Shown: piece after piece, positions 1-64,000 of the stretch
Position numbering within the stretch: position 1 is the stretch's first letter
Layout: each line of letters begins with the position of its first letter
Assembly: GCF_012163145.1 (NCBI RefSeq)
Contig: NZ_JAAVTX010000007.1
Span: 1 to 64,000 of the forward strand
Length of the DNA stretch: 64,000 nucleotides
DNA from: Falsiroseomonas frigidaquae
Lineage (GTDB): Bacteria; Pseudomonadota; Alphaproteobacteria; Acetobacterales; Acetobacteraceae
Direction: 5' to 3'
The notes under the pieces: model-generated
The model's database searches: none
What the model saw: the letters and a program-made list of their open reading frames with translations, nothing else
Told to the model about the DNA's origin: nothing
Program-made: the position numbers and the translations under genes

Positions 1-2
1 GT

Positions 3-101
3 GTCGCCACCCGCTTCGACAAGCTCGCCCGGAACTACCTCGCCGCGCTCCACCTCGCCGCCGCACGCCTCTGGGCGCGCAGTTACGAGTCCACGACCTA
101 G
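3..101 (+). CDS. IS5-type transposase, C-terminal end (cut by window edge)
   Basis: Reading frame 3 is open from the window edge to a TAG and encodes about 32 residues that include TRFDKLARNYLAALHLAAA. This is the conserved last helix of IS5-family DDE transposases (compare the family pattern 'RYDKLARNFLAAVHLAAA'). Only the tail is present; the catalytic region lies outside the window. Its stop codon overlaps the stop of the convergent DUF21/CBS gene, so the right end of the insertion sequence must lie within or immediately after that gene's last codons. The terminal inverted repeat could not be identified without the left end. Confidence 0.75.
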   Translation, partial: VATRFDKLARNYLAALHLAAARLWARSYESTT

Positions 102-1399
102 AACGAAGGTATCTCCTCCTTCGCCGCCAGCACCTTGTCGACCCGGCGGCCATCCATGTCGACGATCTCGAAGCGCCAGCCCGCCCAGGAAATCCGGTCG
201 CCTTCCTTCGGCACGCGCTGCAGCAGTGCCAGCATCAGGCCGGCCACCGTGTGATAGGTGCCTTCCTGTGGCAGGTCGGGCAGTTCCAGCCGGGCCTTCA
301 GCTCGTCGGAGGGCATCATCCCCTCCAGCAGCAGGCTGCCGTCATGGCGCACCACCGCCGGATGGTTGGTGTCATCCTGCGGCGCGCCGAGTTCGCCGAC
401 GATCGCCTCGAGCAGGTCGGAGGCGGTGACCACGCCCTCGAAGCTGCCATACTCATCCATCACCAGCGCCATGCCGATCGGGTCGCCGCGCAGCCGTTCC
501 AGCGCGTCCAGCGCGGACAGCGTATCCGGCAGCACGCGGGCCTGGCGCAGCGCGCGGGCCACCGACATCGGCGCACCTTCCAGTATCTGGTCCAGCAGGT
601 CCTTCGCCGCGACCACGCCCACCACATTGTCGACCCGCCCATCCGCCACCACGAAGCGGGTGACGGAGGAAGCGCGCAGCCTTGCCACCACGTCTTCCGG
701 CGCCGAGGTGCGGTCCAGCCACTCCAGCTCGTTGCGCGGCGTCATCAGCGCCCGCACTGGCTTGTCCGCCAGGCGCAGCACGCGCTCGATCATCTGCCGC
801 TCCTCACGCTCGATGGCGCCGGAGGTGGCGCCCTCGGCGACCACCGCCTTCACCTCCTCCTCCGTCACCTGGTTGGCGGAGACGTCATGCTTGCCGAACA
901 GCCGCAGCACGAAGGCGGAGGAACTGGAGAGCAGCCAGATGACCGGCCCGGTCACCTGCGCCAGCTTGGCCAGCGGGCGGGAGACGAGTACCGCGACGCG
1001 CTCCGGATTCCGCAGCGCCAATTGCTTCGGCACCAGCTCGCCCAGGATCAGGCTGAGATAGGTGATGATGACGACGACCAGGGTGAAGGCGATCTCCTGC
1101 CCCATGCTGCCGATCGCCGGCACTTCGGACAGCCATTCGCCGAGCGTCTGCGACAGCCGCGCGCCACCGAAGGCGCCGGCCAGCACGCCCACCATGGTGA
1201 TGCCCACCTGCACGGTGGGCAGGAATCGCTGCGGATCGTCGGCCAGCGCCTGCGCCGCGGCAGCGCCGGGGTGGCCGCGCCGCAGCAGCGCGCTCAGCCG
1301 GGTGCGGCGGGAGGAAACGATGGCGAGCTCGCTCATCGCGAAGACGCCGTTCAGCAGCACCAGCAGCAGGATCAGCAGGATTTCGAGACCGGTGGCCAT
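98..1399 (-). CDS. hemolysin-like membrane protein (DUF21/CNNM + CBS pair + CorC/HlyC)
   Basis: 433-aa inner-membrane protein of the TlyC/YtfL/CorB family. Domains in order: an N-terminal CNNM/DUF21 membrane domain (about residues 1-185, starting MATGLEILLILLLVLLNGVF), a CBS pair (about 200-330), and a C-terminal CorC_HlyC/transporter-associated domain (about 345-425). Relatives are implicated in Mg2+/Co2+ export rather than haemolysis. The ATG at 1399 is preferred because it places the first membrane helix at the N-terminus; a longer open frame upstream to 1594 reads as non-membrane, arginine-rich sequence. The last few residues (about KEEIPSF) may derive from the adjacent insertion-sequence end, since the stop codon overlaps the transposase stop. 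Confidence 0.85.
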   Translation of the reverse strand: MATGLEILLILLLVLLNGVFAMSELAIVSSRRTRLSALLRRGHPGAAAAQALADDPQRFLPTVQVGITMVGVLAGAFGGARLSQTLGEWLSEVPAIGSMGQEIAFTLVVVIITYLSLILGELVPKQLALRNPERVAVLVSRPLAKLAQVTGPVIWLLSSSSAFVLRLFGKHDVSANQVTEEEVKAVVAEGATSGAIEREERQMIERVLRLADKPVRALMTPRNELEWLDRTSAPEDVVARLRASSVTRFVVADGRVDNVVGVVAAKDLLDQILEGAPMSVARALRQARVLPDTLSALDALERLRGDPIGMALVMDEYGSFEGVVTASDLLEAIVGELGAPQDDTNHPAVVRHDGSLLLEGMMPSDELKARLELPDLPQEGTYHTVAGLMLALLQRVPKEGDRISWAGWRFEIVDMDGRRVDKVLAAKEEIPSF

Positions 1400-1514
1400 G
1401 TCGCGCGGGTCCCTCAGACGGTTCGGCCTGCGGTTTAGCGCCCGGCGGCGCCGGATGGAAACATGCGGGGCTTCCGCTGCGGCGCGGCGTGCCGAGATGA
1501 AGGGCATGCGACAC

Positions 1515-1937
1515 ATGATTCCCGGCCTGCCCATCCCTGCCCTCTGGCTCGGCCTCGCCGGGCTGCTGCCCTTCCTGGCGATGGCCGGCGCCACGGCGGC
1601 CGGACTGCCCTGGGGCGGCCGGGCGCTGGCGGCCTATGGCGCCACCATCCTGGCCTTCCTCGGCGCCGTGCATTGGGGCCTGGCCTTGGCCGCGCCGGCG
1701 CCCGGGCCGGGTCGCTTCGTCCTTGGCGTGGTGCCGCAGCTGGTGGGCTGGGTGGCTCTGCTGCTGCCGCTGCGGCCGGGCCTGGCGCTGCTGGCCGTGG
1801 CGATCGTGGCGACCGCGGCGGCGGAGACGCTGGCCGCGCGGGCCGGCTTGGTGCCGATGGCCTACCTGAGGTTGCGGTGGGTGCTGTCGGTGGGTGCCGC
1901 TGGGTGCCTGGCGGTGGCCGCGCTCGCGGCCAGGTGA
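1515..1937 (+). CDS. DUF3429 family membrane protein
   Basis: About 140-aa protein with four or five hydrophobic helices and the family motif LAAYGATILAFLGAVHWGLAL, typical of DUF3429 inner-membrane proteins of unknown function. It is transcribed divergently from the DUF21/CBS gene. The ATG at 1515 has an AAGGG ten bases upstream; an in-frame ATG at 1506 would sit almost on top of that Shine-Dalgarno and would add only three residues. The C-terminus is a final hydrophobic segment ending AALAAR. Confidence 0.75.
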   Translation: MIPGLPIPALWLGLAGLLPFLAMAGATAAGLPWGGRALAAYGATILAFLGAVHWGLALAAPAPGPGRFVLGVVPQLVGWVALLLPLRPGLALLAVAIVATAAAETLAARAGLVPMAYLRLRWVLSVGAAGCLAVAALAAR

Positions 1938-2021
1938 CGTTCGTAAACAAAAGATTTCCCTTGTCTCAAGAAGTGGACTTGTTAAGCTCTCAGCAACCAC
2001 TTCCCCGACCGGAGGCAATCC

Positions 2022-2315
2022 ATGCACGAAAATGAACCGCTCGCCTCTGGCGATGTCCTGGCCTTCCCGAACTCCAATGAGCGCCGCCTGCGCATGGCGC
2101 TGCGCAACCTCGACGCCGCCCTGGCCGAGCAGCGGGAGGCGATTGCGCTGTTTCGTTCGGAACTGGCGGCGCTGGGCAGCGCGGTGAACGGCCTCGGCGA
2201 CAGCGCCCAGGCGCTGAAGGACCGCCTGCATGACGCCGCCGAGGACACCGCCCTGGCCCGCGACGCCGCGCTACGCCTGCAGCAGACGGCGGAGGCGATG
2301 ACCCGCGCCGGCTGA
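2022..2315 (+). CDS. hypothetical small coiled-coil protein
   Basis: 97-aa soluble protein with no recognised family. From about residue 22 to the end it is almost entirely helical and heptad-like (alternating Leu/Ala with Arg/Glu), predicting one long coiled coil or helical hairpin; there is no signal peptide or membrane segment. A strong GGAGG lies 8-9 bases before the ATG, supporting translation. It stands alone between the DUF3429 gene and the RpiR regulator on the same strand. No function can be proposed from sequence. Confidence 0.7.
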   Translation: MHENEPLASGDVLAFPNSNERRLRMALRNLDAALAEQREAIALFRSELAALGSAVNGLGDSAQALKDRLHDAAEDTALARDAALRLQQTAEAMTRAG

Positions 2316-2390
2316 AGCGCTCCGGGATCAGAGGCTTGCCCTATCCAGGCTTGCCGGCCCCTGCCGCCCCGCTATAGCCACGCCGACAGG

Positions 2391-3254
2391 ATGTCGGAGG
2401 GATCGGTGCGCGCCCGAATCGCCCAGATCCTCGACCGGCTCAGCCCGGCCGAGCGCAAGGTGGCGGAACTGGTGGCCGCCGATCCGGACGGCGCCATGGG
2501 CGCCACGCTTGCCGGGCTGGCCCGCACCGCCGGGGTCTCCGAACCCACCGTGATCCGCTTCTGCCGCAGCCTGGGGCTGGAGGGATTTTCCGACCTTCGC
2601 ATGGCGCTGGCGCGTGGCCAGGCCGCGCCGCCCGCAGCCCCGCTCCGGATCGCCCCCGGGCTGCCGTTGCCCCTGGTGGCGGAGGCGGTGCTGGATGGCG
2701 CCGGTGCCGTGCTGGCGGAGATCCGCGCGGCCCTGGACCCCGCCGCCATCGAAGGCGCAGCACTGGCCCTGCTGCGTGCGGCACGGGTCGAAATCTGGGG
2801 CCAGGGCGCCTCCGCCGCGCTGGCGCAGGACCTGGCATTCTCCCTGTTCCGCCTTTGCCGCGGCGTGGTGGCGCGGCACGATCCGCAGATGCAGGCCATG
2901 GCGGCGGCGACGCTGGATGGCGAGGCGGTGGCGATCTGCCTCAGTGCCAGCGGAACGGCGCCGGAGATGGTCCGCCTGGCCGAATCGGCCGCCAGCTCGG
3001 GCGCCACGGTCATCGCCCTGACCCGCCCCCACTCGCCGCTCGCCGGCGCCGCCACGCTGCTGCTGCCCTGCACCGTGCAGGATGCGGCGGAGCCATGCGC
3101 GCCGATGCTGTCGCGCCTCGCGCCGCTGCTGCTGGGGGATGCGCTGGCGGTCAGCGTTGCGCTGCTCTCGCCGCAGGCGGCGCAGGAAAGGCTGGCGCGC
3201 ATGCGGGCGGCGCTGCCGCACCAGACCAACCAACAACGGGAGACGACGCCATGA
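2391..3254 (+). CDS. MurR/RpiR family transcriptional regulator
   Basis: 287-aa regulator. The N-terminal RpiR-type helix-turn-helix (about residues 1-80) contains EPTVIRFCRSLGLEGFSDLR, the family's recognition-helix signature. The C-terminal SIS domain (about 120-260) would bind a phosphosugar. Its stop overlaps the start of the KDPG aldolase gene (ATGA), so the two are translationally coupled, and a sugar kinase follows. Members such as HexR respond to KDPG. By context this protein probably controls the Entner-Doudoroff/KDG module it sits in; the effector is inferred. Confidence 0.9.
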   Translation: MSEGSVRARIAQILDRLSPAERKVAELVAADPDGAMGATLAGLARTAGVSEPTVIRFCRSLGLEGFSDLRMALARGQAAPPAAPLRIAPGLPLPLVAEAVLDGAGAVLAEIRAALDPAAIEGAALALLRAARVEIWGQGASAALAQDLAFSLFRLCRGVVARHDPQMQAMAAATLDGEAVAICLSASGTAPEMVRLAESAASSGATVIALTRPHSPLAGAATLLLPCTVQDAAEPCAPMLSRLAPLLLGDALAVSVALLSPQAAQERLARMRAALPHQTNQQRETTP

Positions 3255-3880
3255 CCCACCCCCTGCTGCCGCAGTTCCGCGCCGCCCGCGTCATCCCGGT
3301 GGTCCGCACCACGGATGCCAGGCTGGCGGCGCTGGCCGTGGAATGGCTGCGCGGCGCTGGCCTGACCATCTTCGAGATCACCCTGACGGTGCCCGACGCC
3401 ACCGGGCTGATCCGCGCCCTGGCCGCCGATCCGGCGCTCACCATCGGCGCCGGCACCGTGCCGGACCGCGCGGCGGCGGAAGCCTGCCTGGCGGCGGGCG
3501 CGCGCTTCCTGGTCTCGCCCTGGGTGGACCCGGCGGTGGCGCAGGCGGCACGCGCTGCCGGCGCGGCCTCCATGCTCGGCGCCATGACGCCGACCGAGGT
3601 GCGCGCCGCGCTGGCCGCCGGGGCGGATGTGGTGAAGCTGTTCCCGGCGAGCTCGGCCGGCGGCCCCGCGCATGTGAAGGCGCTGCGGGCGGTGTTCCCG
3701 GATGTCGCCTTCTGCCCCACCGGCGGGGTCGATGCGCGCAATGCGCCCGACTACCTGGCGGCCGGCGCCGCCTTCGTCGGCATCGGCGGGCGGCTGGTGG
3801 ATGAGGGGTTGCTGGCGCGCGGCGACCGCGCCGGCATCGAGGCGGCGGCGCGCGACGTTCTCGGCCTGAAGCAGGCCTGA
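3251..3880 (+). CDS. eda: 2-dehydro-3-deoxyphosphogluconate (KDPG/KHG) aldolase
   Basis: 209-aa class I aldolase cleaving 2-keto-3-deoxy-6-phosphogluconate to pyruvate and glyceraldehyde-3-phosphate, the last step of the Entner-Doudoroff path. The TIM-barrel motifs are present: the catalytic glutamate in FEITLT (Glu42), GAGTV, and the Schiff-base lysine in DVVKLFPAS (Lys129), followed by the phosphate-binding PTGGV. Length is usual for the family. The ATG overlaps the upstream regulator's stop, fixing the start. Together with the adjacent kinase it forms a KDG-to-KDPG-to-pyruvate module. Confidence 0.93.
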   Translation: MTHPLLPQFRAARVIPVVRTTDARLAALAVEWLRGAGLTIFEITLTVPDATGLIRALAADPALTIGAGTVPDRAAAEACLAAGARFLVSPWVDPAVAQAARAAGAASMLGAMTPTEVRAALAAGADVVKLFPASSAGGPAHVKALRAVFPDVAFCPTGGVDARNAPDYLAAGAAFVGIGGRLVDEGLLARGDRAGIEAAARDVLGLKQA

Positions 3881-3956
3881 GCCTCATTGCCTCCGCGCAA
3901 CCGTTGCCGCAGGGTCCGGCCAGGAATGCCGCATCCGCTCCGGAGCTTGCCCGCCC

Positions 3957-4886
3957 ATGCCTGACATCCTCTGCCTCGGTGAGCCCATGCTGGAATACAA
4001 CCAGCAGCCCGGCAGCCCGGACGGCCGCAGCCTGTACCTCGAAGGCCATGGCGGGGATGTCTCCAACGCCGCCATCGCGGCGGCGCGCAGCGGTGCCGAT
4101 GTTGGCATGATCGCCCATCTGGGCGAGGACCGGCCGGGCGAGAGCTTCGCCCAGCTCTGGGCGCTGGAGGGGGTGGATGCCGGCTGCGTGCGGACCGATT
4201 CGGATGCCCCGACCGGCATCTATTTCGTCAGCCACGGCCCACAGGGCCACGACTTCACCTTCTACCGCCGCGGCAGCGCCGCCAGCCGGATGCGGGTGCA
4301 GGACGTGCCGGAGGAGGCGATCCGCGGCGCGCGGATCCTGCACCTGTCCGGCATCAGCCTCGGCATTTCCGACACGGCCTGCGATGCCGCCTTCCACGCC
4401 ATCCAGGTGGCGCGCAAGGCCGGTGTCACCGTGTCCTTCGACACCAATCTCCGCCTGCGGCTCTGGCCGCTGCGGCGCGCCTCCGCCTGCATCCACACGG
4501 CCGTGGGCATGGCCGACATGGCTTTTCCGTCGCTGGATGACGCGCAGCTGCTCACCGGGCTGACCGAGCCGGAGGCGATCGTCGATTTCTACCTCAGGCT
4601 CTGCCCCCTGGTGCTGCTGAAGCTGGGCGCGGAGGGCCTGCTGGTGGCAACGCGGGAAGCGCGGGCCCGCATCCCAGGCTTCCAGGTGAAGGCGGTGGAT
4701 GCGACCGGCGCCGGCGATACGCTGGCAGGCGCCTTCCTGGCGCGCGCCGCGGCCGGTGACGATGTCTGGCAGGCCGCCCGCTACGCCAATGCGGCCGCGG
4801 CGCTGTCCACCACCGGCTATGGCGCCGTTGCGCCGATTCCGGCGGCGGCGGAGGTGCATGCCTTCCTGGAGGTGCACCGGAACTGA
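3957..4886 (+). CDS. kdgK: PfkB-family sugar kinase, probable 2-dehydro-3-deoxygluconokinase
   Basis: 309-aa ribokinase/PfkB-family kinase. The substrate-side motif is GHGGDVSNAAIAAAR (about 30-44), and the ATP/anion-hole motif DATGAGD at residues 248-254 has Asp254 as predicted catalytic base. Adjacency to KDPG aldolase and an RpiR regulator indicates phosphorylation of 2-keto-3-deoxygluconate (KDG) to KDPG. The gene follows eda by about 75 bases on the same strand. The usual GG-D-T-x-N motif is altered to GGDVSN, so the exact sugar is less certain than the family. Confidence 0.85.
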   Translation: MPDILCLGEPMLEYNQQPGSPDGRSLYLEGHGGDVSNAAIAAARSGADVGMIAHLGEDRPGESFAQLWALEGVDAGCVRTDSDAPTGIYFVSHGPQGHDFTFYRRGSAASRMRVQDVPEEAIRGARILHLSGISLGISDTACDAAFHAIQVARKAGVTVSFDTNLRLRLWPLRRASACIHTAVGMADMAFPSLDDAQLLTGLTEPEAIVDFYLRLCPLVLLKLGAEGLLVATREARARIPGFQVKAVDATGAGDTLAGAFLARAAAGDDVWQAARYANAAAALSTTGYGAVAPIPAAAEVHAFLEVHRN

Positions 4887-4914
4887 ACCGGCTCCAGATG
4901 CGGCAGGAGGAGAC

Positions 4915-5370
4915 ATGGCCCGAAGACCCTCCGGCAAGGCGAAGGCCACGCCCGCGGGCGATGCCGCGCCGGTGCTTCTTTCAGGCGGCAATCCGCAGAT
5001 CGCCAAGGCGGATGGGGATGCCCCGGTGCAGGCCTATATCGCCGCCATGCCGGGCTGGAAGAGCGACCTCGGCCGTCGCCTGGATGCGCTGATCACCGCG
5101 ACGGTGCCGCAGGTGAACAAGGCGGTGCGCTGGAACTCCCCCTTCTACGGCATCGAGGGCCAGGGCTGGTTCCTCAGCTTCCACGTCTTCACCCGCTACG
5201 TGAAGGTGACCTTCTTCCAGGGCCTCTCGCTGCAGCCGGTCCCGCCCGGCGGCACGGAGCGCAGCAGGGAAGTGCGCTGGATCGACATCCACGAGGCCGA
5301 TGAATTTCCCGAGGCGCAGATGCAGGCCTGGGTCCGGCAGGCCGCGTCCCTGCCCGGCTGGATCCCCTGA
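4915..5370 (+). CDS. DUF1801 domain-containing protein
   Basis: 151-aa protein with a basic, low-complexity N-terminus (about 25 residues) followed by a DUF1801 (YdhG-like) fold: VQAYIAAMPGWKSDLGRRLD, then VNKAVRWNSPFYGIEGQGWF and VKVTFFQG. The family's function is not established. The ATG has an AGGAGG a few bases upstream and begins 28 bases after kdgK, so it may be co-transcribed with the Entner-Doudoroff genes, though no metabolic link is obvious. Confidence 0.8.
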   Translation: MARRPSGKAKATPAGDAAPVLLSGGNPQIAKADGDAPVQAYIAAMPGWKSDLGRRLDALITATVPQVNKAVRWNSPFYGIEGQGWFLSFHVFTRYVKVTFFQGLSLQPVPPGGTERSREVRWIDIHEADEFPEAQMQAWVRQAASLPGWIP

Positions 5371-5393
5371 GGATTGTCCGGACGGATCGTGCT

Positions 5394-5888
5394 CTAGGCC
5401 GCCGGGGCGGGCAGAGGACGGACATGGGTGGCGGCCTTTTCGCCCACCGCACGCAGGAAGCCGCAGCTTTCATAGAAGGCGAAGGCGGCAACCGGTGCAC
5501 GCACCCGCAGCCTGGGATAGCCGCAGCCCACGGCCTGCTCCGCCACCGCCTGCACCAGGGCGCGGCCCACGCCGGCGCGGCGGGCGGCGCGCAGCACGTA
5601 CAGCCGGCGCACCCGCCCGACCACCTCATCCGGCAGATACGGATCGCGCGTCAGGCCGCAGAGCCCGACCAGCGCCGTGCCCAGATGGGCGGCGAACAGC
5701 GCGTCGCCCCAGCCATCGAAACGCAGCGTGCCGGCGTGCCAATCCTCGCACAGCACCTGCAGCATCCGCTGGCCGTCGCCGAGCGCATCGGCAGCGAGAT
5801 CCTCGATGCCTTCCGGCAGGGTCACGATCCGCTCGATGCGGATCGCGGCCCGGGAGGCGCCGCCATCGGGACGCAGGGGACGCAGCAA
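5394..5888 (-). CDS. GNAT family N-acetyltransferase
   Basis: 164-aa acetyltransferase of the GNAT fold. The acetyl-CoA pyrophosphate-binding motif A is visible as RRLYVLRAARRAGVGRALVQ (R/Q-x-x-G-x-G/A), followed by the beta5/motif B stretch RLRVRAPVAAFAFYESCGF. Substrate cannot be deduced. It is convergent with the DUF1801 gene (23-base gap) and stands alone on its strand, with the M81 peptidase upstream. Confidence 0.85.
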   Translation of the reverse strand: MLRPLRPDGGASRAAIRIERIVTLPEGIEDLAADALGDGQRMLQVLCEDWHAGTLRFDGWGDALFAAHLGTALVGLCGLTRDPYLPDEVVGRVRRLYVLRAARRAGVGRALVQAVAEQAVGCGYPRLRVRAPVAAFAFYESCGFLRAVGEKAATHVRPLPAPAA

Positions 5889-5960
5889 GGTCGGGACTGC
5901 CTCGGCCGGTGAGACTCGCCACTTAGGCGTGCAGCCCCCGCGACACCAGCCCCGCGCCGG

Positions 5961-7463
5961 TCACCCGGTGCGGCGGTTGTCCCCCGGCCGCAGCCGCAGG
6001 CCGGGCCGCAGGCTGGTGAAGGGCAAGGTTGCCGGGTCCGCCACCACCGGCCCGGGCGCCGCCACCACCAGAACGACTTCCGCGATCGGCTGGAAATCCG
6101 CGCGGAAATGCACGCTGGACTTCAGCGCGAGGATGCGCTGGGCCGATGGCTCGATGCCGACATGGCGGAACAGCGCCTGGTCATAGGCCTGCATCTTGCG
6201 CGAGGTCACGATCACGCGAACCCCCGGCGCCGGGCTGATCAGCGCCGTGGCTCCGAGATCCGCCACATTGCCGCCGGCCATCGGCCCGGTGCAGACGAAG
6301 CGCCCATCCGTCAGCTTCAGCACCCGCGCCGTGACCGCCAGCGGCGCGCCATCCGACTTGCCGCCGAGGCTGAGCGAGACCTCCGCCCCCTCCCCGGCCG
6401 CATGGCACGCGGCGGCGCTTTCGGCGTCGTTGATCAGCGCCAGCACGGCGCCTTCCGCCTTCTGGCGGATCAGCTCGGCCAGCAGTCCGGTGGTGTCGCC
6501 ATGGCCGCCGCCGCCGGGATTGTCCTGCGTATCGGCCAGCACCACCGGGCGCTCGGCGCCCGTGGCGATCTGGATCGCCTTGGCGACGCCGGCCTGGGCA
6601 TCGTGGATATCCGGCGCGAAGGCCGCCTCGCGGGCGGCGAGGTCCGCCAGCAGCGCATCGGCGGCGGCATCCGCGCTGGCCTGGTCGGCGGCAAAGGCGG
6701 CGAAGGCGGCGCCGCAATCGGCGAAATCGGCATAGGGGAAGCCGAAGCACAGGCCGAGTTCGGCGGCGCCTTCGCGCTCGGCGATTTCCGCGCGTGCCGC
6801 CATCGCATCCGCCATCGGCGGCACCAGCGTGCACTGCCCGGTGATCGGGATCAGGTAGTCGAGCTGCCGGAACGCCTTGGCGAAGGGCCGTCCGAGCGCG
6901 ATGCGGTCGAACAGCAGCTGCATCGCCCGCGCGCCGGCTTCCTTCATGTCCACATGCGGATAGGTGCGGAACGGCGCCAGCGCATCCGCATACTGCACCA
7001 TCGCCGCTGTCAGGTTGCAATGGGGGTCGAGGCTGGCGGTGATCGGCACGTCCGGGCCGAGGATGGCCCGCGCGCGGCGCAGCAGCTCACCCTCCGCATC
7101 CGGGAAATGCTCCGCCACCATGGCGCCGTGCAGGTCGAGATACAGGCCATCCAGCGGGCCTTCGTCCAGCGCGGCCTGCAGGTCGTGGAAGATCAGCGCG
7201 GCCAGGCGCTCGAACGCCTCCGCCGTGACGGGGCCGGCCGGATTCGCGAAGCCCCAGGACAGCGGGGCGATGGTGACGCCGGCTTCCTCCGCCAGGCGGA
7301 TGGCGCCGGCGGCGGGCACGGCGGAAGGGCGCAACGTGTCCAGCAGCGTTGCCGGGCGCTGCACCGCGGGCCAGCCGCCGGGGGCCAGGAAATCCGCCCA
7401 GCGCGTCGGGATCGGGGCGAAGGAATGGCTTTCATGCAGGAAGCCGCCGATGGCGATGCGCAT
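5961..7463 (-). CDS. M81 family metallopeptidase (MlrC/microcystinase-like)
   Basis: 500-aa protein of the MlrC family. The N-terminal M81 domain (about 1-290) carries the candidate zinc-ligand motifs LDLHGAMV and LDPHCNLT. A C-terminal MlrC_C domain (about 300-480) contains DTQDNPGGGGHGDT. The family founder degrades linearised microcystin; most homologues, often found beside ABC or TctC transporters and M20 hydrolases, have unknown amide substrates. The ATG is followed by RIAIGGFLHESHSF, the canonical M81 N-terminus. It is divergent from an alpha/beta hydrolase. Confidence 0.88.
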   Translation of the reverse strand: MRIAIGGFLHESHSFAPIPTRWADFLAPGGWPAVQRPATLLDTLRPSAVPAAGAIRLAEEAGVTIAPLSWGFANPAGPVTAEAFERLAALIFHDLQAALDEGPLDGLYLDLHGAMVAEHFPDAEGELLRRARAILGPDVPITASLDPHCNLTAAMVQYADALAPFRTYPHVDMKEAGARAMQLLFDRIALGRPFAKAFRQLDYLIPITGQCTLVPPMADAMAARAEIAEREGAAELGLCFGFPYADFADCGAAFAAFAADQASADAAADALLADLAAREAAFAPDIHDAQAGVAKAIQIATGAERPVVLADTQDNPGGGGHGDTTGLLAELIRQKAEGAVLALINDAESAAACHAAGEGAEVSLSLGGKSDGAPLAVTARVLKLTDGRFVCTGPMAGGNVADLGATALISPAPGVRVIVTSRKMQAYDQALFRHVGIEPSAQRILALKSSVHFRADFQPIAEVVLVVAAPGPVVADPATLPFTSLRPGLRLRPGDNRRTG

Positions 7464-7573
7464 GGGGGATAGGTCTCCGTGAGGCTCGGCGGAACGGTGC
7501 CAGCCGCGGCGGCGGCTGGGAAGCCGGCCGCGGCTGCGCCAGGATGCCGACGCGATTCGAAAGCGAGCCCGAG

Positions 7574-8386
7574 ATGTCCGACGCCGCCCTGCGCCAACCC
7601 CTGCCCGCCCCGGTGCCGGCCAGCTTCCACCAGGTGCCGGTTCCCGGCGGCAGCCTGGCCTGCTGGGACACCGGGGGCGCGGGCCCGGCCGTGGTGCTGC
7701 TGCATCCGGGCACCGGCAGCCATGCCGTCTGGGGCTACCAGCAGCCGGTGCTGGCGGCCGCCGGCTATCGCGTGATCGGCTATTCGCGGCGCAGCCACCT
7801 GGGCTCGCCCGCCACCGAGGATCCCGGCTGCGCGGCGGAGGATCTGGCGGCGCTGCTCGACCATTTCGGCATTGCCCGTGCGCATCTGCTGGGCTGCGCG
7901 GCGGGCGCCATCGTCGCCTGGGATTTCGCGCTGTCCTTCCCGGACCGGGTCGGCCGGATGGTGCTGGCCTGCACCCATATGGGGCTGGAGGATCCGGACT
8001 ACGCCGCGCTCAGCGCCAGCCTGCGGCCCAAGGGCTTTTCCGAATTGCCCGGGACCTTCCGCGAGGTAGGGCCGAGCTACCGCGCCGCCAACCCGGAGGG
8101 CACCGCGGCCTGGCTGGCGCTGGAGCATGCGGCGATTCCCGGAAAGCGGCAGGAGCAGCGGCGGATGAACAGGCTGGACCGGGCGGCGCTGGGGCGGCTC
8201 GCGATGCCGGTGCTGCTGGTGGGCGGCGATGCCGATTTGTGGGCGCCGCCCTCGGTGTTCCGCATCTTCCATCGGGCGCTGCGGGGCAGCGAATTGCTGA
8301 TCCTGGCGGAATGCGGCCATGCGGCGCAGTGGGAGCAGCCGGAGGCGTTCAATGCGGCGGTGGTGGAGTTTTTTGGGAGAGGGTAG
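7574..8386 (+). CDS. alpha/beta hydrolase fold protein lacking the nucleophile serine
   Basis: 270-aa alpha/beta hydrolase-fold protein. The oxyanion-region motif VVLLHPGTGSHAVWG, the acid region LLVGGDADLWAPP and the histidine in AECGHAAQWEQP are all in place. The nucleophile elbow, normally G-x-S-x-G, reads G-C-A-A-G, with alanine at the serine position. It may therefore be non-hydrolytic, use another mechanism, or be degenerate. An alternative in-frame ATG at 7544 would add ten residues. It lies divergent to the M81 gene and convergent to the carbamoylase gene. Confidence 0.82.
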   Translation: MSDAALRQPLPAPVPASFHQVPVPGGSLACWDTGGAGPAVVLLHPGTGSHAVWGYQQPVLAAAGYRVIGYSRRSHLGSPATEDPGCAAEDLAALLDHFGIARAHLLGCAAGAIVAWDFALSFPDRVGRMVLACTHMGLEDPDYAALSASLRPKGFSELPGTFREVGPSYRAANPEGTAAWLALEHAAIPGKRQEQRRMNRLDRAALGRLAMPVLLVGGDADLWAPPSVFRIFHRALRGSELLILAECGHAAQWEQPEAFNAAVVEFFGRG

Positions 8387-8418
8387 CGCCGGCCGCCACC
8401 CGCCGGCTGGCGCGGCCA

Positions 8419-8442
8419 CCCTCCCCCGCTTGCGGGGGAGGG
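8419..8442. repeat. REP-like palindrome between convergent genes
   Basis: Perfect inverted repeat with an 11-bp stem (CCCTCCCCCGC / GCGGGGGAGGG) and a 2-base centre, placed between the stops of two convergent genes. It is followed by a G-rich tract (GGAGTGGGGG). This form resembles dispersed REP-type palindromes of high-GC proteobacteria and could act as a bidirectional terminator or mRNA end; there is no T tract. Confidence 0.6.
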
Positions 8443-8467
8443 CCGGAGTGGGGGCCAGCGCGCCGCC

Positions 8468-9706
8468 CTACCCCTTCGCCACCCCCGCCGTCGCCAGCGC
8501 CGCATCCGCCACCACCAGCAACCCGGCCTCCGCCCATTCCGGCGTGATGCTCTCCGCCTCATTGTGGCTGATGCCGCCATGGCAGGGGGTGAAGACCATC
8601 ACCGTCGGCACGCGCCGCGCGCAGTACACCGCGTCATGGCCGATGGCGGTCGGCATTTCCTGGTAGGCGATCTTCCGCGCCGTGGCGGAATCCCGCAGCC
8701 GGTCCACCAGCGTCGTGGCGAAGGGCGTGGCGGGCGAGAGCCAGAAATCCTCCACCGCCACCGTCACGCCCCGCCGCGCGCCGATCGCCGCCGCTTCCGC
8801 GCGCAGCACCTCGGCGAGCGCGGCCAGCTTGTGCTCGTCGTCATGCCGGGTATCCAGGCTGAACCACACCCGGTCCGGCACCACGTTGCGGCTGTCCGGA
8901 TGCACCGTCAGCCGGCCCACCGTGGCGCGCGCGCCGGCGGCCAGGGCCGCCTTCTCGATCGCCAGGATCATCTCGGCGGCGCCCATCATGGCATCCCGCC
9001 TGCCGGCCATGACGCTGCCGCCATGCGCATTCTCGCCGGTGACCGTCACCTCGAACCAATGCTGCGCCAGCGCATGGGTGACGATGCCGATATCCAGGCC
9101 GAGTTTCTCCAGCTGCGGCCCCTGCTCGATATGCACTTCGAAGTACGCTTCCAGATCCTGCAACGCGGCCGGATCCGCGGCGCCGGCCCAGCCGATGCGG
9201 GACAGTTCCTGGCCGAAGACCGCGCCGGCGCTGTCCGTCTTCGCCAGCACCTCGGCTTCCGGGAAAATGCCCATGGCGGCGCCGCTGCCCATCATCGGCG
9301 GAGAGAAGCGGGCGCCTTCCTCATTGGTCCAGTTGATCAGCATGACGGGCGCCTCCGTCTCGATCCCCGCCTCATCCAGCGCGCGCAGGATTTCGAGGCC
9401 GACCAGCACACCCAGCACGCCGTCGAATTTTCCTCCGGTTGGCTGCGTATCCAGGTGGCTGCCGATGGCGACCGGCTTGCGGGAGGGATCACGCCCCGGC
9501 CGGGTCAGCGCCATGTTGCCGACGCGGTCCAGCACCAGCGTCGCCCCCGCCGCCTCCGCTTGGCGTTGCAGTAGCGCGCGGGCCTCGCCATCCAGGTCGG
9601 TCAGCGTCTGCCGGTTGTTGCCGCCCTTGGCCGTGCCGCCAATCCGGGAAAACTCCATCAGGCTGTCCCACAACCGGGTGCCGGAGGGTTTGAAATTGCT
9701 GGTCAT
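8468..9706 (-). CDS. Zn-dependent hydrolase, N-carbamoyl-L-amino-acid hydrolase/allantoate amidohydrolase type
   Basis: 412-aa M20-superfamily amidase of the hydantoinase/carbamoylase group. Metal-binding motifs are GSHLDTQPTGGKFDG, NWTNEEGARF and a C-terminal HNEAE; the dimerisation domain lies in the middle (about 205-320). Such enzymes remove a carbamoyl group from N-carbamoyl-amino acids, beta-ureidopropionate or allantoate; the substrate here is not fixed by sequence. The ATG at 9706 overlaps the stop of the upstream M20 deacylase (ATGA), so the two are an operon. Confidence 0.88.
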   Translation of the reverse strand: MTSNFKPSGTRLWDSLMEFSRIGGTAKGGNNRQTLTDLDGEARALLQRQAEAAGATLVLDRVGNMALTRPGRDPSRKPVAIGSHLDTQPTGGKFDGVLGVLVGLEILRALDEAGIETEAPVMLINWTNEEGARFSPPMMGSGAAMGIFPEAEVLAKTDSAGAVFGQELSRIGWAGAADPAALQDLEAYFEVHIEQGPQLEKLGLDIGIVTHALAQHWFEVTVTGENAHGGSVMAGRRDAMMGAAEMILAIEKAALAAGARATVGRLTVHPDSRNVVPDRVWFSLDTRHDDEHKLAALAEVLRAEAAAIGARRGVTVAVEDFWLSPATPFATTLVDRLRDSATARKIAYQEMPTAIGHDAVYCARRVPTVMVFTPCHGGISHNEAESITPEWAEAGLLVVADAALATAGVAKG

Positions 9707-11004
9707 GCGCTGGCCTCCACGCCGCACCATTCGGCCATGGTGATTGCGATGGTCCGGGTGATGTCGTGCATGCTGTCCATGCCGACGCTTTCGTCGATGC
9801 CGTGGATGTCCTGCGCATCCGGGCCAAAGCAGGCCACGGGCGTGCCCTGGTACAGGGTGAAGAAGCGCCCATCGGTCAGGCCGGTCGCCGGATATTTGCG
9901 CAGATCATGCCCGGTCAGATCGGCGAAGTTCTTCATCGACGCCTGCACGATGGCGGCCTCCATGTCGAAGACGCAGGGGTCCGCCATGAAGCCCTTGAAC
10001 TCCAGCTTCACCTTGGCACCCTTCAGCGCGGGATCGCCGCCCGCTTCCTGCACAATTCGAGCAATATCGGCGCGCACATGCGCCGCGCTGTTGCCCATCA
10101 TCACACCCACCCGCAGGCCCAGCGTGGCGCGCGTCGGCACGGAGGAATTCCACTCGCCGCCCGTGAAGGTGCCGAGGTTGACGTTCACCGGGTGGTTCAC
10201 GCCACGGAAACTGGCATGGATCAGCTCGGCGCGGTTCATGTCGCGCTCATAGGCCTCGAAGCGGGTCCAGATGGACATCGCCGCCTCCACCGCATTCACC
10301 CCCGCCTGCTTGTCCCGCACATGCGCCGGGCGGCCGGTGACGGTGACCCAGGCCCAGACCACGCCGACTTCCGCACTGTACATCGCCGGCAGTCCCGGGC
10401 CGGGTTCGGGGATGATCACGGCATCGGTCTTCGGCATCGCCAGCATGCAGGCCAGCGCGCCGTTGCCGGTGCATTCCTCCTCGATCACCGACTGCATCTG
10501 CACCTCCGCCGCCGGCTGCAGCCCGGCCAGCTTCAGGGCGCGGAAGGCGGTGACATAGCTGAGGATGCCGGCCTTCATGTCGCCGGCGCCGCGGCCATAC
10601 ATGCGGCCACCGCGGATCTCGGGTTCGTAGGGCGGCGTGGTCCATTCATCCTCGGCGCCTTCCGGCACCACATCGACATGGCCCTGCAGCGCCAGCGACC
10701 GGCCCTTGGCGGCTCGCGGCCGGTGCACCGCGACCACATTGTCGCGGCCCTCATAGCCGATCAGCGGCGGCGAGAAGCCGGGATGGCCCGCCAGTGCCGC
10801 CGGGTCCGTCGCCACGCGCCGCGGCTCAAGGCCGAGGCCTTCATAGACCCGCGCCATCTCGGCCAATGCCGATTGCTCATTGCCCAGGGTGGAAGGGCAA
10901 CGCACCAGGCGCATCAGCGCCTGCTCGCCTTCCGAACGCAGGGAATCACAGGCCTCGAGTATGGCGCGACGGGCGCCGGGGTCGAGCGGGACGGCTTCGG
11001 TCAT
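9703..11004 (-). CDS. M20/ArgE/DapE family deacylase
   Basis: 433-aa co-catalytic zinc peptidase of the ArgE/DapE/ACY1 group. Metal-ligand motifs appear in order: LQGHVDVVPEG (about residues 105-115), GRGAGDMKAG and VIEEECTGNG, with the dimerisation lid following. It probably hydrolyses an N-acyl amino acid; the substrate is unknown. The second of two adjacent ATGs (11004) has an AAGGG six bases upstream and is preferred. It is coupled to the carbamoylase downstream by a 4-base overlap, suggesting sequential processing of N-substituted amino acids. Confidence 0.88.
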   Translation of the reverse strand: MTEAVPLDPGARRAILEACDSLRSEGEQALMRLVRCPSTLGNEQSALAEMARVYEGLGLEPRRVATDPAALAGHPGFSPPLIGYEGRDNVVAVHRPRAAKGRSLALQGHVDVVPEGAEDEWTTPPYEPEIRGGRMYGRGAGDMKAGILSYVTAFRALKLAGLQPAAEVQMQSVIEEECTGNGALACMLAMPKTDAVIIPEPGPGLPAMYSAEVGVVWAWVTVTGRPAHVRDKQAGVNAVEAAMSIWTRFEAYERDMNRAELIHASFRGVNHPVNVNLGTFTGGEWNSSVPTRATLGLRVGVMMGNSAAHVRADIARIVQEAGGDPALKGAKVKLEFKGFMADPCVFDMEAAIVQASMKNFADLTGHDLRKYPATGLTDGRFFTLYQGTPVACFGPDAQDIHGIDESVGMDSMHDITRTIAITMAEWCGVEASA

Positions 11005-11108
11005 CATGAACCCTTGGGCAGCAAGCCGCGCAGTCCACCCGCACGGCGCCGATCTGTCCAGCCGCACATGGTGGACATCCGCGGCCGCGCGCCCCTACCG
11101 TCCCTTCC

Positions 11109-12140
11109 ATGAAAGCCTTTGCCGATGCCGCCAATGCGGCGCATGCCCCGCAATTCTTCCTCATGCGCGGCCGTGTCCGCCCGAACTATGAGGTGCCGGC
11201 CCGCGCCGCCTCGCTGGCCGAGGGGCTGGCCCGGCTTGGCATCACGCCCACGACGCCACCCCCTGCCCCGCAGGCCGCGCTGCTGCGCGCGCATGATCCG
11301 GGCTATCTGGATTTCCTGCGCGATGCCTCGGCCGGCTGGGCAGAACTGCCGGAAGCGGGGGCCGAGGTGGTGGGCAATGTCCATCCGACGCCGGAGATGA
11401 TCGCCCAGGGCGCGCGGCCGCCCACGGGCCTGGTCGGGCGTGTCGGCTGGTACACCGCCGATACAGGCTGCCCGATCGGGCCCGCCACCTGGCAGGCCTC
11501 GATCGGCGCCGCCGCCTGCGCCGTGGCGGCGGCAGAGGAAGCGCAGGCCGGCCGCACCGCCTATGCACTGTGCCGCCCGCCCGGCCACCACGCCTATGCC
11601 GCACGGGCCGGCGGGCATTGCTACATCAACAACGCCGCCATCGCGGCGGAAACGCTGGTGGCTGCGGGCGCCCGGCGCGTCGCCGTGCTGGACATCGACA
11701 GCCACCATGGCAACGGCACGCAGGGCATCTTCTGGAAGCGGGCGGATGTGCTGACCGTCTCGATCCACGGCGACCCCAACGCCTACTACCCCTGGTATGT
11801 CGGCCATGCTGGGGAACGCGGCGCCGGCCCGGGCACCGGCTGCAACCTGAACCTGCCGCTGGCGCAGGGCAGCGGGGATGCCGAATGGCTGGCGGCGATC
11901 GGCACCGGGCTGACCGCGATCCGCAATTTCGGCGCGGATGCGCTGGTGGTCTCACTCGGCTTCGATGCGAGCGAGCATGAACCGCTGGGCTTCCTGCGCG
12001 TCACGGAGGACGGCTTCTCCCAGGCCGGCGCGCTGATCGCGGCGGCAAGGCTGCCGTCGGCGATCATCCAGGAGGGGGGCTACAATGTGGAGCTGCTCGG
12101 GCGATTGCTGGAGCGGTTTATTATCGGCTGGGGCGGTTGA
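11109..12140 (+). CDS. histone deacetylase-family protein, acetylpolyamine amidohydrolase type
   Basis: 343-aa zinc amidohydrolase of the arginase/deacetylase fold. Visible motifs: CRPPGHHAYAARAGGHCYINN (catalytic HH pair), the zinc-binding DIDSHHGNGTQ and SLGFDASEHEP, and the transition-state tyrosine region QEGGYN. The presence of the FFLMRGRVRPNYEVP N-terminus and the bacterial loop pattern favour an acetylpolyamine amidohydrolase over a histone-like target. The usual aromatic in D-x-D-Y-H-H is serine here. It is divergent from the M20/carbamoylase operon. Confidence 0.87.
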   Translation: MKAFADAANAAHAPQFFLMRGRVRPNYEVPARAASLAEGLARLGITPTTPPPAPQAALLRAHDPGYLDFLRDASAGWAELPEAGAEVVGNVHPTPEMIAQGARPPTGLVGRVGWYTADTGCPIGPATWQASIGAAACAVAAAEEAQAGRTAYALCRPPGHHAYAARAGGHCYINNAAIAAETLVAAGARRVAVLDIDSHHGNGTQGIFWKRADVLTVSIHGDPNAYYPWYVGHAGERGAGPGTGCNLNLPLAQGSGDAEWLAAIGTGLTAIRNFGADALVVSLGFDASEHEPLGFLRVTEDGFSQAGALIAAARLPSAIIQEGGYNVELLGRLLERFIIGWGG

Positions 12141-12171
12141 TTTAGGCCCGGATTAATTCAACCCTGGGTGC

Positions 12172-12834
12172 GTGAGTTCCATCGCCCGCATCCAGACCTT
12201 CGCCTTCGCCGGCATCGAGGCCGTGCCCGTCGAGGTCCAGGTGCAGATCGCGCCCGGCCTGCCGGCCTTCCTCATCGTCGGCCTGCCCGACAAGGCCGTC
12301 GGCGAATCGAAGGAACGCGTGCGCGCGGCGCTGACCGCCATCGGCCTTTCCCTGCCGCCGAAGCGCGTCCTGGTGAACATGGCGCCGGCCGACCTCGCCA
12401 AGGAAGGCAGCCACTTCGACTTGCCCATCGCGCTGGCCGTACTCGCCGCCATGGATGTGCTGCCGCGCGATGAGCTGCATGATTTCGCGGCCCTCGGGGA
12501 GCTGGGGCTGGATGGCGCGCTGGCGCCGGTCGCCGGCGTGCTGCCCGCTGCCATGGCCGCCTCGGCGCGGGAGCTGGGCCTGGTCTGCCCGGCGCAGCAG
12601 GGGCCGGAAGCCGCCTGGGCCGGCCGCATCCAGGTGCTCGCGCCGCCCGACCTGCCGGCGTTGATCAACCACTTCCGGGGAATCCAGACGCTGGCCCAGC
12701 CGGTGCCGCCGCGGCTGGACGACGCGCCCTGGGCCGGCCCCTGCCTCAGCCAGGTGCGCGGCCAGGAAAGCGCCAAGCGGGCGCTGGAGATCGCGGCGGC
12801 CGGCGGCCACAACCTGCTCATGTCAAGGTGTTAG
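12172..12834 (+). pseudogene. comM: comM (YifB, Mg-chelatase-like ATPase), N-terminal half, disrupted by integrated element
   Basis: The first 217 codons of comM, starting GTG and encoding the ChlI N-terminal domain (IARIQTFAFAGIEAVPVEVQ, GLPDKAVGESKERVRAAL, LVNMAPADLAKEGSHFDLPI). It ends at AAGGHNLLM, immediately before the Walker A loop. After that the inserted element supplies three foreign codons (S-R-C) and a TAG. ComM is a hexameric helicase promoting branch migration during natural transformation. The ATP-binding half is on the far side of the element at 18135-19001; the truncated product has no P-loop and should not work as a helicase. Confidence 0.92.
12815..12822. other. attL: element/chromosome junction in comM
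   Basis: The 8-mer TGCTCATG marks the left junction. The right junction, 5,321 bases later, is TGCTGATG; seven of eight bases match. Crossover anywhere in the shared TGCT or ATG restores codons for N-L-L-M-V-G-P-P without a frameshift. Short identities of this kind are expected of serine-integrase crossovers, whose strict core is two bases; which dinucleotide is used cannot be told from one strain. Confidence 0.75.
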
Positions 12835-12839
12835 GCCCG

Positions 12840-12865
12840 GCGGCTAATGTCTGTTTTGTAGCCGC
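12840..12865 (-). terminator. possible terminator hairpin at left end of element
   Basis: Inverted repeat GCGGCTA / TAGCCGC with a 12-base loop, just downstream of the DUF4062 stop and just inside the left junction. It has no clear T tract. It might terminate the DUF4062 transcript, insulate it from comM, or be part of the attP arm. Confidence 0.3.
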
Positions 12866-12886
12866 TGTGCGCAGAGACTGGCTCGT

Positions 12887-13912
12887 TTAAAAAGGGATGT
12901 CGTCATCCAACGAGCTGTTCGAATGGCTAGATGGGGCAGATGGCTGGTCCACCTTAATCATCCGGGTCCGAACGAGATTAGGTTTCCAGTCATTCGGCAG
13001 CATAATTCGTAGACGACCATCAGAATCGAAGAGAGATTCTGACACATAAAGCAACTTTTGATCGCCATTTTTCTGCATAAGGGCGTATTCGGCATCGTCC
13101 TTGGAGTCCCAGTGTTCACGCTCTAACCGAACCCACTGACGCGCGTTAAGCCAAGCTTCCATTTCCGTTCTGTCGGTAAAAAAAACCCTATAGGGCGCAC
13201 CGGTTAAGGCCTTAATCCTGTTAAATATCGGATGATTCTGGATGATTATCGCATCGAGCGCCTCCTCCCTACCCTGAACCGCTGTAAAAAGCCCGCTCCT
13301 ATCGTTCCGCAAGAGCTCAACCAATTCCTTGAGGGTGTCTGCTGTGGATTTGATAGTATCCGACAGCTGATTTAATTTCTCCTGATTTTGCTGCTGCAAG
13401 TAATTTTCAAATAGTCCCGCCCACTGCTCCTTTAAATAACCAATGACCTCGGGCATGTCATCAAACCCGAATATTTGATTATTAAAGGGCAGGGAATAAA
13501 TTTCTTCCAAGAACTGGTATATTCTTACATCGTCAACGTGATGATATGAGACATCTTTTTCTTTATTCTTTAAGTAGGTCCTGTATTCCGACAGTACGCC
13601 TTTATCAACGAAGACGTATGCTTGCTTTCCTTGAGCAACGGCCGTCTTCAACTCCATATGAGAAATTGAATTATTCGGCCCTTCGCGAGATTGCGTTCCG
13701 AAACGCCCACCCACTATCGAAACAAGCATACTTACTTTTTCGATCTCTCTATAGCAGTACGCTTCCAGCGCATCACGGCTTTCGTAGGTAATATTTCCAC
13801 GTTCGTTAAGAACAGCTTCATATCCCATGGTCGTAATGAAGCGCTCAAGCTCCCCACGCACATGACGAAGATCATAGAAAGTTGAGCTAACAAATACTCT
13901 TGGCCTAGCCAT
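12887..13912 (-). CDS. DUF4062 protein with SSB-like C-terminal acidic tip
   Basis: 341-aa protein. Residues 1-105 form a DUF4062 domain (RPRVFVSSTFYDLRHVRGEL, YCYREIEKVSMLVSIVGGRFG), a TIR/nucleotide-hydrolase-like Rossmann fold also found at the N-terminus of some NACHT/STAND proteins. Residues 165-205 are a predicted coiled coil; 210-320 are an unrecognised alpha/beta domain. A Ser/Pro-rich linker (323-334) leads to the last residues LDDDIPF. The terminal six are identical to the C-terminal protein-docking tip of E. coli SSB, and the layout (domain, flexible linker, acidic tip with terminal Phe) copies SSB. A GGGAG precedes the ATG. The function is unknown; a defence or replication-fork role is inferred. 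Confidence 0.8.
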   Translation of the reverse strand: MARPRVFVSSTFYDLRHVRGELERFITTMGYEAVLNERGNITYESRDALEAYCYREIEKVSMLVSIVGGRFGTQSREGPNNSISHMELKTAVAQGKQAYVFVDKGVLSEYRTYLKNKEKDVSYHHVDDVRIYQFLEEIYSLPFNNQIFGFDDMPEVIGYLKEQWAGLFENYLQQQNQEKLNQLSDTIKSTADTLKELVELLRNDRSGLFTAVQGREEALDAIIIQNHPIFNRIKALTGAPYRVFFTDRTEMEAWLNARQWVRLEREHWDSKDDAEYALMQKNGDQKLLYVSESLFDSDGRLRIMLPNDWKPNLVRTRMIKVDQPSAPSSHSNSSLDDDIPF

Positions 13913-13984
13913 CCGAGCAGCTCCCGCTTATTGTGCGCGTCTAATTGAGTGAACTATATCTTCTCAAGGTGTATAAGTATTCAG

Positions 13985-14542
13985 TTATCCTGATCCGAGG
14001 AGACGATAGACGCTCGCCCGGCCAATTCCGAGCCGGGTAGCGATTTCCGAAGGCTTCGCACCCTCAGCCTTCAGGCGATGGACTTCCGCCGCCTTAGCCT
14101 GAGCCGTAGGCGCCCGCCCTCTGTAGCGTCCATCCGCCTTTGCCTTGGCAATCCCCTCTCGCTGGCGCTCAAGCATCAATGACCGTTCAAATTCCGCCAC
14201 GGCCCCCAACATGGTTAGCATTAACCGGCCTGTAGGCGTCCCGGTGTCCAGGGCGCTCCCGCCCATGCTCAACACCCTTAAGGCCACTCCCTTGCCTTCC
14301 AGGGCGCTCACAGTAGCCAGTAGATCGGACACGGAGCGCGCCAGGCGATCCGGCTTCGTCACCACCAGAACGTCACCCTCACGAACGAACCCTAGCACCG
14401 CTTCAAGCTGCGCCCGCTTAGCGAGGGATGAAACCCGCTCACTGAATAGCCGCTCGCACCCTGCGGCCTTCAAGTCGCGCTCTTGGGCCTCTAGGCCCGC
14501 TTCCTGTTCAACGGTTGAGGTACGAGCATATCCGACTAGCAT
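13985..14542 (-). CDS. small serine recombinase (resolvase/invertase family)
   Basis: 185-aa site-specific recombinase. The N-terminal catalytic domain begins MLVGYARTSTVEQE, with nucleophile Ser9 in the Y-x-R-x-S motif, and includes VVTKPDRLARSVSDL with the conserved arginines and the long E helix. A C-terminal helix-turn-helix (PSEIATRLGIGRASVYRLL) binds DNA. The length is typical of TnpR/Pin-type enzymes. The upstream intergenic region holds repeated TGAGAC boxes expected of its recombination site, so it probably resolves multimers or cointegrates of the element. Confidence 0.9.
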   Translation of the reverse strand: MLVGYARTSTVEQEAGLEAQERDLKAAGCERLFSERVSSLAKRAQLEAVLGFVREGDVLVVTKPDRLARSVSDLLATVSALEGKGVALRVLSMGGSALDTGTPTGRLMLTMLGAVAEFERSLMLERQREGIAKAKADGRYRGRAPTAQAKAAEVHRLKAEGAKPSEIATRLGIGRASVYRLLGSG

Positions 14543-14554
14543 GGCAAGCGTCCT

Positions 14555-14670
14555 GTCTCACTAGGTTCTTAGACATGATCGCTTGCTCTGTCTCATTAGT
14601 CAAGCACCATTCGTGTGAGACGTACTGAGACGGCAACAGACTGACTCACTAGGGCTTGGTCTAATGAGAC
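14555..14670. repeat. candidate res site: repeated GTCTCA/TGAGAC boxes
   Basis: Between the divergent resolvase and membrane-protein genes there are five exact copies of GTCTCA or its complement TGAGAC (at 14555, 14590, 14616, 14626, 14665). Two are extended to near-perfect inverted half-sites GTCTCATTAG.. / ..CTAATGAGAC. Paired, spaced half-sites immediately upstream of a resolvase gene are what a multi-subsite res region looks like. It would also overlap the resolvase promoter, allowing autoregulation. Confidence 0.6.
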
Positions 14671-14737
14671 GCCTTCGACCACTGGCCGTTTTGTTAATGC
14701 TATGCAACCTTCGCATCAGTCTGAGGGATCATCGGCC

Positions 14738-15046
14738 ATGCCAAATCCAAAGAAGCTCGCCACGATTATCATAGCATTGCTCGCTGCCGCCTTCTTTATC
14801 GATGTGACGAGTGGGGAGAGCGAATTTGATATAAATGATGACTCTCGGATCGGCTGGAAGGACGTCGGCCTCTCCTTCTCCTTTGTTGTCGTGCGGCCGT
14901 TTATAATTTTTATGAATTCTATATTTGGTGGTGAGGCTAGGCTGTGGCGCTGGACCATCCAAGAGTTGCACGTTGCGGGGATACTGTTTTGGGGGGCGCT
15001 CTGGTTCTGCCTTTTCCGTCTCATGGTTTGGTGGCAGCGAAGATAG
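14738..15046 (+). CDS. small membrane protein of the element, unknown function
   Basis: 102-aa protein with an N-terminal hydrophobic segment (LATIIIALLAAAFFIDV), a second in the middle (VGLSFSFVVVRPFIIFMNSIF) and a third near the C-terminus (AGILFWGALWFCLFRLMVWW), ending in basic residues. No family is recognised. A GAGGG ten bases upstream supports the ATG at 14738 over the ATG at 14702. Its position on a compact island beside a putative defence protein makes a membrane effector or immunity role conceivable, but this is inference only. Confidence 0.6.
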   Translation: MPNPKKLATIIIALLAAAFFIDVTSGESEFDINDDSRIGWKDVGLSFSFVVVRPFIIFMNSIFGGEARLWRWTIQELHVAGILFWGALWFCLFRLMVWWQRR

Positions 15047-15528
15047 GTCCCGGAGTAATGCTACTGAAGGATGGCATACAGAGACGCATTTGATCCTGGT
15101 CAAGATCGGCTTGCTTGTGGTGATCGCCACAGGTACCGCGACTACCCGCCCCCCCCAGGCAGGCACCATACCCCCGCCCCGTATTACTATGATTACGTGC
15201 TTGCTTGAGGATGCTGAAATTCAGATCGGAAACCACTCTCAGTTAGCAGCTTGAGCAAAATCTATCGGACACAAACGGTATGACTTGCCGACGCCTTGAT
15301 CTACAAAATCCCTAAACGAACTCTAACCTATTGATAAGAAACGAATTATTCTGTACGCCCTTACGCATGCCCTGCTTTTCTACGCAAAATGGAAACCAGA
15401 TTAGATTTGCAATAATAGGGAAAACGTGCTATGAAAAGCTACTTCCATTTTATGGAAGGCAAGCCCTCACTACCGGCCCTATTTTTATGTATCGAAACAC
15501 TTACTAAATCATTGCGAAAGGCTGCTTT
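15047..15528. other. intergenic region of element, no convincing gene
   Basis: The first part is of mixed composition and the last 230 bases are strongly AT-rich. No open frame here has a credible start, family match or codon pattern. A short perfect hairpin (CTTCCAT-TTT-ATGGAAG, 15442-15458) sits about 70 bases before the possible Rep gene. Its AT-richness and position make it a plausible promoter or origin region. Confidence 0.5.
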
Positions 15529-16302
15529 ATGACTCTAGGAAATCACCAAGCGGTTGCGCCGCACTCCGGTCCTTATGTATTATATCAACACAATACCAAC
15601 CAGCAGCTACCCTCTCAGCATCCTCACCTGACATGGAGCGAAGCTAAGAATCTCATCAACGCTATAGGATACGCCCAGACCTTTCCCCGCCTAAGTCTCT
15701 TTCATTTCACTATTTTATGGAAATACGCCAAAGATTATCCAACCTCTACGGCCCCAGGCATGGAGCTTGAGGGCTGGTCTAAGCGGTACGAGCTTCAAAA
15801 AAAGCTATTTGAAAGAATGACCAAGTGGATTCAATCACAGCGTTTTGGCGATGAATTTCTTCCAAGGCTCTATGTTTGGGTTCGCGAATGGGGACCGAAG
15901 AAAAAGGATCACACTCACCTTCTGATCTATCTGCCAAACCCGGCAATAGCTCAACAGCTACAGGACTTCCTGTTAAGATCGGGAGGTTTTGGTGAAGGTA
16001 TTAAACATGAATCCCCCATATTGCATACCGCACCCAAAACAAATCTAGGAAAGCACTACGTAAGAAGATATCTTCTTAAGATGCTACCGCCGCATCTGAT
16101 GGTTGAAGGGAAGAACGTCGCCAGCTACTTCGGAAATAGCCATCATTTAGAGAAAAACAAACCAGCCGTGATCTATTGCAAGCGGTCTGGATGCTCAAGG
16201 ACACTAGATAGGTTAGCTAGACAGAGGGATGGGTGGGTAGAGAGAGCCATACTTGCTGATCTTGACGGTATTCTTAGATCAAACGGATCGAAGCGTCACT
16301 AG
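15529..16302 (+). CDS. possible HUH-type replication initiator of the element
   Basis: 257-aa soluble protein without a recognised family. Features suggesting an HUH endonuclease fold: a beta strand LSLFHFTILWKYA (56-67), a second strand followed by H-x-H (DHTHLLIYLP, His128 and His130), then a helix with paired tyrosines HYVRRYLLK (Tyr177, Tyr181) in the Y-x-x-[KR]-Y spacing of two-tyrosine Reps. The central H-x-H residue is Thr rather than the usual hydrophobic, so the call is tentative. A C-terminal CKRSGC pair is also present. GAAAGG lies seven bases upstream of the ATG. It could be a rolling-circle Rep, a relaxase-like protein, or unrelated. Confidence 0.5.
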   Translation: MTLGNHQAVAPHSGPYVLYQHNTNQQLPSQHPHLTWSEAKNLINAIGYAQTFPRLSLFHFTILWKYAKDYPTSTAPGMELEGWSKRYELQKKLFERMTKWIQSQRFGDEFLPRLYVWVREWGPKKKDHTHLLIYLPNPAIAQQLQDFLLRSGGFGEGIKHESPILHTAPKTNLGKHYVRRYLLKMLPPHLMVEGKNVASYFGNSHHLEKNKPAVIYCKRSGCSRTLDRLARQRDGWVERAILADLDGILRSNGSKRH

Positions 16303-16506
16303 GGTTGATACGATACCGAAGTAAGATAATATTACTTTCCACTTAGATAAAATTCGAGTCCCCGGATTACCAGATGATGAGAGGCCGGGCTACACCGCTC
16401 ATCTAGAATGCCATTTGCGCCGCTATGGTGTACTCGCCAGAGGCTTCCAGCGACCATCAGGCTACCCACCCTACCTGAAAACCACTAGAAGCCGCTGGTG
16501 AGGCTC
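16303..16506. other. intergenic region of element with a TAATATTAC hairpin
   Basis: No gene is seen between the convergent Rep-like and integrase genes. At 16319-16337 a 6-bp stem (AAGTAA/TTACTT) encloses an AT-rich loop and contains the nonamer TAATATTAC at 16327-16335. It may be a terminator or a replication signal; AT-rich coincidence is possible. Confidence 0.35.
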
Positions 16507-18078
16507 TTATGGGAAGTCGGCTGAGCCGTTTTTCCCATGGATGCTCAACAGAGTGCTGCCGCCTCGGTGCCAGTTAATTTCAAGCGCCGCTTCATCATGC
16601 ATAACGCCAATGGAATGGATCATCTGGCGAAGCATGGCGTTAGCCTTCGATCGATCCAGAGGAACAGCGGCCAGCATAGCGCCACAGGCGGTAGCTCTAC
16701 GATGTAGAGCCACTTCCGAGGCAGTGTTTTGCCGAACAAGCTTCCAAGTCATAGCGGCTTTGATTTCCTCTAGTTTTGCTTCTAAGACATCTTGTCGATC
16801 ACGAAGGGTAGAACGTCTATCTGTGAGACGCAGGTTAATCAGCGCCTCAATTTCAATGGTAAGCATCAACTCGGTCTGTTTAAGCTCATGCATAGCAACA
16901 TCATGAAGCCCTGCGCCCGCAGTCACATTAGGCTTATCGGCTAGTAGATCGGCAAATCCGTAAGCCCTTGATGTTATTGCATTTTCTATATCTTCAAGGG
17001 GGTAACTTGGCGCTGTGCAATCGCCCCGCCTGGCTTTCACACAAACTAGGCGTGGCTTTCCAGCCTTGCTAGAACTACCTTTATTAACCCGAGTCATGGT
17101 AAGGCCGCAGAAAATGCAGAATGCTAGACCTGCAACAAGGCTCTGTAATTCACCCTTCTCCGCCCTTACACGGGGACCGTTAGCCTTCCCTTCCCGCATA
17201 AGCTGAACCCTATCGAACTGCTCCCTTGAGATAACCGCAGGATAGTACCCAGCAATTGCGTCGAGTGCCTTCCTACCTTTCCGACCACTGCTATACTCAA
17301 CTTGATGCGGTATGATTACTCCCACAACGGCCTCATTGCTCAAAATCTTCTGAATATAGGTTTTGTGCCAATACATTGCCTTGCGCTTCTGCTTTGGTCC
17401 GTCACCAAAGGTTTGGATACCCTCGGCATCCAGCATTCGGGCGATCTGTGCGGCTCCCTTACCCATCTCATATAGATCGAATATGTGGCGAATAATTTCC
17501 ATGCGAGCTAGATCAATCTCAATGGCTTCTCCGCTTTTATTCATCTTGAGCCATGCTGGCACCCTTGAAGTCATAGGTTCACTTGAAGCAGCAGCACGCT
17601 TTGCTTTCCATGCCTCACGTAGTCTGCGCCCCTTCGTCGCACTCTCCTCATTGGCCCTAATCATGACCATCAGGCTCTCAAATATCCTGAATGGGCTTTC
17701 GACCATCTCTTTCTTATTGTAAACTTTTTCGTCCTGTACGGTCACGATCGTGATGCCGGAATTTATGATGCTTTGGAAAACCGGCATCGCTTCCCAGGGT
17801 GATTGGCGGCTGAGGCGGTCAAGATTCTCAACCAGCAAGTATGATCCACTTTCGACGATCCCATCTTCAACTGCACGCAGGAATGCCGCTAAGGCTCCCT
17901 TGTTCGCGTTCCTCCCGTAGTATGCCGAGATGCCCGGATCGTTGAGGGACAGGCTATCATCAAGCTCTAGGCCAGTCTTAGCCGCATACTTCTCCGCCAA
18001 TTCCCGTTGGCGGCGCGTGCTGTCGCCTGTCGCCTGTTCTGGTGTTGAAAACCTCAGGTAGCTGTACGCTTTGGTCAT
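16507..18078 (-). CDS. large serine recombinase (integrase)
   Basis: 523-aa integrase. The resolvase-like catalytic domain (1-150) has Ser11 in YLRFST and the arginine motif NLDRLSRQ. The Recombinase domain follows (about 170-300; IARMLDAEGIQTFGDG, IQKILSNEAVVGV). Then comes a zinc ribbon with Cys321/Cys324 and Cys346/Cys354, and a C-terminal coiled-coil region (about 400-450). This architecture is that of phage and island integrases that recombine attP with attB in one direction unless helped by a directionality factor; no such factor is recognised here. The gene starts 57 bases from the right junction, the usual int-next-to-attP layout, and is the likely author of the comM insertion. Confidence 0.92.
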   Translation of the reverse strand: MTKAYSYLRFSTPEQATGDSTRRQRELAEKYAAKTGLELDDSLSLNDPGISAYYGRNANKGALAAFLRAVEDGIVESGSYLLVENLDRLSRQSPWEAMPVFQSIINSGITIVTVQDEKVYNKKEMVESPFRIFESLMVMIRANEESATKGRRLREAWKAKRAAASSEPMTSRVPAWLKMNKSGEAIEIDLARMEIIRHIFDLYEMGKGAAQIARMLDAEGIQTFGDGPKQKRKAMYWHKTYIQKILSNEAVVGVIIPHQVEYSSGRKGRKALDAIAGYYPAVISREQFDRVQLMREGKANGPRVRAEKGELQSLVAGLAFCIFCGLTMTRVNKGSSSKAGKPRLVCVKARRGDCTAPSYPLEDIENAITSRAYGFADLLADKPNVTAGAGLHDVAMHELKQTELMLTIEIEALINLRLTDRRSTLRDRQDVLEAKLEEIKAAMTWKLVRQNTASEVALHRRATACGAMLAAVPLDRSKANAMLRQMIHSIGVMHDEAALEINWHRGGSTLLSIHGKNGSADFP

Positions 18079-18134
18079 AGTTGCCTCGCCTCCGTCGCTA
18101 CTTCATGCGTCGTTGCGGGGTGTAAAGCTACAAT

Positions 18135-19001
18135 ATGCTGATGGTCGGCCCGCCGGGTGCAGGCAAATCCATGCTCGCCGCCCGCCTGCCCGGCCTGCTG
18201 CCGGACCTGACTCCGGCGGAGGCGCTGGAGATCTCCCTGGTGCATTCGGTGGCCGGCATGCTGAGCGAGGGCCGCCTGCTGAAGCGCCCACCCTTCCGCG
18301 ACCCGCACCATTCGGCCTCCGTCCCGGCGCTGGTCGGCGGTGGCGCGCGGGCGCGGCCGGGGGAGATCTCGCTCGCCCATCTCGGCGTGCTGTTCCTCGA
18401 TGAGTGGCCGGAATTTCCCCGCGCGGCGCTGGAGGCGCTGCGCCAGCCGATGGAAACCGGCCGCACCACCGTCAGCCGCGCCAATGCCCATGTCACCTAC
18501 CCGGCCCGCTTCCAATGCGTGGCGGCGATGAACCCCTGCCGCTGCGGCTATCTCGGCGAGCCCGCCCGCGAATGCGCCCGCGCGCCGGTATGCGGGCAGG
18601 ACTACCAGCAGCGCCTGTCCGGCCCGCTGCTGGATCGCATGGATGTGGTGATCGAGGTGCAGCCGCTCGCCCCCGCCGAGCTCACCCGGGCCCCGCCCGG
18701 CGAGCGGACGGAGGTGGTCGCCGCCCGCGTCGCCGCCGCGCGCGACCGCCAGCGCAGGCGGGGCACCACCCGCTGCAATGCCGAAGCCGAGTGGGACGCG
18801 CTGCAACCGATGGCCGATGCGGATGCGCTCGCCTTGCTGGAGACCGCGTCCACCCGGCTCCGCCTGTCCACCCGCGGCCAGGTGCGGACGCTGCGCGTGG
18901 CGCGCAGCATCGCCGACCTCGCGGCGGTGGAACGGGTGGGGCGTACGCATGTGGCGGAGGCGCTGGCTTTCCGGCATCGTATGCCCGGACGTGCCAACTG
19001 A
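18135..19001 (+). pseudogene. comM: comM (YifB), C-terminal half with AAA+ ATPase, separated by element
   Basis: Continues comM from the Walker A loop: MVGPPGAGKSMLAARLPGLLP, then Walker B VLFLDEWPEF, sensor region FQCVAAMNPCRCGYLG, and the C-terminal lid STRGQVRTLRVARSIADLAA. With the 217 upstream residues it makes a 502-residue ComM, the normal size. The junction supplies in-frame ATGs (18135, 18141), so a fragment with an intact P-loop but no N-terminal domain could be translated, although no good ribosome-binding site is visible. Excision of the element would restore the gene exactly. Confidence 0.92.
18136..18143. other. attR: element/chromosome junction in comM
   Basis: The right junction 8-mer TGCTGATG matches the left junction TGCTCATG at seven of eight bases. 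To its right comM resumes in frame with GTC-GGC-CCG (V-G-P). To its left is the AT-rich element end adjoining the integrase start. Confidence 0.75.
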
Positions 19002-19070
19002 CCTGCACCCGGCGGGGTGGACGGCGGATGAGACAGCCGCAACCTTGCGCCCCGCCACAGGGGAAACGTC

Positions 19071-19898
19071 ATGCAGATCATCCGCGACCTCGCCACGCTG
19101 CGCGCCGCCAGCGCGGAAGCTCGCCGCGACGGGCGCCGCCTGGCGCTGGTGCCCACCATGGGCGCGCTGCACCAGGGCCATCTGGCGCTGGTCACCGCCG
19201 GGCGGCAGGTGGCGCAGACGGTGGCGGTCTCCATCTTCGTCAACCCGCTGCAATTCGCTCCCACCGAGGACCTGTCCCGCTACCCGCGCGACGAGGCAGG
19301 CGACCTGGCGAAGCTGCGGGAGGTGGGCTGCGACATCGTCTGGATGCCCGATGTCCCCACCATGTACCCGCCCGGCAGCGCCACCAGGATCGAGGTGACC
19401 GGTCCCGCCGAGGGCTATGAGGGCGCCGCCCGCCCCGACCACTTCCGCGGCGTCGCCACGGTCTGCACGAAGCTGTTCAGCCAGACCCAGGCGGATGTGG
19501 CGGTGTTCGGGGAGAAGGACTGGCAGCAGGTGCAGGTCGTCTCCCGCGTCGTCGCCGACCTCGACCTGCCGATCCGCATCCTGCCGCATCCGACGGTGCG
19601 GGAGGCGGATGGGCTGGCCTGTTCCTCCCGCAACATCCGGCTGACGCCCGAACAGCGCGCCCTGGCGCCGCTGCTGCCGCGACTGATGGTGACGGCGCTG
19701 GATACCATCCGCGCCGGCGCCGCCCCCGGCCCGGTGCTGGAGCGTGCGACCCGGCAATTGCAGGAAGCGGGCTTCGTGCCGGATTACCTGGCGCTGGTGC
19801 AGCCGGAGACGCTGCAGCCCTGGCAGGGCGGCCCGGGCCGGCTGCTGGCGGCGGCGCGGCTGGGCGAGGTGCGGCTGCTGGACAACATGGCGCTTTAA
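19071..19898 (+). CDS. panC: pantoate--beta-alanine ligase (pantothenate synthetase)
   Basis: 275-aa cytoplasmic ligase condensing pantoate and beta-alanine with ATP to give pantothenate. The nucleotidyltransferase HIGH-like motif is PTMGALHQGHLALV. Also visible are FVNPLQFAPTEDLSRYPR, HFRGVATVCTKLF, FGEKDWQQ and the KMSKS-equivalent CSSRNIRL. Length is normal. It follows comM by 70 bases on the same strand, so promoter changes at the comM insertion could affect it. An AGGGGAAAC precedes the ATG. Confidence 0.95.
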   Translation: MQIIRDLATLRAASAEARRDGRRLALVPTMGALHQGHLALVTAGRQVAQTVAVSIFVNPLQFAPTEDLSRYPRDEAGDLAKLREVGCDIVWMPDVPTMYPPGSATRIEVTGPAEGYEGAARPDHFRGVATVCTKLFSQTQADVAVFGEKDWQQVQVVSRVVADLDLPIRILPHPTVREADGLACSSRNIRLTPEQRALAPLLPRLMVTALDTIRAGAAPGPVLERATRQLQEAGFVPDYLALVQPETLQPWQGGPGRLLAAARLGEVRLLDNMAL

Positions 19899-20404
19899 CC
19901 GGCCGGCAGCTCCCGCCGCGCCCGAACCACCGGCGGCGGGAAGCGCACCAGTTCCAGCGCGACGCCGCGCGCCCGTACCGGCCCCGCCCCAGGCATGGGC
20001 CAGGCCGCCAGCGCGGCCGACGCATCCACGGCGCCCTCGGCCAGGGTAGCATGGGGCACCCAGGCGCCGGGGCGGACATGCGGGTGCAGCGCGTCAGCCG
20101 GTAGCGCGTCCGCCAACGCGGCGTGCAGCGCCAGCAGGGCCGATGTCACCACCGGGGCCAGGAACAGAATGGCGGGCGGGCCGGGGAAGATGCCGAAGCC
20201 GGCAAAGGCCAGGTCCACCGCCCCAACCTGCGCCGCCGCCATGGCCCGGGCGAAATCCGGCTCGACCTCATCCTCGCCGCGCAGCAGGGTGATATGAGGC
20301 GGGTAGCCCAGTTGCGGCGTGACCCAGCCGGGCAGTGCCGCGCCCAGCCGCGCCAATACGGCCTCCCCCCGGGCATCCATCCGCAGCGTCACCGCGAACG
20401 GCAT
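19895..20404 (-). CDS. 2H phosphoesterase / 2'-5' RNA ligase-like protein
   Basis: 169-aa protein with the two H-x-T/S motifs that define the 2H phosphoesterase fold: PPHITLL and VPHATLAEG. Relatives include LigT/ThpR (RNA 2',3'-cyclic phosphodiesterase) and YjcG. The substrate cannot be deduced. Its ATG overlaps the stop of yraN (ATGA), so they are co-translated; its own stop overlaps that of the convergent panC. Confidence 0.8.
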   Translation of the reverse strand: MPFAVTLRMDARGEAVLARLGAALPGWVTPQLGYPPHITLLRGEDEVEPDFARAMAAAQVGAVDLAFAGFGIFPGPPAILFLAPVVTSALLALHAALADALPADALHPHVRPGAWVPHATLAEGAVDASAALAAWPMPGAGPVRARGVALELVRFPPPVVRARRELPAG

Positions 20405-20790
20405 CAGCCCATCGCCCGGAAGGCGTCCGCGATGCGGCGCACCCTGCCCTTGCCATCAACCAGCAGCACGTCGAAGCGCACGCCTGCCGCGCCGTGGCCT
20501 GGGTTCGCGGCCATCCAGGCCTCGGCGGCGGCCATCAGCCGCGCCTGCTGGCGGGGGCCGAGGGCGAAGGCGGCATCCGTCAGCGTGGCCCGCGCCTTCA
20601 CCTCGACGAAGACCAGCAGCCCGGCGCGTTCCATCACCAGGTCGATCTCACCGGCACCCGTGCGAACCCGGCGGGCCAGCGTCGCGAACCCGTCCTGCGC
20701 CAGCGCGGCCTCCGCCGCCGCCTCCGCCTGGCGGCCGCGCGCCTCGGAGGCCTGCTTCGTTGCGCGGCGCATGACGTCGGGTTCGGCCAT
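20404..20790 (-). CDS. yraN: YraN family (UPF0102) protein
   Basis: 128-aa protein with the restriction-endonuclease-like core GEIDLVMERAGLLVFVEVKAR (E/D-x-n-E-x-K), typical of UPF0102/YraN. The family is thought to be nuclease-like, possibly Holliday-junction related, but is not biochemically settled. It overlaps the downstream 2H phosphoesterase and is divergent from the gamma-glutamyltransferase gene, with only 34 bases between them. In-frame ATGs just inside the N-terminus make the exact start uncertain by a few residues. Confidence 0.88.
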   Translation of the reverse strand: MAEPDVMRRATKQASEARGRQAEAAAEAALAQDGFATLARRVRTGAGEIDLVMERAGLLVFVEVKARATLTDAAFALGPRQQARLMAAAEAWMAANPGHGAAGVRFDVLLVDGKGRVRRIADAFRAMG

Positions 20791-20824
20791 GCCCTAGACT
20801 AGCCGCATCACGCGGGCGGTCCCA

Positions 20825-22501
20825 ATGGCACTCCGAGTCCTTCTGCTGCTTCTCCTCGCCCTGCCCGCCCTGGCGCAGCCGGCGCAACGGCACATGGCGG
20901 CCACCGCCAACCCGCTCGCCAGCCACGCGGCGCGGGAGGTGCTGCGGGAGGGCGGCAGCGCCCTGGATGCGGCGATCGCCGCCGCGGTGCTGGTGACGCT
21001 GACGGAACCGCAGGCCAGCGGCATCGGCGGCGGTGCCCTCCTGCTGCACCAGGATGGCGAAAGCCGGGAAATCCAGGCCTGGGATGGGCGGGAGATAGCG
21101 CCCGCCGCCGCCACGCCGCGCCTGTTCCTGAACCCGGACGGCACGCCGATGCGCTTCGCCCAGGCAATGGAAGGCGGCCGCAGCGTCGGCGTGCCCGGCC
21201 TCCTGCGGATGCTGGAGGCAGCGCATCGCGACCATGGCCGCCTGCCCTGGGCGCGGCTGATGGCGCCCGCCATCGCGCTGGCCGAAGACGGCTTCGCCGT
21301 GTCGCCGCGCCTGGCCGCCGCCATCGCCACCCATGCGGAATCGCTGCGCCGGGACCCCGGCGCGCGCGCCTATTTCTTCGACGCGGAGGGCACCCCCTGG
21401 CCCGCCGGGCATGTCCTGCGCAACCCGGCGCTGGCGGCGACGCTGCGCCAGGTCGCGCAGCAGGGGGCGGATGCGCTGCATCGCGGCACGCTGGCAGAGG
21501 CGATCGCCGCGGCGGTGCAGGGCCACGCAAACCCCGGCGGCATGACGCCGGCCGACCTCGCCGCCTACGCCCCCGCCCGCCGCCTGCCGGTCTGCACCCC
21601 CTATCGCATCTGGCGCATCTGCGGCTTCGGTCCGCCGAGTTCCGGCGGCGTGGCGGTCGGCCAGATCCTCGGCGTGCTGGAGCATTTCGACCTGGCCGCC
21701 CTGGCGCCGGAAAGTGCCGACGCGGCGCATCTGCTGGGCGAGGCCGGGCGCCTCGCCTTCGCCGACCGCAATCTGTACCTGGCCGACCCCGATTTCACCC
21801 GCGTGCCGGTGGCCGGGCTGCTGGAGGGCGCCTACCTCACCGGCCGCGCGCAGATGGTGGATCGTGACCGCGCCATGGCGCCGCCGCGCCCCGGCAATCC
21901 CCGCTGGCGGGAAGCCGGGCTGGCGCCGCAGCCGGCGGAATATGGCACCGGCACCACCCACATCGCGGTGGTGGATGGCGCCGGCAACGCCGTCTCGATG
22001 ACCTCGACCATCGAGGCCGTGATGGGCAGCCGCATCTTCGTCGGCGGGTTCCTGCTGAACAACGAACTCACCGATTTCAGCTTCGTGCCGGAGGTCGAGG
22101 GCCGCCCCGTCGCCAACCGGGTGGAGCCGGGCAAGCGGCCACGTTCCTCGATGTCGCCAACCATCGTGCTGGATGGGGATGGGCGGCCGGTACTGCTGGT
22201 GGGCTCCGCCGGCGGTGCGCGCATCATCGGCCATGTGGCGCAGTCGCTGGTGGCGATGCTGGATTGGGAATTGCCGCCGGATGCCGCGCTGGCGCTGCCG
22301 CGCATCGGCGTGGTCGGCACGGCCGCGGTGGAGCTGGAGGCTGGCACCCCGGCCGCCGCGCTGGCCCCGGCGCTGGAAGCGCGCGGCCATCGCGTGGATG
22401 TGCGGGAGATCAACTCCGGTCTGACCGCCATCCGCATCACGCCACGCGGTATCTGGGGAGCCGCCGACCCCCGGCGCGAGGGTATCGCCCTCGGCGATTG
22501 A
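20825..22501 (+). CDS. ggt: gamma-glutamyltransferase
   Basis: 558-aa periplasmic Ntn-hydrolase precursor. It has a cleavable signal peptide ([16 protein letters not shown]). The autoprocessing site is in [12 protein letters not shown], predicted nucleophile Thr377, dividing a large N-terminal from a roughly 180-residue C-terminal subunit. Substrate motifs include GGNA-like GIGGGALLL and [16 protein letters not shown], and the oxyanion [10 protein letters not shown]. It cleaves or transfers the gamma-glutamyl group of glutathione and gamma-glutamyl peptides. It is followed 37 bases later by creA. Confidence 0.93.
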
Positions 22502-22537
22502 GCCGACATACCCCCGGCGATTGAAGGATATCCGCTC

Positions 22538-22999
22538 ATGCACCGCCTGCTCGCCTGCCTGCTGCTGCTTGCCACCCCCGCCTTGGCCGAGGAGACCAAG
22601 GAGATCGGCCATGTGAACACGGCGATCACCAATCTCGGCCTGACCCGCAGCCACCGCGTGGTGGTGGAACGCTTCACCGATCCGGAGGTGCGTGGCGTGT
22701 CCTGCTACATCAGCCAGGCCCGCACCGGCGGCCTGTCCGGCATGCTGGGCGTGGCGGAGGACCCGGCCCGCTTCGCGCTGAACTGCACGGCGACCGGCAC
22801 TGTGGAGGTACAGCCGGGCGCCCGCCGCGGGGATCGCGGCGAAGTGGTGTTCGAAAGCAGCACCAGCCTGTTCTTCAAGGAAACCCGCGTCCACCGCTTC
22901 GTGGATGAGGAGCGCAATGCCGTGGTCTATCTCGCCTGGTCCACCCGGCTGATCGACGGCTCGCCCTACAATGCGGTTTCCGCCGTGCCGATCCGGTAG
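22538..22999 (+). CDS. creA: CreA family protein
   Basis: 153-aa secreted protein: an N-terminal signal peptide (LLACLLLLATPALA) then the CreA core with VSCYISQARTGGLSGMLGVAED, FKETRVHRF and VVYLAWSTRLIDGSPYNAVSAVP. The family is widespread in proteobacteria and of unknown molecular function. It is the same strand as ggt and probably co-transcribed. Confidence 0.92.
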   Translation: MHRLLACLLLLATPALAEETKEIGHVNTAITNLGLTRSHRVVVERFTDPEVRGVSCYISQARTGGLSGMLGVAEDPARFALNCTATGTVEVQPGARRGDRGEVVFESSTSLFFKETRVHRFVDEERNAVVYLAWSTRLIDGSPYNAVSAVPIR

Positions 23000-23056
23000 G
23001 CGCGGTCGGTCCGTCCGCCAAGACGGATCACGGCCAGGGTCGCCTGGTCGCCGCCT

Positions 23057-23767
23057 TCACGGATGCGGCGCGCCGGGCACGATCAGGCGCCAGAGCTGGC
23101 GCAGTTCCTTGATGCTGCGGATGGATTCGACGAGGGAGTGGAAGGTCGCCCCCTCGCTCTTGTCCTGGTCGACGGACACGAAGCTCTCATAGGTGTTCTG
23201 CCAGTTGGTCTGGTGGCCGGTCTTCGAGATCCGGTAGCCATGGGCGTCGAGAAACACCGCCTCGCGCCCAGTCGCCGTCAGCCCCTGGCGGCCACTGTCC
23301 CACAGGTTGATCTGCCAGCGGGGCGAGGCGAGGTTGAACTGCGCGCCGCCATGTGCGCCGCCGAGCAGCCAGGCGTCATTGTACAGGAAATGGTAGCCGG
23401 ACCGGCCGCCGCGCCAGGCGCTGTTCACCCCGGCATAGTAGTGCATCACCATGCCGCCGGTGGCGACGGTCGTGATCCTGCCGACCGCCGCGTGCATGGC
23501 CTCATCCGCATGCGTGATCACGCCGAGGCCAGCATGATCTGCCTCGGTCAGCGCGTTGCCGAACATCGCGGGAGTCCGGCCATGCTCGTCCACCGTAGTT
23601 CGGCCCATGACCATGGTGCCGTACTGGACGTTGCGAGCCTGCTGGTAGATGCCATAGGCGCGCTTCGGATCGGGAGCTGCCATCCAGTTGATATTGCGGC
23701 TGAATTCCAGATAGTAATTGGCGACGACCCGGTAGTCCGCCCAGAAGGAAGCGTAGCTATTGTACAT
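23057..23767 (-). CDS. hypothetical protein, unrecognised family
   Basis: 236-aa protein without signal peptide or membrane helix that I do not recognise. It is unusually rich in Tyr, Trp, Asn, Gly and His, with stretches such as MVMHYYAGVNSAWRGGRSGY, FLYNDAWLLGGAHGGAQF and HQTNWQNTYESFVSVDQD. This beta-rich, aromatic composition recalls secreted or lectin-like proteins. It stands alone, convergent with creA, with about 170 bases of untranslated sequence upstream. Codon use looks native but slightly less GC-rich than its neighbours. Function is not assignable. Confidence 0.65.
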   Translation of the reverse strand: MYNSYASFWADYRVVANYYLEFSRNINWMAAPDPKRAYGIYQQARNVQYGTMVMGRTTVDEHGRTPAMFGNALTEADHAGLGVITHADEAMHAAVGRITTVATGGMVMHYYAGVNSAWRGGRSGYHFLYNDAWLLGGAHGGAQFNLASPRWQINLWDSGRQGLTATGREAVFLDAHGYRISKTGHQTNWQNTYESFVSVDQDKSEGATFHSLVESIRSIKELRQLWRLIVPGAPHP

Positions 23768-23936
23768 GCGTCGGTCCTTGGCGGGGTCATCATTGCGAAG
23801 CTGGTGAAGGCGCAGTCGGGCGGCAGGAGGCGCCGTTGACGGTTGCCGGTTCCTGCAAGAGCGACCTACCCGACGATACTAAACTGCAGCATCGGCGCAA
23901 ATATTTCGCGTGTTTCGCCGGCTCTGGGCGGCCCGT

Positions 23937-25427
23937 TCAGCCGCCGCCTTCCGGCCAGCAGCGGGCCATCGCCTCGGGCAGGATTTCCCGCATCACCGGC
24001 GGGGCAAGCAGCGGCAGCAGCTCCGGCTCCGGCCAGGGCACCACGTAATGCGACCAATCCGTCGCATCGAAGACGGATTGCGCCGCGGCCTCGGGCAGGG
24101 TGCAGTCTCGGCTGGCCGGCCATGCGGGGCGCGTCAGCATGGAGGCCTCCATCCCCTGCCCCGCCGCCGCCAGCAGCAGCAGCCCCGCCAGCAGCCATCG
24201 CCGCCAGCCGGCAGACAGTTGCACGGCACAGCCCGCGGCCACCGCCAGCACCGCCAGCGGCGCGATGCCGGTCCGCATCGTCATCTCGTTGCCCGGGCCG
24301 AAGACGTACAGCGGCAGCAGCGCCAGCATGGCCAGCGACGCCGCCAGCAGACGGGATCGCAGCAGCAGCAGCGTGATGCCACCGACGATCCCGAACTCGA
24401 TGGCGAGGAACAGCGCCAGCCGTGGCAGCACCGCCAGCCCATGTTCCGCCAGCAAAGCGCCATGCGGGATCGCGCTGGATCCGGCGGCGAGGAACCAGCC
24501 CAGCGGCACCGCCAGCGCCACGCCGAGCCAGTTGGCGGGCGCAATGAGCGCGGCGCGCCAGAACCCGCCCGTCAGCGCCGCCACCGCCGCCACGATCCCC
24601 GCCCCCAGCGCGCCCAGCGGCGACCACGCCGTCGCCGCCGCCAGGGGCACCGCCACCGCGCGCAGGAACTCCGCCCGCCGCGCATGGCGCAGCAGCAGCA
24701 GCGCCGGAATCCAGGCCGGCAGGGCGTGGTTCGGCACCCACATCAGCAGCGTCACATGCCCCGAATACTGGAAGATCCGCGCCCACCACTCGCCGCCCCG
24801 GCCCCAATAGCTGGCCAGGCCCCAACCCTCGGTCACGTCCAGCCAGATATTGGGCAGCAGGTCGAGCCCACCGAAGGTCAGGAATACCAGCACCAGCCAG
24901 CGCGCCCGCAGCCCCACCTGCCGGGCCAGCGCCAGCAGCAGCGCCAGCACCAGCGCCAGGCCGAGCGCGGTCCAGGCGAACAGCGCCGCCTCCGCCACCG
25001 CCAGCCCGCCGATCCGCCCGGCGAGCGCGGCCGGCATGTAGTAGCCCAGCGGCGCGCGCAGCAGCCGCACCACATCTCCCACCACATAGCCGACCGGCCA
25101 GGGGCCCAGCGCCAGGTCGCGCAGCACCGCGTCGCGGATCTGCCAATCCACCGGCGCATAGAGAAGATGATGCGTGCCGCTGCAGCCGAAGCTCCAGGCC
25201 AGCCCACCAGCCAAGCAGGCCAGCGTTGCGCCGCGCCCCAGCGGCCAGGCGGACCGCCAGCCCGGGGTCAGCGCGAAGCCCGCCACCCCGGCGGTGACGG
25301 CCAGCAGCGCCCAGGGCCATGCGAAGAAACCACCGGCGAAGATCAGCGCCGGCGCCAGCAGATAGCCAACGCAGGCGAGCAGCAGCCGGTCCGGGGCCGC
25401 CCCGCCCAGCGCGGTGTCGAGGCTCAG
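23937..25427 (-). CDS. polytopic membrane protein, unknown function
   Basis: About 496-aa integral membrane protein with 11-13 predicted hydrophobic helices. The segment LYVFGPGNEMTMRTGIAPL resembles the 'N-D-F-x-M-R-x-S-I-P' signature of uncharacterised GT39/O-antigen-ligase-like membrane proteins. The start is uncertain: no ATG or GTG precedes the first helix, and a CTG at 25427 overlapping the enolase-family stop (CTGA) gives MSLDTALGGAAPD. Upstream in-frame sequence belongs to the neighbouring gene in another frame. It is co-directional with the enolase-family and TctC genes, so probably in one operon. Confidence 0.7.
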   Translation of the reverse strand: MSLDTALGGAAPDRLLLACVGYLLAPALIFAGGFFAWPWALLAVTAGVAGFALTPGWRSAWPLGRGATLACLAGGLAWSFGCSGTHHLLYAPVDWQIRDAVLRDLALGPWPVGYVVGDVVRLLRAPLGYYMPAALAGRIGGLAVAEAALFAWTALGLALVLALLLALARQVGLRARWLVLVFLTFGGLDLLPNIWLDVTEGWGLASYWGRGGEWWARIFQYSGHVTLLMWVPNHALPAWIPALLLLRHARRAEFLRAVAVPLAAATAWSPLGALGAGIVAAVAALTGGFWRAALIAPANWLGVALAVPLGWFLAAGSSAIPHGALLAEHGLAVLPRLALFLAIEFGIVGGITLLLLRSRLLAASLAMLALLPLYVFGPGNEMTMRTGIAPLAVLAVAAGCAVQLSAGWRRWLLAGLLLLAAAGQGMEASMLTRPAWPASRDCTLPEAAAQSVFDATDWSHYVVPWPEPELLPLLAPPVMREILPEAMARCWPEGGG

Positions 25428-26626
25428 CCGCGGCTTTCGCGGATGTTCGCGCGCTTGCGCGTATCCGGCTGCAGCTTCGTCCCCAGCCCTGCGCCCTGCA
25501 TCGGCCGACAAAAACCCTTCTCCAGCCGAGGCAGTTCGGTCACCAGGTCGCGGTACCAGGTGGCCAGTGTCGCGCGAACCACCTCCTGGAAGATCGCCGT
25601 CGCGGCGTGCAGGGCGAAGTGGAGGCTGGCGACCAGTGTCACCGGCCCCGTGCAATCGTGCGGGGCCACCGGGCGGGCCCAGGCCTCCGCCAGCGCCGCG
25701 ATCTTCCGCGCTTCCGTCAGGCCGCCGCACCAGGTCAGGTCCACCATCACCACATCGGTGGCCCCCGCCACCAGCAGGTCCCGGAACGCCACCTTGCCGC
25801 CCAGGGTTTCGCTGGCGCAGATCGGCACGCCCGGCACCGCGCGGCGCAGTTCCACCAGGGCGGCGGTGTCGTCCATCTTGCAGATCGGATCCTCCACCCA
25901 GAAGGGCCGGATCGGCGCCAGCGCCTGGCAGATGCGGGTGGCGGCGGGCAGCGAGAAGATGGAGTGCAGCTCCGCCATCACCTCCATCCGGTCGCCCACC
26001 GCCTTTCTTATCTTCTCAAAGGGTTCCATGCCCTTCTTCAGATCATCGAGGTTCATGAGCTGGCCGCCGGAGGCCGGGGCGTAAACGTCGAAGGGCCAGA
26101 TCTTCATCGCCGTAAAACCTTCCTCCAGCAGCGAATGCGCCAATTCGTCGGCGCGCTGCATGAAGGCGACCTGGTCGTCATAGGGGCCGATGGCGTTCTC
26201 GCCCGCCCGCACGTCGCGGCGGTCCCGGGCCGAGTTGTAGTCATAGCCCGCGCAGGTGTTGTAGGCGCGGATGCGGTCCCGGCTCAGCCCGCCCAGGGCT
26301 TCGTGGACCGGCACGCCGAGCCGCTGGCCCATCAGGTCCCACAGCGCGATGTCCACGGCGGAGGCCGCGCGCATCTCGGCGGAGGACGCGCCGAAGCCGA
26401 CATAGGGCGTCATCAGGTGGCGGTGGATACGCTCGATGTTCCGTGAATCCTGGCCGAGCAGGTAGGGCGCGACCAGTTCGTGGATCTGGCCTTCCACCGC
26501 CGCCGCCCCGCGGAAGCTTTCGCCGAGGCCAACCAGCCCCTCCGCCGTCTCGATCTCGACCCAGAGGATGTTCGCACGCTCCGGCACGCGCAGCGTGCGG
26601 ACGCAGGTGATGATCGAGGGAATCAT
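25424..26626 (-). CDS. mandelate racemase/muconate lactonizing enzyme family (enolase superfamily)
   Basis: 400-aa enolase-superfamily enzyme: the N-terminal capping domain (about 1-125; SAVDIALWDLMGQRLGVPVH), then a TIM barrel. The metal ligands lie on successive strands: MAELHS, FWVEDP and CASETLGG, followed by the catalytic histidine strand PVAPHDCTGP. The lysine region is FTAMKIWPFD. These mark a sugar-acid dehydratase-type MR-family member; the specific acid is unknown. Its ATG overlaps the end of the TctC gene upstream, suggesting that the binding protein delivers its substrate. Confidence 0.9.
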   Translation of the reverse strand: MIPSIITCVRTLRVPERANILWVEIETAEGLVGLGESFRGAAAVEGQIHELVAPYLLGQDSRNIERIHRHLMTPYVGFGASSAEMRAASAVDIALWDLMGQRLGVPVHEALGGLSRDRIRAYNTCAGYDYNSARDRRDVRAGENAIGPYDDQVAFMQRADELAHSLLEEGFTAMKIWPFDVYAPASGGQLMNLDDLKKGMEPFEKIRKAVGDRMEVMAELHSIFSLPAATRICQALAPIRPFWVEDPICKMDDTAALVELRRAVPGVPICASETLGGKVAFRDLLVAGATDVVMVDLTWCGGLTEARKIAALAEAWARPVAPHDCTGPVTLVASLHFALHAATAIFQEVVRATLATWYRDLVTELPRLEKGFCRPMQGAGLGTKLQPDTRKRANIRESRG

Positions 26627-27588
26627 TCCGCGCGAATCCCCTGGCGACGCACCACATCCGCCCAGCGGGCCACTTCCGCGCGCACATGGGTGCCCATCGC
26701 CTCCGGCGTGCCGCCGAGCGGCGCCACGGCAAGCTCCGCCATGCGCGACCGCACGCGGGGGTCGGACAGCGCCTGGTTGAAGGCGGCGTTCAGCGCGGCG
26801 ATGGCGGCCGGTGGCGTGCGGGCGGGTGCCATGAAGCCGAACCAGCTGTCGATCGCCATGCCCTGCACCCCCTGCTCCGCGAAGGTTGGCACATCCGGCA
26901 GTTCCGCCAGTCGCTGGTCGCTGACCGCGGCCAGCGCGCGGACCGAGCCGGCGCGCAGATGCGGCAGGATCGAAGGCAGATTATCGAAGAACACGTCGAT
27001 CCGCCCGGCGATGAGGTCCGTGATGGCGGGGCCGGAGCCGCGATAGGGCACATGCACCATCTCGATTCCCGTCACCGCGCGCAGCAACTCCGGGCCCAGG
27101 TGGTTGGAGGCGCCGACGCCGGAGGAGCCGAAGCTGATGCCGCCGCGCTGGCTGCGGGCGAGCGCCAGGAACTCCGCGACGTTCTGCGCCGGAAGCTCCC
27201 GCCGCACCGCCATCACGTTGCGCACGGCGCCGGTCAGGATGACGGGCGCGAGGTCGTTCAGCAGGTCGTATCCCGCATTCGGATACAGCGCCGGATTGGC
27301 GCCGCAGGGGCCGAAGGCGCATTGCAGCAGCAGCGTGCCATCGGCCGGGCCCCGCGCCACCTCCGCCGCGCCGATATTGCCGCCGGCACCGGCCTTGTTC
27401 TCCACCACCGCACCGCGCGGCAGATGGGCGGAGGCCGCCTCCGCCAGCACGCGGGCGACGATGTCGCTGGTGCCGCCCGGCGCGTAGGGCACCAGGATGC
27501 GGACCGGACGGTCCGGCAGGTCTGCCGCCCTCACCGCAGGGACGACGAGCAGCACCGCGCCCAGCGCGAGCCAGAACCTTTTCCGCAT
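26623..27588 (-). CDS. tripartite tricarboxylate transporter-type substrate-binding protein (Bug/TctC)
   Basis: 321-aa periplasmic binding protein: a signal peptide (FWLALGAVLLVVPAVRA) followed by the Bug signature PVRILVPYAPGGTSDIVAR, VENKAGAGGNIGAAEVA and HVPYRGSGPAITDLIAGRID. These proteins bind carboxylates; most are orphans without adjacent TctA/TctB, as here. It overlaps the downstream enolase-superfamily gene, pointing to uptake and catabolism of a sugar acid or similar carboxylate. Confidence 0.93.
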   Translation of the reverse strand: MRKRFWLALGAVLLVVPAVRAADLPDRPVRILVPYAPGGTSDIVARVLAEAASAHLPRGAVVENKAGAGGNIGAAEVARGPADGTLLLQCAFGPCGANPALYPNAGYDLLNDLAPVILTGAVRNVMAVRRELPAQNVAEFLALARSQRGGISFGSSGVGASNHLGPELLRAVTGIEMVHVPYRGSGPAITDLIAGRIDVFFDNLPSILPHLRAGSVRALAAVSDQRLAELPDVPTFAEQGVQGMAIDSWFGFMAPARTPPAAIAALNAAFNQALSDPRVRSRMAELAVAPLGGTPEAMGTHVRAEVARWADVVRRQGIRAE

Positions 27589-27741
27589 GGTTGTTTCCCC
27601 CTTGGCCTAGGCGGCGAAGGCTAGACCCGGCGGCGCAGGCGCGGATAGCCCGGCGGGCAGCGGCGAGGTGTTCCGGTGGCGTCGTCAATCCGCCATGTTC
27701 TGCCTGCGGAATGTAGACCCGAGTCGAGCAGGATCCTGAGC

Positions 27742-29379
27742 ATGACCACCTCCGCACGCCGCCTCCTCGGCGTCCTGCTGCCCATCCTGTTCCTGGCCGC
27801 CTGCGAGGCCACGCCCCCGGGCAACAGGGTGCCGATCATCGCGGCACCCGCACCGGCCGCGATGGCGCCGGCCGCGATGGCGCCGGCCGCCCCGGCGCGC
27901 GGCGGACCGGCGCGAGGCGGCCCGGCGCTGCCGCCGCAGCCCGCGCCCGAACGCATGGCCAATCTGCCCGAACAATCCTGGCAAAGCGCGGTCGAGGCGC
28001 CGGTCTCGACCTTCTCGATCGGCGGCGACACCGCCTCCTACACGCTCACAAGGCGGCTGCTGGAATCGGGCGTGATGCCGCAGCCCGTGATGGTTCGCCC
28101 CGAGGAGTTCCTGAACGCCTTCGACTACGGCTACCCGCGCCCGACCTCTCCGCAGGACCCGATCGCGACCTTCGTCTCCGTCCATCCCTCGCCCTGGAAT
28201 GCGGAGCGGCGGCTGGTCCATATCGGGCTGCGCGCCTGGCAGCCGCCGGTGCCGCAGGCGCGCCGGCGCCTCAACCTGGTGATGCTGGTCGATGTCTCCG
28301 GTTCGATGGAGTCACAGGATCGCCTGCCGCTGCTGCAGCGCGGCCTTGCGATGATGCTGCCCGAGCTGCGCGCGGAGGACCGGGTTTCGCTGGTTGTCTA
28401 TGCGGGCGGCGTGCAGGTGGTGCTGGACAGTGTGCCCGGCGACCAGCGCGACCGCATCGCGGCGGCGCTGGAGGGGCTGCGGGCCGGCGGCGGCACCGCC
28501 GGCGGCGCCGCGCTGGCCACGGCCTATTCCCTGGCCGGGAAGAACCTGGACCCCGCCGCGATCAACCGTGTGGTGCTGGCGACCGATGGCGACTTCAACA
28601 TCGGCATCCGCACGCCCGCGGAGATGAAGGACTTCATCAGCCGGGAACGGCAGCGCGGCATCTACCTGACGACCATCGGCGTCGGCCTCGACAACTACAA
28701 CGACCGCACGCTGCACGCGCTGGCCCGGGCCGGGAACGGGACGGCGATCTACGCCGGCAGCCTGCAGGATCTGCGGCGCGGACTGGTCGAGGATTTCGCG
28801 GCCAACATCGTGCCGGCGGCGGATGACGTGAAGGCGCAGGTGGAATTCAACCCGGCCGTCGTCAGCCACTACCGCCTGATCGGCTATGAGACCCGGCAGC
28901 TCAGCCAGGCGGATTTCCGCAATGACCAGGTCGATGCCGGCGAGCTTGGCTCCGGCCGCAGCGTCACCGCAATCTATGAAATCGTGCCGATCGGCGGCGC
29001 CCGGCCGCCCGTGGAGCCGCTGCGCTATGCCGCCCCGCTTCGCCCCGCGCCGCGCGCGACCCAGGCGGCCGAGATCGCCTTCCTGCGCGTCGCCTACAAG
29101 CGGCCTGGGCAGAGGCAGAGCCGTGAGCTCGGTCGCGCCATCACGCCCCGCGACCAGCATGCAAGCTTCGACGCAGCGCCGGAGGCCGCACGTTTCGCCG
29201 CCGCCGTCGCCGGCTTCGCGCAGTTGCTCAGGCGTTCCCCGCACACCGGGGATTGGGGCTTCACGCAGGCCGCGGCAGTCGCGGCGGCGGCGCGGGGCGT
29301 GGATGAGGATGGCAGGCGGGCGGAGTTCATCGCCCTGCTGCGCCTGGCCGCTGCCCGCTACCCGATGGGTCCCCGCTGA
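27742..29379 (+). CDS. von Willebrand factor type A lipoprotein (YfbK-like)
   Basis: 545-aa predicted lipoprotein: signal peptide with lipobox LFLAAC, then an Ala/Pro/Gly-rich linker with short repeats (PAAMAPAAMAPAAP, ARGGPARGGPA). Then come a YfbK N-terminal domain (FLNAFDYGYPRP), a vWA domain with MIDAS motif DVSGSMES, ATDGDFNIGI, and a C-terminal DUF3520 region. A metal-dependent protein-binding role in the envelope is likely; the partner is unknown. It is divergent from the TctC gene with about 150 bases between them. Confidence 0.88.
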   Translation: MTTSARRLLGVLLPILFLAACEATPPGNRVPIIAAPAPAAMAPAAMAPAAPARGGPARGGPALPPQPAPERMANLPEQSWQSAVEAPVSTFSIGGDTASYTLTRRLLESGVMPQPVMVRPEEFLNAFDYGYPRPTSPQDPIATFVSVHPSPWNAERRLVHIGLRAWQPPVPQARRRLNLVMLVDVSGSMESQDRLPLLQRGLAMMLPELRAEDRVSLVVYAGGVQVVLDSVPGDQRDRIAAALEGLRAGGGTAGGAALATAYSLAGKNLDPAAINRVVLATDGDFNIGIRTPAEMKDFISRERQRGIYLTTIGVGLDNYNDRTLHALARAGNGTAIYAGSLQDLRRGLVEDFAANIVPAADDVKAQVEFNPAVVSHYRLIGYETRQLSQADFRNDQVDAGELGSGRSVTAIYEIVPIGGARPPVEPLRYAAPLRPAPRATQAAEIAFLRVAYKRPGQRQSRELGRAITPRDQHASFDAAPEAARFAAAVAGFAQLLRRSPHTGDWGFTQAAAVAAAARGVDEDGRRAEFIALLRLAAARYPMGPR

Positions 29380-29390
29380 GGCGGAAGATG

Positions 29391-29415
29391 CCGGAATGGG
29401 CGGCTGCCATTCCGG
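29391..29415 (+). terminator. hairpin after vWA gene
   Basis: Perfect 9-bp stem CCGGAATGG / CCATTCCGG with a 7-base loop, 12 bases after the vWA stop and 45 bases before trpG. There is no T tract. It is a likely mRNA 3' end; I do not see a Trp-rich leader peptide that would make it a trp attenuator. Confidence 0.45.
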
Positions 29416-29459
29416 CCGCACCTTGATTTGCGTGCCCGGCGGGGCGACGATCCGCAGCC

Positions 29460-30047
29460 ATGATCCTCCTGATCGACAACTACGACAGTTTTACGTTTAA
29501 TCTCTACCACTTCCTCGGTGATCTTGGGGCAGCGGTTGAGGTTCGGCGCAATGATTCCCTCTCGGTGCAGGCCGCCATGGACCTGCAGCCGGAGGCGATC
29601 GTCCTCTCGCCTGGCCCCTGCACACCGAATGAGGCGGGCATCTGCCTCGACCTGATCGGCGCGGCGGCGGAGGCGCGGCTGCCGCTGCTGGGCGTGTGCC
29701 TCGGCCACCAGGCCATCGGCCAGGCCTTCGGCGGCCGCGTGGTACGGGCGCCGGAGCCGGTGCATGGCAAGGTCTGGGACGTGACCCATGGCGGCACGGA
29801 TATCTTCGCGGGCGTGCCCTCCCCCTTCCGCGCCACGCGGTACCATTCCCTGGTGGTGGAGGACCTGCCGGAGACGCTGATTCCCACCGCCCGCACCTCG
29901 GATGGCCTGGTGATGGGCCTGGCGCATCGCGACCTGCCGATCTGGGGCGTGCAGTTCCACCCGGAGAGCATCGCCAGCGAACACGGCCACGACCTGCTGC
30001 GGAACTTCCTGGCGCTCGCGACCCGCCGCAACAGCGTCCCCGCATGA
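29460..30047 (+). CDS. trpG: anthranilate synthase component II (glutamine amidotransferase)
   Basis: 195-aa class I glutamine amidotransferase supplying ammonia to TrpE for anthranilate formation in tryptophan biosynthesis. The triad is visible: Cys80 in GVCLGHQ, His167 and Glu169 in WGVQFHPES. The N-terminus [19 protein letters not shown] is canonical. The stop overlaps the trpD start (ATGA). trpE is not in the window upstream, as commonly found in alphaproteobacteria where trpE can be separate. Confidence 0.95.
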
Positions 30048-31075
30048 AGAAAATCCTGGCGCGGCTGGCCGCTGGTGAGAAGCTGGCGGAGAGCGAGGCG
30101 GAGGTCGCCTTCGGCATGATCATGGCCGGCGAGGCCACGCCGGCACAGATCGCCGGCCTGCTGATGGCCATGCGCGTGCGCGGCGAGACGGTGGCGGAGA
30201 TGACCGGCGCGGTGCGCGCCATGCGGGCGCGGATGGTCGCCGTGGATGTGCCGGCGGGTGCGATGGATATCGTCGGCACCGGCGGCGATTCCGCCGGCAC
30301 GCTGAACATCTCGACCGCCGCGGCGCTGGTCGTGGCCGGTTCCGGCGTGAAGGTGGCCAAGCACGGCAACCGGGCGCTGTCGTCGCGCTCCGGCGCCGCG
30401 GATGCGCTGTCGGCGCTCGGCATCCCGGTGATGGAGACGCCGCTGGAGGCGCTGCCGCGGGTGCTGGCGGAGGCCGGCATGGTGTTCCTGATGGCGCCGC
30501 GGCACCACGCCGCGCTGCGCCACGCCGCCGGGCCGCGGGTGGAACTCGGCACCCGCACCATCTTCAACCTGCTCGGCCCGCTGGCGAATCCCGCCCGCGT
30601 CACGCGGCAGATGACCGGCGTCTTCGCCGCCGAATGGCTGCGCCCGATGGCGGAAACGCTGGCGCGCCTCGGCACGGAACGCGCCTGGCTGGTGCATGGC
30701 ATGGGCCTCGATGAGCTGACGCTCGCCGGCCCTTCGCAGGTGGTGGAGCTGCGCGACGGACGGATGCGGGAATTCGAGGTGGCGCCGGAACAGGCCGGGC
30801 TGCCGCGCGCCCCCACCTCGGCGCTGAAGGGCGGCGACCCGGCGGAGAACGCCGCCGCCCTGCAGGCGCTGCTGGAAGGCGCGCCCGGCGCCTATCGCGA
30901 TTGCGTGCTGCTGAATGCGGCCGCGGCCCTTGTGGTGGCGGGCCGGGTGGACGACATCCGCGCCGGCGTACCCCTGGCTGCCGCATCCATTGACAGCGGC
31001 GCGGCGTTGAACGTGCTGAACCGGCTGCGTAGCAGCGCGGCCGTGCCCCCAGAATCCGAGCACCCTCCCCGATGA
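30044..31075 (+). CDS. trpD: anthranilate phosphoribosyltransferase
   Basis: 343-aa enzyme joining anthranilate and PRPP. PRPP-binding glycine motif: [20 protein letters not shown]; magnesium/substrate motifs [17 protein letters not shown] and [14 protein letters not shown]; also VHGMGLDE. The ATG overlaps trpG, and the last codons overlap trpC (ATGA), giving a tightly coupled trpGDC unit. Confidence 0.96.
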
Positions 31076-31887
31076 ACGTCTCCACCCCCGTGATGTCCGA
31101 CACGCTGGCCCGCATCCTCGCCGACAAATACGAGGAGGTGCGGGAGCGCTCCGCCGCCATGCCGCTGGCCGAGGTGGAAAGCCAGGCCCGTCATGCCAGC
31201 CCGCCGCGCGATTTCACCGGCGCGCTCTGCGCCGCCGTGGCGGAGGGCCGGGTCGGGCTGATCGCCGAGATCAAGCGCGCCTCCCCCTCCGGCGGCCTGA
31301 TCCGCGAGCCCTTCGAGCCGGCCGAGCTTGCCCGCGCCTATGAGGCGGCAGGTGCCGCCTGCCTGTCCGTGCTGACCGACGCGCCCTGGTTCCAGGGCGA
31401 CCTCGGCCACATGGTGCAGGCCCGCGCCGCCTGCAGCCTGCCGGTGCTGCGCAAGGATTTCATGGTGCATCCCTGGCAGGTCTTCGAGGCCCGCGCGATG
31501 GGCGCGGACGCCATCCTGCTGATCCTCGCCGCATTGTCCGATGAACAGGCGCAGGAGCTGGAGGATGTCGCCCGCTCGCTCGACATGGCGGTGCTGGCGG
31601 AGGTGCATGACCAGCGGGAGCTGGACCGGGCCCTGGGGCTGGAGACGCGGCTGATCGGCGTAAACAACCGCAATCTCAAGACCTTGGTGACCGATCTTGC
31701 CACCTCGGACGAACTGATCCCGCTGATCCCGGCGGACCGCATCCCGGTCGGCGAGAGCGGCATCCGCACGCCGGAGGATGTTCGCCGCATGTGTCGCGCC
31801 GGCGCCCGCTGCCTGCTGGTGGGCGAGCATCTGCTGCGCCAGCCGGATGTGGAAGCGGCGGCGCGCGAGCTGATCAACGCGATCTAG
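31072..31887 (+). CDS. trpC: indole-3-glycerol-phosphate synthase
   Basis: 271-aa TIM-barrel enzyme closing the indole ring from CdRP. Family motifs: [15 protein letters not shown] (catalytic Lys), [28 protein letters not shown] (catalytic Lys and phosphate site), [12 protein letters not shown] and [12 protein letters not shown]. It is monofunctional, not fused to TrpF. It overlaps trpD and is followed four bases later by moaC. Confidence 0.96.
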
Positions 31888-31891
31888 CCGC

Positions 31892-32362
31892 GTGACCCTC
31901 ACCCATTTCGACGCGACCGGCGCCGCCGCCATGGTCGATGTCTCGGACAAGGCGGCGACGCAGCGGGTGGCCGTGGCGCGCGGCCGCATCGTGATGGCGC
32001 CGCAAACGCTGGCGCTGATCCGCCAGGGCCAGGTCGGCAAGGGTGACGTGCTCGGCATCGCGCGCATCGCCGGCATCATGGCGGCCAAGCGCACCAGCGA
32101 CCTGATCCCGCTCTGCCACCCCCTGGCGCTGACCAAGGTCACCGTGGACCTCAGCATCGCCGAGCCGGATGCGGTGGAGATCGAGGCGCTGGCGAAGGTC
32201 GGCGGCCAGACCGGGGTGGAGATGGAGGCGCTGACTGCGGTGACCGTCGCGGCGCTGACCATCTACGATATGTGCAAGGCGGCGGATCGCGGCATGCGGA
32301 TCGAGGCGGTGCGCCTTGTGCATAAATCTGGTGGTAAATCGGGCGTTTACGAGGCGATCTGA
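31892..32362 (+). CDS. moaC: cyclic pyranopterin monophosphate synthase
   Basis: 156-aa molybdenum-cofactor enzyme converting the MoaA product to cyclic pyranopterin monophosphate. Motifs: [54 protein letters not shown] and [13 protein letters not shown], all diagnostic. It starts with GTG four bases after trpC. Its stop overlaps the moeA start (TGATG). The join of trp and mo genes is a known alphaproteobacterial arrangement. Confidence 0.95.
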
Positions 32363-33567
32363 TGATACCGCTGGAAGACGCCCGCGCCCGCATACTGGCC
32401 GCCCTGCGGCCAACGGCGACGGAGACGGTGGCACTTGCGGAAGGCTGGGGCCGGGTGCTGGCGCAGCCCGTGGCGGCCCGGCTGACGCAGCCGCCGGCGG
32501 ATGTCTCGGCGATGGATGGCTATGCGGTGCGGGCTGCGGATGCGGTGGCGGGCGCCAGCCTGGCGGTGATCGGCGCCGCCCCGGCCGGGCATCCCTTCGC
32601 GGGCTCGGTCGGGCCGGGGCAGGCGGTGCGGATCTTCACGGGCGGCTTCGTGCCGCCAGGCGCGGACGGCATCCTGCTGCAGGAGGATGCCGAGGCCACC
32701 GAGCACGAGGTGACGGTGCGGGAGGCGGTGCAGCCTGGCCGCTGGATCCGGCGCCAGGGCCTGGATTTCGCGGCGGGCGAAGTGCTGCTGGCGGCCGGGC
32801 GGCGCCTGACGGCGCGCGATATCGGCCTGGCCGCGGCGGCCAACCACCCCTGGCTGGGCGTGCATCGCCGCCCGCGCATCGGCATCCTGGCCACCGGCGA
32901 CGAGATTGCCCTGCCCGGCGAGCCGATTCCCCCCGGCGGCATCGTCAGCTCCAACGCCCATGCGCTGGCCGCCCTGGTGCGCGCCGCCTGCGGCGAGCCG
33001 CTGGTGCTGCCGATCGTCGCCGATGACCGCGACGCCATCGCCGCCGCGGCCGCCGCGGCGCGCGGCTGCGACCTGCTGGTGACCACAGGCGGCGCCAGCG
33101 TCGGCGAGCACGACCTGATCCAGGCAGCGCTGGGCGAGGAAGGCTTCGCGCTGGATTTCTGGAAGATCGCCATGCGGCCAGGCAAGCCGCTGATCTGGGG
33201 CCGGCTGGGCGCCACGCCGGTGCTCGGCCTGCCGGGCAATCCGGTCTCGGCCCTGGTCTGCGGCGTGCAGTTCCTGCTGCCTGCGCTGGCCGTGCTGTCC
33301 GGCCTGCCGGCCGCGCCGCCGCCCACAATCATGGTGCGCGCAGGCGCGGCCCTGCCCGCCAATGACCGCCGATTCGACCATCTGCGGGCGACGTTACGCA
33401 CCGATTCGGCCGGGCACGTAGTGGCGACGCCCTTTGCGCAGCAGGACAGTTCCATGCTGGCCAACCTGGCGCGGGCCGAGGCGCTGATCCTGAGGCCGGT
33501 CCTGGCCCCGGCCCTGCCGGAGGGCGCCGAGGTGCCGGCCATTCCGCTCGGGCAATACGGCATCTGA
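32362..33567 (+). CDS. moeA: molybdopterin molybdenumtransferase
   Basis: 401-aa MoeA inserting molybdate into adenylylated molybdopterin. Recognisable segments: PADVSAMDGYAVRAAD, GQAVRIFTGGFVPPGADGIL, the GATG-like RPRIGILATGDEI, TTGGASVGEHDLI and VLGLPGNPVSALV. All MoeA domains are present. It is translationally coupled to moaC and serves the molybdenum enzymes implied by the downstream cox-type accessory operon. Confidence 0.95.
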   Translation: MIPLEDARARILAALRPTATETVALAEGWGRVLAQPVAARLTQPPADVSAMDGYAVRAADAVAGASLAVIGAAPAGHPFAGSVGPGQAVRIFTGGFVPPGADGILLQEDAEATEHEVTVREAVQPGRWIRRQGLDFAAGEVLLAAGRRLTARDIGLAAAANHPWLGVHRRPRIGILATGDEIALPGEPIPPGGIVSSNAHALAALVRAACGEPLVLPIVADDRDAIAAAAAAARGCDLLVTTGGASVGEHDLIQAALGEEGFALDFWKIAMRPGKPLIWGRLGATPVLGLPGNPVSALVCGVQFLLPALAVLSGLPAAPPPTIMVRAGAALPANDRRFDHLRATLRTDSAGHVVATPFAQQDSSMLANLARAEALILRPVLAPALPEGAEVPAIPLGQYGI

Positions 33568-33582
33568 GCCCCATTCCCGCGC

Positions 33583-33606
33583 GTATCTGCGGGAATCCGA
33601 GAGGAA
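33583..33606 (+). terminator. hairpin after moeA
   Basis: Perfect 8-bp stem ATTCCCGC / GCGGGAAT with an 8-base loop starting 16 bases after the moeA stop, upstream of the lexA promoter. There is no T tract; it is a probable transcript end separating the trp-mo operon from lexA. Confidence 0.45.
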
Positions 33607-33611
33607 AACAT

Positions 33612-33641
33612 TTGACGCATTGCGCGGAACCTACATAGAAC
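33612..33641 (+). promoter_or_regulatory. lexA promoter with SOS box
   Basis: GAAC-N7-GAAC at 33627-33641, read on the minus strand as GTTC-N7-GTTC, is exactly the alphaproteobacterial LexA operator. It lies downstream of a TTGACG -35 element (33612-33617) and overlaps the -10 region (TAGAAC with an 18-base spacer, or TACATA with 14), so LexA binding would block RNA polymerase. This predicts autoregulated, DNA-damage-inducible lexA expression. Confidence 0.85.
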
Positions 33642-33705
33642 ATCCGTGCCGGTTGCTTGTTTGTTCGGGGCCCCTCGGCTCTGGAAGCCGGTGCTGGAGA
33701 AAGCC

Positions 33706-34440
33706 ATGCTGACGCGCAAGCAGCACGAATTGCTGATGTTCATCGACAAGCACCTGCGCGCGACCGGGTTCTCCCCCTCCTTCGAGGAAATGAAGGAAGC
33801 GCTGCGGCTGAAGTCGAAATCCGGCATCCACCGGCTTATCACGGCGCTGGAGGAGCGCGGGTTCCTCAAGCGCCGCGCGCACCGGGCCCGCGCGCTGGAG
33901 GTGGTGCGACTGCCGGAGAATGTGGCGCCGCGCCGTAGCGAGACGGCTCCCGGGCCGGCGCCCGCCGCCGCCAATGCGCCGCCCGGCTTCACGCCGAACG
34001 TCATCCGCGGCCATTTCGCACCTGGCCTGGCCGGGGTGCAGAAGGCGGCGAACGAGGCCGGATCGGTGGCGCTGCCGCTGTATGGCCGGATCGCCGCCGG
34101 CCTGCCCATCGAGGCGACGCGGGATACCGCGACGGTGGACGTGCCCGCGGCGCTGCTGGGCGGCGGCGAGCACTACGCGCTTGAAGTGGCCGGCGATTCG
34201 ATGGTCGAGGCCGGCATCCTGGATGGCGACACGGTGATCATCCGGCGCGGCGACACGGCCGATAACGGATCCATCGTGGTGGCGCTGGTGGATGACCAGG
34301 AAGTGACACTGAAGCGGCTGCGGCGTCGCGGCAATTCGGTGGCGCTGGAGCCCGCGAACCGGGCCTATGAGACCCGCATCTTCGGGCCGGACCGTGTACG
34401 CGTGCAGGGCCGCCTGATCGGCCTGCTGCGTCGCTACTGA
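33706..34440 (+). CDS. lexA: LexA repressor
   Basis: 244-aa SOS repressor/S24 protease. The N-terminal winged helix is [18 protein letters not shown] to GFLKRR, with [19 protein letters not shown] the recognition region. A 60-residue Ala/Pro-rich linker follows. The self-cleavage site is Ala131-Gly132 in IAAGLP; catalytic Ser165 is in GDSMVEAG and Lys203 in EVTLKRL. The ATG at 33706 gives the canonical N-terminus; the upstream in-frame GTG at 33646 would lie only five bases beyond the SOS box. The SOS box upstream supports autoregulation. Confidence 0.95.
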
Positions 34441-34454
34441 AGCTTCAGCCGAGA

Positions 34455-34476
34455 GGGACCCCTCAATAGGGGTCCC
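34455..34476 (+). terminator. hairpin terminator after lexA
   Basis: Perfect 9-bp stem GGGACCCCT / AGGGGTCCC with a CAAT loop, 14 bases after the lexA stop. There is no U tract. It also overlaps the end of the small minus-strand gene, so it can serve both strands. Confidence 0.6.
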
Positions 34477-34579
34477 ATTCCAGCCTGCGGGCCTCGCGCC
34501 AGCCACGCAGCCTTTGCCACATGGCCATTGCCGCTGCGCCGCTTGCCATGCCGGCGCAAAGCATCAGTGCGGTCGTCAT
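34463..34579 (-). CDS. 38-aa predicted membrane microprotein
   Basis: Short frame MTTALMLCAGMASGAAAMAM followed by WQRLRGWREARRLEWDPY. It is one transmembrane helix with a basic, Trp-rich cytoplasmic tail. The ATG has an excellent Shine-Dalgarno (CGGAGGA, about eight bases upstream), which supports it as a real small gene despite its length. It lies between lexA (convergent) and comEC (same strand, upstream on the minus strand). Unknown function. Confidence 0.55.
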   Translation of the reverse strand: MTTALMLCAGMASGAAAMAMWQRLRGWREARRLEWDPY

Positions 34580-34641
34580 TCCGGCTTCCTCCGTTTGGCG
34601 TCGTTGCGCTCGCAGTCTGTGATCATTGGACTAAGAAATGA

Positions 34642-36813
34642 TTACCGTCCGGGGTCATCAACGGTGGCGAGCGGCAAAGTTTCCGCGCGCCCCGGCATTG
34701 GCTCCGCAGGGACCCAGGGCCGGTCGCCTCGGAAGGCCCGGTCGCTGGTCCGGCGCGGGGTCTCGCCCTGCAGCCAGGCGGCCTGCGCACCATCCCGCCA
34801 CATGCTGAAGCGGTCGATCGCCGCGCCAGTGGGGCAGCGCGGCTGCAGGGGCTCCAGCGCCACCACCAGCGCGGCGCAATGGGCCGAGGCGTCGAGCGGG
34901 GCCGAGCGCTGGCCGCGCGGCGCCGGCGGGCCACGCAACAGCACCGCCTCCGCGCCGCCGGGATGCGGGCGGAACCGGCAGGCGCCGGGCGTGCAGACCA
35001 GCGCGCCGCCGGCCAGCGTGCCGGCCTCCGGCAATGGCAGGGCCTCCGTCACGCCCAGGGCGCGCAGCATGTTCTCCTGCACGAAGGCGCGCGCCCCGGG
35101 CAGCCGATGCAGGAACACCCCCTGCCCGGTCCGCAGCGCAACCAGCCTGGCATCGGCGGATACCAGCAGGTCCGGCGGCGGGCTGAACAGGCCGGCGGAC
35201 AGTCCCAGCAGGATCATCGGCAACCCGGCCGCGCGCAGCATGCCGCGCCACAGGCATAGCCAGCACAGGCCGAGGCTCGCCAGCGCCAGCCCCCAGCCCG
35301 GCAGCGGCGGCAGCGCCGGCGCGGCGCCGGGCCAGGAGGCAACCTCCCGCGCCACCAGCAGGATGCCCTCGACCCCCCAGCCCATCGCCCGCAGCGGCCA
35401 TTCGGCCAGGCCGAGCGGCAGGGCCAGCATGGCGATCAGCGCCGCCGGCATCACCAGCAGCGAGGTCAGCGGCACCGCCACCGCATTGGCCAGGATGCCG
35501 TAGACCTGGAGCCGGCCGAAATGGTGCAGCCCCGGCGGCGTGGTCGCCGCGCCGGCCAGCAGCGAGGTCAGCACCAGTCCGAGCAGGAACAGAACCGCCG
35601 GCCGCCACCAGCCGGCCTGCCGGCGGAAGCGTGCCAGCCAGGGGCGCAGCGCCTCATGCCCCGCGATCAGCGCCAGCACTGCGGCGAAGGACATCTGGAA
35701 GGACGGCCCCAGCACTTCCGCCGGCGCCAGCACCAGCACCCCGGCGGCCGCCATGGCGATGCTCCGCAACGACAGCGCCCGCCGCCCGGCGAGCAGCGCC
35801 AGCGTCACCAGCACCGCCATGCCGAGGCAGCGTTGCATCGGCACCTGGGACCCGGTCAGCAGCATGTAGAAGCTGCCCGCCGCCAGCGCGCCCAGCGCCG
35901 CCAGCGGCTTGCCCGGCAGACGCAGCGCCAGAGGCGGCACCAGCGCCACCGCCAGCCGCAGCACGAAGAAGACCAGCCCCATGACGATGGTCATGTGCAG
36001 GCCGGAGACGGAGAGCAGATGCGCCAGGCCGGCATCGCGCATCGCCACCATCTCGGGCGGCGGGATGGCGCTCTGCGTGCCGGTGACCAGGGCGGCGGCC
36101 ACCGCTCCGGCGGCGCCGGGGATGGTGCCCGCCACCTCCCGGTTAAGCCAGGCGCGCAGCCCGGCGATGCCGGAAGGACCGCTGGCCAGCACCTCCGCCC
36201 GCCCCAGCGCGAAGCCGGACCCGCCAAGGCCGGAGAAAAAGGCGGCGCGCTGGAAATCGTAGCCGCCAGGCACCACCGGCCCGCCCGGCTCCCGCAGCAG
36301 GGCGCGCAGGCGCAGGCGGTCGCCAGGCTGTGGCGAGGCAGGGTCGTCCCTGCGCAGCCGGATGCGGACCTGGCGGGACAGCGGCGGGTCCGCGCCGAGC
36401 CGGGCGGAGTCCAGGGTGATGCGCTGCCCCTCCGGCAGCGGTTGCACCTGCGCCACCACGCCTTCCACCAGCACGGCACCGAAGGGCAGGAACAGCGCGG
36501 GCGGCTGCCGCGCGGCGTGCCAGCCGGCCAGCCCGGCACCCAGCAGGAAGGCGGCCGCAAGTCCCACGCCCCAGCCGGCCAGCAGCCAGCGCCGCGCCAG
36601 CCACAGGCCAAGCGCCGCCAGCGGTGGTACCAGCCACATAGGCTGCCAGGCAGGCTCCTCGGCCAGGCCGAAATACCACAGAACCCCACCGCCGAGCGCC
36701 ACCGCGAGCCAGGGGGCGAAGCGCCCCTGCTGCGCACCCAGCAGCGCCCCCACCCGGCCGCCGAGGCGCGCAGCCAGGCCTTGCCGCTCCGACGGGGAAA
36801 AAGCCAGGGACAT
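34642..36813 (-). CDS. comEC: ComEC/Rec2 family competence protein
   Basis: 723-aa inner-membrane DNA-uptake channel protein. It has an N-terminal membrane pair and DUF4131/OB-fold region (to about residue 200), then the Competence domain with LLSVSGLHMTIVMGLVFFVL, FYMLLTGSQVPMQRCLGMAV, GPSFQMSFAAVLALI and HFGRLQVYGILANAVAVPLT. The C-terminal region occupies the metallo-beta-lactamase position but lacks H-x-H-x-D-H, as is usual in alphaproteobacterial ComEC. The gene is adjacent to lexA and gltX in the conserved order. Confidence 0.9.
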   Translation of the reverse strand: MSLAFSPSERQGLAARLGGRVGALLGAQQGRFAPWLAVALGGGVLWYFGLAEEPAWQPMWLVPPLAALGLWLARRWLLAGWGVGLAAAFLLGAGLAGWHAARQPPALFLPFGAVLVEGVVAQVQPLPEGQRITLDSARLGADPPLSRQVRIRLRRDDPASPQPGDRLRLRALLREPGGPVVPGGYDFQRAAFFSGLGGSGFALGRAEVLASGPSGIAGLRAWLNREVAGTIPGAAGAVAAALVTGTQSAIPPPEMVAMRDAGLAHLLSVSGLHMTIVMGLVFFVLRLAVALVPPLALRLPGKPLAALGALAAGSFYMLLTGSQVPMQRCLGMAVLVTLALLAGRRALSLRSIAMAAAGVLVLAPAEVLGPSFQMSFAAVLALIAGHEALRPWLARFRRQAGWWRPAVLFLLGLVLTSLLAGAATTPPGLHHFGRLQVYGILANAVAVPLTSLLVMPAALIAMLALPLGLAEWPLRAMGWGVEGILLVAREVASWPGAAPALPPLPGWGLALASLGLCWLCLWRGMLRAAGLPMILLGLSAGLFSPPPDLLVSADARLVALRTGQGVFLHRLPGARAFVQENMLRALGVTEALPLPEAGTLAGGALVCTPGACRFRPHPGGAEAVLLRGPPAPRGQRSAPLDASAHCAALVVALEPLQPRCPTGAAIDRFSMWRDGAQAAWLQGETPRRTSDRAFRGDRPWVPAEPMPGRAETLPLATVDDPGR

Positions 36814-36935
36814 TCAACCCATGGTGGAGAGCTTCGAAGGCGGCCGCAACGCCGCCCTGAACCCCGGCTTTGGCACGCGGGCGATCCGCGCTAATCAGCC
36901 CGGCCAGAAATCCTCCTGCCGGGACACGGAATACC

Positions 36936-38339
36936 ATGTCGGTCCGTACGCGCTTCGCCCCGTCGCCCACGGGCTACCTGCACATCGGCGGCGCGCGCAC
37001 CGCGCTGTTCAACTACCTGTTCGCCCGCCACCATGGCGGCCAGTACCTGCTGCGGATCGAAGATACCGACAAGGCGCGCAGCACCCAGGCCGCGGTGCAG
37101 CAGATCCTCGACAGCCTGGAATGGATGGGCCTCAGCCCGGACGAGCCGCCGGTCATGCAGACCAGCCGCGAGGCGCGGCACGCCGAGGTGGCGCGCGAGC
37201 TGCTGGCCGCCGGCAAGGCCTACCTCGCCTACGACACGCCGGAGGAGCTGGCGGCGATGCGCGCCGAGGCCGAGGCCGCCAAGCGCCCGTTCAAATACGA
37301 TGGCAGCCGCTGGATCAACCTGGACCCCACGCAGGCCCCCGCTTTGCCCGGCGCCATCCGCATCAAGGCGCCCCGCGGTGGGGAGACGGTGGTGGCCGAC
37401 CTGGTGCAAGGCGAGGTGCGGGTGGCCGATACCGAGCTGGATGACATGATCATCCTCCGCTCCGATGGCACGCCGACCTACCTGCACGCCGTGGTGGTGG
37501 ACGACCACGACATGGCCATCACCCATGTCATCCGCGGCGACGACCACCTGACCAACACCTTCCGGCAATGCATGGTCTATGACGCCATGGGTTGGCGGCG
37601 GCCGCATTTCGCGCATATCCCGCTGATCCACGGCGCGGATGGCGCCAAGCTGTCGAAGCGACATGGCGCCGTCGGCGCGCTGGAATTCGCCGAGCAGGGC
37701 TTCCTGCCGGAGGCGCTGTGCAACTACCTGCTGCGCCTCGGCTGGGGCCATGGCGACGAGGAGATCGTGCCGCGCGAACGGGCGATCGAGCTGTTCGACC
37801 TGAAGGATGTCGGTCGCGCCGCATCCCGCATGGACTACGCCAAGCTGACCCACCTCAACGGCGTCTACATCCGGGCGGCGGAGGATGACCGGCTGGTGCG
37901 CGACGTGCTGGCGCGGTTCACCAGGCGCGGCATCGATTTCGGCACCGAGGCCGCCGCCCGCATCCGCGCGCTGATGCCGGACCTCAAGGCGCGCGCGAAG
38001 ACGCTGGTGGAGCTGGCGGACGCCGCGATTTTTGCGGTGGCCGATGGCGCCCCGGTGCCGGACACCAAGGCCGCCGTCCTGCTGACCGAGGAAGCCCGGG
38101 CACGGCTGGCGGATCTCGCGCAGTTCCTGGCCGATGCGCCGTGGGAGCGGGCGGATCTGGAGCAATGGTTGCGGGACTATGCCGAGGTGAAGGGCGTGAA
38201 GCTCGGCCAGGTGGCGCAGCCGCTGCGCGTGGCGCTGACCGGCAGCACGCAGAGCCCGCCGATCGATGCGGTGTTGGTGGCGCTGGGCCGCGCCGAGTCC
38301 CTGGCGCGCATCCTCGCTGCCTCGGGTGACGCTGTGTGA
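36936..38339 (+). CDS. gltX: glutamyl-tRNA synthetase
   Basis: 467-aa class I aminoacyl-tRNA synthetase. HIGH motif is APSPTGYLHIGGARTAL, KMSKS motif is GAKLSKRHG, and the family segments LLRIEDTDKARST and VVVDDHDMAITHVIRGDDHL are present. The C-terminal anticodon-binding domain is complete (ending DAVLVALGRAESLARIL). The ATG at 36936 yields the canonical MSVRTRFAPSPTG start. It is divergent from comEC with a 122-base gap. Confidence 0.95.
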   Translation: MSVRTRFAPSPTGYLHIGGARTALFNYLFARHHGGQYLLRIEDTDKARSTQAAVQQILDSLEWMGLSPDEPPVMQTSREARHAEVARELLAAGKAYLAYDTPEELAAMRAEAEAAKRPFKYDGSRWINLDPTQAPALPGAIRIKAPRGGETVVADLVQGEVRVADTELDDMIILRSDGTPTYLHAVVVDDHDMAITHVIRGDDHLTNTFRQCMVYDAMGWRRPHFAHIPLIHGADGAKLSKRHGAVGALEFAEQGFLPEALCNYLLRLGWGHGDEEIVPRERAIELFDLKDVGRAASRMDYAKLTHLNGVYIRAAEDDRLVRDVLARFTRRGIDFGTEAAARIRALMPDLKARAKTLVELADAAIFAVADGAPVPDTKAAVLLTEEARARLADLAQFLADAPWERADLEQWLRDYAEVKGVKLGQVAQPLRVALTGSTQSPPIDAVLVALGRAESLARILAASGDAV

Positions 38340-38352
38340 GACAGGATTTCGC

Positions 38353-38382
38353 TTGACGCAAGCTCCGGGAAAAGTCTAAAAA
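38353..38382 (+). promoter_or_regulatory. predicted sigma-70-like promoter
   Basis: TTGACG (38353-38358) and an A-rich -10-like element (TAAAAA at 38377-38382, 18-base spacer), about 50 bases before the next start codon and just after the gltX stop. The following 20 bases are unusually AT-rich for this genome. Confidence 0.45.
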
Positions 38383-38432
38383 ATGCATTAATGAGCAAAA
38401 AATACTAGCTCACACCTTGCCTGGAGTGCGTG

Positions 38433-39176
38433 ATGCGTACCGTCTCCCAGATCAGCTACTGGCTGGTCGGCCTCGTCGGAACCGGCATCTGGACCGGTGC
38501 CATCATCAGCCTCACGACCCTGCCGCTGCCCGCCGAGCTGGCGCTGGGCGGCATGGGGCTGGTGGCCTGCATCTGGGGGCACTCCGTGCTGTTCCCCAAG
38601 GAGCGCGCGGCGGGCATCGCCTCCGCCCCCGGTCGCATGCCGCGGGAGGAGGCATTCCGCAGCACCATCGCCGCCGCCCCGCCCACTGTCCCGCTTCCCA
38701 CCGGCACGCTCCGCCTGCCGGTCGCGCGCCCGCCGCGCAACACCAGCAGCGTGCCACCGCCGGGCGAATTGCCGCCCCTGCTGCGGACCCCCTTCGAGGA
38801 AGCCGCGCGGATGGAAGCGCATCGCCTGGCGGAGGCGGTGACGGCCTCCGGCCTGTTCGGCCCGGTGAATGTCCGGCTGGAGGCCGATGGCACGGCGGTG
38901 GTCGCGCCGGTTGCCTCCGGAAGCGGGGTGCGGCTCCCGGCCGACAAGCTGGTCCGCTTTGCCGGCTACGCCACGCTGCCCGACGGGCTGGTCGAGGCGG
39001 GGACGCATGGCGGCGGCTCCTGGCCCGGGGCTGACCTGATCGCCGCCATCGACGCCCACCTCGCCACCATCGCGCCGAGCCGGGATGCAGCAGTTCCGGC
39101 TGCCGCGCAGCCGGTTCGCGCCGCCGAGGCGCAGCCTCGGCCGCGCGGCCTGCCGACGCCGCGGCTGGCTGGCTGA
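38433..39176 (+). CDS. hypothetical membrane-anchored protein
   Basis: 247-aa protein with two N-terminal hydrophobic helices (ISYWLVGLVGTGIWTGAIIS and ELALGGMGLVACIWGHSVLF), a long Pro/Ala-rich linker (about 65-115), and a helical-then-beta C-terminal region (EEAARMEAHRLAEAV, VRLEADGTAVVAPV) ending in disorder. No family is recognised. GGAG lies ahead of an adjacent GTG (38430) and ATG (38433); the ATG is preferred. It precedes the RTX gene on the same strand but nothing in it resembles a type I secretion component. Confidence 0.7.
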   Translation: MRTVSQISYWLVGLVGTGIWTGAIISLTTLPLPAELALGGMGLVACIWGHSVLFPKERAAGIASAPGRMPREEAFRSTIAAAPPTVPLPTGTLRLPVARPPRNTSSVPPPGELPPLLRTPFEEAARMEAHRLAEAVTASGLFGPVNVRLEADGTAVVAPVASGSGVRLPADKLVRFAGYATLPDGLVEAGTHGGGSWPGADLIAAIDAHLATIAPSRDAAVPAAAQPVRAAEAQPRPRGLPTPRLAG

Positions 39177-39263
39177 GCGGCACACGTAACGAGGCGTTGT
39201 GCCGGGCACGGCGAGCGGCGATAGTCACTTCTCATTAACGTCCCGCAGGATCAGGAAATCGGC

Positions 39264-42200
39264 ATGGCCACGATCGTCGGGACGGACAACAACGACGTCA
39301 TTGTGCCAGGCTTCGTCAGCGGCGGCGTCAGCGGGGCGCCGACCTCGGACGCCGATACGATCTATGGCCTGCTCGGCAACGACACCATCGACGGTTCGGC
39401 CGGCGCCGACCAGATCAGCGGCAATGCCGGCGCCGACCTGCTGAATGGCGGCGAAGGCGCGGATACCGTGTTCGGCGACGAGGATGGCGACACCATCACC
39501 GGCGGCGCCGGCGCGGACAGCCTGTTCGGCATGGACGGCGCCGATTCCATCGATGGCGGCCTGGGCGCCGATACTTTGTATGGCGGCGAGGACCAGGACA
39601 CGCTGCGCGGCGGCGATGAGGCCGATTTCCTCGATGGCGGCACCGCTGCCGACCTGCTGGCCGGTGGCGCGGGTGCGGATACGCTGTTCGGCGGCGACCA
39701 GGCGGATGTCATCCAGGGCGATGATGGCGACGACCGCGGCTTCGGCGGCGACGGTGCGGACGCGCTTTCCGGCGGCGTGGGCGCCGATACGCTGAGCGGC
39801 GGCCTCGATGCCGACACGATCGACGGCGGCGAAGGCGAGGACCTGCTGTACGGCGAGGCCGGCGTGGATTGGCTGATCGGCGGCGCCGGGGCCGATACGC
39901 TGGATGGTGGCGACGACGCGGACAGCCTGGCCGGCGGTGACGGCAACGACGTGATCCAGGGCGGCCAGGGCCAGGACAGCATCGCCGGCGAGGCCGGCAA
40001 TGACAGCCTGTATGGCGGCGACGATGGCGACAACCTCGATGGCGGCCAGGGCGACGACTACCTCGATGGCGCCGGCAGCGCCGATTTCCTGCGCGGCGGC
40101 GATGGCAACGACACGCTGCGCGGTGGCGCCGATGTGGACACGCTGGAGGGCGGCGACGGCGACGACAACCTGGATGGCGGCGACAGCGCCGATATCCTGG
40201 GCGGCGGCAACGGCAACGACATCCTGATCGGCGGTGTCGATGCCGACACGCTGCTCGGCCAGGGCGGCGACGATACGCTGTCCGGCGGCACGGGGTATGA
40301 GCTGCTGGATGGCGGCGACGGCAACGACTACATCCGCAACGGCGCCGGCGAGGACACCATCATCGGCGGCGCCGGCATCGACCGCGTCGATTTCACCGAT
40401 GCGACCGGTGCCCAGCCGGGCGCCGTCTTCGTGGTGGACCTGGCGAACGGCCTTTTCGGCACCGGCGCTTTCGCCACCGGAACCCTGACCGGTATCGAGA
40501 TTGTCGGCGGCACCGGCTACGCCGACAGCATCGTCGGCGATGCCGGGGCCAACCAGTTCTTCGGCTTCGCCGGCTTCGACACGCTGGCCGGCATGGGCGG
40601 CAATGACAGCCTCTATGCCGGGGAAGATGGCGCCAGCCTGTCCGGCGGCGACGGCGACGACTACCTGGATGGCGGCACCGGCCCCTCCACCCTGCTCGGC
40701 GGCGATGGCAACGACGTGCTGCAGGGCGGTACCGGCAACGACCTGCTGGAAGGCGGCGCCGGGGATGACCTGCTGGCCGGCGGGCTGGGTGCCGACACGC
40801 TGCTGGGCGGCGATGGCATCGACACCATCTCCTACGCCGATGCCACGGGCGGCGTGATGGTGGATCTCGCGACCAGCGCCGCGACCGTGCCGGGCGGCAC
40901 CGATTCGCTCGCGGGATTCGAGGCGGTTTTCGGCAGCCTGCACGACGATACTCTGACCGGCAGCGCCACCGCCGCCGAGCTGCGCGGCCTCGCCGGCGAT
41001 GACAGCATCACCGGCGGCGCGCAGGGCGACACCATCGATGGCGGCGCGGGCGATGATGTGCTGGTCGGGCTGGCCGGTGACGATGTCATCGAGGGTGGCG
41101 CCGGCACGGATGACCTGCTGGGCGGCACCGGCAACGACCGGCTGACCGATTCCGATGGCAACGCCTCGATGCTCGGCGGCGACGGCGATGACTGGCTGCA
41201 GGGCGGCCATTTCATGCGCGGCCAGGAGGGTGCGGACACCCTCCTCGGCAGCGGCGCGGCGACGCTGGCCGGCGGCAACGGCAACGACCTGCTGCAGGGC
41301 GGCAGCTGGCTGCATGGCAATGACGGCGACGATGTGCTGGTCGGTGACGCCGGCTCCGACCTGTTCGGCGGCAATGGCAACGACACGCTGCTCGGGGCGG
41401 CCGGTGGCGTGGCGGATGGCGAGGCGGGCAACGACTATCTGGAAGGCGGCGGCACGCTGATCGGCGGCGATGGCCAGGATACGCTGCAGGCGGATGCGGA
41501 TGCGGTGCTGCTGCAGGGCGGCCTCGGCAACGACACGCTGGGCGGCCTGGCCGGATTGCTGGAGGGCAATGACGGCAATGACGTCATCTCCGGCGGCACG
41601 CGCCAATCCGGCGGCCTGGGCGACGACACGCTGAGCGCCGGCGCCGCCACCACGCTGATGCAGGGCGGCGACGGCAACGACGTGCTGACGGGTGCCGCCG
41701 GCGCCGCGACGCTGGAAGGCGGCGCTGGCGAGGACACGCTGACCGCCATGGGCAGCCAGGTGCTGCTCGGCGGCGATGGCGACGACTTCCTCCGCAACAG
41801 CGGCAGCCTGGCGGCCACGCTGTCCGGCGGCGATGGCGATGACCGGCTGGAGGCCGGCACGGCGGGCGACGTGCTGCTCGGCGGCCTGGGCAACGACCTG
41901 CTGATCGCGATGACCAGCGCCGCGCTGCTGGATGGCGGCGAAGGCGCCGACACGATCCAGACCGGCGCCTTCATCGACACGCTCGCGGGCGGGCTGGGCG
42001 ACGATTTCCTGGATGCCCAGGCGGGTGCCAATCTGGTCGATGGCGGCGAAGGCGCGGATACGCTGCAGGGCCTGGCGGAGATGTTCCTCGGCGGCAACGG
42101 CGATGACAGCATCCTGGCGGCCGGCGGCGACAATTTGCTGGGTGGCGGCGCGGGCAATGACTGGCTGGCTGGCGGCGCCGGCGACGACACGCTGATCGGC

Positions 42201-43253
42201 GGCGCGGGTGCCGACACGATGACCGGCGGCACCGGCAACGACTTCTACTATGTCGAGCAGGGCAGCGACGTGGTGGTGGAGACGGACACCACCGGCACCG
42301 CCGACTACGTCAATTCCACCGTCAGCTACACGCTGTTCGACCAGCTCGAGATCCTGATGCTGCGGTCTTCCGCGGAGGGCGGCACCGGCATCAACGGCTA
42401 TGGCAACGCCCGCGACAACATCATCGTCGGCAACGACCTGGCGAACCAGCTCGCCGGCTTCGGCGGGGCCGATACGCTGGCCGGCGGCGATGGCGGCGAC
42501 ACCCTGCTGGGTGGCGATGCGGGGGATCTGCTGCACGGCCAGGCCGGCGACGACTTCATCCTGGGCGAGGCCGGGGACGACACGGTGGATGCCGGGCCAG
42601 GCGCCGACAGCGTCTTCGGCATGGATGGCAATGACAGCCTTTTCGGTGGCTTCGACGGCGCCGCGGACCTGCTGGTGGGTGGTGCCGGCGATGACACGAT
42701 CGACGGCTTCCAGGGCGCCGACCGCATGTATGGCAACACCGGAAACGACCTGTTCCGCGCCAGCGAGCAGCAGGACCTGGTGTTCGAGAATGCCGGCGAG
42801 GGCAACGACACGGTGCTCGCCGATGGTGCGGCGGATGGCTACTATCTGTTCGAGAACATCGAAAATCTGGTGCTGCTGAACGGCACCCCCTTCGGCGTCG
42901 GCAACGGGCTGGCCAATGCCATCACCGGCGATGCCTCCGCCAACCTGCTGCTGGGCGGCGCGGGCGATGACACGCTGGAGGGTGGCGGCGGTGCCGATGT
43001 GCTGTTCGGCGAGGCCGGGCGCGACACCTTCATCGTCGATGTGGCCGGCGGGCTGGAGACGATCGGCGACTTCAACGCCGCGGAAGACCTGCTGCTGCTG
43101 CGCGGCACCGGCCTGAACTCGGTGACGGAGGTGAAGGACCGCCTGTTCGAATACGATGCGGACCTGGCGCTGGACCTCGGTAATGGCGAGGTCCTGCACC
43201 TGCGTGGTGTGGATTGGGAAGCGCTGAACGACGGCAATATCGCCCTGGGGTGA
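39264..43253 (+). CDS. RTX-type calcium-binding repeat protein
   Basis: 1,329-aa acidic protein composed almost wholly of nonapeptide GG-x-G-x-D-x-L/I-x repeats that fold into a calcium-bound beta roll. Non-repeat insertions occur at about residues 374-425 and 521-565 (DFTDATGAQPG, VMVDLAT) and about 995-1060 (YYVEQGSDVVVETD). The C-terminus (DTFIVDVAGGLETIGDF, LGNGEVLHLRGVDWEALNDG) is typical of type I secretion substrates. There is no cleavable signal and no enzymatic domain. In the middle (about 640-900) the repeats are looser, with alternating hydrophobic LLGG/LQGG pieces. An adhesin, S-layer or matrix role is likely; no secretion genes are nearby. Confidence 0.9.
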   Translation: MATIVGTDNNDVIVPGFVSGGVSGAPTSDADTIYGLLGNDTIDGSAGADQISGNAGADLLNGGEGADTVFGDEDGDTITGGAGADSLFGMDGADSIDGGLGADTLYGGEDQDTLRGGDEADFLDGGTAADLLAGGAGADTLFGGDQADVIQGDDGDDRGFGGDGADALSGGVGADTLSGGLDADTIDGGEGEDLLYGEAGVDWLIGGAGADTLDGGDDADSLAGGDGNDVIQGGQGQDSIAGEAGNDSLYGGDDGDNLDGGQGDDYLDGAGSADFLRGGDGNDTLRGGADVDTLEGGDGDDNLDGGDSADILGGGNGNDILIGGVDADTLLGQGGDDTLSGGTGYELLDGGDGNDYIRNGAGEDTIIGGAGIDRVDFTDATGAQPGAVFVVDLANGLFGTGAFATGTLTGIEIVGGTGYADSIVGDAGANQFFGFAGFDTLAGMGGNDSLYAGEDGASLSGGDGDDYLDGGTGPSTLLGGDGNDVLQGGTGNDLLEGGAGDDLLAGGLGADTLLGGDGIDTISYADATGGVMVDLATSAATVPGGTDSLAGFEAVFGSLHDDTLTGSATAAELRGLAGDDSITGGAQGDTIDGGAGDDVLVGLAGDDVIEGGAGTDDLLGGTGNDRLTDSDGNASMLGGDGDDWLQGGHFMRGQEGADTLLGSGAATLAGGNGNDLLQGGSWLHGNDGDDVLVGDAGSDLFGGNGNDTLLGAAGGVADGEAGNDYLEGGGTLIGGDGQDTLQADADAVLLQGGLGNDTLGGLAGLLEGNDGNDVISGGTRQSGGLGDDTLSAGAATTLMQGGDGNDVLTGAAGAATLEGGAGEDTLTAMGSQVLLGGDGDDFLRNSGSLAATLSGGDGDDRLEAGTAGDVLLGGLGNDLLIAMTSAALLDGGEGADTIQTGAFIDTLAGGLGDDFLDAQAGANLVDGGEGADTLQGLAEMFLGGNGDDSILAAGGDNLLGGGAGNDWLAGGAGDDTLIGGAGADTMTGGTGNDFYYVEQGSDVVVETDTTGTADYVNSTVSYTLFDQLEILMLRSSAEGGTGINGYGNARDNIIVGNDLANQLAGFGGADTLAGGDGGDTLLGGDAGDLLHGQAGDDFILGEAGDDTVDAGPGADSVFGMDGNDSLFGGFDGAADLLVGGAGDDTIDGFQGADRMYGNTGNDLFRASEQQDLVFENAGEGNDTVLADGAADGYYLFENIENLVLLNGTPFGVGNGLANAITGDASANLLLGGAGDDTLEGGGGADVLFGEAGRDTFIVDVAGGLETIGDFNAAEDLLLLRGTGLNSVTEVKDRLFEYDADLALDLGNGEVLHLRGVDWEALNDGNIALG

Positions 43254-43263
43254 GGCGCCCTCC

Positions 43264-43287
43264 CCGGCCCGGCCTCAGCCGGGCCGG
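43264..43287. terminator. bidirectional hairpin between RTX and antiporter genes
   Basis: Perfect 10-bp stem CCGGCCCGGC / GCCGGGCCGG with a CTCA loop, lying across the last codons of the convergent antiporter gene and 10 bases after the RTX stop. It is a strong secondary structure without a T tract. Confidence 0.55.
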
Positions 43288-44690
43288 AAGAAGATGAAGG
43301 TGACCAGCACGAACAGCGGCACCAGGAAGACGATGGCCCAGCCGCAATAGGCGAAGAAGGACGGCATCCGCACGCCGTTCTCCTCGACGATCGCCTTGAC
43401 CATGAAGTTGGGCGCATTGCCGATGTAGGAATTGGCCCCCATGAACACCGCGCCGCAGGAAATCGCGGCCAGCGTCATGGCCCCCTGCGTCATCAGCATC
43501 GCCGGGTCGCCGCCGGCCAGTTCAAAGAACACGATGTAGGTCGGCGCATTGTCCAGGAAGCTGGAGAGCACGCCGCTCATCCAGAAATACACCCACGGGA
43601 TCGGCGCGCCATCCGGCCCGGAGGTCAGCGCCACCAGCCCCGAGGCGGCGCCTGCGCTGCCGGCGCGCAGGATGGCCAGCACCGGCGCCATGCAGACGAA
43701 GATCGCCGCGAACAGCTTCGCCACTTCCAGGATCGCGCCCCAGGCGAAGCCATTCGCCTCCCGCAGCGCATTGCTGGTGAAGGCGACGGAGATGCCGGTG
43801 ATCGCCAGGAACAGCAGGATGCCGAGCACACGCTCCACCTCCATGGTCTGGCCGAGCACGTTCATGCTGCCGAGCTTCACGTAGCCCATGCCGATGACGA
43901 CGGCGACGATGGCCAGCACCAGCCATACGTTTAGCCAGCCCTCCAGCCCCACCGCTTCCTTGGCGACCACCGGCGGCACCGGCTTTTCCCGGTTCCAGGC
44001 CAGCGTATCCAACACCCAGTAGACCGCCAGCAGGATCACCACGCAGGTGGCGAATTCCGCGAACAGGTGGGTGGTCGGCCAGAAGAAGGACACGCCGCGC
44101 AGGAAGCCGAGATACAGCGGCGGGTCGCCGACAGGGGTCAGGCTGCCGCCGATATTGGCGACCAGGAAGATGAAGAAGACGAAGGTGTGGGTCTTGCGGG
44201 TGCGGAAGGCATTGGCCCGCAGCACCGGGCGGATCAGCAGCATCGCCGCGCCTGTGGTGCCCATCATGCTGGCCAGGATGGTGCCGATGGCCAGCAAGGC
44301 GGTGTTCACCGTGGGCGTGCCGACCAGCGATCCCTTCAGCAGCACGCCGCCGCCCGCCGTGTACAGCGCCAGCAGCAGGGCGATGAAGGGCACGTATTCC
44401 AGCACCATCACATGGGCGAATTCGTACCACGCGGCGCCCGCGCCGAAGAATGCCGCGAAGGGTAGCAGGAACAGCGCGGCCCAGAGCGCGGCGATCTTGC
44501 CGTAGTGGTGGTGCCACAAGTGGCCCGCCACCAGCGGCATCAGCGCGATCGACAGCAGGATGCCGACGAAGGGAATGCCCCAGGCCAGTGAAAGCTCGGC
44601 CCCCGGCACCCCGGCCGCCAGCGCCGGGCCGGGCAGCATCGACGCCAGGCCGGCCGCCACCATCGGGCGCAGCGCCTTCATCCCTGTCAT
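43275..44690 (-). CDS. Na+/H+ antiporter-like / citrate-transporter-fold membrane protein
   Basis: 471-aa ion-transporter-superfamily protein with about 12 hydrophobic helices. Conserved pieces include GGVLLKGSLVGTPTVNTALL, MGTTGAAMLLIRP, FLVANIGGSLTPVGDPPLYL, SSFLDNAPTYIVFFELA and FMGANSYIGNAPN, a pattern typical of proteins annotated as sodium:proton antiporters (NhaD/ArsB-like). The start at 44690 (MTGMKAL) has GGAG six bases upstream; an ATG at 44681 is possible. A non-helical hydrophobic N-terminus (LASMLPGPALAA) may be a signal-like segment. The transported ion is not certain. Confidence 0.85.
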   Translation of the reverse strand: MTGMKALRPMVAAGLASMLPGPALAAGVPGAELSLAWGIPFVGILLSIALMPLVAGHLWHHHYGKIAALWAALFLLPFAAFFGAGAAWYEFAHVMVLEYVPFIALLLALYTAGGGVLLKGSLVGTPTVNTALLAIGTILASMMGTTGAAMLLIRPVLRANAFRTRKTHTFVFFIFLVANIGGSLTPVGDPPLYLGFLRGVSFFWPTTHLFAEFATCVVILLAVYWVLDTLAWNREKPVPPVVAKEAVGLEGWLNVWLVLAIVAVVIGMGYVKLGSMNVLGQTMEVERVLGILLFLAITGISVAFTSNALREANGFAWGAILEVAKLFAAIFVCMAPVLAILRAGSAGAASGLVALTSGPDGAPIPWVYFWMSGVLSSFLDNAPTYIVFFELAGGDPAMLMTQGAMTLAAISCGAVFMGANSYIGNAPNFMVKAIVEENGVRMPSFFAYCGWAIVFLVPLFVLVTFIFFRPG

Positions 44691-44891
44691 GCCCGACTCC
44701 CCGTTTCGGCCAACCCTGCGGAAAGCCTTAATCCCTTCGCCGCGGGTCGTCACGATCCCGTGCCCACATCGCGCGCCGGATGGCTGCGCGGGCGCGAAGT
44801 GAGGTCGCCGGCGCATGATCCGCACTGCCTGCCCTTTCCGCGCCGGCCCGCCGCGCCTACCTTCGGCGGCTGCAAGGCGGAGATCCCACGC

Positions 44892-45593
44892 ATGGAAATG
44901 ACCGGTGAACGGCGCATCGGCGCAGCTCGCGAACGGGTTTGGGAGGCATTGAACGATCCTGCGGTGCTGCAGGCGGCGATTCCGGGCTGCGAAAGCGTGG
45001 AGCGCATCGGCGATGACCAGTTCCAGGCCAAGGTCTCGATGAAGCTCGGCCCGATGTCGGCCAAGTTCGGCGGCAAGGTGCTGCTGTCCAACATCGTGCC
45101 CCCGGAATCCTACACCATCTCCGGTGAGGGCCAGGGCGGCGCCATGGGCTTCGCCAAGGGCGGCGCCGATGTGGCGCTTGAGGAGCTGGGGCCGACCGAC
45201 ACGCTGCTGAAGTACAATGTGAAGGCGCAGGTCGGCGGCAAGATGGCGCAGCTCGGCGCGCGGCTGATCGACAGCACGGCCAAGTCGATGGCCGACCAGT
45301 TCTTCGACCGTTTCGCCGCCCAGCTCCAGCCGGCCGAGCCGGCGCCGGAGACCATTGCAGTAGCCGGGACCGATACCGAATACCTCGCGGAGCCGGGCGC
45401 GCCCGGGCCGATCACGCAGCACGGCGCCGATGGCATCTCCCCCGGTGGCCCGGTGCACCGCCCGAACCCGGCGCCGGCGCAGATGCCGCTGCCGCTGCGG
45501 CTGCTGACGCAGGATTTCCTGGGCTTTCCGGCCCAGGTCTGGCTTGGCGGCGCCGCCATGATCGTCGTGCTCGCGCTTATCTTCCTGACGTGA
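44892..45593 (+). CDS. coxG: CoxG family protein (carbon monoxide dehydrogenase subunit G-like, SRPBCC)
   Basis: 233-aa protein: an SRPBCC/CoxG domain (about 1-150; MTGERRIGAARERVWEALND, AAIPGCESVERIGDDQF), a Pro-rich linker, and a C-terminal membrane anchor (VWLGGAAMIVVLALIFL). CoxG recruits CO-dehydrogenase-type molybdenum hydroxylases to the membrane in Oligotropha. Its stop overlaps the coxD start (GTGA). It leads a six- to seven-gene accessory cluster; no coxMSL structural genes are in the window. Confidence 0.9.
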   Translation: MEMTGERRIGAARERVWEALNDPAVLQAAIPGCESVERIGDDQFQAKVSMKLGPMSAKFGGKVLLSNIVPPESYTISGEGQGGAMGFAKGGADVALEELGPTDTLLKYNVKAQVGGKMAQLGARLIDSTAKSMADQFFDRFAAQLQPAEPAPETIAVAGTDTEYLAEPGAPGPITQHGADGISPGGPVHRPNPAPAQMPLPLRLLTQDFLGFPAQVWLGGAAMIVVLALIFLT

Positions 45594-46519
45594 GCATGGC
45601 CGATGTGAGGCTGCCGGCGGACGTCGCCGCGACGCAGCGCCTGCTGGCGGAAGGCGGCTATGTCGCCGACCGCCAGCTTGCCACCACCATCCACCTGGCG
45701 CTGCGGATGCACCGGCCGATCTTCCTGGAAGGCGAGCCCGGCACCGGCAAGACGGAGATCGCCAAGGTTCTCGCCGCGCAACTGCCGCGCCGGCTGGTGC
45801 GGCTTCAATGCTACGACGGCATGGACCTCGCCTCGGCCGCCTATGAGTGGAACCACGCCCGGCAGCTGATGGCGATCCGCCTGGCGGAAGCCAGCGGCGA
45901 GGCGACCGACCGGGCGGCGATGGAGCGCGGCATCTATGACCGCCGCTTCCTGCAATCCCGCCCGCTGCTGGATGCGCTGGAAGGCGAGCCCGCCGTCCTG
46001 CTGATCGATGAGCTGGACCGCGCGGATGAGCCCTTCGAGGCCTTCCTGCTGGAGATCCTGGCGGATTTCCAGCTTTCTATCCCGGAGCTTGGGGTGGTGA
46101 AGGCCGCGACGCCGCCCGTGGTGGTCATCACCAGCAACCGGACGCGGGAGGTGCATGACGCGATCCGCCGTCGCTGCCTGTATCACTGGGTGGACTACCC
46201 CGACGCCGCCCGTGAACGCGCCATCCTGAAGATCCGCGCACCGCAGGTGGGCGATGCGCTGTCCGCCCAGGTTGTCGCCTTCGTGCAGGCGGTGCGCGGC
46301 GCGGATACCTTCAAGCCGCCGGGCGTGGCCGAGACCATCGACTGGGCCGCGGCGCTGTCGGCACTCGATGCGCGGGAGCTGGAGCCGGCGCTGGTGGATG
46401 AGACGCTGGGCGCGCTGCTGAAATACCAGGACGACATCGCCAAGATCCGCGGCGCCGAGGCAGCCCGGCTGGTGGCCGAGGCGAAGCAGGTTGAGACCAG
46501 GCAGGTCGGGGCGGCGTGA
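45590..46519 (+). CDS. coxD: MoxR-family AAA+ ATPase (CoxD)
   Basis: 309-aa AAA+ chaperone-like ATPase. Walker A GEPGTGKTE (about 50-58), Walker B VLLIDELDRAD, sensor 1 VVVITSNRTRE, arginine finger region RRRCLYHWVDYP. CoxD-type MoxR proteins remodel and help build the Mo/Cu or Mo active site of CO-dehydrogenase-like enzymes. GTG start overlaps the coxG stop; an ATG six bases downstream is an alternative. Overlaps coxE. Confidence 0.92.
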   Translation: MSMADVRLPADVAATQRLLAEGGYVADRQLATTIHLALRMHRPIFLEGEPGTGKTEIAKVLAAQLPRRLVRLQCYDGMDLASAAYEWNHARQLMAIRLAEASGEATDRAAMERGIYDRRFLQSRPLLDALEGEPAVLLIDELDRADEPFEAFLLEILADFQLSIPELGVVKAATPPVVVITSNRTREVHDAIRRRCLYHWVDYPDAARERAILKIRAPQVGDALSAQVVAFVQAVRGADTFKPPGVAETIDWAAALSALDARELEPALVDETLGALLKYQDDIAKIRGAEAARLVAEAKQVETRQVGAA

Positions 46520-47739
46520 TCCCACCGAAATCCACTCTTTCGCTGATGCCGGCGGGCCCCGGCGGCGCATTGGCGGGCAATCTGCTCGCCTTCGGCCGAC
46601 TGCTGCGCCGCGCAGGCGTGCCGGTGGGGCCGACCGAGATCCTGGCGGGGGCGGAGGCGCTGACCGCCATCGATCTCGGCCAGCGCGGCGAAGTCCATGC
46701 CGCGCTGCGCGCCACCATGGTGCACCGGCAGGAACACTTCCTTCTGTTCGACCAGGCCTTCGGCCTGTTCTGGCGCGACCCGGAAGCCGCCCGCCACGCC
46801 ACCGCCATGGCGCTGATGGAGGGCTTCAAGGAGCCCGCCAAGCCGACGCCGGCGCAGCGCCGCCTGGCCGAGGCGATGCAGGGCGACCGCCCGAAGCCGC
46901 CCAAGCCCGTGGAGGAACCGCCCGAGGAACGGGTGGACATGACCTTCACGGTGAGTGAGCGCGAACGCCTGCAATCGATCGATTTCGAGGCGATGTCGGC
47001 CGCCGAACTCGCCGCCGCGAAGCGGGAAATCCGCCGCCTGGTGCTGCCGCTGGATGCCCGCCCGACCCGCCGCTTCCGCCCCGACCCGCGCGGCCCGGTG
47101 ACGGATCTGCGGGCGACGGTGCGCGAAAGCCTGCGCACGGGCGGCGAGATCCTGGACATCGCCCGCCGCCGCCGCGTGGTGCGACCGCCGCCGCTGGTGG
47201 CACTCTGCGACATCTCCGGCAGCATGGCCCGCTACGCGCAGATCCTGATCCACTTCCTGCACGCGGTCGCCAACGACCGCGACCGTGTGCACACCTTCCT
47301 GTTCGGCACCCGCCTGACCAACGTCACCCGCCCGCTGCGCCACCGCGACGCCGAGGTGGCGTTCGAGGCGGTGGCGCATGCGGTGCCGGACTGGTCCGGC
47401 GGCACCCGCATCGGCGATTCGCTCGACCTGTTCAACCGGCTCTGGTCGCGCCGGGTGCTCGGCCAGGGCGCGATGGTGTTGCTGATCACGGATGGGCTGG
47501 ACCGCGAAGGCGCGCGCGGCCTGTCGGAAGCCACCGATCGACTGCAGAAATCCTGCCGCCGGCTGATCTGGCTCAACCCGCTGTTGCGTTACGCGGCCTT
47601 CCAGCCCAAATCTCAGGGCATCAGGGCGATGCTTCCGCATGTGGACGAGTTCCGCCCGGTCCATAATCTGGCGAGCCTGCGCGACCTGGTCTCCGTCCTG
47701 TCGGACCCGCGCGCCGGGCGAATGAGGAGCGCGGCATGA
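46516..47739 (+). CDS. coxE: CoxE, vWA domain-containing protein
   Basis: 407-aa CoxE-type protein. An N-terminal helical region (about 1-200) is followed by a vWA domain with MIDAS motif LCDISGSMARYAQ and the second site LLITDGLDRE. It works with the MoxR ATPase as a chaperone pair, as in CoxD/CoxE or MoxR/VWA modules. GTG start overlaps coxD; its stop overlaps the next gene (ATGA). Confidence 0.92.
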   Translation: MIPPKSTLSLMPAGPGGALAGNLLAFGRLLRRAGVPVGPTEILAGAEALTAIDLGQRGEVHAALRATMVHRQEHFLLFDQAFGLFWRDPEAARHATAMALMEGFKEPAKPTPAQRRLAEAMQGDRPKPPKPVEEPPEERVDMTFTVSERERLQSIDFEAMSAAELAAAKREIRRLVLPLDARPTRRFRPDPRGPVTDLRATVRESLRTGGEILDIARRRRVVRPPPLVALCDISGSMARYAQILIHFLHAVANDRDRVHTFLFGTRLTNVTRPLRHRDAEVAFEAVAHAVPDWSGGTRIGDSLDLFNRLWSRRVLGQGAMVLLITDGLDREGARGLSEATDRLQKSCRRLIWLNPLLRYAAFQPKSQGIRAMLPHVDEFRPVHNLASLRDLVSVLSDPRAGRMRSAA

Positions 47740-48059
47740 GCGCTGAGTCCGAGGATATCCTGGCCACCGCCGCCGCCTGGCGTGCGGCGGGGGAGGATGT
47801 GGCGATCGCCACCGTGGTGGAAACCTGGGGGTCCTCCCCCCGGCCGGCCGGGTCGCGCCTGGTGGTGACCGCCTCCGGCCGCATGGAGGGCAGCGTCTCC
47901 GGCGGCTGCATCGAGGGGGCGGTGGCGGATGTGGCGCGCCAGACCATGCAGAACGGCACGCCGCAACTATTGGATTTCGGCATCTCGGATGACCGCGCCT
48001 GGGAGGTCGGCCTGGCCTGCGGCGGCAAGCTGAAGGTCTTCGTCGAGAAGCTCGGATGA
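47736..48059 (+). CDS. XdhC/CoxI family protein, N-terminal domain as separate gene
   Basis: 107-aa XdhC_CoxI domain: ATVVETWGSSPRPAGSRLVV, MEGSVSGGCIEGAVADVA, WEVGLACGGKLKVFVE with the conserved Cys residues. In full-length XdhC it binds and sulfurates molybdenum cofactor. Here the protein is split from its Rossmann partner encoded next (overlapping by 4 bases), an arrangement known in other alphaproteobacteria, so it is not a broken gene. Confidence 0.9.
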   Translation: MSAESEDILATAAAWRAAGEDVAIATVVETWGSSPRPAGSRLVVTASGRMEGSVSGGCIEGAVADVARQTMQNGTPQLLDFGISDDRAWEVGLACGGKLKVFVEKLG

Positions 48060-48772
48060 CCCCCGACCTCCTCGCCCGCCTGAACGCCGCCCGCGCCGCC
48101 AAGCGCCCGGTGGCGCTGCTGACCCGCCTGCCCGATGGCGCGCAGATGCTGTTCCCCGAGGATTCGCTGCCGGAGGCGCTGGCGGCCGAGGCCGCCGCCG
48201 CGCTGCGCGCCGACAAGGCCCGCAACGTGTCGCTGGATGGCGAGACCTGGTTCATCCACCCGCACAACCCGCCGCTGCGGCTGATCGTGGTCGGCGCCGT
48301 GCATATCGCCCAGGCCCTGGTGCCGATGGCAGCGACGCTCGGCTATGCCGTGACCGTGGTGGACCCGCGCCGCGCCTTCGCCACCGAGGAACGGCTGGGC
48401 AGCCAGGTCGCCATCTCCGGCGACTGGCCGGATGAGGCGATGACCGCCCTCGGCCCGGATAGCCGTACCGCCGTGGTCACGCTGACCCATGACCCGAAGC
48501 TGGACGACCCGGCACTGGAAGTGGCGCTGCGCAGCCCGGCCTTCTACATCGGCTGCCTCGGCAGCCGAAGGACGCACGCCAAGCGTCTGGAAAGATTACG
48601 CGAAGCGGGGCTGACCGAGGCGGAGCTGGAGAAGATCCACGCCCCGGTCGGGCTCGATATCGGCGCCATCACCGCGCCGGAAATCGCGGTCTCCATTCTC
48701 GCCCAGATCGTCGAGAGCCGACGCGGAGCGGCTTCTGAAACCGCCCGCGGGCCAAAGTCGGAAAAACAATGA
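48056..48772 (+). CDS. XdhC family protein, Rossmann domain as separate gene
   Basis: 238-aa partner of the preceding gene: an N-terminal linker then the XdhC Rossmann domain with LRLIVVGAVHIAQALVPMAA (G-x-x-x-x-A), VVDPRRAFAT, VTLTHDPKLDDPAL, GCLGSRRTHAKRL and HAPVGLDIGAITAPEIAVSI. It delivers sulfurated molybdenum cofactor to the apo-hydroxylase. Overlapping translation with both neighbours. Confidence 0.92.
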   Translation: MTPDLLARLNAARAAKRPVALLTRLPDGAQMLFPEDSLPEALAAEAAAALRADKARNVSLDGETWFIHPHNPPLRLIVVGAVHIAQALVPMAATLGYAVTVVDPRRAFATEERLGSQVAISGDWPDEAMTALGPDSRTAVVTLTHDPKLDDPALEVALRSPAFYIGCLGSRRTHAKRLERLREAGLTEAELEKIHAPVGLDIGAITAPEIAVSILAQIVESRRGAASETARGPKSEKQ

Positions 48773-50424
48773 ATTTCGGTCCTACCCCGCTGGATGAAGC
48801 CCGCGGCGCCATCCTTGCCCACACCGTCCGCCTGACAGGGAAGGTACTGAAGAAGGGCACGGTACTGGACGAGGCGGCGATCGCCACCTTGCGGGAGGCC
48901 GGCAAGCGCGACGTCATCACCGCCCGCCTGGAATCCGGCGATGTGCCGGAGGATGAGGCGGCGGACCGGCTGGCCGATGCGCTGATGGCCCCGCTCATCG
49001 CCCGGTCCCGCGCCGCCACCGGCCGGGTGAACCTGTTCGCCGAGAGCCCCGGCCTGTTCACCCTGGATGCCGCACTGATCGAGCGGATCAATGCGGTGGA
49101 TGAGAGCATCACCATCGCCACGCTGCCGAACCACAGCGTGGTCGACACGAAGGAGATGCTGGCGACCATCAAGATCATCCCCTTCGCCGTACCCGGACGG
49201 GTGCTGGCGGTGGTCGAGGCGATCGCGCGCGGTCGCAAGGTCGGCCAGGCGCTGTCGGTGCAGCCCTTCCAGCCGCTCAGCGTCGGCCTGGTGCTGACGG
49301 AGCTGCCCGGCATCAAGGAAAGCGTCATGGAAGGCGCGGTGGAGGCGACGGAAACCCGCATCCGCGCCCTGCTGGGCACCATGCTGCCGGTGGAACGCGT
49401 GCGGCATGAGGAAGGGCCGGTGGCGGATGCGCTGACGCGGCTGAAGCGAGCCGGCGCCGAGCTGCTGCTGATCGCCGGCGCCTCCGCCGTGGTGGACCGG
49501 CGCGACATCGGCCCGGCGGCGATCGTCCGCGCCGGCGGCACCATCGAGCATTTCGGCATGCCAGTGGACCCCGGCAACCTGATCTGCCTCGGCCGGGTTG
49601 GCGATGTTCCGGCCCTGGTGCTGCCCGGCTGTGCCCGCAGCCCGAAGCTGAACGGCTTCGATTGGGTGCTCGCCCGCATCTTCGCCGGCCGCAAGGTCAC
49701 GGCTCGGGATGTCATGGGCATGGGCGTCGGCGGCCTGCTGAAGGAGATCGAGCAGCGCCCCCTGCCCCGCGCCGAGGCGCCGCGCACCCCGCCGCTGACC
49801 AGCGCCCCGCGCCGGGCGCGCACCGTCTGCGCCCTGGTGCTGGCCGCCGGACGATCCCGCCGCATGGCGCCGCTGAACAAGCTGCTGGTGCCGGACAGCA
49901 AGGGCGTGCCGATGATTCTGCGCGTCGTGGACAACGTGCTCGCCTCGCACGCCTCGCCCGTCATCGTCGTGACGGGGCATGAGCGGGAACGGATCGAGGA
50001 GGCGCTGGCCGGGCGCCCCGTGCTGTTCGCGCATGCGGAAGGCTATGCGGAGGGTCTGTCTGCCTCGCTCAAGGCCGGGCTGGCAGCGGTACCGGCGGAG
50101 GCGGAGGGCATCATGGTCTGCCTTGGCGACATGCCGCTGGTCACCGCCCCGATGCTGGACCGGCTGATGTCCGCCTTCGACCCGGATGAAAGCCGCGCCA
50201 TCGTGCAGCCCACCTTCCGCGGCAAGCAGGGCAACCCGATGCTGTGGTCGCGTGAATTCCTGCCAGACATGCTGGCCATCACCGGCGATATCGGCGCCCG
50301 CCATCTGGCAGCCAAGCATGCCGACCGGCTGGTCGAGGTGGAGATGGCCAGTGACGCGGTGCTGCGCGACTTCGACACCACGGAAAGCCTGAAGGGCCTG
50401 CCGGACATGGCGGCGCGGCGGTGA
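48769..50424 (+). CDS. MoeA-like/MobA-like fusion, molybdopterin cytidylyltransferase type
   Basis: 551-aa bifunctional-looking protein. Residues 1-345: MoCF-binding (MoeA/MogA-like) region with LIAGASAVVDRRDIGPAAIV and MPVDPGNLICLGRV. Residues 355-545: MobA-like NTP transferase with ALVLAAGRSRRMAPLNKLLV (nucleotide loop), MVCLGDMPLVT and RGKQGNPMLWSRE. CO-dehydrogenase/xanthine-dehydrogenase-type enzymes often use the cytosine-dinucleotide form of the cofactor, so a MocA-like CTP transferase role fits. It overlaps both neighbours. Confidence 0.88.
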   Translation: MNFGPTPLDEARGAILAHTVRLTGKVLKKGTVLDEAAIATLREAGKRDVITARLESGDVPEDEAADRLADALMAPLIARSRAATGRVNLFAESPGLFTLDAALIERINAVDESITIATLPNHSVVDTKEMLATIKIIPFAVPGRVLAVVEAIARGRKVGQALSVQPFQPLSVGLVLTELPGIKESVMEGAVEATETRIRALLGTMLPVERVRHEEGPVADALTRLKRAGAELLLIAGASAVVDRRDIGPAAIVRAGGTIEHFGMPVDPGNLICLGRVGDVPALVLPGCARSPKLNGFDWVLARIFAGRKVTARDVMGMGVGGLLKEIEQRPLPRAEAPRTPPLTSAPRRARTVCALVLAAGRSRRMAPLNKLLVPDSKGVPMILRVVDNVLASHASPVIVVTGHERERIEEALAGRPVLFAHAEGYAEGLSASLKAGLAAVPAEAEGIMVCLGDMPLVTAPMLDRLMSAFDPDESRAIVQPTFRGKQGNPMLWSREFLPDMLAITGDIGARHLAAKHADRLVEVEMASDAVLRDFDTTESLKGLPDMAARR

Positions 50425-51638
50425 GCAACAGCTCCACCGCGGACCAGCCGATCGATGTCCGCCGGCTGATCGCGGAGGTACCGCTGGAGGAACATGCGCG
50501 GCGGGCCGATGCCTCGCATGACGACCTGACGCCGGAGCATTGGAGCTTCCGCAAGCCCTTCGCCCCGCTCGCCAAGGTGGGGCCGAACCTGACCCGGCTG
50601 GGGGCGATGCTGGAGGCGGCGGATCTCTCGCCCGGGCTGCGGGTGCTGGAATTCGGCTGCGGCGTGGCCTGGCTCGGCCGGGAACTGGCGCAGGCGGGTT
50701 GCCAGGTGGTGGCCACCGATATCGCGCCCAAGGCGCTGGCCGCCGCCGCGGCGCATGATGCGCGCTACCATCCGGGCCTCGCCGGCAAGCTGCGCTACGT
50801 GCCCTATGACGGGCTGCGGCTCGATGTGGCGGATGCCAGCCAGGACCGCATCCTGTGCCACGAGGCCTTCCACCATGTGCCGGACCAGGCCGCCGTCATC
50901 GCCGAATTCGCCCGCGTGCTGGCGCCCGATGGCAGCGCCGTCTTCATGGAACCCGGCCCCCGCCATTCCGGTGCCGCCTCCTCCCAGCATGAGATGCGGC
51001 GCTATGGCGTGATCGAGAACGACATCCGCGTGCAGGATATCTGGGCCGCGGCGAAGGCCCGGGGCTTCGCGCGGATGGAGGTGGGGCTGTTCACCATCCG
51101 GCCGCAGATGCTGCCGCTGGGGGATTTCCAGGCGCTCTACGCGCATGAATTCGAACGCGGCCCGCCACCGCCGCGCCCCGCCGCCGACACCTATCGCGAC
51201 CTGGCGATACCGGTGCTGGAAGGCTTCCGGATGTTCGTGCTGCATCGCGGCGCGCCCCCCGCCACCGGCCCGGACAGCCGGCAGCGGGAGGGTCTGGTGG
51301 CCGGGCTGCGGGTGCTGTCGCTGCGGCGGGATGCGGAGGGGCTGCATCTGGCGCTGCGGGTGGAAAACCAGGGCAGCGCCACCTGGCTGCCCTCCGGCGC
51401 GCAGCGCGGTGCGGTCAATCTCGGCCTGCTGCTGCTGAAGCCCGATGGCACGCTGGCCGAACGCAACTGGCGCCGCCACCCCTTCCTGAAGACGCCGCTG
51501 GCGCCCGGCGAGGCGGTGGAGACGCGGCTGCGGCTCGCCCTTCCCGCCGGCGCGGCGCTGTCGATGGACCTGGTGGCGGAGCATGTGCGCTGGTTCGGCG
51601 AGCCGGGCCTCGGCGAGCGCCTCAGCCTGCCGGCGTAG
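50421..51638 (+). CDS. class I SAM-dependent methyltransferase with C-terminal beta domain
   Basis: 405-aa protein. A SAM-binding methyltransferase domain covers about residues 65-215 (VLEFGCGVAWLGRELAQAG, VVATDIAPKALA, DRILCHEAFHHVPDQ). From about 290 on is a separate beta-rich domain (LHLALRVENQGSATWLPSGA, LRLALPAGAALSMDLVAEHV) resembling Ig-like or NEW3-type folds. GTG start overlaps the stop of the cox operon's last cofactor gene, though a function in molybdoenzyme maturation is not evident. Its 3' end overlaps a convergent hydrolase gene by 17 bases. Confidence 0.8.
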   Translation: MSNSSTADQPIDVRRLIAEVPLEEHARRADASHDDLTPEHWSFRKPFAPLAKVGPNLTRLGAMLEAADLSPGLRVLEFGCGVAWLGRELAQAGCQVVATDIAPKALAAAAAHDARYHPGLAGKLRYVPYDGLRLDVADASQDRILCHEAFHHVPDQAAVIAEFARVLAPDGSAVFMEPGPRHSGAASSQHEMRRYGVIENDIRVQDIWAAAKARGFARMEVGLFTIRPQMLPLGDFQALYAHEFERGPPPPRPAADTYRDLAIPVLEGFRMFVLHRGAPPATGPDSRQREGLVAGLRVLSLRRDAEGLHLALRVENQGSATWLPSGAQRGAVNLGLLLLKPDGTLAERNWRRHPFLKTPLAPGEAVETRLRLALPAGAALSMDLVAEHVRWFGEPGLGERLSLPA

Positions 51639-52434
51639 CGCGGGCGAAGTCCAGCAGGTCCGCCGCCAGCCGGTCCGGGTCGCTGGCGATCAGCCCATGC
51701 GGGGCGCCGGGATAAACCAGCAGCCGCGCCCCGGGCACCAGCGCCGCGGTGGCGCGGCCGGTGAGGTCGATCGGGCAGGTCGCATCCGCATCGCCCTGGA
51801 TGACCAGCACCGGCAGGTCCAGCGCGCGCAGTTCGGCGCGGAAATCGGTCTCCGCCAGGGTTCGATGGAAGCCGAGCAGGAAAGGCAGGCTGGCCTGCAG
51901 GGCCAGGGCGCGGATCCACTCCAACATGGCCTCCGAGGGCTTCGGCCCGCCGAAATCCCGCGCATTCCGCGCCAGCCATAGCGGGAAATCCTGCTCCAGC
52001 TCCGCCCGCAGCGCCGCCAGTGCCTCGGTCGGGATGCCATCCGGGTTGTCCGGCCGCTGCACCAGCAGGGGCGTGGTCGGGCCGAGCAGCGCCAGCCGCG
52101 CCACCCGCGCCCCGCCATGCCGCGTCAGGTAGCGCACCGCCTCCCCGGCCGCGCCGGACATGGCGACCAGCGTGACGCCGCGCAGGTCGAGCGCGGCCAG
52201 CACATCCGCCAGGTCATCGGCCAGCGTGTCGTAGTCCCAGCCGCGCCCGGGGTCCCCGGACCGGCCATGACCGCGCCGGTCATAGGCCACGGCGCGCAGG
52301 CCGCCGGCGGCCATGGCCTGCATCTGGCGGAACCAGGAATCGCTGGGCAGCGACCAGCTTGCCAGGAAGACAACGGGCGGGCCCTGGCCGATGTCGCGGT
52401 GAAACAGGCCGAGGCCCTCGCGGCTGCGGATCAT
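51622..52434 (-). CDS. alpha/beta hydrolase
   Basis: 270-aa alpha/beta hydrolase. Conserved pieces: VVFLASWSLPSDSWFRQMQ, AVAYDRRGHGRSGDPGRG, nucleophile elbow VAMSGAAG (A-x-S-x-A, Ser in place), acid VIQGDADATCPIDL, and the histidine in YPGAPHGLIASD. Similar to chloroperoxidase-like arylesterases. The ATG at 52434 overlaps the stop of the upstream small membrane gene (ATGA). Confidence 0.87.
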   Translation of the reverse strand: MIRSREGLGLFHRDIGQGPPVVFLASWSLPSDSWFRQMQAMAAGGLRAVAYDRRGHGRSGDPGRGWDYDTLADDLADVLAALDLRGVTLVAMSGAAGEAVRYLTRHGGARVARLALLGPTTPLLVQRPDNPDGIPTEALAALRAELEQDFPLWLARNARDFGGPKPSEAMLEWIRALALQASLPFLLGFHRTLAETDFRAELRALDLPVLVIQGDADATCPIDLTGRATAALVPGARLLVYPGAPHGLIASDPDRLAADLLDFARATPAG

Positions 52435-52823
52435 GCCGGCACCGCCGCCCGGCGCAGGGCCAGGATCTGCAAGGCGGTGAACCCGCCGGCGATGGTGGCC
52501 TGCGCCAGGATGAAGGCGGTGCCCAGCCGGCCGGGCGCCAGGCCGAACGCGCCGGCCGCGAGCAGCAGGCTGTCCAGCACCCACAGCGCATTCACCGCGA
52601 TGATGGTGAGTACCGCGCCGCGGGCAGGTGCCGCGCGGCTGCCGGTGAAGCCGACGAAGGCGGCCCAGGGCAGCAGCGCCAGGCCGGCGCCGCGCAGCAG
52701 ACCCTCCGGCAAATCAAGCGGCACGGCCAGCGCCCCGGCACCGGCCGCCAGCAGCAGGCCGGAGGCGGCGCAGGCGGCGGCATCGCCGAGCAGCGCGAGC
52801 TTCAGCAGGGGTGTGTCGGGCAT
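52431..52823 (-). CDS. small four-helix membrane protein, unknown
   Basis: 130-aa hydrophobic protein with four predicted transmembrane helices (LALLGDAAACAASGLLLAAG, GAGLALLPWAAFVGFTG, AVLTIIAVNALWVLDSLLLA, GTAFILAQATIAGGFTALQI). No family could be named with confidence. The ATG at 52823 (MPDTPLLK) is preferred, with GGAGG about eight bases upstream on the minus strand; an earlier in-frame ATG adds 11 residues. Translationally coupled to the downstream hydrolase and divergent from the XRE regulator, which probably controls both. Confidence 0.72.
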   Translation of the reverse strand: MPDTPLLKLALLGDAAACAASGLLLAAGAGALAVPLDLPEGLLRGAGLALLPWAAFVGFTGSRAAPARGAVLTIIAVNALWVLDSLLLAAGAFGLAPGRLGTAFILAQATIAGGFTALQILALRRAAVPA

Positions 52824-52935
52824 CGGGAACCTCCTTCTGGTATCCAATGCCCGCACCCAACACCCGCCCGGCGCCGCTGCGCGATAACCTCGGAGGTCAT
52901 GGGAAGCCGGCGTGGCACGGAGCTAGGATGCCGCC

Positions 52936-53727
52936 ATGTCCAGCCCCCACCCGCCTGCCCATCCACCGGTCGGCACCCTGCTGCGCGAATGGCGCCAGCG
53001 CCGCCGCCGCAGCCAGCTCGACCTCGCATTGGATGCCGAGGTTTCCACCCGGCATCTCAGCTATGTCGAATCCGGCCGCGCCAGCCCGAGCCGGGAGATG
53101 GTGCTGCGCCTGGCAGCCCAGCTCGACGTGCCGCTGCGCGCCCGCAACACGCTGCTGCTGGCCGCCGGCTACGCCCCCGCCTATCGGGAGGATGCGGCGA
53201 TGGAGGGTGTGCGGGAGGCGCTGCAGATGATCCTGGACGCGCAGGCCCCCAATCCTGCCCTGGCGGTGGACCGCCACTGGCAGCTGGTGGCGGCGAATGC
53301 GGTGCTGCCGAAGCTGCTGGCAGGCCTCGATGCCGCGCTGCTGGCACCGCCGGTGAATGTGCTGCGCCTCAGCCTGCATCCGGCCGGGCTGGCGGCGCGT
53401 ATCGCGAACCTGTCCGAGTGGCGCGCCCATGTGCTGGAACGGCTGCACCGGCAGGTGGAGGCAAGCGGCGATCCGGTGCTGGCCGATCTGCTGGCCGGGC
53501 TGCGCGCGCTGCCCGCCCCGCCCCCTTCGGCGCCCAGCAGCCCGGGGCTGGCCCCCGGCGGCGTGGTGGTGCCGCTGCTGCTGGACAGTGCTGCCGGGCG
53601 CCTCGCCTTGCTGTCCACCACCACCGTCTTCGGCACGCCGGTGGAGGTGACGCTGTCCGAACTGGCGATCGAGGCCTTCTACCCGGCCGATGCCGAAACG
53701 GCCGCGCGCCTGCGGGCGCTAGCCTAG
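52936..53727 (+). CDS. XRE-family regulator with MmyB-like ligand-binding domain
   Basis: 263-aa regulator: N-terminal Cro/CI helix-turn-helix (about 14-70; REWRQRRRRSQLDLALDAEV, STRHLSYVESGRASPSREMV), then an MmyB-type PAS-like ligand-binding domain (about 105-260; LAVDRHWQLVAANAVLPKLL, LSTTTVFGTPVEVTLSELAI). MmyB-like proteins are thought to bind fatty acids. Divergent from the small membrane-protein/hydrolase pair with about 110 bases between, the classic place for a local regulator. Its stop overlaps the end of the convergent amidase gene. Confidence 0.9.
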   Translation: MSSPHPPAHPPVGTLLREWRQRRRRSQLDLALDAEVSTRHLSYVESGRASPSREMVLRLAAQLDVPLRARNTLLLAAGYAPAYREDAAMEGVREALQMILDAQAPNPALAVDRHWQLVAANAVLPKLLAGLDAALLAPPVNVLRLSLHPAGLAARIANLSEWRAHVLERLHRQVEASGDPVLADLLAGLRALPAPPPSAPSSPGLAPGGVVVPLLLDSAAGRLALLSTTTVFGTPVEVTLSELAIEAFYPADAETAARLRALA

Positions 53728-54987
53728 CGCCGCCTGCACCCAGCGCGCGGTGGCCAGCAGCGCCGGGTCTTCCGCGATCCGGCCGACTAGCTGCACGCCC
53801 ATCGGCAATCCCTTCGGCCCCGTACCGACGGGGATGGTCACGTTCGGCCCGTACAGCAGCGTCCAGAGCAGGTTGAAGGTGGCGTCGCCAGTATAGGCCA
53901 GCCCCTCCGGCGCCTCGCCCGGGGCCGAGGGGGTCAGCACCGCGTCGAAGCCGGCGGTCCAGTCCAGGAAGGCTGCGCGGGCGGCCATGGCGGCGCGTCG
54001 CGCCTCGCCGAGCTTGGCCGGCGGGAAGCCGCTGGCCCAGTCCAGCCGGTCCAGCAGCACGGCGGAAATCTGCGCCCGCGCCTCGGCATATTCCCAGGCG
54101 AGGCCCTGCCGGGTTTCCATGTTCATCATGTAGGGGTGCAGCTCGGCCGCCTGCAGCAGGGCATCCGGCAGGGGCGCCTCCACCACCTCCGCCCCGGCGG
54201 CGCGGGCGGCGTCCGCGGCGCGGTGCAGCAGCGCCACCGTCTCCGCCGTCGCATCGCCCGGCGCCTGGCCCAGGCTGAGCAGCAGCCGCGGCGCGCGGTC
54301 CCGCTTCGCCTCCGGGTCCTGGTAGTCGCGGCCTGTCATGGCGCCCATCGCCAGCGCGCAATCGGCGACGCTGCGGGCCATGATGCCGATGGTGTCGAGG
54401 CTTTCCGAACACACCTTCATGCCGCCCCGGTGGAAGGTGCCGTAGGTCGGCTTGAAGCCGACCACGCCGCAATAGGCCGCCGGCCGCACGATGCTGCCCG
54501 CGGTCTGCGTGCCGAAGGCGATCGGCGCCATGAAATCCGCCACGGCGGCGGCGGAGCCGGAGGAAGATCCGCCGGGGGTATGCGCGGCGTTGTGCGGGTT
54601 GCTGGTGGCGCCCGGGCTGCGGGTGGCGAATTCGGTGGTGACGGTCTTGCCGATGATCACGCCGCCGGCCGCCTTCGCCGCGGCCACCGCCGCCGAATCG
54701 CCGCGCGGCCGGTGCCCGGCCCAGATCGGCGAGCCATAGCCGGTCGGCATGTCGCCCGTATCCAGCACGTCCTTCACCGCCACCGGAATGCCGGTGAGCG
54801 GGCCGGGCCGGGCCTTTGCCGCGTTGCGTCGCGCCTGGGCGGGATCGAGGTGGATGAAGGCGCGCACCGCCGGCTCCCGCGCCGCGGCGCGGGCCAGGCA
54901 GGCCTCCATCAGATCCGTGGCGGTAAGCCGGCCGGCGGCGATGGCGCGGGCGGCTTCGGTGGCGGTCATGCGGTTCGGTTCGGTCAT
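53719..54987 (-). CDS. amidase (amidase-signature family)
   Basis: 422-aa amidase-signature enzyme. Predicted Ser-cisSer-Lys triad: Lys72 (VAVKDVLDTG), Ser141 (TPGGSSSGSAAA) and nucleophile Ser165 (TQTAGSIVRP). The substrate is unknown. ATG at 54987 starts MTEPNRMTATEA; the upstream open frame (to 55086) is formed by the repeat region and is not coding-like. It is divergent from the hypothetical gene at 55095 across three tandem 22-bp repeats. Confidence 0.88.
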   Translation of the reverse strand: MTEPNRMTATEAARAIAAGRLTATDLMEACLARAAAREPAVRAFIHLDPAQARRNAAKARPGPLTGIPVAVKDVLDTGDMPTGYGSPIWAGHRPRGDSAAVAAAKAAGGVIIGKTVTTEFATRSPGATSNPHNAAHTPGGSSSGSAAAVADFMAPIAFGTQTAGSIVRPAAYCGVVGFKPTYGTFHRGGMKVCSESLDTIGIMARSVADCALAMGAMTGRDYQDPEAKRDRAPRLLLSLGQAPGDATAETVALLHRAADAARAAGAEVVEAPLPDALLQAAELHPYMMNMETRQGLAWEYAEARAQISAVLLDRLDWASGFPPAKLGEARRAAMAARAAFLDWTAGFDAVLTPSAPGEAPEGLAYTGDATFNLLWTLLYGPNVTIPVGTGPKGLPMGVQLVGRIAEDPALLATARWVQAALG

Positions 54988-55006
54988 GGGCGCATCACGC
55001 CACGCC

Positions 55007-55072
55007 GCAAGGCGTTTGCGAAGACTCCGCAAGGCGTTTGCGAAGACTCCCAGCAGCGTTTGCGAAGCCGCT
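55007..55072. repeat. three tandem 22-bp repeats with CGCAA-N5-TTGCG palindrome
   Basis: Tandem units start at 55007, 55029 and 55051. The first two are identical and each carries the inverted repeat CGCAA-GGCGT-TTGCG; the third keeps CGTTTGCGAAG but has lost the left half-site. They lie in the roughly 105-base space between the divergently transcribed amidase and hypothetical genes, so repeated operators (centres two helical turns apart) for a transcription factor are a natural reading. Confidence 0.6.
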
Positions 55073-55094
55073 CGCCGATGCCACATAGAAGACC

Positions 55095-55595
55095 ATGCCC
55101 GAGCAAGCGATCACCCTGGCCGCCGCCGAAGACGGCAGCCTGTCTTATGCCATCCCGCTGTCCCCCGAAGCCCTGCCCGCCGTCAGCCCCACGGCGCTGC
55201 TCGGCGCCTGGGATGCGGCGCGCGCGCATGCCCAATCCGGCCGCTGGGGACCGGTGCGGCGCATGCTGTTCCGCGGGCCGGAGGGTGCCGCCATCGTCTT
55301 CGCCATCGCCGACCGTGATGCGCGGTCCTGGGCCGAGGCGGTGGACCGGCGCGCGGACCTCGCCACCCTGCCGGGACTCGCGCTGTGCCTGCGGCTGCTG
55401 GCGCTGGTCGAGGTGATGGGGCGCAGCGGCTGGATGGCCGGATTGTTCACCGTCACGGCCGATGGGGTGGAGATGCACCCTTCCCTGTTGCGCGCCGCCG
55501 CCGCCATGCCGCTGGATGCCGGTGCCAGGTTCGACGCGGAGGCGCTTCGGGGTTTATTGTCGCGCGCGCTGCCCGCATCCCGCGTCCCGGCCTGA
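55095..55595 (+). CDS. hypothetical protein
   Basis: 166-aa soluble alpha/beta protein with no recognised family; pieces include AYAIPLS-like SYAIPLSPEALPAV, LLGAWDAARAHAQSGRWGPV and FAIADRDARSWAEAVDRRAD. No signal peptide or membrane helix. Followed closely by a lipoprotein gene on the same strand. No function is proposed. Confidence 0.7.
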   Translation: MPEQAITLAAAEDGSLSYAIPLSPEALPAVSPTALLGAWDAARAHAQSGRWGPVRRMLFRGPEGAAIVFAIADRDARSWAEAVDRRADLATLPGLALCLRLLALVEVMGRSGWMAGLFTVTADGVEMHPSLLRAAAAMPLDAGARFDAEALRGLLSRALPASRVPA

Positions 55596-55617
55596 CGCCC
55601 GCCCGAAAGTCCCCTTC

Positions 55618-55968
55618 ATGCCCCGCCACCAAGCCCTTCCCCTGACCGCCCTGCTGCTGGGCCTCACGGGTTGCAGCCTGCCACTGCCGACGCCGATTTC
55701 CGCGCCGCCGCCGCCGCCCCCCGGGCAGCGCGACGCCGCCTATGAGGCCTGCCGGGCCGAGGCGACGCGGGTGGTGCAATACCGCGAGCGCGGCCAGCAG
55801 ATGCGCACCGACGAGACCGAGTCGAGCCGCGGCACCCTGTCCGTCGCCCCCTATAGCCGGGTCGAGTCGGATCGCGGCGCGCAGCAGATCGACCGCGACC
55901 GGCTGATCGCCGACTGCCTCCGGGCGGCCCCGGCCACCCCTCTCGCCCCGCCGCAACGCACCCGCTGA
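55618..55968 (+). CDS. predicted small lipoprotein
   Basis: 116-aa protein with a lipoprotein signal peptide (LPLTALLLGLTGCSLP, lipobox LTGC), a Pro-rich spacer (TPISAPPPPPPG), and a short conserved-looking core (AAYEACRAEATRVVQYRERG). Function unknown. It sits 23 bases after the hypothetical gene and a few bases before the MFS gene, so it could be part of a small operon. Confidence 0.75.
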   Translation: MPRHQALPLTALLLGLTGCSLPLPTPISAPPPPPPGQRDAAYEACRAEATRVVQYRERGQQMRTDETESSRGTLSVAPYSRVESDRGAQQIDRDRLIADCLRAAPATPLAPPQRTR

Positions 55969-55974
55969 CGCGGG

Positions 55975-57240
55975 GTGGCGTCCTCCAACGCGCTCGCGCG
56001 CGCGCTTTCCACGCGCGACTCGCGGCTGTTCTTTGCCGGCTCGATGGTCGCCTGGACCGGGCTGTGGATGCAGCGGATCGCGGTGTCCTGGCTCGCCTGG
56101 GAACTGACCGGCAGCGCCTTCTGGGTCGGCATGGTGGCATTCTGCGACCTGGCGCCCGCGGTGCTGATCAGCCCCCTGGCCGGCGCCATGGCGGACCGCG
56201 TGGACCGCGTGAAGCTGGCGATGTGGACCCAGGTGGCGATCGCCCTGCAGGCCATGGCAGTGGCCGGGCTGACCTATAGCGGCCACATGACCATCGCCCT
56301 GCTCCTGGTGCTCGAGGTCTGCGGCGGCACCGCCTCCAGCTTCGCCCAGCCGGCGCGGCAGACACTGATGCCCGGCATCGTCGCCCGCGCCGACCTGCCC
56401 GCCGCGGTGGCCGCCAATTCGCTGTGCTTCGCCGTGGCGCGCTTCATCGGGCCGGCCATCGCCGGGCCGGTGATCGCCATCTGGGGCGTGGTGCCGGCCA
56501 TCGCCGGCAATGCGGTGGGCTACCTGTTCGCCTGCCTGACCATCGCGCTGCTGCGGGTCGACCCGAAGGAACGCCGCGGCCACCCGGTGTCCAAGAGCCT
56601 GGGCGCGGAGGTGGTGGAAGGGCTGCGCTACGCCGCGCGCCACCCCGGCCTTGGCCCGCTGCTGCTGTATGCGGCGCTGGGCGCGCTGATGCTGCGTGGC
56701 GTGCAGGAAATCCTGCCCCCCTTCGTCGAGCGGCTGTTTGGCCGCGGCGCGGAGAGCCTGGCGGTGCTGACCGCCTGCTTCGGCATCGGCGCGCTGATCA
56801 CCGGCCTGTGGGTCGCCTCCCGCGGGCGGCTGGAGGGGGTGACGCGGCTGGCGATCTTCGGCGCGCTGGCGCAGGCGATCGCGACGGTGGGCTTCGTGGC
56901 GACGGGGTATTTCCCGCTCGGCATGCTGTGCGCCGCGCTGATCGGCGGCTTCGCCTCGATGCACGGAATCAGCGTGCAGACCCTGATCCAGAGCGCGACG
57001 GACCCGACCTATCGCGGCCGCATGCTGAGCCTCTGGGGCCTGATCACCCGTGCCTTCCCGGCGCTCGGCGCGCTGGGGCTCGGTGCGGCGGGAGAGGTGT
57101 TCGGCCTGCAATGGCCGACCCTGGTGGCCGTGGCACTGTTCCTCGGCGTGTTCGGCTGGGGCATGACACGGCTGCGGCGGATGGAAGCCGAGTTGGAAGG
57201 CCCGCCGGCAAGCCCGGGTGGCGAGACAGGGAGATCGTGA
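55975..57240 (+). CDS. MFS transporter (EntS/DHA-type exporter)
   Basis: 421-aa major-facilitator protein with 12 predicted helices; MFS_3 (enterobactin-exporter-like) features: SRLFFAGSMVAWTGLWMQRI, motif A-like GAMADRVDRVKLAM, and VAANSLCFAVARFIGPAIAG. The substrate is unknown. GTG start seven bases after the lipoprotein stop; its stop overlaps the next gene (TGATG), so the oxidoreductase is coupled to it. Confidence 0.9.
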   Translation: MASSNALARALSTRDSRLFFAGSMVAWTGLWMQRIAVSWLAWELTGSAFWVGMVAFCDLAPAVLISPLAGAMADRVDRVKLAMWTQVAIALQAMAVAGLTYSGHMTIALLLVLEVCGGTASSFAQPARQTLMPGIVARADLPAAVAANSLCFAVARFIGPAIAGPVIAIWGVVPAIAGNAVGYLFACLTIALLRVDPKERRGHPVSKSLGAEVVEGLRYAARHPGLGPLLLYAALGALMLRGVQEILPPFVERLFGRGAESLAVLTACFGIGALITGLWVASRGRLEGVTRLAIFGALAQAIATVGFVATGYFPLGMLCAALIGGFASMHGISVQTLIQSATDPTYRGRMLSLWGLITRAFPALGALGLGAAGEVFGLQWPTLVAVALFLGVFGWGMTRLRRMEAELEGPPASPGGETGRS

Positions 57241-58217
57241 TGCTGAACGCGGCAATCGTGGGCATGGGCCGCTGGGGCCAGATGCTGGTCAACAGCGTGC
57301 AGGGCCAGCAGGGGGCACCGATCCGCTTCGTCGCGGGCAGTACCCGCAGCCCGGACAAGGCGCGCGACTGGGCGGGGCAGCAACGCATCCGCATCCTGCC
57401 GGATTTCGCCAGCGTGCTGGCGGACCCGGAGGTGCAGGCCGTGGTGCTGGCCACGCCGCACGCCCAGCACGCGGAACAGGTGATCGCCGCCGCCCGCGCC
57501 GGCAAGCATGTGTTCGTCGAGAAGCCTTTCACGCTGGACCGCGCCAGCGCCGCCGCCGCGGTGCAGGCCTGCAGGGAGGCCGGGGTGGTGATGGCGCTCG
57601 GCCACAACCGCCGCTTCCTGCCGGCGGTGGCGCAGATGAAGGCGATGCTGGCGGATGGCAGCCTCGGCACGCTGCTGCATGTCGATGGCCAGTTCAGCGG
57701 GCCCGGCGCGCGCGGCTACCAGCCAGGCATGTGGCGGGCGGACCGCGCCGAAAGCCCGCTGGGCGGCATGGGCGGCATGGGCATCCACATGATCGACATG
57801 ATCATCCACCTGGCCGGGCGCTTCCGGCAGGTGACGGTGCAGAGCCATGCGCTGGTCTCGAAGACCATCGACGACACCACGGCGATGCTCGGCCTGCTGG
57901 AATCGGGCGCCACCGTGAATTTTGCGACCTTGGCGCTCACCCCCTCCTTCTGGCGGGTGGCGCTATACGGCACCGAGGGAATCCTGGTGCTGCAGGGCCA
58001 TGAGAACCTGTCCTTCACCCCGCGGGAGGGTGAGCCCTGGGTGAAGACCTATCCGAAGACCGACATCGAAGCCGCTGAACTTGCGGCCTTCGCGGCGGCC
58101 GTCGCCGGCGGCCCGGCCTATCCGCTGCCGGTCGACCAGGCGATCCATGGCGTCGCGGTGTTCGAGGCGATGATCGGCGCCGCCGCCTCCGGCAGCAGCT
58201 ACGCCGTGGTGGCGTAG
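57240..58217 (+). CDS. Gfo/Idh/MocA family oxidoreductase
   Basis: 325-aa NAD(P)-dependent oxidoreductase. Rossmann glycine motif AIVGMGRWGQMLV at the N-terminus, the EKP motif in HVFVEKPFTLD, and the conserved HMIDMIIHL catalytic helix after GMGGMGIH. Such enzymes act on sugars or inositols; the substrate is unknown. The ATG overlaps the MFS stop, suggesting linked transport and metabolism. Confidence 0.9.
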   Translation: MLNAAIVGMGRWGQMLVNSVQGQQGAPIRFVAGSTRSPDKARDWAGQQRIRILPDFASVLADPEVQAVVLATPHAQHAEQVIAAARAGKHVFVEKPFTLDRASAAAAVQACREAGVVMALGHNRRFLPAVAQMKAMLADGSLGTLLHVDGQFSGPGARGYQPGMWRADRAESPLGGMGGMGIHMIDMIIHLAGRFRQVTVQSHALVSKTIDDTTAMLGLLESGATVNFATLALTPSFWRVALYGTEGILVLQGHENLSFTPREGEPWVKTYPKTDIEAAELAAFAAAVAGGPAYPLPVDQAIHGVAVFEAMIGAAASGSSYAVVA

Positions 58218-58245
58218 GCTGGCGCGGGTGCGGTAGCCTCGGCGC

Positions 58246-58536
58246 ATGACGAAGCGCCGCACCCTGCTGACCTGCCTGCCCATCGCGCTCGCCCCGGGCG
58301 CGGCGGGCGCCTTCCGGCTCGAGGCGCCATCGGCCGAGACCGCCGCCGACTACGGCAGCGGCTGCCCGGACGCCCATGCGGCGCTGCGGGCGGAGGTGGA
58401 GCGGATGCTGGAAGGCCGGAAGCTGCCCCCGGCGCTGGAGCCGCGCATCGCGAGCCTGGCGCGCTGCCCCTTCTGCGGCTGCGCGGTGGCCGGCGCGGCC
58501 GATCACGGCGAGGATCGCCCCCCGACCGGGGGCTGA
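58246..58536 (+). CDS. small secreted protein with C-P-F-C-G-C motif
   Basis: 96-aa protein with a signal peptide that has a twin-arginine-like start (TKRRTLLTCLPIALAPGAAG), a helical middle (HAALRAEVERMLEGR), and a cysteine cluster RCPFCGCAVAG near the C-terminus, which could bind metal or be redox active. No family is recognised. It lies 28 bases after the oxidoreductase and 80 before ridA. Confidence 0.6.
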   Translation: MTKRRTLLTCLPIALAPGAAGAFRLEAPSAETAADYGSGCPDAHAALRAEVERMLEGRKLPPALEPRIASLARCPFCGCAVAGAADHGEDRPPTGG

Positions 58537-58615
58537 TGCCGTTGCCTCACCTTGCCGCCTCGGGCGACGCGGCTTAGGACAATCGCGCCAAAACCGCTCC
58601 AGGAGCATATGCGCA

Positions 58616-58966
58616 ATGTCCAAGATCACCCGCCAGGGCAGCAACCCGATCCTGTCCTCCTCGGTCGAGTACCACAACTTCGTCTACCTGGCCGGCATGA
58701 CGGCGGATGACCTGTCGCAGGACATCGCCGGGCAGACCCAGCAGGTGCTCGCCAAGATCGACGCCGCGCTGGAAGCCAATGGCACGGACAACACCCGCCT
58801 GCTGCAGGCGCAGATCTGGCTGAAGGACATCCGCGACCGCGACGCGATGAACAAGGTGTGGGTCAACTGGCTGGGCGAGGCCGGCCGCCCGGTGCGCGCC
58901 TGCGTCGAGGCGAACATGGCCGACCCGCGCCACCTGGTGGAGATCATGGTCACCGCCTGCCGCTGA
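58616..58966 (+). CDS. RidA family protein
   Basis: 116-aa Rid/YjgF/UK114 protein: SNPILSSSVEYHNFVYLAGM, TQQVLAKIDAALEANGTDNT, LLQAQIWLKDIRDRDAMNKV and RACVEANM with the conserved arginine that contacts the imine's carboxylate. RidA deaminates reactive enamines/imines. This one groups with shorter Rid subfamilies by its N-terminus. AGGAG lies ten bases upstream. It is followed by an intrinsic terminator. Confidence 0.9.
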   Translation: MSKITRQGSNPILSSSVEYHNFVYLAGMTADDLSQDIAGQTQQVLAKIDAALEANGTDNTRLLQAQIWLKDIRDRDAMNKVWVNWLGEAGRPVRACVEANMADPRHLVEIMVTACR

Positions 58967-58984
58967 GCTTCGCGTTCGCTTCAC

Positions 58985-59018
58985 CCCCCGCGTGGCTAAC
59001 GCCCGCGGGGGTTTTTTA
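58985..59018 (+). terminator. intrinsic terminator after ridA
   Basis: Eight-base-pair stem CCCCCGCG / CGCGGGGG with an 11-base loop, directly followed by TTTTTT, 19 bases after the ridA stop. This is a textbook rho-independent terminator, the only one of its kind seen in the window. Confidence 0.9.
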
Positions 59019-59320
59019 TTGCCGAATGGACAGGATCCATTCCGCGCCGACATGACAGCCATGTGACTCGATCTGGGCAGCCGGCGAATCCCGTGCCGGA
59101 GTGTGACATCCAGGACGCAACACTGTGGCTTCGTGTTTCGCCGTGTTTCATCCTAGGAAGATGATCTGTTCCTGGCCGCCGGCGGGGTGTCGACCCCGAC
59201 AATTCACCTCGTATTTCAACGCGTATCATCACAGCGGGTTGCCCGCCCCTGTCGCAGACGGTTACCGCAGCACTCAGGACGCGCCATCCGGGCCGGCCGA
59301 GGCAAGACAGGGGATCGTAG
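59019..59320. other. intergenic region before CHAP gene, no gene seen
   Basis: About 300 bases without a convincing gene: no open frame has a credible start or family match. It contains a small palindrome (GAATGGA / TCCATTC, 59024-59042) and somewhat lower GC than the neighbours. It probably holds the promoter and 5' leader of the CHAP-domain gene; no clear -35/-10 pair could be picked. Confidence 0.5.
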
Positions 59321-60232
59321 ATGCGGGCAAAACGCACGCTTGCAGCACTCTGTGTCCTGCTGGGCACCGCCCTGATGCAGGTGCCGGCCGAGGCTTCCGA
59401 ACGCGGCCCGCGCACGGCTCAGAAGCAGACTCGCCAGGTCCAGCCCGCCACGGCCGCGACCTCCTCCGCCGCGCAGCGTCGTGCCCATGCCGCCGCCCGC
59501 GCCACCGCCACCCGCCAGGCCGCAGCCGCCAGCCGGCAGGGCACCGCCGCCCAGCGCCGCCGCGCCGCATCCAGGCAGGAGGCCAGCGCCCAGCAGGGTG
59601 CCATGCACACGGCCCAGCAGGGCGTTCTGCACACGGCCCAGCAGGGCGTCATCCACACGGCCCCGCAGGGCCTGCTGCGCCCGGCCTTCGCCATGAGCGC
59701 CGGCACGCCGATCCTGCCCGTCTCGGTCGCCTCCAGCCTGTCCTGCGTGCCCTTCGCCCGCATGGCCACCGGCATGAACATCAGTGGCGACGCACGCCTC
59801 TGGTGGAGCAACGCGGCCGGCAGCTATGCCCGCGGCAATGCGCCGGAGCGTGGCTCCGTGCTCGCCTTCACCGCCTCGGGCGGCATGCGGCGGGGCCATG
59901 TCGCGGTGGTCAGCCGTGTGGTCGGCCCGCGCACCATCCATATCGATCATTCCAACTGGGGCGGCCCGGGCATCCGCCGCGGCAGCGTCATGCGCGGCGT
60001 CGTGGTGATGGACGTCTCCGACCGCAACGACTGGACGGCGGTGCGCGTGCAGGTCGGCCAAGACAGCGGCAATTTCGGTCGCACCTATCCGACGCATGGC
60101 TTCATCTACAACCGCCCCGCCGGCACACGGATGATGACGGCCGCGGCGCAGCGCTTGACCGAGGTGGCCGAATACCCCTCCCCGCACGCCGCGCAGCACC
60201 ATCGCCTGGCGGCGCAACTCCTGGATCGCTAG
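59321..60232 (+). CDS. secreted CHAP-domain protein (predicted cell-wall amidase/endopeptidase)
   Basis: 303-aa exported protein: signal peptide (LAALCVLLGTALMQVPAEA), then a long Ala/Arg/Gln-rich low-complexity region (30-94) and three near-copies of H-T-A-Q-Q-G (95-116). The CHAP domain follows (about 135-250) with predicted catalytic Cys142 (SLSCVPFARM) and His193 (RRGHVAVVSRV). CHAP enzymes cut peptidoglycan peptides, in autolysis or remodelling. It stands alone with a 300-base leader. Confidence 0.85.
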   Translation: MRAKRTLAALCVLLGTALMQVPAEASERGPRTAQKQTRQVQPATAATSSAAQRRAHAAARATATRQAAAASRQGTAAQRRRAASRQEASAQQGAMHTAQQGVLHTAQQGVIHTAPQGLLRPAFAMSAGTPILPVSVASSLSCVPFARMATGMNISGDARLWWSNAAGSYARGNAPERGSVLAFTASGGMRRGHVAVVSRVVGPRTIHIDHSNWGGPGIRRGSVMRGVVVMDVSDRNDWTAVRVQVGQDSGNFGRTYPTHGFIYNRPAGTRMMTAAAQRLTEVAEYPSPHAAQHHRLAAQLLDR

Positions 60233-60265
60233 GGCGTCTCGCCCCCGTAGACTGGGGTGCTTGTC

Positions 60266-60772
60266 ATGCATGAACGCGGCGCCGATGGCGCGGAACGGCT
60301 GCTGCTGGCGGATAGCGCCAGCCAGGGCGGCCAGATCCCCAACAACCCACGCCTGCCCGTGCTGCTGCATCGTGGCGCAACCACGCCGGGCGACCCGGCG
60401 GCGGCGGAGGCACTGTTCGCCCGCCATGGCTGGCCGCCGGCCTGGCGTAACGGGATCTACGACTTCGACCACTACCACCCGAACGCGCATGAGGCGCTGG
60501 CCATCGCCCAGGGCCATGTGCGCGTGCGCCTGGGCGCGGAAGCCGGGGTGACGCTGGAGCTGGTGGCCGGGGATGTGGTGGTGCTGCCGGCGGGCACGGC
60601 GCATCGCAACCTGGGCCAGTCGGCGGATCTGCTGGTGGTCGGCGCCTATCCGCCCGGCGACCCGCCGGAGCAGTTCACCGGGCGGCCGGGGGAGCGGGAA
60701 CGGGCGCTTCACGCCATCCCCGCAACGCCGGACCCGCCCTGCGACCCGGTGACCGGGCTGGCGTACCGCTAG
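60266..60772 (+). CDS. cupin-domain protein (YjlB-like)
   Basis: 168-aa single-domain cupin: FDHYHPNAHEALAIAQGHVR is cupin motif 1 with metal-binding His/Glu, and GDVVVLPAGTAHRNLGQS is motif 2. Length and motif order match YjlB-type proteins of unknown reaction. In-frame GTG (60257) and ATG (60266) starts are both possible. Its TAG stop overlaps the stop of convergent valS (CTAG). Confidence 0.85.
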   Translation: MHERGADGAERLLLADSASQGGQIPNNPRLPVLLHRGATTPGDPAAAEALFARHGWPPAWRNGIYDFDHYHPNAHEALAIAQGHVRVRLGAEAGVTLELVAGDVVVLPAGTAHRNLGQSADLLVVGAYPPGDPPEQFTGRPGERERALHAIPATPDPPCDPVTGLAYR

Positions 60773-63450
60773 CCCGCGATGCGGGCCAGCGCCGCGTCCA
60801 GCCGGGCCATCTCGGCCTGGGCGGCGGCGAGGCGTTCGCGGTTTTCCTCCACCACCTCCTCCTTCGCCCGCGCGACGAAATCGCCGTTGCCGAGCTTGGC
60901 GGCGATCTTGCCGGCCTCGCCCTCCGCCTTGGCGCGTTCCTTGGCGAGGCGGGCGCGTTCGGCCGAGAGGTCGATGACATCGGCCAGCGGCAGCATCACC
61001 GTCGCCTCCCCCACCACCACCTGCGCCACGCCCTTCGGCACGGCGCCGTCCAGCGGCAGGACCTCGGTGGCACGCGCCATGCGGCGGATCACGTCGATCC
61101 AGGCCTCCGCACGGGCGAGCGTGGTTCCTGAAGCGCCCGAGAGCAGCAGCGGCACGGTGACGGAGGGCGGCACGTTCATCTCGGCGCGAACGCCGCGCAC
61201 CTCGCCGATCAGGCCGACGAGCCAGTCCAGTTCCTCCCGCGCCGCCTCGGCATCCGCCACCGGCACGGCGCCGGGCCATTCCGCGCGGATCAGGGTGCAT
61301 TCGGCGCCGTAGCCGAATTCGGCATGCAGGGCTTCGGTCATGAAGGGCATGGCGGGGTGCAGCAGCTTCAGGATGGTGCCGAAGACATGCTGGGCGGCGC
61401 CCTTCACCTCGTCCTTCGCGGGCCCATCCGGGCCGTTCAGCACCGGCTTCGCGAATTCCAGGAACCAGTCGCAGAAGCTGCCCCAGACGAAGCGGTAGGC
61501 GGCGCCGGCATATTCGTCGAAGCGGAACGCCTCCAGCGCCGTCGTCGCCTCCGCCACCGCCCGGTTGGACCCATCGAGGATCCAGCGCGCCAGCGGCGTC
61601 TTCGCGGAGGCCGGATCGAAGGCCGGATCGGCCTTGATGCCGTTCATCTCCAGGAAGCGCGCCGCATTCCAGATCTTGGTGCCGAACGACCGGAAGTCTT
61701 CCACGCGCTTGCGGCCGAGCTTCACGTCACGGCCCGGCCCGGTGAGTGAGGCGATGGTGAAGCGCAACGCATCGGTGCCATAGGCCTCGATCAGCTCCAG
61801 GGGATCCATGACGTTCCCCTTGGATTTCGACATCTTCTGGCCCTTCTCATCCCGGACCAGGCCGTGGATGTAGACCTTCTCGAAGGGCACCTGGCCGTCC
61901 ATGAAATGGATGCCCATCATCATCATCCGGGCGACCCAGAAGAAGATGATGTCGAAGCCCGTCACCAGCACGTCGCCCGGATAATACTTCGCCAGTTCCG
62001 GCGTCCTGTCCGGCCAGCCCAAGGTGCTGAAGGGCCAGAGCGCGCTACTGAACCAGGTGTCCAGCACGTCCGGGTCGCGCACCAGTTCCACGTCGCGGCC
62101 GAATTTGGCCTTCGCGGCGGCGCGGGCTTCCTCCTCGGTCTTGGCGACGAAGACCTCGCCATCCGGCGCGTACCAGGCCGGGATCTGGTGGCCCCACCAG
62201 AGCTGGCGGGACACGCACCAGGGCTGGATGTCGCGCATCCAGGCGAAGAAGGTGTTCTCCCACTGGCGCGGCACGAAGACGGTCTGGCCGGTCTCCACCG
62301 CCTTGATGGCGGGCTGCGCCAGGGTCTTGGCGTCCACATACCACTGCATGGTCAGGCGCGGCTCGATCGGCACGCCGGAGCGGTCGCCATGCGGCACCTG
62401 GTTCACATGCGGCTCCACCGCCGCCAGCAGCTCCATCTCCTCCAGCTTGGCGATGATGGCCTTGCGCGCGGCGAAGCGGTCCTGGCCTTCCAGGCTGCGG
62501 ACGAAGGCGTCCTCCGCCCAGGGGCCGAGGATCTCGGCCAGCGTCACCTTGGCATCGGCATCGAGGACTGAGGGGCTGGCCAGGCCGTGCCGCTTGCCGA
62601 CCTCGAAATCGTTGAAGTCATGCGCGGGGGTGATCTTCACCGCGCCGGTGCCCTTCTCCGGGTCCGAATAGGCATCCGCCACCACCGGGATGCGGCGGCC
62701 GGTCAGCGGCAGCAGCAGGTGCTTGCCGACCAGGTCGGTGTAGCGTTCATCCTCGGGGTGCACGGCCACCGCCGTGTCGCCCAGCATGGTCTCCGGCCGC
62801 GTGGTGGCGACGGTGACGAAGCGGCCCGGCTCGCCCTCCACCGGGTAGCGCAGGTGCCAGATATGGCCCTTCACCTCCCGGCTCTCGACTTCCAGGTCGG
62901 AGATCGCGGTCTGGAACACCGGGTCCCAGTTCACCAGGCGCTTGTCGCGATACAGCAGGCCCTGGCTGTGCAGGGTGACGAAGACCTCCCGCACCGCCTC
63001 GGACAGGCCCTCATCCATGGTGAAGCGTTCCCGCGGCCAATCCAGGCTGGCGCCGAGACGGCGGAGCTGGCGGGTGATGGTGCCGCCGGATTCGCGCTTC
63101 CACTCCCAGACATTGGCGAGAAACGCCTCCCGCCCCATCTCGCGCCGCTTCAGGCCCTGGGAGGCGAGCAGGCGTTCCACCACCATCTGCGTCGCGATGC
63201 CGGCATGGTCCGTGCCCGGCTGCCACAGCGCGTCCCGGCCCTGCATCCGGCGGAAGCGGGTCAGGATGTCCTGCACCGTCATGGTCAGCGCGTGGCCGAT
63301 ATGCAGGCTGCCCGTGACGTTGGGCGGCGGGATCATGATGGTGAACGGCTTTGCCGCACTCTCCGGATGCGCCGCGAAGGCGCCGGAATCCTCCCAGCCC
63401 TGGTACAGGCGGGGTTCGATGGTGGCGTGGTCGAAGGTCTTGTCGAGCAT
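60769..63450 (-). CDS. valS: valyl-tRNA synthetase
   Basis: 893-aa class I aminoacyl-tRNA synthetase. HIGH motif in PPPNVTGSLHIGHALTMTVQ; KMSKS in DEKGQKMSKSKGNVMDPL; the editing domain (CP1) with HPEDERYTDLVGKHLLLPLT; an anticodon-binding region; and a C-terminal coiled-coil arm (LSAERARLAKERAKAEGEAG). The ATG at 63450 gives the canonical MLDKTFDHATIEPRLYQGWE start. Complete in the window. Confidence 0.96.
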   Translation of the reverse strand: MLDKTFDHATIEPRLYQGWEDSGAFAAHPESAAKPFTIMIPPPNVTGSLHIGHALTMTVQDILTRFRRMQGRDALWQPGTDHAGIATQMVVERLLASQGLKRREMGREAFLANVWEWKRESGGTITRQLRRLGASLDWPRERFTMDEGLSEAVREVFVTLHSQGLLYRDKRLVNWDPVFQTAISDLEVESREVKGHIWHLRYPVEGEPGRFVTVATTRPETMLGDTAVAVHPEDERYTDLVGKHLLLPLTGRRIPVVADAYSDPEKGTGAVKITPAHDFNDFEVGKRHGLASPSVLDADAKVTLAEILGPWAEDAFVRSLEGQDRFAARKAIIAKLEEMELLAAVEPHVNQVPHGDRSGVPIEPRLTMQWYVDAKTLAQPAIKAVETGQTVFVPRQWENTFFAWMRDIQPWCVSRQLWWGHQIPAWYAPDGEVFVAKTEEEARAAAKAKFGRDVELVRDPDVLDTWFSSALWPFSTLGWPDRTPELAKYYPGDVLVTGFDIIFFWVARMMMMGIHFMDGQVPFEKVYIHGLVRDEKGQKMSKSKGNVMDPLELIEAYGTDALRFTIASLTGPGRDVKLGRKRVEDFRSFGTKIWNAARFLEMNGIKADPAFDPASAKTPLARWILDGSNRAVAEATTALEAFRFDEYAGAAYRFVWGSFCDWFLEFAKPVLNGPDGPAKDEVKGAAQHVFGTILKLLHPAMPFMTEALHAEFGYGAECTLIRAEWPGAVPVADAEAAREELDWLVGLIGEVRGVRAEMNVPPSVTVPLLLSGASGTTLARAEAWIDVIRRMARATEVLPLDGAVPKGVAQVVVGEATVMLPLADVIDLSAERARLAKERAKAEGEAGKIAAKLGNGDFVARAKEEVVEENRERLAAAQAEMARLDAALARIAG

Positions 63451-63548
63451 GCGGCATCCCTTCCCCGCCGGCCTGTTTCCGTCAAGGGGCGGCTGGACGG
63501 TGGCAGGCCCGCGGCGCATAGGATTCAGCCTGGGTTGGAGACAAAACC

Positions 63549-64000
63549 ATGCACAAGATCGGTCGCCGTCCACTTCTGGCGGGGCTCGCGGGCGCGACGC
63601 TCGCCGCCCCCGCGCTGGGTCAGCCTGCCTGGCCGAACGGCCCGATCCGCATCATCGTCCCCTTCCCGCCCGGCGGCAGCGTGGACACCATCACCCGCCT
63701 GCTGCAGCCGCGGCTGACGGCAGAGCTTGGCGTTCCGGTGGTGATCGAGAACCGGCCCGGCGCCTCCGGCGCGCTCGGCACCGCCGCCGCCGCGCGGGCC
63801 GCACCGGATGGCAATACCTGGGTGACAGTCTTCGACAGCCACTCCGTGAATCCCTCCTTCATCAGCAATCTCGGCTTCGATGCGAAGCGGGACCTGGTGC
63901 CGGTGATGCAGATCGGCGCCGCGCCCATGCTGATCACCACCCACAACTCCCGCCCCTGGCGGAAGCTGGAGGAGGTGATCGCGGCGGCCAAGGCGGCACC
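63549..64000 (+). CDS. tripartite tricarboxylate transporter-type binding protein (Bug/TctC), 3' end beyond window
   Basis: First 150 codons of a Bug-family periplasmic protein, running off the right edge. Signal peptide (twin-Arg-like GRRPLLAGLAGATLAAPALG), then IRIIVPFPPGGSVDTITRLL and VVIENRPGASGALGTAAAA, the two family signatures. Ligand unknown. Divergent from valS. Confidence 0.93.
   Translation, partial: MHKIGRRPLLAGLAGATLAAPALGQPAWPNGPIRIIVPFPPGGSVDTITRLLQPRLTAELGVPVVIENRPGASGALGTAAAARAAPDGNTWVTVFDSHSVNPSFISNLGFDAKRDLVPVMQIGAAPMLITTHNSRPWRKLEEVIAAAKAA

What the first reader, a model, noticed from the sequence alone, without database searches (positions are those of the whole stretch)
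12887..13912. DUF4062 protein carrying an exact SSB C-terminal tip (DDDIPF)
The last six residues match the E. coli SSB tip exactly, and they follow a Ser/Pro-rich flexible linker, as in SSB itself. DUF4062 is a TIR/nucleotide-hydrolase-like domain seen in immune-type STAND proteins. A mobile-element protein combining this domain, a coiled coil, an unrecognised C-terminal domain and an SSB tip could dock onto SSB-binding host proteins (RecQ, RecO, PriA, exonuclease I, DNA polymerase III chi). It could also sense phage single-strand-binding or recombination proteins, or bring the host replication restart machinery to the element. I know of no described system with this combination.
Basis: partly seen in the sequence, partly recalled or inferred. 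Interest (0 to 1): 0.85.

Follow-up and report, generated by a model that had tools for sequence, protein, structure and literature searches.

The report
TIR-like immune enzyme with SSB tail
A gene on a small mobile element encodes a probable cell-suicide immune enzyme that ends in a copy of the docking tail of the cell's own single-strand DNA-binding protein; the tail is kept in its relatives and turns up on other immune proteins, so it is probably a working part rather than chance.

Summary
ORF 12887-13912(-), 341 aa, has a DUF4062 domain and ends SSLDDDIPF. The host's SSB ends SDLDDDIPF; these are the only two D[DE]IPF-stop sites in its genome. The tip is conserved: 4 of 4 other genomes sharing the C-terminal domain keep it after unalignable linkers, while 19 of 19 DUF4062 proteins read with other or short C-termini lack it. 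It recurs in a second DUF4062 clade, a TIR family, and Abi_C, OLD, PIN and kinase proteins. A permuted motif ended no ORF above 35 aa in 100 genomes. A 2026 preprint (PMC13174449, partly read) shows DUF4062 is a TIR-like NADase in the antiphage system Swarozyc. Best reading: a Swarozyc-type NADase, cargo of a ~5.3 kb serine-integrase element, whose tip docks on SSB-tail-binding proteins; phage recombination mediators are the most attractive trigger. NADase activity, binding and defence are inferred. New variant of a known kind; the shared tag may be a new principle.

The parts
12887..13912 (-). DUF4062 + stalk + auxiliary domain + SSB tip gene, 341 aa
13640..13900 (-). DUF4062 (TIR-like) domain, aa 5-91; conserved Glu E87 at 13652-13654
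   Evidence: Pfam PF13271; E87 invariant in 11 of 11 aligned DUF4062 proteins
13304..13456 (-). predicted long helix, aa 153-203, likely stalk
   Evidence: AlphaFold2 model, low to middling confidence
12953..13279 (-). auxiliary (C-terminal) domain, about aa 212-320, shared only with tip-bearing homologues in the genomes read
   Evidence: fold not resolved
12911..12952 (-). Ser/Pro-rich linker, aa 321-334
   Evidence: does not align among homologues
12890..12910 (-). SSB-type tip LDDDIPF, aa 335-341
   Evidence: same as host SSB tail; conserved in homologues
13985..14542 (-). small serine recombinase (resolvase/invertase)
   Evidence: PF00239, E 9.3e-41
14702..15046 (+). ORF of 114 aa, no family found
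15529..16302 (+). possible rolling-circle replication initiator (below Pfam cut-off)
   Evidence: PF23343, 24.6 bits against 27.8
16507..18078 (-). large serine recombinase, likely integrase of the element
   Evidence: PF00239, PF07508, PF13408; phrog_95 integrase
12172..12822 (+). 5' part of the interrupted ChlI/Mg-chelatase-like gene (comM, name recalled), last residues HNLLM
   Evidence: PF13541, PF01078
18144..19001 (+). 3' part of the same gene, resuming VGPPGAGKSM

Best explanation
It is a Swarozyc-type, TIR-like NADase carried as defence cargo on a small integrative element. The DUF4062 domain (E87) is the NAD+-destroying effector, the long helix holds it in a silent oligomer, and the auxiliary domain with the SSB tip is the input module. 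The tip lets the protein plug into pockets that normally grip the host SSB tail. During infection, phage proteins that must bind that tail (recombination mediators of the Sak, Sak4 or YbcN kind, some of them rings), or host SSB partners crowded at phage replication sites, bind several copies at once, cluster the TIR-like domains and set off NAD+ loss and abortive infection. Shown here: the domain, the conserved Glu, the conserved tip, the mobile context, the recurrence of the tip on other immune effectors. Inferred: NADase activity, defence, tip binding, the trigger.
For: DUF4062 match and invariant E87; DUF4062 proteins shown to be NADases and antiphage in PMC13174449. Predicted TIR/NDT-type topology with a long helix and Foldseek hits to TIR domains (RPS4 first, second; SARM1, SPARTA), NDT and DNPH1. 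Tip equal to host SSB tail and kept in 4 of 4 other genomes. Tip kept in the 2 relatives of the second DUF4062 clade that cover its C-terminal domain and in close relatives of the TIR protein. Element context. Phage mediators that need the SSB tail: PMC5928155, PMC11846896, PMC4118853 (passages).
Against: No activity, binding or defence data for this protein. KpSwz is fired by the phage portal through its auxiliary domain, without an SSB tip (PMC13174449), and 19 of 19 DUF4062 proteins read with other or short C-termini lack the tip, so the family does not need it. No known defence genes were found in the element. Lambda Orf binds SSB without its last ten residues. Tips also occur on DNA-repair and mobile proteins, so the tip alone does not mean immunity.
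Confidence: 0.5

Rival explanations
1. Targeting rather than sensing: the tip only brings the NADase to replication forks through host SSB partners, and the auxiliary domain senses a separate phage signal, as KpSwz senses the portal.
For: KpSwz auxiliary domain binds the portal; the auxiliary domain here is conserved together with the tip.
Against: NAD+ loss is cell-wide, so a place at the fork gives no obvious gain.
Confidence: 0.22
2. Self-restraint: the tip folds back on the auxiliary domain or on a neighbouring copy and keeps the enzyme off, as the SSB tail can touch its own DNA-binding domain; a phage or host SSB-tail binder or SSB itself releases it.
For: Tip and auxiliary domain are always found together in the homologues read; the SSB tail is reported to touch its own DNA-binding site (PMC5928155 passage).
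Against: The tip is shared by proteins with unrelated C-terminal domains, which favours an outside partner.
Confidence: 0.12
3. The protein serves the element's own rolling-circle replication or maintenance, with the tip recruiting host replication proteins or the NADase acting as a stability toxin.
For: Initiator-like genes in the window element and in the Komagataeibacter element.
Against: DUF4062 proteins are antiphage effectors (PMC13174449); the two initiator-like proteins show no similarity to each other by BLASTP.
Confidence: 0.1
4. The tip is a coincidence of a short acidic C-terminus.
For: The motif is only six or seven residues long.
Against: Conservation across unalignable linkers in two DUF4062 clades and a TIR family; permuted-motif control and composition estimate.
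Confidence: 0.03

Closest known systems
Swarozyc (KpSwz), DUF4062 TIR-like NADase antiphage system (PMC13174449; abstract, introduction, results up to the vault cryo-EM part and figure legends read)
   Same: DUF4062 effector with conserved Glu, helical stalk, C-terminal auxiliary domain, single gene, spread by horizontal transfer.
   Different: The parts read mention no SSB tail, and a term search of the main text for SSB found none.
Bacterial SSB C-terminal tail (SSB-Ct)
   Same: Last seven residues identical to the host SSB, after a flexible linker.
   Different: No OB fold: no SSB domain match.
Defences that respond to phage SSB or phage recombinases (AbpAB, PMC10732053, title and start of abstract seen; SaPI2 Stl2, PMC11846896, passages; Retron-Eco8 and Hna, PMC12887533 and PMC13381803, passages; that SSB is their trigger is partly recalled)
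   Same: Phage single-strand DNA handling as the infection cue.
   Different: There the defence reads the SSB or the recombinase; here the effector itself wears the SSB tail and would read SSB-tail binders.

Membership tests
DUF4062 (PF13271), TIR-like | Pfam match above the curated cut-off | tested here: met
   56 bits against 24.7
DUF4062 (PF13271), TIR-like | conserved catalytic-position Glu | tested here: met
   E87 invariant in 11 of 11 aligned proteins; its equivalence to KpSwz E97 is inferred, as that sequence was not at hand
DUF4062 (PF13271), TIR-like | TIR-like fold | tested here: inconclusive
   Foldseek hits to TIR, NDT and DNPH1 folds, but models have mean pLDDT 58 and 62.5, and the first hit of the second search is ExoVII at probability 0.63
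Swarozyc | NAD+ hydrolysis dependent on the Glu | not testable with these tools
   needs an enzyme assay
Swarozyc | antiphage defence by abortive infection | not testable with these tools
   needs phage challenge
Swarozyc | auxiliary domain of the KpSwz (winged-helix, portal-binding) type | tested here: inconclusive
   KpSwz sequence not available; domain not resolved in the models
SSB-tail (SSB-Ct) bearing protein | C-terminal D[DE]IPF after a flexible linker | tested here: met
SSB-tail (SSB-Ct) bearing protein | binds SSB partner proteins through the tail | not testable with these tools
SSB (PF00436) | OB-fold SSB domain | tested here: not met
   no PF00436 match among Pfam families up to E 1

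The most novel reading that the evidence does not exclude
The SSB tail is a transferable immune tag: unrelated bacterial effectors (DUF4062 and TIR enzymes, OLD and PIN nucleases, Abi_C proteins, a kinase) have independently gained it as an integrated decoy of host SSB, so that phage proteins that must grip the SSB tail bind, cluster and fire the effector. A phage could then escape only by giving up its contact with SSB.
Probability: 0.35. Interest if true: 0.92.

Novelty: new variant of a known kind. Interest (0 to 1): 0.74.

Why it matters
If true, DUF4062/TIR immunity has a new kind of input, mimicry of a host hub peptide, and a simple rule (a non-SSB protein ending in D[DE]IPF) by which further defence genes could be found. 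It would also show how an effector can watch a contact that many phages need, and it can be tested at once by deleting six or seven residues.

Tried and rejected
Chance tip: rejected on conservation and controls. Matching of the fourth-last residue (D or E) to the host SSB: it agrees in the 5 genomes that carry the window family, own included, and in G380, but over the alphaproteobacterial survey only 16 of 24 tips agree, Fisher p = 0.079, so it is not claimed. Scans with the single protein found no relative in genome contigs or viral contigs and only partial DUF4062 matches in plasmids and phages; a profile scan of viral contigs also found none. Attachment repeats of the window element: no convincing repeat at the junctions; the 13-bp match lies in the flanks and is taken as chance. 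PDB sequence search: 3 matches, best E 0.43, taken as chance. Fold of the auxiliary domain: not resolved with 4 or 8 sequences. The PADLOC AbiEii match at aa 110-160 (E 0.0013) was judged weak. PbpC (L176) and a 90-aa ORF (L169) among the tip ends are probably chance. Rfam, promoter, terminator and tandem-repeat scans were not run. The search for the word Swarozyc found nothing, probably for reasons of spelling, and says nothing.

ORFs under 90 aa were then dropped and only multi-hit genomes kept: 56 non-SSB ORFs in 38 genomes, 57 with the window protein, in 25 clusters. Of the 23 ORFs in the DUF6511-like cluster only L216 was scanned against Pfam. Genomes with one tip site were taken to hold SSB alone unless a locus was returned. 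Four tip sites of multi-hit genomes (one each in G304, G312, G316, G350) were not fetched. The place list was cut, but its per-genome counts were complete and the multi-hit genomes outside the class were searched again. In one search, 40 of 172 plasmid records were listed and 3 read, 2 of 6 were read.

Full report
OBSERVATION. The ORF at 12887-13912 (-) encodes 341 aa ending ...DQPSAPSSHSNSSLDDDIPF. Pfam finds DUF4062 (PF13271) at aa 5-91, 56 bits against a cut-off of 24.7. The one PF00436 protein found in the genome is SSB, ending ...PPKGGSDLDDDIPF. A DNA pattern for D[DE]IPF-stop occurs twice in the 6.08 Mb genome: in SSB and in this gene.

IS IT CHANCE? With the composition of 11 DUF4062 proteins, about 0.007 proteins per 5000 should end this way. 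In 100 related genomes the permuted motif D[DE]PIF had 13 sites; 9 ended TGG, which is no stop, and the 4 with a true stop closed ORFs of 7, 8, 25 and 35 aa. In the same 100 genomes the real motif closed 12 non-SSB ORFs of 125 aa or more, besides this gene, among the 14 other genomes with two or more sites, whose sites were all fetched.

HOMOLOGUES. 5 of 299 genomes of the order and 7 of 398 of the family had a match, own genome included. Five of them (own, G136, G148, G077, G180) hold the C-terminal domain, and all five end in the tip: SLDDDIPF, DDDEIPF (two near-identical copies), LDEEIPF and LDDEIPF. The last is a fragment at a contig edge that begins inside the C-terminal domain. Three of them are named: Komagataeibacter nataicola, Acetobacter estunensis and an Acidocella MAG, which places the host in the Acetobacteraceae (inference). 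The other two family genomes have DUF4062 with a short or other C-terminus and no tip (L016, L017). Identity to the window protein is 47-50%; D336, I339, P340 and F341 are invariant and the linker before them does not align.

THE TIP FOLLOWS THE C-TERMINAL DOMAIN. A tip search in 299 genomes of the phylum, with the multi-hit genomes read, gave a second DUF4062 protein, L148 of G380, 368 aa, ending KLDDEIPF (DUF4062 E 1.2e-28). Outside DUF4062 its only BLASTP match to the window protein is the tip itself. Its relatives were then sought by sequence, not by tip: G1075 (48%) ends VEDEIPF and S. meliloti pSymA (40%) ends DLDDDIPF; these are the two relatives read that cover the C-terminal domain. 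Of 6 relatives in 188 genomes, the other 5 match only in the DUF4062 part and lack the tip (L231-L235). Also without the tip: Vibrio, Salmonella, Enterococcus and Acinetobacter-phage proteins, four viral-contig proteins, four from the phylum search and the two from the family search: 19 of 19. This is not a random sample, some of these proteins are short, and whether any of their C-terminal domains is distantly related to that of L148 was not tested.

OTHER PROTEINS WITH THE TIP. The survey gave 57 non-SSB ORFs of 90 aa or more in 25 clusters, window protein included. Seven clusters have an immune-effector type domain: the two DUF4062 proteins, a TIR protein (L116, PF13676), Abi_C (L091/L092), OLD-like TOPRIM (L093) and PIN_12 (L072), and a protein kinase with PADLOC matches to mad6 and PD-T4-6 models (L195). 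These are domain matches; none was shown to defend. The TIR protein's close relatives, found by sequence, keep the tip: G1020 (73%) and two near-identical Klebsiella plasmid proteins (77%); 3 of 3 distant TIR relatives read do not. The other clusters are DNA-metabolism or mobile proteins (UvrD/PcrA, XseB, a DEAD helicase, a primase zinc-ribbon protein, an ArdC-like protein, DUF6511), unknown, or probably chance. So the tip is a general docking motif that immune effectors also use; an enrichment for immune proteins was not tested.

WHAT IT IS. A preprint of May 2026 (PMC13174449; I read the abstract, introduction, results up to the vault cryo-EM part and figure legends; a term search of the main text for SSB found nothing) shows that DUF4062 is a TIR-like NADase, that K. 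pneumoniae Swarozyc (KpSwz) protects by abortive infection through E97, and that its auxiliary domain binds the phage portal ring in many copies. The window protein has the same plan: DUF4062, a predicted 51-residue helix, an auxiliary domain. E87, with S82 and A91, is invariant in 11 of 11 aligned DUF4062 proteins. Two AlphaFold models (mean pLDDT 58 and 62.5) find TIR, nucleoside deoxyribosyltransferase and DNPH1 folds in the PDB; in the second search the first hit is ExoVII at probability 0.63, probably through the long helix, and the RPS4 TIR domain is second. The auxiliary domain is not resolved.

WHERE IT SITS. A gene that I recall as comM (ChlI/Mg_chelatase domains) breaks off at 12822 after HNLLM and resumes at 18144 with VGPPGAGKSM. 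Between lie about 5.3 kb at 50% G+C, between flanks of 70 and 74%: the DUF4062 gene (45%), a small serine recombinase, a 114-aa ORF, an ORF with sub-threshold similarity to rolling-circle initiators, and a large serine recombinase at the far end. In Komagataeibacter the homologue lies in an element of about 8 kb with tyrosine integrase, an initiator-like protein, MobC and relaxase, with direct repeats of 61-62 bp (97%) at its ends and 99.9% identity over 8049 bp between two genomes. In A. estunensis it follows an integrase-like gene near a contig end.

HOW IT MAY WORK. SSB tails are gripped by host repair proteins and by phage recombination proteins: Sak4 needs the last six residues of its SSB to bind SSB-covered DNA (PMC5928155, passages), ring-forming Sak80alpha works with the tail of its SSB (PMC11846896, passages), and YbcN loses SSB binding when the tail is cut or mutated, whereas lambda Orf does not (PMC4118853, passages). 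KpSwz is fired by multivalent binding to a ring. I therefore propose that the tip is bait: an oligomeric SSB-tail binder gathers several copies and switches on NAD+ loss. Targeting to forks, self-restraint and element upkeep are rivals that the data do not exclude.

NOVELTY. Searches of an open-access library found no account of an SSB tail on an immune effector; most subscription papers are not in it. Phage SSB as a trigger is known for AbpAB (PMC10732053, title seen); for Retron-Eco8 and Hna I saw listings and passages that deal with SSB and partly recall the trigger. As a protein this is a new variant of the DUF4062 NADase kind; the shared tag would be a new principle if the bait model holds.

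Noticed in passing
L132-L142 (part), L197-L221 (part), e.g. L216:1004-1453:-: A mobile-element-like family (L216 matches PF20121 DUF6511 and phrog_21342) ends in DDIPF or DEIPF; 23 ORFs cluster together, up to five counted in one genome.
   Followed up: partly
L157, L160, L171, L181: UvrD/PcrA-type helicases of four alphaproteobacterial genomes end in DDIPF (L157 scanned against Pfam, the rest by clustering).
   Followed up: partly
L075:641-1015:+: An exonuclease VII small subunit (XseB) ends in GLDDEIPF, like its host's SSB.
   Followed up: no
L095:204-875:-: An unknown 224-aa protein ends SPDWNAPKGGDLDDEIPF, close to its host SSB's SPSWDAPKGGDLDDEIPF, as if the whole tail had been copied.
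   Followed up: no
L077, L078, L149: An unknown family of 253-268 aa proteins in three genomes ends in DD[DE]IPF.
   Followed up: no
L011:3388-11436: An element of about 8 kb with integrase, relaxase and the tip-bearing DUF4062 gene is 99.9% identical in two Komagataeibacter-genus genomes and ends in 61-62 bp direct repeats.
   Followed up: partly
L240:2019-3362:+: A DUF4062 gene without the tip lies among phage morphogenesis and baseplate genes on a Salmonella plasmid record.
   Followed up: no
L236:1174-3411 and L236:9427-11115: The S. meliloti tip-bearing DUF4062 gene lies near genes with PADLOC matches to IetA and to a subtilase.
   Followed up: no
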